Assembly (NCBI GenBank): GCA_028689195.1
Contig: JAQTWR010000017.1
Coordinates: 1-15,887 of the forward strand
From: Anaerolineales bacterium
GTDB taxonomy: Bacteria > Chloroflexota > Anaerolineae > Anaerolineales > Villigracilaceae
Direction: 5' to 3'
Length of the DNA stretch: 15,887 bases
Both the position numbers and the translations under genes were made by a program. A model generated the notes under the pieces. The model saw only the letters and a list, made by a program, of their open reading frames with translations. It did not search any database and was not told where the DNA came from. Shown here one piece after another: positions 1 through 15,887 of the stretch (the stretch's first letter is position 1; the number at the start of each line of letters is the position of its first letter).

Positions 1-431
1 CATTCCGCGCCGTCGGGACCAATTTCTTTTTTCCAGATTGGCACAATTTCTTTCAGGCGGTCAATGCCGTAACGCGCCGCATCGAACACGCCCGTATCGC
101 GGTGCGCGGCGGTGCAGGCGATCAACGTGGTAGGCGTTTTGGGATACAGTTTGCCGATGCGCTGCACGATGGCAATGCCCTCCACCACGCTCCACTTTGC
201 GCGGATTTCATCGGCGACCTGCCTCATTTTTTCTTCCGCCATCGGGACGTACGCTTCGTATTCAAGGTAATCGGTGACATGCGCGTCGCCGCGACTGGTT
301 TCGCCGCGCACCATGCCCGTAAAAATCGCCGCCGCGCCGGTCGTGGTCAACGTGATTTTTTCGAGCAGGGAGTTCAAGTCAATTTCATCTTCGGTGACGG
401 AGAAAATCGTTGGAAGGTTGGAAGGTTTCAT
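1..431 (-). CDS. moaE: Molybdopterin synthase catalytic subunit MoaE (C-terminus cut by window edge)
   Basis: Large subunit of molybdopterin synthase. With thiocarboxylated MoaD it puts the two dithiolene sulfurs onto cyclic pyranopterin monophosphate in the cytoplasm. The 143 visible residues carry typical MoaE blocks: FTGMVRG (37-43), LEYEAY (56-61), a KTPTTLIACTAAHRDTGVF block (98-116) with the conserved His-Arg, and a lysine-rich tail YGIDRLKEIVPIWKKEIG. The family is about 140-150 residues, so only a few C-terminal residues are probably missing past base 1. The ATG at 429-431 is chosen because it lies 9 nt after the moaD stop and gives the normal N-terminus (TEDEIDLNSLL). It is third in the moaC-moaD-moaE order and likely co-transcribed. 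Identification is by recognised family motifs. Confidence 0.95.
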   Translation of the reverse strand, partial: MKPSNLPTIFSVTEDEIDLNSLLEKITLTTTGAAAIFTGMVRGETSRGDAHVTDYLEYEAYVPMAEEKMRQVADEIRAKWSVVEGIAIVQRIGKLYPKTPTTLIACTAAHRDTGVFDAARYGIDRLKEIVPIWKKEIGPDGAE

Positions 432-440
432 ATTGAAAAA

Positions 441-689
441 TCATCCGCCAGAGACAGGCGGAAAGAGGGCAATCTCGGCATCGGGCGGGACAACGGCTTC
501 ATCGAAAGCGTATTCGCGGTTGATGGTCATCAGGACGGAATGTAGAGATTCTTTTAATTTGGGATATTCGCTTACGAGTCTTTCTTTCAACTCGAGGATG
601 GTCATATCGGCGGGAATATCCATCTCCAGCGATTTCGTCCCCGCGCGGTCGCGGATGGTGGCAAAGAATAAAAGTTTTATGCGGTTCAT
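441..689 (-). CDS. moaD: Molybdopterin synthase sulfur-carrier subunit MoaD
   Basis: Small ubiquitin-like sulfur carrier of molybdopterin synthase. Its C-terminal glycine is adenylated by MoeB and thiocarboxylated before sulfur transfer in the MoaD2-MoaE2 complex. The 82-residue product begins MNRIKLLFFATIRDRAG, has the beta-grasp pattern of the family (about 80 residues), and ends in the diagnostic FPPVSGG with the terminal Gly-Gly. The reading frame stays open 30 codons further upstream. The ATG at 687-689 is chosen because it is preceded by a GGAAC Shine-Dalgarno-like stretch and gives the normal family length. It lies between moaC and moaE with only 9 nt to moaE. The 55-nt gap to moaC carries a degenerate heptamer repeat. 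Confidence 0.95.
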   Translation of the reverse strand: MNRIKLLFFATIRDRAGTKSLEMDIPADMTILELKERLVSEYPKLKESLHSVLMTINREYAFDEAVVPPDAEIALFPPVSGG

Positions 690-700
690 TGAGTTCCTTT

Positions 701-742
701 GTCGAAGGTCAAAGGTCTGGTGTTGACTTTCAACTTTTGACA
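701..742. repeat. Degenerate heptamer tandem repeat in the moaC-moaD gap
   Basis: On the plus strand this stretch divides exactly into six 7-base units: GTCGAAG, GTCAAAG, GTCTGGT, GTTGACT, TTCAACT, TTTGACA. The units share a GTCRAAG/TTGACTT theme. It fills nearly all the short spacer between moaC and moaD and ends just before the moaD ribosome-binding region. Confidence 0.5.
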
Positions 743-744
743 TG

Positions 745-1221
745 CTATTCGTTAATAATATCGCCCGACTGCCCGCCATGCTTTTCCACCAAACGGATAT
801 TTTGGATTCGCATGGTTTTCTCGGCGGCTTTCGCCATATCGTAGACGGTCAGCGCCGCGACCGAGACGGCGGTGAGGGCTTCCATTTCCACGCCCGTTTT
901 GCCGTTGGTCTTCGCGGCGGCGGTGATAATAATTCCGGGCAGGGATTCGTCCAGCGCGAGGTCTACATCCACTTTTGAAAGGAAGAGCGGATGGCAAAGC
1001 GGAATCAATTCCGAGGCGCGCTTTGCCGCGCTAATTCCCGCGATTTGCGCGACGGTCAACACATCGCCTTTTTTGATCTGCCCCGCGCGGATTAAATCAA
1101 ACGTCTCTTTCTTCATGCAAACTTCGCCGCGCGCGATTGCAATTCGTTCCGTATCGGGTTTTGCGCCAACGTCCACCATACGCGCGCGCCCATGTTCGTC
1201 GAGATGGGTTAACTTTGTCAT
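745..1221 (-). CDS. moaC: Cyclic pyranopterin monophosphate synthase MoaC
   Basis: Converts the MoaA product (3',8-cyclo-7,8-dihydro-GTP) to cyclic pyranopterin monophosphate, the second step of molybdenum cofactor synthesis. The 158-residue protein matches the family length. It shows [11 protein letters not shown] (70-80) with His77, [20 protein letters not shown] (110-129) with Glu112, Glu114 and Asp128, Lys131, and Lys51 in KKGDVLT. These fall at the positions of the catalytic residues known for the E. coli enzyme. The start ATG (1219-1221) lies only 7 nt after a perfect TATAAT on the minus strand, so the message is probably leaderless. It is the first gene of moaC-moaD-moaE and divergent from scpA, sharing a palindromic promoter. 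moaA is not in the window. Confidence 0.97.
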
Positions 1222-1253
1222 GCGCGCGATTATACACTGGTATAATCGCGCGC
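1222..1253. promoter_or_regulatory. Mirror-image divergent promoter of moaC and scpA
   Basis: A perfect 13-bp inverted repeat (GCGCGCGATTATA, 6-nt spacer CACTGG, TATAATCGCGCGC) contains one TATAAT box on each strand: plus strand 1241-1246, minus strand 1234-1229. The scpA ATG begins 8 nt after the plus-strand box and the moaC ATG 7 nt after the minus-strand box, which puts both predicted transcription starts at or next to the start codons. A TTGTCA at 1215-1220 is a poorly spaced (20 nt) -35 candidate for scpA. No convincing -35 is seen for moaC. The symmetry could also be an operator for a dimeric regulator; that is inference. Confidence 0.7.
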
Positions 1254-1254
1254 T

Positions 1255-2028
1255 ATGGAGAACCTGCTAGGACGTCAAATCACGGGCTATAAAGTGCAGA
1301 CCCCCGTTTACGAAGGACCGCTCGATCTTTTATTGAGTCTGATCGAACGCGCCGAGTTGAACATTACCGCCATATCGCTTGCGGCGGTGACGGATCAATA
1401 TTTATCGTATTTGCACGGGCTTGAAGAAATGAAGCCCGATGAAATTTCGTCCTTTCTTGTCATCGCGGCGAAATTGGTGCAAATTAAATCCGAAGCGCTG
1501 CTGCCGCGCCCCGTCGAACGCGAACCCGGCGAAGAAGACCCCGGCGTGGAACTGGTCGAGTTATTAATCCTATACAAACGCTATAAAGAAATTGCGGTTT
1601 GGATGATGGAGCGACAGGAGAATAATTTACGCACGCACCTGCGCGTCGCGCCGCCGCCCAAAGTGGAGGCGAAACTCGACCTCTCGAATCTGACGCTCGA
1701 AGGATTGCTCGCGGCGGCGGAATCGGCATTCTCGAAGGGCAAGAAAAAAGAAGCGCTCGGAACAGTGATCGCCGCGCCGCGCGTGACCATCCGCGAGAAG
1801 ATCGAATATATTACGAAGACGATGAAGAGCATCCAGCGCATGTCGTTCAGCGGATTGATTACGGATAAATCCACGCGCATCGAGATCGTGGTCACGTTTT
1901 TGGCGCTGCTGGAACTGGTCAAACGCTACCGTCTCTCGGCGCGTCAAGACCAGTTATTCGGCGACATCGAATTTGAACGCACCGAAGAATGGCAAGACGA
2001 CGAAGAAATCGAAGTCGAATTTGAGTAA
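1255..2028 (+). CDS. scpA: Segregation and condensation protein ScpA
   Basis: Kleisin subunit that bridges the SMC dimer and, with ScpB, forms the bacterial condensin complex needed for chromosome compaction and segregation. The 257-residue protein has the ScpA N-terminal signature [19 protein letters not shown] (19-37), followed by [17 protein letters not shown] and an LLPRP segment typical of the family. It has a charged middle region and a winged-helix-like C-terminal part ([13 protein letters not shown], about 215-227). Length matches the family (240-270). The ATG at 1255 follows a TATAAT box by 8 nt, so a leaderless mRNA is predicted. scpB is often next to scpA, but here the gene ends at a hairpin terminator followed by an opposing tRNA gene, so it is transcribed alone. 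Confidence 0.95.
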
Positions 2029-2030
2029 TA

Positions 2031-2062
2031 AAAAAGACCTCCGAAATTTCGGAGGTCTTTTT
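2031..2062. terminator. Bidirectional hairpin terminator between scpA and tRNA-Gln
   Basis: A perfectly palindromic hairpin: AAAAAGACCTCCGAAA pairs with TTTCGGAGGTCTTTTT. It has A-tracts on the left and T-tracts on the right, so it can end transcription from scpA (plus) and from the tRNA gene (minus). It begins 2 nt after the scpA stop and ends 2 nt before the tRNA 3' end. Its GACCTC/GAGGTC-type stem resembles two other hairpins in the window (10531-10565, 10966-11002). Confidence 0.9.
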
Positions 2063-2063
2063 G

Positions 2064-2134
2064 CTGGGGACAATGGATTCGAACCACTACTAGCTGCTCC
2101 AGAGGCAGCTGTCCTGCCATTAGACGAGTCCCCA
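2064..2134 (-). tRNA. tRNA-Gln, anticodon CUG
   Basis: The minus strand folds into a complete 71-nt cloverleaf. The acceptor stem is TGGGGAC with GTCCCCA, including the U1-A72 pair usual in bacterial tRNA-Gln. The anticodon stem is GCTGC/GCAGC around loop CTCTGGA, giving anticodon CTG for codon CAG. The T arm is AGTGG-TTCGAAT-CCATT, and the discriminator base is G, as expected for Gln. The 3' CCA is not encoded. It is a single gene with its own promoter (-35 TTGCCC, 17-nt spacer, -10 TAAAAT). Confidence 0.95.
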
Positions 2135-2152
2135 ATAACCACAGCGAGCAAC

Positions 2153-2181
2153 ATTTTATCATGCACGGCAGACGCGGGCAA
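2153..2181 (-). promoter_or_regulatory. Promoter of the tRNA-Gln gene
   Basis: On the minus strand TTGCCC (2181-2176) and TAAAAT (2158-2153) are separated by exactly 17 nt, and the box ends 18 nt before the mature tRNA 5' end. The same TTGCCC -35 hexamer occurs in the ileS leader promoter. The 8-bp target duplication of a MITE begins only 8 nt upstream of the -35. Confidence 0.7.
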
Positions 2182-2196
2182 GCTCGAATTTTTGAT

Positions 2197-2319
2197 AGGA
2201 GTGTCTAAAAGGATGGGCTTTCTTTAACGCGAAGGCGCAAAGACGCCAAGCCTCAAAGGTTTCTTTGCGTCTTCGAGTCTTCGTGACTTTGTGTTTAGCC
2301 CACAAAGTTAGACACTCCC
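2197..2319 (+). mobile_element. MITE-like element, copy A (123 bp)
   Basis: A non-coding 123-bp element flanked by perfect 8-bp direct repeats TTTTTGAT (2189-2196 and 2320-2327), as left by transposition. The ends are inverted: GGAGTGTCTAA at the left and TTAGACACTCC at the right. The similarity extends inwards, since TGGGCT follows five variable bases at each end. A second copy in inverse orientation at 7276-7398 has the same length and only two differences. No transposase frame fits inside, so mobilisation would have to be by an enzyme encoded elsewhere. An 8-bp duplication is compatible with several IS families (for example IS256, ISL3, IS66); none is assigned. Confidence 0.88.
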
Positions 2320-2384
2320 TTTTTGATTTGCGTAACATCCCCGCCGTTAAATTTTGCCGTCAAACGAGTCTTCGCGTCGTCGCT

Positions 2385-2399
2385 TATAATACGCCCATG
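2385..2399 (+). promoter_or_regulatory. -10 box placing a leaderless start on the yqeC-mocA fusion
   Basis: A perfect TATAAT (2385-2390) lies 6 nt before the ATG at 2397, so transcription would start at about the start codon. No Shine-Dalgarno sequence is present and no good -35 is visible. The box fixes the start at 2397. The open frame upstream back to 2265 runs into MITE copy A and is not expected to be translated. Confidence 0.6.
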
Positions 2400-3704
2400 A
2401 ATTTAACCCGCGCGCTCAGGATTAATCCGCTCAGTCCGCAGCGCGTGGCGTTTACGGGCGCGGGAGGAAAAACAACCGCCCTCTTTCAACTTGCGCGAGA
2501 ATTGAAATCCGCTATTGTCGCAAGCGCCACGCATCTTGGCGCGTGGCAGGTTTCGCTCGCCGACCATCACATTATCGCAAATAGCATAAATGATTTGAAA
2601 GACTTGCCCGCGCGCGGAGTTATCCTCGTCACGGGCGAAATCGAAAATGAACGGACGAAGCCGGTCACTCCAGCCGTTCTGGACTGGCTACGCGCTGAGT
2701 CGGAAAACGAGGAGACGCCCCTGCTCATCGAAGCGGACGGTTCGCGCCAGAAGCCGCTCAAAGCGCCCGCCGCGCACGAACCGCCCATCCCCGACTTTGC
2801 GGAGATAGTCGTCGTTGTGGCGGGATTGAACGCGCTTGGCGAGCCGCTCGCCGACGCGCGCGTTCACCGCGCGAAAATTTTCTCCCAACTCAGCGGTTTG
2901 CAAATTGGGCAAACGATCACGCCCGAAGCGGTCGTCAGCGCGTTGGCGCATCCGCAAGGCGGGCTGAAAAATATTCCAAACCGCGCGCGGCGCGTTGCGT
3001 TTCTCAATCAAGCCGATACGCCCGAACTGCAATCCATTGGCGGAAAGATGGCGCGCAAACTGCGCGGTCATTTTGACTCGGTCGTCGTAGGATCGCTGCG
3101 CCAAAATACGTTTCAAACTATCGAACGCTGCGGGGGAATTATCCTCGCGGCGGGAGAAAGCAAACGATTTGGAATCAGCAAACAATTATTGGATTGGAAC
3201 GGGAAGCCCTTCGTCAGGCAAGTCGCCGAAACCGCGCTTCGCTCTGACCTTGATCCTGTGGTGGTCGTCACAGGATTCGACGCAGCCCGAGTGGAGTCCG
3301 CGCTGGCGGGGCTGCCCGTGCAGATCGTTCATAATCCCGATTATCAAAACGGACAAAGCGCGTCCATCAAAAAGGGAATACAATCGCTGGAAGCGAATAT
3401 CGGCGCGTGCGTATTCCTGCTTGCAGACCAGCCGCAAATTCCGGTTGAAATCATCCGCGCATTGACCGAGTCGCGCGCGCGCGAAATGCAATCCATCCTT
3501 GCGCCGCTCGTGATGGAAGAGCGCCGCGCAAATCCCGTATTATTCGACCGCGTCACTTTCGACGATCTGCTCAAACTCGAAGGCGACGTGGGCGGGCGCG
3601 CGATCTTCGACAAACATCGCGTGGAATACATCCCTTGGCACGACAATCTTTTACTGCTCGACGTGGATACGCCCGAAGATTACGAAAGGCTGAAGAAACT
3701 GTAG
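2397..3704 (+). CDS. YqeC-like / MocA-like fusion, molybdenum hydroxylase cofactor maturation
   Basis: A 435-residue two-domain protein. Residues about 1-240 resemble YqeC, an accessory protein linked to selenium-dependent molybdenum hydroxylases. This part has a P-loop (TGAGGKTT, 20-27) and EADGSRQKPLKAP (112-124). Residues about 246-435 are a MobA/MocA-type nucleotidyltransferase: the signature GIILAAGESKRFG (247-259) with lysine 262 in SKQLLDW, LADQPQ (342-347) with a metal-binding Asp, and the end DVDTPEDYERL. Members of the MocA group attach CMP to molybdopterin for xanthine- and CO-dehydrogenase-type enzymes. The start is set by the TATAAT 6 nt upstream. It is followed 66 nt later by a second MocA-like gene. 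The substrate nucleotide and the role of the YqeC half are inferred from family and fusion, not visible in the sequence. Confidence 0.85.
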   Translation: MNLTRALRINPLSPQRVAFTGAGGKTTALFQLARELKSAIVASATHLGAWQVSLADHHIIANSINDLKDLPARGVILVTGEIENERTKPVTPAVLDWLRAESENEETPLLIEADGSRQKPLKAPAAHEPPIPDFAEIVVVVAGLNALGEPLADARVHRAKIFSQLSGLQIGQTITPEAVVSALAHPQGGLKNIPNRARRVAFLNQADTPELQSIGGKMARKLRGHFDSVVVGSLRQNTFQTIERCGGIILAAGESKRFGISKQLLDWNGKPFVRQVAETALRSDLDPVVVVTGFDAARVESALAGLPVQIVHNPDYQNGQSASIKKGIQSLEANIGACVFLLADQPQIPVEIIRALTESRAREMQSILAPLVMEERRANPVLFDRVTFDDLLKLEGDVGGRAIFDKHRVEYIPWHDNLLLLDVDTPEDYERLKKL

Positions 3705-3770
3705 CGTGAAATTTATTTCGCGCATAAAAAGCGGCATGAACGTCGTCGCATATTGGAAAACGGAAACTAT

Positions 3771-4349
3771 ATGATTACATCTATTGTCCTCGCCGCAGGC
3801 GAATCGAAACGAATGGGCGAACCCAAAATGCTTATGGATTGGGGGAAAGGCTCCGTGTTGCAAACGGTCATATCCACGCTGCAGGCTTCGGGCGTGAGCG
3901 ATATTCTCGTCGTCACGGGCGGCGCGCGCCAGCAAGTCGAGTCTTTGGTGGGCAAAACCGTCCAAACGATTTTCAACAAAGATTATGCAAACGGGAAAAT
4001 GCTAACTTCCATACAAATTGGATTGGAAGCGAAGAAGCGCGAGGCGGGTGCGGCGCTGATCTGTCTGGGCGACCAGCCGCAAATGGAAGAGAGAAACGCG
4101 CGGAAAATCATCGAAGCGTGGCATCAACATCGGGCGCGCATCATCGCGCCAAGTTATCAAAAACGGCGCGGGCATCCGTGGCTGATCGCAAGGGAATTAT
4201 GGGACGAAATCCTGAATATGAACGAAGACGAAACCATGCGTGATTTTTTGAATAAACACAAAGCCGATATTTTTTATGTCGAGGTTGACACGCCCAGCAT
4301 CTTGCAGGATTTGGATACGCCCGAAGATTACGCAAAGTTCAAACCGTAA
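3771..4349 (+). CDS. MocA-like molybdenum cofactor nucleotidyltransferase (second copy)
   Basis: A 192-residue stand-alone MobA/MocA-family nucleotidyltransferase. It shows ITSIVLAAGESKRMGEPKML (2-21) with the glycine-rich NTP-binding loop and conserved lysine, LGDQPQM with the metal-binding aspartate, RRGHPWLI as seen in MocA-type proteins, and a C-terminal DLDTPEDY motif. It is clearly related to the C-terminal half of the preceding fusion, which it follows by 66 nt on the same strand. It probably transfers CMP (or GMP) to molybdopterin for a molybdenum hydroxylase; nucleotide specificity cannot be read from sequence alone. The ATG at 3771 begins the domain directly; a TTG at 3753 is an alternative that adds six residues. 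The ribosome-binding site is weak (CGGAAAC). Confidence 0.85.
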   Translation: MITSIVLAAGESKRMGEPKMLMDWGKGSVLQTVISTLQASGVSDILVVTGGARQQVESLVGKTVQTIFNKDYANGKMLTSIQIGLEAKKREAGAALICLGDQPQMEERNARKIIEAWHQHRARIIAPSYQKRRGHPWLIARELWDEILNMNEDETMRDFLNKHKADIFYVEVDTPSILQDLDTPEDYAKFKP

Positions 4350-4357
4350 AATATGAT
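4328..4357 (+). promoter_or_regulatory. Candidate promoter for the lipid kinase / acyltransferase pair
   Basis: TATGAT (4352-4357) lies just after the stop of the MocA-like gene, with a weak -35-like TTACGC (4328-4333) 18 nt upstream. It would give a leader of about 22 nt containing the GGAG ribosome-binding site at 4377-4380. Confidence 0.4.
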
Positions 4358-4386
4358 AAACTCGCGCCACTTCTTTGGAGAAAAAC

Positions 4387-5307
4387 ATGAAATACTTCGT
4401 CATCGTTAATCCAATATCAGGGCGCGGACTCGGCGAAAAATCCATTCCGCGCATTGAATCCAGCCTGCGCGCCGACGGAATTAACTTCACGCTCGCCAAA
4501 ACGGAGCGCGTTTGGCACGCCGCAGAATTGGCGGAAGGCGCGGCGCGCGCCGAGTACGACGTCATCGTCTGCGCGAGCGGCGACGGCACAATCAACGAAG
4601 CGATTCACGGAATCACGAAGGCGCGCAAAGACGGTCACGCAAAAAGCGCGTTCTCGGTGATCAGCATCGGCACGGGGAATGACTTTGCGGGCGGCGCAGG
4701 CATTCCGTCTAATCTGGACGATTGCGTCAAAGCGATTGCCGCGAATAACCGCAAGAAGATTGATATTGGCTTGGTCAAGGGCGGAGATTATCCTGAAGGC
4801 AGATATTTCGGCAACGGAATCGGAATCGGTTTCGATGCGGCGGTGGGCAACGAAGCGATCAAAGTGCGCTGGACGCGCGGATTAATGGCGTACCTGATTG
4901 GCGTGATCAAGACCGTTTTTCTTTATTACAATCCCGCGCAAGTTGAAATTATTTTGGACGACAGCGAAACAATCAAACAGGTTTCGCTGATGGTTTCGAT
5001 TATGAACGGCAGGCGCATGGGCGGCGGTTTTCAAATGGCGCCGGAATCAAAACCCGACGACGGCATGTTCGACTTGTGCATCGCAGAGACTGCGAGCAAG
5101 GGGCGCATCCTCGCGATGATTCCGCACTTTATTCGCGGCACGCAGAAAACGCTGCCTGAAATTCAAATGAAGCGCGCGCGCAGGGTTTCCGTCGCGTCGT
5201 TGGATAGAACCTTCCCCGCGCACGCCGACGGCGAATTTATCTGCCTCAGCGGTTCGCATCTGACCGTCGAGTTATTACCGCAAGAATTGGAGATTATTTG
5301 TTCCTGA
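4387..5307 (+). CDS. Diacylglycerol/lipid kinase family protein (DagK/YegS-like)
   Basis: A 306-residue member of the DAGK catalytic family, soluble or membrane-associated enzymes that phosphorylate diacylglycerol or related lipid alcohols with ATP. It begins MKYFVIVNPISGRG, the family's first nucleotide-binding loop. The glycine-rich loop appears as ASGDGTINEAIHG (63-75), with Ser where the usual motif has Gly (GGDGT). SIGTGNDFA (93-101) is the second signature, and RMGGGFQMAPE, DDGMFDL and HADGEF follow in the usual order for YegS/DgkB-type enzymes. The ATG at 4387 is preceded by TTTGGAG with 6-nt spacing; the in-frame TTG at 4375 overlaps that site and is unlikely. Its stop overlaps the start of the acyltransferase gene (TGATG), indicating coupling. 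The exact lipid substrate is not determined. Confidence 0.9.
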   Translation: MKYFVIVNPISGRGLGEKSIPRIESSLRADGINFTLAKTERVWHAAELAEGAARAEYDVIVCASGDGTINEAIHGITKARKDGHAKSAFSVISIGTGNDFAGGAGIPSNLDDCVKAIAANNRKKIDIGLVKGGDYPEGRYFGNGIGIGFDAAVGNEAIKVRWTRGLMAYLIGVIKTVFLYYNPAQVEIILDDSETIKQVSLMVSIMNGRRMGGGFQMAPESKPDDGMFDLCIAETASKGRILAMIPHFIRGTQKTLPEIQMKRARRVSVASLDRTFPAHADGEFICLSGSHLTVELLPQELEIICS

Positions 5308-5981
5308 TGAATCATCTCATTGAACGGCTCACCACCTTTATCCTGAAAATCTACCTCCCCATCGCGTGCCGCGTCGACGCGCCCGACCTTCAGCAAAAAA
5401 TTCCGCAAAAGGGACCGCTGATTGTCGTCATCAATCATACGGGCAGAATCGAAGTTCCGCTGCTGTACGCCTATCTGCGTCCGCGCCTTGTGACTGCGTG
5501 GGCGAAAGCCGAAACGTGGGAGAACTGGTTTCTGCGCGGACTATTTACCGCGTGGGGCGTGATTCCCATTCATCGCGGCGAAGCGGATATGTCGGCATTA
5601 AAGAGGGCGCTGCGCGTGTTGGAACAAGGCTACATCTTTGGGCTTGCCCCCGAAGGCACGCGCAATTACACGGGCGTTCTGCGGCGCGCGCTGCCCGGCG
5701 CCGTAGTGGTGGCGCTTCACTCGGGCGCGCCGATTGTTCCCATAGCGCATTGGGGCGGGGAAAATTATTTGAAAAGTTTCTTCAAACGCACAGATTTCCA
5801 CGTCCGCGTGGGAGAGATGTTCGAGATTGACACAAAAGGGGTCAAGGTCAACGCGGAGATACGGCAGCAAATTGCGGATGAAATGATGCGCGAGATCGCC
5901 AAACTGCTCCCCGAAAAATATCGCGGCGAATACGCGGATATTGATACGCCCGCCAAATATTTGATACGCAAAGCGATATAA
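5307..5981 (+). CDS. PlsC-like 1-acylglycerol-3-phosphate acyltransferase
   Basis: A 224-residue LPLAT-superfamily acyltransferase, expected to acylate lysophosphatidic acid to phosphatidic acid at the membrane. The catalytic block reads INHTGRIEVPLL (42-53), with Glu49 where the usual HX4D motif has Asp. The second block, IPIHRG (86-91), and the third, PEGTRNYTG (115-123) with the EGTR substrate-binding motif, are intact, and APIVPIAHWG follows as usual. The ATG at 5307 shares its A with the TGA stop of the lipid kinase gene (TGATG), so the two are probably translated together. One makes phosphatidic acid from diacylglycerol; the other makes it from lysophosphatidic acid. It ends 8 nt from the convergent GNAT gene, with no terminator between them. 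Confidence 0.88.
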   Translation: MNHLIERLTTFILKIYLPIACRVDAPDLQQKIPQKGPLIVVINHTGRIEVPLLYAYLRPRLVTAWAKAETWENWFLRGLFTAWGVIPIHRGEADMSALKRALRVLEQGYIFGLAPEGTRNYTGVLRRALPGAVVVALHSGAPIVPIAHWGGENYLKSFFKRTDFHVRVGEMFEIDTKGVKVNAEIRQQIADEMMREIAKLLPEKYRGEYADIDTPAKYLIRKAI

Positions 5982-5989
5982 ACGCCGCG

Positions 5990-6421
5990 CTACTTTAATT
6001 TCATTTGATAGGAATTTGTCTCGCGTTTTTTGAATCCTGCGCGCAGATATAACCTGTTCGCGGATTCGCGCATGGGGTTCGATGTGAGCGAAATATTCCC
6101 CGCGCCTTTTTCTTTCGCGATTTCGATTGCGCGATTCATCAACGCTTCGCCGATTCCCCGCCCGCGCGCGGAACCATCCACGATTACGTCTTCGATGATG
6201 GCGCGGATTCCCGTCGGGACGCGGTAAACGGCGAGAGTCAGCGCCCCGACGATTTGCTCTGCTTCGGTACGGGCAACCAGCAGCGTGGAAGATGAATCGC
6301 GAAGCAGCGCGGCAAGATCGTCCAACGACGGCGGCGGGTTGTTATTCGTCAGTTGCGGAACAAGGCGCTGGAAGGCTTCGTGGAGTTCGTTATCTGCGCG
6401 GGTGATGATTTCGATTTTCAT
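5990..6421 (-). CDS. GNAT-family N-acetyltransferase
   Basis: A 143-residue single-domain GNAT protein that transfers an acetyl group from acetyl-CoA to an unknown amine. The acetyl-CoA pyrophosphate-binding loop is visible as VDGSARGRGIGEALMNRAIE (81-100), with the R-G-x-G-x-G pattern. The beta strand before it (IIEDVIVD) and the C-terminal NRLYLRAGFKKRETNSYQM are typical of the fold. The substrate cannot be told; the neighbouring lipid genes do not constrain it. The ATG at 6419-6421 has no clear Shine-Dalgarno sequence and lies about 11 nt after the T-run of the terminator hairpin that ends the upstream phosphatidylcholine synthase gene. Expression therefore depends on readthrough or an unseen promoter. 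Confidence 0.88.
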   Translation of the reverse strand: MKIEIITRADNELHEAFQRLVPQLTNNNPPPSLDDLAALLRDSSSTLLVARTEAEQIVGALTLAVYRVPTGIRAIIEDVIVDGSARGRGIGEALMNRAIEIAKEKGAGNISLTSNPMRESANRLYLRAGFKKRETNSYQMKLK

Positions 6422-6433
6422 GGATTTAATAAA

Positions 6434-6468
6434 AAAACCTGACAGGTCTTAAAGACCTATCAGGTTTT
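6434..6468 (-). terminator. Terminator after the phosphatidylcholine synthase gene
   Basis: A 17-bp stem (AAAACCTGATAGGTCTT with AAGACCTGTCAGGTTTT on the minus strand, one U-G wobble, 1-nt loop) followed by a run of seven Ts on the minus strand. On the plus strand the same position would be an A-C mismatch, so the hairpin is best formed in minus-strand RNA, as expected for this gene. It lies 4 nt past the stop. Confidence 0.88.
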
Positions 6469-6471
6469 ATG

Positions 6472-7188
6472 TTAATTCTTCTTCGGGATCAAACTCAACG
6501 CAAGATAGTATGCGACATAAACGAAGGAAGCCCAGACGATCCACTTGGGCGTATTGGGATAGAGCAGCAATCCCCAAATGCCGATGGCGGCGTAGAGATA
6601 AGTAAGCCCAAGCGTGAGCGCGCGCAAATAACTATTGCGGCTGGGATAAATATATTTAATGGGGACAAAAACAAGGATGTTGAACGCGACGAGAAAACCA
6701 AAATTGACCCACTGCGGCAGGCTCATCAGAAGCATGTAAAGCGCCATCACGTTCCAATAGGATGGGAAACCCTTGAAGTGATGATCGTCGGTCTTGGCGT
6801 CGGTCTGCGTGAATTGATACGCGGATGTGATGAGGATGGAGAACGCGCCCGCCATTTGCAATCCATACGGGAGGATGTCGGCTTGCATGAGGAAGAGCGC
6901 GGGGACAACGACGTAATTGAGGTAATCGAGGATGTTGTCGAGCAGCGCGCCGTCAATCCCTTTGGCGTAGGTTTTAACGTCAGCCCAGCGCGCGAGCATA
7001 CCGTCGAAGCCGTCCACGAGCATGGCGACGACCATCCAGATAATCATCATTTTCCATTGGCGCTCGAAGATGGCGAGCATGGCTAAAAATCCCCAGATGG
7101 CGCCTGTGGCGGTAAAGAGATGCACGCCATACGCGGCAATTACGCGCAGGGGATGGGGTTTGGTTTCTATCATTGCAGAAGCGCTCAT
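6472..7188 (-). CDS. pcs: Phosphatidylcholine synthase (CDP-diacylglycerol + choline)
   Basis: A 238-residue polytopic membrane protein of the CDP-alcohol phosphatidyltransferase superfamily. The catalytic motif is complete and has the long spacing characteristic of bacterial phosphatidylcholine synthases: D62-G-x2-A-R67, 12 residues, G80-x3-D84-x3-D88. Pcs enzymes make phosphatidylcholine in one step from CDP-diacylglycerol and choline. The following DYLNYVVVPAL and HHFKGFPSYWNVMALYM segments also match that family, and length agrees (230-250). Several hydrophobic helices are evident (about 21-58, 86-110, 140-185, 190-235). ATG 7188 is preceded by AAAGGA at 8-nt spacing. The gene has its own terminator. 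A MITE lies 80-210 nt upstream and may affect its promoter. Confidence 0.88.
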   Translation of the reverse strand: MSASAMIETKPHPLRVIAAYGVHLFTATGAIWGFLAMLAIFERQWKMMIIWMVVAMLVDGFDGMLARWADVKTYAKGIDGALLDNILDYLNYVVVPALFLMQADILPYGLQMAGAFSILITSAYQFTQTDAKTDDHHFKGFPSYWNVMALYMLLMSLPQWVNFGFLVAFNILVFVPIKYIYPSRNSYLRALTLGLTYLYAAIGIWGLLLYPNTPKWIVWASFVYVAYYLALSLIPKKN

Positions 7189-7269
7189 AAAGTTAATCCT
7201 TTGGCGAAAAATTAAATACGGAATAAGTCAATAAGTAAACACGAAAACAAGGAAACTGGTTCGCTCGAA

Positions 7270-7275
7270 ATTATA
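7270..7275 (-). promoter_or_regulatory. TATAAT box next to MITE copy B, possible pcs promoter
   Basis: A perfect minus-strand TATAAT (7275-7270) lies inside the left target duplication of MITE copy B and about 80 nt upstream of pcs. The right duplication carries a second identical box (7406-7401). No good -35 is seen for either; for the left box it would fall inside the MITE. Confidence 0.35.
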
Positions 7276-7398
7276 GAGAGTGTCTAACTTTGTGGGCTAG
7301 ACACAAAGTCACGAAGACTCGAAGACGCAAAGAAACCTTTGAGGCTTGGCGTCTTTGCGCCTTCGCGTTAAAGAAAGCCCATCCTTTTAGACACTCCT
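7276..7398 (-). mobile_element. MITE-like element, copy B (123 bp, inverse of copy A)
   Basis: The reverse complement matches copy A (2197-2319) over the full 123 bp with two substitutions: TTTAGCCC versus TCTAGCCC near one end, and a terminal CTCCC versus CTCTC. It is flanked by perfect 8-bp direct repeats AAATTATA (7268-7275 and 7399-7406), different from those of copy A, so the two are independent insertions. The ends are GAGTGTCTAA and TTAGACACTCC. It sits between the terminator of the secreted-protein gene and the pcs coding region. It is non-coding and has no transposase. Confidence 0.88.
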
Positions 7399-7415
7399 AA
7401 ATTATACAGGGAAGT

Positions 7416-7444
7416 AAAAAAAGCGACGGTTGAAAACAACCGCC
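7416..7444 (-). terminator. Rho-independent terminator of the secreted-protein gene
   Basis: In minus-strand RNA GGCGGTTG-TTTT-CAACCG folds with at least 6 perfect base pairs and is followed by GTCGC and a run of seven Ts (plus-strand A-tract 7416-7422). It lies about 80 nt past the stop of the 891-codon gene, behind a second stronger hairpin. Confidence 0.75.
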
Positions 7445-7467
7445 ATTTTTTTGCGCGTAATGGATAA

Positions 7468-7491
7468 GGGGGCTGTCCGAAGACAGCCCCC
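7468..7491 (-). other. Stable UUCG-capped hairpin after the secreted-protein gene
   Basis: In minus-strand RNA GGGGGCTGTC-TTCG-GACAGCCCCC is a perfect 10-bp stem with an exceptionally stable UUCG tetraloop. No U-run follows directly. Together with the terminator 25 nt downstream it could protect the mRNA 3' end or help termination. Confidence 0.75.
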
Positions 7492-7523
7492 GGTCTTTCT
7501 GTATCTTGTCGCTAAAAACTTAC

Positions 7524-10199
7524 TTACGGCAAGAGATAGGTGATCGTGAGGACAGGTTGAAGCGTGGCAGATTCGCCGCTGAAGAACGTAAGATAGTCGG
7601 CTGCCGTATTGCCGTTGGAGCCTCTGGCAAACTTGACGCGGAATTGCGTAAGCGCCGTGCTGCTCACAGAAGGCAGGGCGGCGGGTTTAAGCGCGGCAAC
7701 ATACCAAACGCCGGAAGCAAACGCATCTGTGCTGTTGTTGAGGCTGGAAAGCGCCTCGAAGTCACTGGCAGCCAGAGCCGCAGTTCCAAAGGACGGGGTG
7801 ACAATATCCGTCATCAGCGGACCGAAGCCGGTGACTGTTCCTACAGCGCCGCCGCTTCTCAGGTACAAGCTGGCGTCCAATACCACAGCGCCATCAGTCA
7901 AAGCCGCGCCCGTATCGAAGGAAACAACGGAGCGGAATTGTCGCTTCTGCACGTTATCGCCAACCAGCAAATAACCGCCGGTGGCGCTGAAGGGTCCGCC
8001 GACAAGGCTGGCGGGAGCGGATTCAAGAATCCAGCCGTCTTCCGCGGCAGAGCTCTTCACATTGGCAGTAAGAGCGACAACATTCCAAGTATAGGTCGCG
8101 GGGGTCGCTTCGTAGTTCGAGCTTGTATCGTAAGCGCGCACGTTGAATGTGTGCGAACCAACCCCAAGGTTTGTGTAATCCGCAACGGCGCCGACTGTGC
8201 AGTCAGCCCATGCGCCGCCGTCCAATTGACAGTCAAATCCGGCAACGTCGGTAGCGGCATTGCTGAACGCGAAGTGAGCGCTGGCAGAGTTGCTGGGGTC
8301 GGTGGGCATCGCGTTGATAACGGTGCCATTCGGGGCGGTAGCGTCGGCATTCCAGCAGGAATTATTGCTGAACGCGGCAACGCTTGTGTACCATTCCGCG
8401 GCGGTGGAGCCGCGCAGGTATTCGCTGGTGAAGAAGAATTCGCAGCCGTCAGGAGCGAGGTCTAAGGCGCTGTAATCGCCCCAGCGATAGCCTAACCCAA
8501 GTTGCGAGCCGGCGGCGGTTGTAGTGCTGACCGCTACCTTCTCAGTGCGCGGAAGGGTGTTCAACGGGTCGGTGAATAAGCGTCCAGAGTACGCCATGTT
8601 CGGGGCATAGGTGGAGCTGGAAACGCTGTAGCCTACGGCAATATTGCCCATCGCATCCATCGCGGCGGAGCCCATCCAGCGGCTCTTGGCGTCGGGGGCG
8701 AGGTCGCCATACTGGTGGACGCCCCAAGTCGCGCCGCTGTCAGTACTTTGCAGCTCGTACCAGCGGATGCCGGCGTAGCCGTTATTGAGGGCGGGGTCGG
8801 TGTTCGCGTCTACGGTGTGATTGACAACCAGAGTAAAGTGAGCAGGCTGTCCAAGAGCGGGAGTATCCGCCGCGAAATTGCGGAATTGCAGGCGGTACAT
8901 CAGACGGTCGGCAATCGCGTCTACGCCGACGGTGGTATTGGGCTGCGGAATACAGTTGCGCGCATAGCCCGCGCAAACTTCAGAGTCGAAGGGGGCTACG
9001 GGCACGGCTGCCAGAGGCGCAAACGAAGCGGTACCGGCTGCCCAATTTGTCGTGAAGGTCCAAATCTGAAGTTGGTCGGGCGAGTAACCCCAAGAGTCAT
9101 CATCGAATTGCATGAAGAAGTTGGGAGCGCCTACGGGAGCGGGAGCGCCTTCCATATCAGAGGGCAACATGCCGCCCAAAACACAGGCAGGCTCGGCGCC
9201 CGTCGTGCAGGAGGGATATGTGTCAATGTAGATCATGCGCGCGGTAGCTGCGACCGCAGGATTCGCGCTGGACATTACGTCGCGTTCAAATACCGCCACG
9301 CCTTGACCGCGCCATGCCGAAGCCGCTTCGGGCGCAAACTGGTTGATGGACATGTAGTAGCCATCCTGCCAGGTGCCGAATTTGGGATAGTCGTTCATCA
9401 CGTTGAAGCTGTAGCGATACAGATTCCACGAACCCAGCGGGTTGGCGGTCTGCGAAACGGCGATACATTCAAAATATGGTCCGCCGGCTACGCCATAGTT
9501 GGGCAGCGCGAACTGGGTAAGCACCCAAACGCTTTTGGCTTCATCAAAGAACACAACGGGGTCGCCGTCATCCCAGACGTCGCAAACGCCGTCGTTAGTG
9601 TTCTTCCACAGCGTGCTGATCTTCTGCGGAGCGTAAATATTCATCGGGAACACGCCGTTGGGGCTCACTGTGGTCAAGTCCCAAATCGTAAAGGTGCTGT
9701 TGACCGTCTGAATATAATACAGATCGCTTGCCGCGCCGTTGGTATCGGGCGGGTACACGCCGTAGCCGAAGATGGCGCGGTTATTGCCCTGATTCAAGCC
9801 CGCCCATGCGGCGTCCAAACTGGGCATGGGAACATCGATGAGTTTCTTCTGGGGGGGAAGCACATTGGCTCTGTCGCTGGAGCGCGCAAAACCGGAAGGG
9901 GAATTCGCGTTCCCCGTTCTGCGCGGAATCTGGAAATCGCCGCGCGTCATTTTGAGCGGAAGCGGGTCAGGACCTGGGTTGGGCCAGTCTTCCACGCGGA
10001 CGGGGGCGGTCAATTGCGCAAGGGGAAGGGTGGTTACGAAGAATTTGTCCGCAGCGACGGCGGTACCGGGGATGCCCGAGACGCCCATCGGTCTTTCGGC
10101 GATAGGCGCGGCGGTAGCCGGTATCGTCATAGACAAAATCAAAACGGAAACGAACAATAATCCCACTATTTTCATCAAACGAGAGTTTTTTGTTTTCAT
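7524..10199 (-). CDS. Large secreted protein with propeller-like core and C-terminal beta domains, function unknown
   Basis: An 891-residue exported protein. Residues 1-31 form a signal peptide: a basic start, a hydrophobic stretch IVGLLFVSVLIL, and an ATA-A cleavage site. Residues about 120-615 have repeats of Asp/Trp-rich strands reminiscent of a sialidase- or propeller-like fold: GDPVVFFDEAKSVWVLTQF, YECIAVSQT-like FECIAVSQTANPLGSW, NDYPKFGTWQDGYYMSINQF, MLPSDMEG, RWGDYSALDLAPDGCEFFF. Such proteins are met in secretomes of Chloroflexota and similar bacteria; no catalytic motif is recognised. Residues about 620-710 look like an Ig-like domain (FDCQLDGGAWADC, LGVGSHTFNVRAYDTSSNY). Residues about 715-891 resemble DNRLRE-type beta-sandwich domains of cell-surface proteins (FRSVVSFDTG, LDASLYLRSGG). 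ATG 10199 has AAAGGA about 9 nt upstream. It is a single gene with its own terminator. Confidence 0.85.
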   Translation of the reverse strand: MKTKNSRLMKIVGLLFVSVLILSMTIPATAAPIAERPMGVSGIPGTAVAADKFFVTTLPLAQLTAPVRVEDWPNPGPDPLPLKMTRGDFQIPRRTGNANSPSGFARSSDRANVLPPQKKLIDVPMPSLDAAWAGLNQGNNRAIFGYGVYPPDTNGAASDLYYIQTVNSTFTIWDLTTVSPNGVFPMNIYAPQKISTLWKNTNDGVCDVWDDGDPVVFFDEAKSVWVLTQFALPNYGVAGGPYFECIAVSQTANPLGSWNLYRYSFNVMNDYPKFGTWQDGYYMSINQFAPEAASAWRGQGVAVFERDVMSSANPAVAATARMIYIDTYPSCTTGAEPACVLGGMLPSDMEGAPAPVGAPNFFMQFDDDSWGYSPDQLQIWTFTTNWAAGTASFAPLAAVPVAPFDSEVCAGYARNCIPQPNTTVGVDAIADRLMYRLQFRNFAADTPALGQPAHFTLVVNHTVDANTDPALNNGYAGIRWYELQSTDSGATWGVHQYGDLAPDAKSRWMGSAAMDAMGNIAVGYSVSSSTYAPNMAYSGRLFTDPLNTLPRTEKVAVSTTTAAGSQLGLGYRWGDYSALDLAPDGCEFFFTSEYLRGSTAAEWYTSVAAFSNNSCWNADATAPNGTVINAMPTDPSNSASAHFAFSNAATDVAGFDCQLDGGAWADCTVGAVADYTNLGVGSHTFNVRAYDTSSNYEATPATYTWNVVALTANVKSSAAEDGWILESAPASLVGGPFSATGGYLLVGDNVQKRQFRSVVSFDTGAALTDGAVVLDASLYLRSGGAVGTVTGFGPLMTDIVTPSFGTAALAASDFEALSSLNNSTDAFASGVWYVAALKPAALPSVSSTALTQFRVKFARGSNGNTAADYLTFFSGESATLQPVLTITYLLP

Positions 10200-10530
10200 C
10201 CTACATAATCCTTTTTTAGAAAATATGTCTTACGGAGTGTTTTGAATTTACTGTTTGATATTGCCTGTTTTGTCTATTATTATTTTGTTAAATGACGCCT
10301 CCTTTTATCGTACTCGAAATCATTCCCCCGTTGACATACGCGCTCGTTCCAACAGAGCCGTGTATGAACCAGCAACGATTCGCAATGGCGCGCCTTTTAG
10401 GAGCGGAAGTCGCGTTTACGCACGCGCCGACTTTACAATCTCGCTGCTTCATATCGGCCCCATTATAAACATGCAAATTGTTTCTGACAACCGCAAAATG
10501 AGAAAAAAGGGCGCGCAATTCAAAAAACAA
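10200..10530. other. Gene-free upstream region of the secreted-protein gene
   Basis: About 330 bases without a credible gene. The first 110 are AT-rich (minus-strand TAATAAT at about 10278-10284, possible -10) and include the AAAGGA ribosome-binding site. The rest shows no repeat or motif I can name. A 108-codon plus-strand open frame beginning at 10255 runs through the hairpin at 10531 and is not supported as a gene. Confidence 0.5.
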
Positions 10531-10565
10531 AAGACCTCGGAGATTTGTGAAATCTCCGAGGTCTT
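10531..10565 (-). terminator. Terminator-like hairpin upstream of the secreted-protein gene
   Basis: A perfect 16-bp stem AAGACCTCGGAGATTT / AAATCTCCGAGGTCTT with a 3-nt loop. On the minus strand it is followed by TTGTTTTTTG, so it would act on minus-strand transcripts. It is about 470 nt past the ileS stop, behind the main ileS terminator, with which it shares the stem core. Confidence 0.7.
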
Positions 10566-10575
10566 CTATTCGCTG

Positions 10576-10674
10576 GGCTAAAGCCGCCTGCTCAATACAT
10601 GGAAGCCCTTCGGGCTGATGGCAAGTCGGCTGAAGCCGACTTCCACGAACTGAGGCGGGAATTCATTCCCCGCC
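10576..10674. repeat. Cluster of four small hairpins (dispersed-repeat type)
   Basis: Four short palindromes follow within 100 bp: GGCT-AA-AGCC (10576-10585), AGCCC-TTC-GGGCT (10604-10616), AAGTCGGCT-GA-AGCCGACTT (10623-10642), and GGCGGGAAT with ATTCCCCGCC (10654-10674, one bulge). There is no coding potential. The make-up resembles multi-hairpin repeats dispersed in genomes of several phyla; a family name is not assigned. Confidence 0.65.
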
Positions 10675-10713
10675 GAATCCCGTTACGCAAACCAAAATAT
10701 TAAGGAAGTCGTT

Positions 10714-10953
10714 CCAAACAAGTCAGTACATCTTTCCAAAAATGTACTGATGTTTTTATTAAAATGTAAGTAACCCAAGTTGCTACCATGTTTTCTGGGT
10801 AAAAAAATCTCAGACCCTTGCCACAGATTTCACCGATTTGCGCGGATTTTTTTTCAAATTAGTGAAAATCCGTGTAATCCGTGGCAAAAGAACTAAAAAA
10901 ACTGGTAAAGGTGGCAACTTGCGTTAAGTACATTTTCCCAAACTTGTCAGTAC
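10714..10953. repeat. Imperfect inverted-repeat element with a nested 70-bp repeat
   Basis: Two 27-nt arms at 10761-10787 and 10910-10936 are inverted with 23 of 27 matches (core CAAGTTGC with GCAACTTG). Outside them CCAAACAAGTCAGTAC (10714-10729) and CCAAACTTGTCAGTAC (10938-10953) are direct repeats (14/16). CAGTACAT also forms an inverted repeat with ATGTACTG (10724-10749). The interior holds the TTGCCAC/GTGGCAA repeat. No open frame is seen. It is possibly a decayed non-autonomous element. Confidence 0.55.
10818..10887. repeat. TTGCCAC...GTGGCAA dispersed repeat, copy 1
   Basis: A 70-bp unit starting TTGCCACAGATTTCAC and ending GTGTAATCCGTGGCAA, with imperfect terminal inverted repeats (GCCAC/GTGGC and ATTTCAC/GTGTAAT). 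A clearly related copy lies at 14244-14314. Repeats of the form CACAGATTTCAC...AATCCGTGGC are common in environmental bacterial genomes. Confidence 0.75.
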
Positions 10954-10965
10954 TTTTTTCATCAA

Positions 10966-11002
10966 AAAGACCTCGGAGGTTTTGGAAACCTCCGAGGTCT
11001 TT
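10966..11002 (-). terminator. Terminator of ileS
   Basis: A perfect 17-bp stem AAAGACCTCGGAGGTTT / AAACCTCCGAGGTCTTT with a 3-nt loop, followed on the minus strand by a T-run. It begins 28 nt past the ileS stop. It shares the GACCTCGGAG arm with the hairpin at 10531. Confidence 0.9.
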
Positions 11003-11030
11003 CCTAATTACCTAATTACCTAATCCCTCA

Positions 11031-14000
11031 TCACTTCCCCGCCTTCACCAACCCCACCTTCACCGTCTCACCTTCAAACCCATCCTCCACCACGGACGAG
11101 CCAGCGGGCGCGGCGGCAAAACTCAACTTCGTCGTCAGCGTTTCGGACTTGATGTACTCCTCATGCTTCTCGATCGCAGACTTCAAGGTCGCGCTGGCTT
11201 CGACGTATAACTCAATGCGGTCAACCACGTCGAGGTCGGCAGTCTTGCGGAGATCCTGCACGCGGCGGACAAATTCGCGGGCGAGACCTTCGCCGATCAG
11301 TTCGGGCGTCAGGTCGGTGACGAGGGCGGCGACGTATGCGCCATCTTCCGCCACGGCAAACCCAGACTTGGCTTGCGCTTTCACTTCCACTTCTTCAGCG
11401 GTGATCTCCAGCGTTTCGTCGCCGACTTTTACGGGCAGCGTTTTGCCAGCCATAAACGTGGACGCGACTTCTTCCGCGTTCATTGCAAAGATCGCCTTTT
11501 GGATGGCGGGGAACTTGTTGCCGTATTTCTGTCCGAGTTGCTTGGCGTACGGCTTGACCGTATGCGAAACCGCTTCGGTTGCCGCGTCGAGCAGACGCAC
11601 TTCTTTGACGTTCAATTCATCCGCGATGGTGTCCACGTTGTTCATCAACGCGGCGCGTTCGCTGGCAGTCCCAACGGAGAACGCGGCAGCGGCGAGCGGC
11701 TGACGCACTTTGCGATTCGCCTTCTGGCGCGCGGAGTGACCGAGCGAGACGAGTTTCATCACGAGGTTCATATCGCGGTTGAGCGATTCGTCAATGAACT
11801 CTTCCATCACCGCGGGCCATTCCGCCAGGTGAACGGATTCGGGCGCGGTCTCGTCAATCGAACGGACGAGGTTCTGGTACAGTTCTTCCGCGAGGAAAGG
11901 CATGGCGGGCGCGATCAACTTGGCGACGGTGACCAGCGCGGTGTAGAGAGTCGAATACGCGGCTTGTTTATCCGCGCTGGAGTCGTTCTTCCAGAAGCGG
12001 CGGCGCGAGCGGCGCACGTACCAGGTCGAAAGCGTTTCAACAAATTTTTCAACGGGACGAGTCGCATTGGTCGCGTCGTATTCTTCGTAGGCTTTGGTCA
12101 CGTCGCGCACAAGGACATTCAACTCGGAGAGCAGCCAACGATCCAAATCATTCGTCGCGGCATTCACGGTCAAGCCTTGCGGTTTGTCGAGATTCGCGTA
12201 CGTGATGAAGAACGAGTACACGTTCCACAGCGTCAGCGTGAAACTGCGAATCACGTCGCCAACAAGATCAGCCGAGAAGCGGCGTTCCTGCCCCGCGGGC
12301 GAAGCGGTGTAAAGATACCAGCGCAGCGCGTCCGCGCCATGCACGTTGAGCACATCCCACGGCTGGACGATGTTGCCGAGCGACTTGGACATCTTACGAC
12401 CTTCCGCGTCTTGAATGTGACCGAGGCAGATGACGTTTTTGAACGAGACTTCATCGTTGAGCAAAGTGGAAATCGCGTGCAGCGAATAGAACCAGCCGCG
12501 CGTTTGATCCACCGCTTCGCAGATGTAGTCCGCGGGATACTGCGCCTCGAACTTATCTTTATTCTCAAACGGATAATGCCACTGCGCGTACGGCATGGAA
12601 CCAGAGTCAAACCACACGTCAATCAAATCTTTGACGCGCGTCATCTTGCCGCCGCATTCTTCGCATTTCCAATGGACGTTATCCACATGCGGGCGGTGTA
12701 AATCCAATTCGCTTAAATCCTTGCCCGCTTTTTCAGACATCTCTTTGACCGAACCAACGCATTCGCGGTGTTTGCAATCGTCGCATTCCCAAACGGGCAG
12801 CGGCGTGCCCCAATAACGCTCGCGGCTCAACGACCAGTCAATGTTATTTTCCAACCAGTTGCCGAAGCGTCCGTTCTTGATGTGATCGGGAACCCAATTG
12901 ATGGTTTTGTTCAACCCCACGAGTCGATCCTTCTTCGCGCTGGTGCGGATGTACCACGACTCGCGCGCATAATACAACAGCGGAGTTTTACAGCGCCAGC
13001 AGAACGGATACGTGTGCGTAAATTTTCCCGCGCGGAAGAGCAATCCGCGCGCGCGCAAATCTTCGATGATTTGCGGATCCGCGTCCTTGACAAACACTCC
13101 GCGCCACGGCGTGATTTCAGGGATGAACGTGCCATCGGGCTGCACGGTCAACAGGATCGGCAGATCGTGTAGTTTGCCCATTTCCATGTCTTCCGCGCCG
13201 AACGCAGGCGCTTGATGAACGAGACCCGAACCATCTTCGGTGGTGACAAAATCCGCGAGCAGGACATAATACGCGGGTTTGTCCACGGGCATGAATGTAT
13301 ACAGCGGCTGATATTTCTGCCCCTTGAGTTTCTTGCCCTTGAACGTCTCCAGTACTTTGACTTCTTCACCCGCGAAAATTTTCTCGACGAGATTCTTCGC
13401 GAGGATGAGTTTTTCCTTCGTGCCTTCGTTATCGCGCTCGATGGTGACGTAATCCACTTCGGGGTGCGCGGCGATAGCCACGTTGGACGGCAGCGTCCAC
13501 GGAGTCGTCGTCCACACCAACAGCGACGTATCGGGGTTATCCACGAGCGGGAAGCGCACAAACACGGAGGGATCTTCCGCGTCTTCATAACCCAGCGCAA
13601 CTTCATGGTCGGAGAGTGGCGTGCCGCAGCGCGGGCAATACGGGACAATTTTATAGCCCTTGAAGAGCAAGTCCTTCTCCCAGAAACTTTTGAGAATCCA
13701 CCAGACCGACTCGATATACTCGTTGTGATAGGTCACGTACGCGGTATCGAGGTCAACCCAGAATGCGATTCGGTCAGTGAGTTTCTCCCACTCCTGAATA
13801 TAGGTAAAGACCGAGTTACGGCATAATTCGTTAAATTTATCCACGCCGTATTCTTCGATCTGCTGCTTGTTCGTGAAACCAAGTTGCTTCTCGACTTCGA
13901 TTTCCACGGGCAGACCATGCGTGTCCCAGCCGCCGCGCCGCGAGACGTGATATCCGCGCATGATCTTATAACGCGGGAACATATCCTTAAACGCGCGCGC

Positions 14001-14180
14001 CAAGACGTGATGAACGCCAGGGCGACCATTCGCCGTGGGCGGACCCTCATAGAATACATATTCGGGTTTGCCTTTGCGCTGCTCAACGGTCTTTTTGAAA
14101 ATGCCCTGCTTCGTCCACATCTTGAGGACATTCTCTTCCATCGAAACGGCGTCGAGTTTTGAGTTTACGGGTTTGAACAT
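11031..14180 (-). CDS. ileS: Isoleucyl-tRNA synthetase, type 2, with GXHH signature
   Basis: Charges tRNA-Ile with isoleucine in the cytoplasm. The 1049-residue class I synthetase has the first signature GPPTANGRPGVHHVLARAF (46-64), in which HIGH is replaced by G55-V-H-H58, and KMSKS at 596-600. The CP1 editing domain is seen at TTTPWTLPSNVA (224-235) and DGSGLVHQAPAFGAED (316-331). Also present are WSLSRERYWGTPLPVWEC (449-466), cysteine pairs (C182/C185, C394/C397, C466/C469, C506/C509), and the anticodon-binding C-terminal half. The first signature and long C-terminus place it with type 2 (eukaryote-like) IleRS, which resist mupirocin. ATG 14180 has TAGGAG at 8-nt spacing. It is controlled by a T-box leader ending 200 nt upstream and ends at its own terminator. 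Confidence 0.96.
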   Translation of the reverse strand: MFKPVNSKLDAVSMEENVLKMWTKQGIFKKTVEQRKGKPEYVFYEGPPTANGRPGVHHVLARAFKDMFPRYKIMRGYHVSRRGGWDTHGLPVEIEVEKQLGFTNKQQIEEYGVDKFNELCRNSVFTYIQEWEKLTDRIAFWVDLDTAYVTYHNEYIESVWWILKSFWEKDLLFKGYKIVPYCPRCGTPLSDHEVALGYEDAEDPSVFVRFPLVDNPDTSLLVWTTTPWTLPSNVAIAAHPEVDYVTIERDNEGTKEKLILAKNLVEKIFAGEEVKVLETFKGKKLKGQKYQPLYTFMPVDKPAYYVLLADFVTTEDGSGLVHQAPAFGAEDMEMGKLHDLPILLTVQPDGTFIPEITPWRGVFVKDADPQIIEDLRARGLLFRAGKFTHTYPFCWRCKTPLLYYARESWYIRTSAKKDRLVGLNKTINWVPDHIKNGRFGNWLENNIDWSLSRERYWGTPLPVWECDDCKHRECVGSVKEMSEKAGKDLSELDLHRPHVDNVHWKCEECGGKMTRVKDLIDVWFDSGSMPYAQWHYPFENKDKFEAQYPADYICEAVDQTRGWFYSLHAISTLLNDEVSFKNVICLGHIQDAEGRKMSKSLGNIVQPWDVLNVHGADALRWYLYTASPAGQERRFSADLVGDVIRSFTLTLWNVYSFFITYANLDKPQGLTVNAATNDLDRWLLSELNVLVRDVTKAYEEYDATNATRPVEKFVETLSTWYVRRSRRRFWKNDSSADKQAAYSTLYTALVTVAKLIAPAMPFLAEELYQNLVRSIDETAPESVHLAEWPAVMEEFIDESLNRDMNLVMKLVSLGHSARQKANRKVRQPLAAAAFSVGTASERAALMNNVDTIADELNVKEVRLLDAATEAVSHTVKPYAKQLGQKYGNKFPAIQKAIFAMNAEEVASTFMAGKTLPVKVGDETLEITAEEVEVKAQAKSGFAVAEDGAYVAALVTDLTPELIGEGLAREFVRRVQDLRKTADLDVVDRIELYVEASATLKSAIEKHEEYIKSETLTTKLSFAAAPAGSSVVEDGFEGETVKVGLVKAGK

Positions 14181-14243
14181 TCGTTTGTCTCCTAGTTTGC
14201 TGGTCGCTTAGTCGCATAGTTGATTAATTTGACGGTCATTTCT

Positions 14244-14314
14244 TAGCCACAGATTTCACGGATTCGCACGGATTTTTTAAATCAATCCGTGACAATCGGT
14301 GTAATCCGTGGCAA
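14244..14314. repeat. TTAGCCAC...GTGGCAA dispersed repeat, copy 2
   Basis: A 71-bp relative of the unit at 10818-10887. It shares GCCACAGATTTCAC, the CGGATTTTTT stretch, and GTGTAATCCGTGGCAAA. It lies in the ileS transcript between the T-box terminator and the start codon, where GCCAC/GTGGC and inner ATCCGTG segments could fold. Next to it, 14340-14363 (CAGCGTCTCTGTGTCTCAGTGG) looks like another common dispersed motif. Confidence 0.75.
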
Positions 14315-14380
14315 AGGTTTTTTATGAATTGCCTTTTACTCAGCGTCTCTGTGTCTCAGTGGCTCAATTGCTTTTGGGAT

Positions 14381-14690
14381 AAAAAAAACGCTCATCCCAA
14401 AATTGGGACGAGCGTGATATTCTGCCCGTGGTACCACCCACATTCCTGCACTCGCTGTTTAAGGCTCACAGGCTCTCGGTCGAGTACGGCTTGCGCTTAT
14501 ACTCTTGTTTTGGTAACGAAGAACAACTTCGGCTCACTTACTTTCACTGACCACTGATTACTGGTCACTGATTTCTGATTGCGGCTACGGGAGGATTTTC
14601 AATTTATTTGGATGGTTCGTCTCTCACCAAATCACGAACTCGCTGACATCTCTATAAATTTACTCGTTCCCATCATTGCTTTTGAATGTC
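14381..14690 (-). promoter_or_regulatory. T-box riboswitch of ileS (Ile, AUC specifier)
   Basis: The leader senses uncharged tRNA-Ile and allows ileS transcription when isoleucyl-tRNA is low. On the minus strand, in order: the stem I base GGGAACGAGTAAATTTA (AGTA S-turn), the distal part with GGTGAGAGACGAACC, and the returning strand TAAATTGAAAATCCTCCC, whose ATC (14596-14594) is an isoleucine specifier codon. The conserved T-box TGGGTGGTACCACGGG (14440-14425) follows. The terminator is TTGGGATGAGCGT pairing with ACGCTCGTCCCAA (14388-14415) before eight Ts (14388-14381). The mutually exclusive antiterminator uses the T-box. The gene it controls starts 200 nt downstream. Confidence 0.95.
14547..14581. 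repeat. Heptamer tandem repeat within the T-box leader
   Basis: Five consecutive 7-base units on the plus strand: CTGACCA, CTGATTA, CTGGTCA, CTGATTT, CTGATTG. They fall in the linker between stem I and the antiterminator region of the T-box, where the RNA reads CAGTGACCAGTAATCAGTGGTCAGTG and can form a weak internal hairpin. Confidence 0.65.
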
Positions 14691-14694
14691 CGCG

Positions 14695-14724
14695 ATTATA
14701 CTCGCGGGATAGGGTTTTGGGCAA
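14695..14724 (-). promoter_or_regulatory. Promoter of the ileS T-box leader
   Basis: A perfect minus-strand TATAAT (14700-14695) with TTGCCC (14724-14719) 18 nt upstream. Transcription would start near 14688, at the foot of T-box stem I. The -35 starts 10 nt past the stop of the upstream membrane protein gene, and no terminator is seen between them. Confidence 0.75.
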
Positions 14725-14733
14725 GGAAAAATT

Positions 14734-15531
14734 TTATTTTATCTTGATCGAAGCCGCGCCCGCATCAATGGTCATATCTACGGCGTTGGGAGCGGAGTCA
14801 AAATCGGGCGATTGGTAGTATCCGCCGTTACGCGGAAAGCGCAATTTATCAATGTTCAAGTCGCCCACCGCAACATTCGAGCGGATGCGCGCGGCGAGTC
14901 CTTCAGGGATGTGAACCGTAACCGACGCGGCGCCGCAGTCAATATCGGCGGAGAAGCGTCCGCGCGCGGGGAGGTAAATCTGCGATTCGCTTGCGCCAGT
15001 ATCCAGATCGAGATTCGTCAAATTCATGTCGCGCAAATCGAGGGTGGATTTGTTCGCGCCGAGATTCAAATCCAGCGCGAGGGGAATATTCGCGTTGAAG
15101 GCAACATCCCAATCCAGTTGATTACGCGGACCGAGGAACGGGAAATTCATCGCGTCCTTCGCGGGTCTCATCTTCACTTCGAGTTGATCGCCGCTGCGAT
15201 TCGATTTTTGATCCAAGCCGCCCATGAAAGAGCCTCGCATGAATTCGCTGCCAGCCGCGCCGCCGTGAATTTTCAATTCGCCCGCGCCGTGATCAATTCT
15301 AACGTTTGCAGACGTCGCGCCCTGCAAGTCAATGGACGCGTTTTCGATTTCGATTTTGCCGCGATAGAAAACGCCGATCAAAATCCATACGCCGCCGAAG
15401 ATCAACAACAGGGACCAGAAAATATCCGTCAACGAGTTTCCGTTGGGAAGTTTGATGCCCAGCGCGTCGGCGAGCATCAATCCGCCAAACAGAATCAAAA
15501 TCGCGCCCCATGTCAATTGATTATTTTTCAT
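14734..15531 (-). CDS. Membrane-anchored LiaF/toast-rack-like protein
   Basis: A 265-residue protein with two N-terminal membrane segments (about 7-25 and 35-56, separated by KLPNGNSLTD) of the kind found in LiaI/LiaF-like proteins. A soluble beta-rich part of about 200 residues follows, with recurring LDLDTGAS, DIDCGAASVTVHIPEG and MTIDAGAASIKIK strands. That pattern resembles the toast-rack/LiaF C-terminal fold. LiaF-type proteins sense or modulate envelope stress, but no two-component genes are visible here, so a role is not claimed. The ATG at 15529-15531 is chosen because it follows the upstream stop by 2 nt and has AAGGAAG about 9 nt upstream, within the end of the upstream gene. A longer frame running through that gene is a shadow. 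The two genes are surely coupled. Confidence 0.8.
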   Translation of the reverse strand: MKNNQLTWGAILILFGGLMLADALGIKLPNGNSLTDIFWSLLLIFGGVWILIGVFYRGKIEIENASIDLQGATSANVRIDHGAGELKIHGGAAGSEFMRGSFMGGLDQKSNRSGDQLEVKMRPAKDAMNFPFLGPRNQLDWDVAFNANIPLALDLNLGANKSTLDLRDMNLTNLDLDTGASESQIYLPARGRFSADIDCGAASVTVHIPEGLAARIRSNVAVGDLNIDKLRFPRNGGYYQSPDFDSAPNAVDMTIDAGAASIKIK

Positions 15532-15533
15532 CC

Positions 15534-15887
15534 CTATTCTTCCTTGTTGCGAAACGAACGATAAATTCCGTTGCCCAACACCCACACGCCAAGCAGGATT
15601 AATAGAATAGCGGGACCGAAAGAGCCAAGCAGGCGCCAACCGCCAAGAAACGACGAGAAAACGAGAAACAGCACGGCGCTGACGACCATCAGGTTCAGTC
15701 CGTGTTTGAGATTGCTCACGGTGTTTTCTCCAAGCAAGCCCGCCACGACGGTGCCGACGCCCACAAAGCCCGGGATGAGCGTCCACATATACGCCCATGA
15801 TTCATGGCGACCCGTCAGGTCTTGATAATAAAAAATTCCGCCGATGCCCGCGACGATTGCGGCAGGCACAGCCATACCCGGCTGCCC
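15534..15887 (-). CDS. Small polytopic membrane protein (N-terminus beyond window)
   Basis: The frame is open to the last base (GQPGMAVPAAIV...), so the N-terminus lies beyond 15887; the internal ATG at 15875 is probably not the start. The 117 visible residues hold several hydrophobic segments: around AVPAAIVAGIGGIFYY, WTLIPGFVGVGTVVAGLLG, LNLMVVSAVLFLVFSS, and LLGSFGPAILLILLGVWVLG. It has a basic/acidic tail RSFRNKEE. The style is that of DUF5668/LiaI-like small membrane proteins found next to toast-rack proteins. It overlaps nothing and is 2 nt from the following gene, in the same operon. No function is assigned. Confidence 0.75.
   Translation of the reverse strand, partial: GQPGMAVPAAIVAGIGGIFYYQDLTGRHESWAYMWTLIPGFVGVGTVVAGLLGENTVSNLKHGLNLMVVSAVLFLVFSSFLGGWRLLGSFGPAILLILLGVWVLGNGIYRSFRNKEE

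Follow-up and report, generated by a model that had tools for sequence, protein, structure and literature searches.

The 15,887-nucleotide stretch of an Anaerolineales genome analysed here (the window, contig C371 of the host draft) carries two copies of a non-autonomous MITE that was, very probably, mobilised in trans by an IS1-family transposase, has recently expanded in the host genome, and has as its core a repeat of non-IS origin that its ends would have enclosed. What is new is the IS1-type MITE together with evidence of a hairpin cargo packaged by unrelated transposon ends. The initial annotation had recognised a young MITE family; that the core is an independent, widespread kind of repeat, also carried by other transposon ends, was not foreseen in it.

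The two copies, each 123 bp long, lie at 2197-2319 (+) and, inverted, at 7276-7398 (Table 1). A repeat comparison within the window pairs 2196-2320 with 7275-7399 at 98% over 125 nt, and each copy has one deviation from the family consensus (position 122 in copy 1 and position 99 in copy 2), giving two mutual differences. The coordinates, the inversion and the two differences given in the initial annotation are thereby confirmed, as are the private exact 8-bp direct repeats that border each copy, TTTTTGAT at copy 1 and AAATTATA at copy 2. With its 23-bp bipartite ends the element is non-coding, and a transposase gene would not fit into it. Both copies are intergenic. Copy 1 is flanked on one side by a tRNA-Gln gene (2063-2134, minus strand) and on the other by a YqeC/MobA-like gene whose start is at 2397. 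Copy 2 is situated upstream of a minus-strand gene (6475-7188) for a CDP-alcohol phosphatidyltransferase-like protein and before an 891-aa ORF (7524-10199, minus strand) that has no Pfam match at E 1e-5.

Table 1. Parts of the two MITE copies and their target-site duplications in the window
Feature	Position	Strand	Basis
Left target-site duplication, copy 1, TTTTTGAT	2189..2196		sequence
Left IS1-type terminal repeat, copy 1, AGGAGTGTCTAAAAGGATGGGCT	2197..2219	+	22/23 bases equal to the L250 IS1-family left end
Hairpin core, copy 1, inverted tandem units, CACnRAG-type variant	2220..2296	+	fold, core similarity
Right IS1-type terminal repeat, copy 1 (GGGAGTGTCTAACTTTGTGGGCT read on the minus strand)	2297..2319	-	end motif
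Right target-site duplication, copy 1, TTTTTGAT	2320..2327		sequence
Left target-site duplication, copy 2, AAATTATA	7268..7275		sequence
Right terminal repeat, copy 2 (inverted), GAGAGTGTCTAACTTTGTGGGCT	7276..7298	+	end motif
Hairpin core, copy 2	7299..7375	-	repeat pairing with copy 1, family consensus
Left terminal repeat, copy 2, AGGAGTGTCTAAAAGGATGGGCT	7376..7398	-	end motif
Right target-site duplication, copy 2, AAATTATA	7399..7406		sequence

The whole element, represented by copy 1, folds with z values of -6.8 as RNA and -5.5 as DNA. In an Rfam scan of the window, the gathering score was reached by a tRNA and a T-box only, both outside the repeats. The T-box leader (RF00230; 14401-14685, minus strand) is located upstream of a class I tRNA synthetase gene (11031-14180), probably isoleucyl. 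A role of the core as a transcription terminator is unsupported, since terminator-like sites around copy 1 are no commoner than in shuffles (one site in the scan of 2020-2420 versus 0.6). Inverted repeats AAAGACCTC...GAGGTCTTT at 2032-2068, 10529-10565 and 10965-11001 resemble one common type of intrinsic terminator. Another dispersed inverted repeat without IS1-type ends (GCCACAGATTTCACCGATT ... AATCCGTGTAATCCGTGGC, at 10820-10888 and 14246-14315) has a period of ~10 nt and looks like a further class of CCAC-unit architecture.

Many more copies than the two in the window are present in the host draft, which comprises 2.85 Mb on 422 contigs and is 82% complete. A BLAST search with the 123-bp element gave 77 matches, many of which reflect a copy that is matched a second time, weakly, on the reverse strand. 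The end motif GGAGTGTCTAAN5TGGGCT, allowing two mismatches, has 57 matches on each strand, and the backwards pattern has none on either, in support of the bipartite ends as initially described. Among the loci read, with locations available for the best 100 of these 114 matches, 52 two-ended elements were identified. Of these, 38 share the window's type (type A), 11 belong to class B, which has GAGTGGC ends and includes two A/B hybrids, two to a longer type C, and one is decayed. Thirty-six of the type A copies are 123 bp and two are 115 bp in length; two further type A copies are interrupted by contig ends (C271, C288). Of the 36 full-length copies, 19 are identical to the consensus, 12 have one change, three have two and two have four. 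Mean divergence is 1.4 differences per 123 bp. The family has expanded recently in the host genome, and the window copies are part of this recent burst, in line with the youth proposed for the family from two copies alone. By eye, one class-B MITE (L077 1550-1800, contig C252), with the duplication CAAATCTG, is nested inside a copy of a CACAGATTTCACGGATT-type repeat; a flank-joining search gave no confirmation of the nested insertion.

Most host copies carry a target-site duplication of their own. The 8-bp duplication is exact in 40 of the 52 two-ended copies, and in three more (L013, L024, L079) after a one-base boundary shift in a check that allowed nine shift combinations. Four copies (L008, L016, L067, L075) match at 7/8 positions, and five are without a convincing duplication (L023 with none, L081 with 4/8, L080 and L044 with 6/8, and L004 at a contig end). 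The controls gave 0/51 at each of nine outward offsets and 0/2652 in cross-pairings of left flanks with the right flanks of other copies. The AT-rich nature of the targets, noted earlier for the two window sites, extends to the family, with 65% A+T in the duplicated bases versus 52% in the flanks. Coding-like ORFs, called by a codon model trained on long ORFs, contain 8 of the 52 insertion sites (several near an ORF edge) versus 186 of 276 random points, and insertions are mostly intergenic.

The initial annotation had considered that the element might be present throughout the orthologous loci of relatives. No end pair was found at the corresponding place in 38 relatives' loci neighbouring the two sites (19 per site; matches to the two sites exist in 55 and 49 genomes, the host among them). 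In the closest relative, aligned coding parts are 84-89% identical. Intergenic stretches are unalignable, some loci are cut by contig ends, and the gene order at copy 1 is broken in at least one genome, G036, whose genes flanking copy 1 are on different contigs, so that the corresponding place may not exist. The element-free neighbouring loci are therefore weak evidence of absence and not exact empty sites. In G016, an end pair (L186) lies ~600 bp from the scpA match. A search for paralogous empty sites with the joined flanks of 40 pairs gave no clean case; two alignments spanned the junction, neither of them convincing.

An element with the same ends was found in relatives. When 61 related genomes were searched for the end motif with at most one mismatch, 13 were positive. 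All 13 belong to the window's genus, the only positive one among 22. G001, G015 and G022 have one match apiece, and the reversed control likewise gave a single match in six genomes. In G032 the two end types are ~790 bp apart in four places, with insA- and insB-like frames between them joined by GATAAAAAAACAG. These four 791-bp elements have the ends GGGAGTGTCCAAAGGAATGGGCT / GAGAGTGTCTAAAACAGTGGGCT, an A7C slippery site and, in three of the four, exact 8-bp duplications. More generally, IS1-family elements of 787-793 bp in same-genus genomes bear the MITE-type bipartite ends. InsA matches positions 1-114 (E 1.3e-24) and InsB positions 120-199 (E 2e-7) of the NCBIfam IS1 model NF033558, each scoring below a cut-off set for the whole protein, which is split here. 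The Pfam IS1 model PF03400 gave E 6.7e-4 on InsB, also below its cut-off; since this model alone was too insensitive, missing the IS1 copies of G032, the InsB protein was used as the query instead. At E 0.001, the InsB of a relative finds 2180 related database proteins, and all source-given names among the 120 listed are IS1 transposase or IS1 InsB. InsB relatives occur in 17 of 57 genomes of the genus, where several are fragmentary or match only weakly. In named genomes they occur at 17 loci, all from Chloroflexota groups by title save one in a Deltaproteobacteria MAG. The InsB of this MAG (L253, JADZAE010000015.1) is 87% identical to the Anaerolineales ones and contains a stop, reflecting either an inter-phylum transfer or a binning error.

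Both ends of the IS could be placed in 18 of the 25 rows examined, and an A7C or A8C run (AAAAAAAC or AAAAAAAAC) precedes insB as the insA/insB slippery site in all 18. Three rows (L247, L248, L255) repeat others (L156, L157, L159), leaving 15 distinct elements. Exact 8-bp duplications flank 11 of the 18 rows, or nine of the 15 distinct elements; in the other rows the duplication is shifted or imperfect (five, including L171, L156, L250 and L254) or cut by a contig end (L246, L251). In L250, from a named Anaerolineales MAG (JAICRQ010000134.1), the left end GGGAGTGTCTAAAAGGATGGGCT is identical to that of the MITE at 22 of 23 bases, among them the five 'variable' ones; the right end of L250 agrees at 19/23, and its duplication is imperfect (6/8). 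GAGTGGC ends like those of class B are also present on L251, L252, L254 and L258-L260. A transposase clade that would fix T versus G/A in GAGTG[T/G/A]C was unsupported, with three changes on an 11-row tree and 222 of 500 shuffles as low. By eye, the likeness of IS and MITE is confined to the ends, and the MITE has no transposase gene. The GAGTGNC...TGGGCT ends differ from those of E. coli IS1. With ends of ~23 bp, split insA/insB frames between them, an A7C site (A8C in one element), mostly 8-bp target duplications and a match to the IS1 profile, the partner elements have the features of the IS1 family, and the vehicle is very likely of this type. The initial annotation had taken the ends for transposase recognition sequences and had proposed looking for an IS that shares them and makes 8-bp duplications; such elements exist in the same genus and in named genomes, and they lend support to that role of the ends.

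In the host draft, the InsB search gave 0 matches. The host DNA read contains 104 distinct end sites. A two-ended MITE starts at 102 of them, two are MITE pieces at contig ends and none belongs to an IS, so a resident multi-copy partner in the assembled part of the host is unlikely. The only IS1-like fragment of the host (C230:8-100) is a differing C-terminal piece without the MITE end motif in the stretch read; at the start of this contig (L138, 1-140), the transposase fragment is followed by what may be its own end (GGTAGTGGTTCAAA, minus strand). Taken together, the missing InsB relatives and the host end sites without an IS suggest that the partner was lost from the host, was never resident, or lies within the missing 18%. 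The expectation that a matching transposase is in the genome or was there recently thus holds better in its second half, the first being at odds with the InsB result in the 82%-complete draft. In G009, five contigs (C22, C24, C43, C73, C93; L120-L125) end inside the IS1 element, ~120-140 bp past its ends, and these breaks show that multi-copy IS are lost from short-read drafts. When named genomes were scanned for the A/B-type left-end pattern there were 0 matches, records near the host perhaps being left out; the MITE had no match in phage and plasmid records, the IS1-ended core of G003 none in plasmid records, and no InsB relative was found in viral contigs.

The interior of the element has a different distribution from its ends. 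By eye, CACnRAG-like units in an inverted array are present in the interior of all 15 two-ended IS1-type MITEs examined from relatives (in L104 only partly); the window core is a variant in which CGC replaces CAC in several left-arm units. The units are 7 nt long with spacers of 1-2 nt, whose length differs between families. A three-unit CACnRAG pattern is present in 46 of the 61 related genomes and in 10 of 22 genera, and the reversed pattern counted only G023 as positive (3 + 2). G027 and G055, each with one reversed match in the end-motif search, had none in the core-pattern search. Copies of the core without recognisable ends occur as well. The core exists apart from IS1-type ends, as no IS1-type end motif was found in nine of the ten core-bearing genera, and it is not IS-derived but belongs to a class of inverted tandem-unit repeats that is widespread. 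The possibility that the core is a perfect hairpin maintained by pairing was unsupported by an arm-to-arm comparison of 27 hairpins with 2-nt spacers, which are related copies. Between the arms of one hairpin, spacer dinucleotides are equal in 1/54 cases and the free unit base in 24/81; the corresponding figures for different hairpins are 173/1404 (12%) and 921/2106. Arms agree in their units but almost never in their spacers; this looks like an avoidance of perfect hairpins, although it is only suggestive.

The genome G002, of the same genus, holds 180 counted core matches. A total of 84 loci were read from 100 of these, with six more chosen for IS1-type ends; the sites were nearly all selected by the core, so their counts are uninformative on the share of MITEs without it. 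The core copies of G002 occur within four kinds of ends. Six are two-ended with IS1-type ends, two of them with exact 8-bp duplications. T2 ends (GAGACTGTTTAATAA) account for 20 rows, two of them overlapping, and 12 have exact 3-bp duplications, mostly of the form TNA. T3 ends (GAGAGYGTTTCTTAA) are found in seven after removal of T2 cross-matches and a composite, with three exact, and T4 ends (GACCTCTTGCATAAGT) in eight, all with TA on both sides and none with an exact 3-bp repeat. Under a looser classification of 68 deduplicated hairpin sites, an end type is recognised on two sides in 21, on one side in 22 and on neither in 25. The T4 ends match those of an IS5-family element of other genomes of the genus, a vehicle of 865 bp with the ends GACCTCTTGCATAAGT / GACCTCTTGCAAAAGT and TA on both sides, present in six loci of G026 and one of G016, seven of the 30 transposase loci retrieved. 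Its two frames match the NCBIfam IS5 model NF033581 at E 7.1e-21 and 6.1e-29, each under the whole-protein cut-off, and the second frame is above the Pfam cut-off for DDE_Tnp_1. Neither vehicle was found in the G002 draft, which has no InsB match and a sole DDE_Tnp_1 match without T4 ends, and no vehicle has been found yet for the T2 and T3 ends.

To compare interiors, one or two cores of each kind were aligned with their ends trimmed, against dinucleotide shuffles in one set and simple shuffles in another, neither of which models the tandem units. The window's A core scores 59 with the host class-B core (best of 200 shuffles 23), 51 and 57 with two IS1-ended cores of G026 (shuffle maxima 22 and 23), 53 with a T4 core of G002 (24) and 54 with a T2 core of G002 (27); the B core scores 63 with the T4 core (28). 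The z values of the host's two core types against T2- and T4-ended cores are 12.8-20.2. With the IS1-ended cores of G002 and G003, the A core scores no better than chance (15 and 17, reached by 90 and 51 of 200 shuffles). Nor is there a clear alignment with the IS1-ended cores of G016 and G024, where it scores 22 and 17 and the best shuffles reach 22 and 27. The G002 and G003 cores score 49 and 57 with the T3 core, with 0/200 shuffles as good. The window core is thus about equally similar to the T2- and T4-ended cores and to its closest IS1-ended relatives; it is closer to IS5-ended than to IS1-ended cores only with respect to G002, G003, G016 and G024, and not with respect to class B and G026. 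Based on these scores, IS1, T2 and T4 ends share one core class, and a second class is found with IS1 and T3 ends.

MITEs classically arise by internal deletion, and the match to IS1-family ends over ~23 nt on each side would be expected if the MITE were derived in this way from one IS1 element, with the core as diverged filler. We regard this origin as unlikely considering that no IS likeness beyond the ends is visible by eye, that both core types of the host align to T2- and T4-ended cores, and that the core units occur in nine sampled genera where IS1-type ends were not found. A less improbable alternative, though still doubtful, is that the core likeness arose by convergence, inverted short tandem units appearing repeatedly in MITEs without common descent or exchange. 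Units as short as 7 nt, the variable spacers, shuffles blind to tandem structure, and the two main core classes that do not align above chance (A versus the G002 and G003 IS1-ended cores and T3) are all consistent with convergence; what argues for relatedness is the high likeness within a class across end types (A-T4 and B-T4 scores about twice the shuffle maxima) and the recurrence of the CACnRAG motif in so many genomes, against a single one for the reversed pattern.

A strong fold and the intergenic position of both window copies could also suit a longer segmental duplication or a conserved regulatory hairpin, but the homology ends at the element boundaries, contrary to the longer duplicated segment considered in the initial annotation, the private exact duplications in 40 of the 52 copies refute such an origin, no Rfam family at the repeats reaches its gathering score, and the element is absent at these places in 38 of 38 neighbouring loci of relatives; the probability left for an immobile repeat is close to nil. 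Duplications of 8 bp are not unique to IS1, and a mover from IS256, ISL3 or IS6 could produce them as well. However, the transposase genes flanked by these ends are of the IS1 family in the loci read, which makes any other family highly improbable; IS256 is rejected as the vehicle, the IS256-type transposase model PF00872 having no match in the host.

A comparable system is MITEAba12 of Acinetobacter, a 113-bp element whose identity to its partner IS is restricted to the ends, with AT-leaning targets and target duplications that were read as evidence of trans-mobilisation (PMC6382973). The window MITE resembles it in these three respects, as far as the accessible text of that article goes. It differs in its ends and in the duplication length, that of the partner ISAba12 being 9 bp, and no shared-cargo core is mentioned for MITEAba12 in the same text (PMC6382973). 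BrickBuilt of Porphyromonas gingivalis, in the accessible part of its description, is likewise a MITE with a tandem-unit interior, made of 23-nt units without spacers (PMC4596501), unlike the 7-nt units found here, which form an inverted array and occur in different genera and under different end types. GTAG/CGTC-tagged REP are also described, in the part consulted, as small palindromes dispersed among many genomes (PMC3733652). No paper containing any of six core strings was found in a literature made up mostly of non-subscription journals. REPs are not known to have long terminal repeats or 8-bp duplications, unlike the window elements. Searches of titles and abstract starts (few subscription journals) for IS1-family MITEs, MITEs of Anaerolineales or Chloroflexi, dispersed hairpins and shared interiors gave no description of the window family, and none is contained in the accessible parts of PMC6382973, PMC3718332, PMC11448079, PMC10969869, PMC2229807 and PMC4596501.

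We propose that the transposase would bind the paired bipartite ends, each with an outer [A/G][A/G]GAGTGNC box, a 5-nt spacer and an inner TGGGCT box, and that the InsAB' protein of an IS1-family element would move the MITE in trans, inserting it into AT-leaning, mostly intergenic sites with an 8-bp duplication. The IS1-type ends have probably enclosed a copy of the widespread inverted tandem-unit repeat, and other ends, those of the IS5 family included, seem to have done likewise elsewhere. Ends could come to lie around a core if the repeat inserted into an IS whose interior was then lost, or if two IS ends flanked a repeat.

The usual explanation of a MITE is that it is a shrunken copy of a single transposon. 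In the present case, ends and interior seem to differ in their history, and a widely scattered bacterial repeat is tied to identifiable vehicles. Whether the portable hairpin is a cargo in its own right, repeatedly enclosed by unrelated transposon ends with end type and core type uncoupled (IS1-type, IS5-type and two further types in the single genome G002, in these Chloroflexota), appears to us an evenly balanced question. If it is, this would account for the dispersal of one small repeat through many lineages in the absence of a single transposase of its own. If one hairpin has been packaged repeatedly by different transposases, some property of it would favour it as cargo, such as tolerated insertion, a transcription stop or help in transposition.
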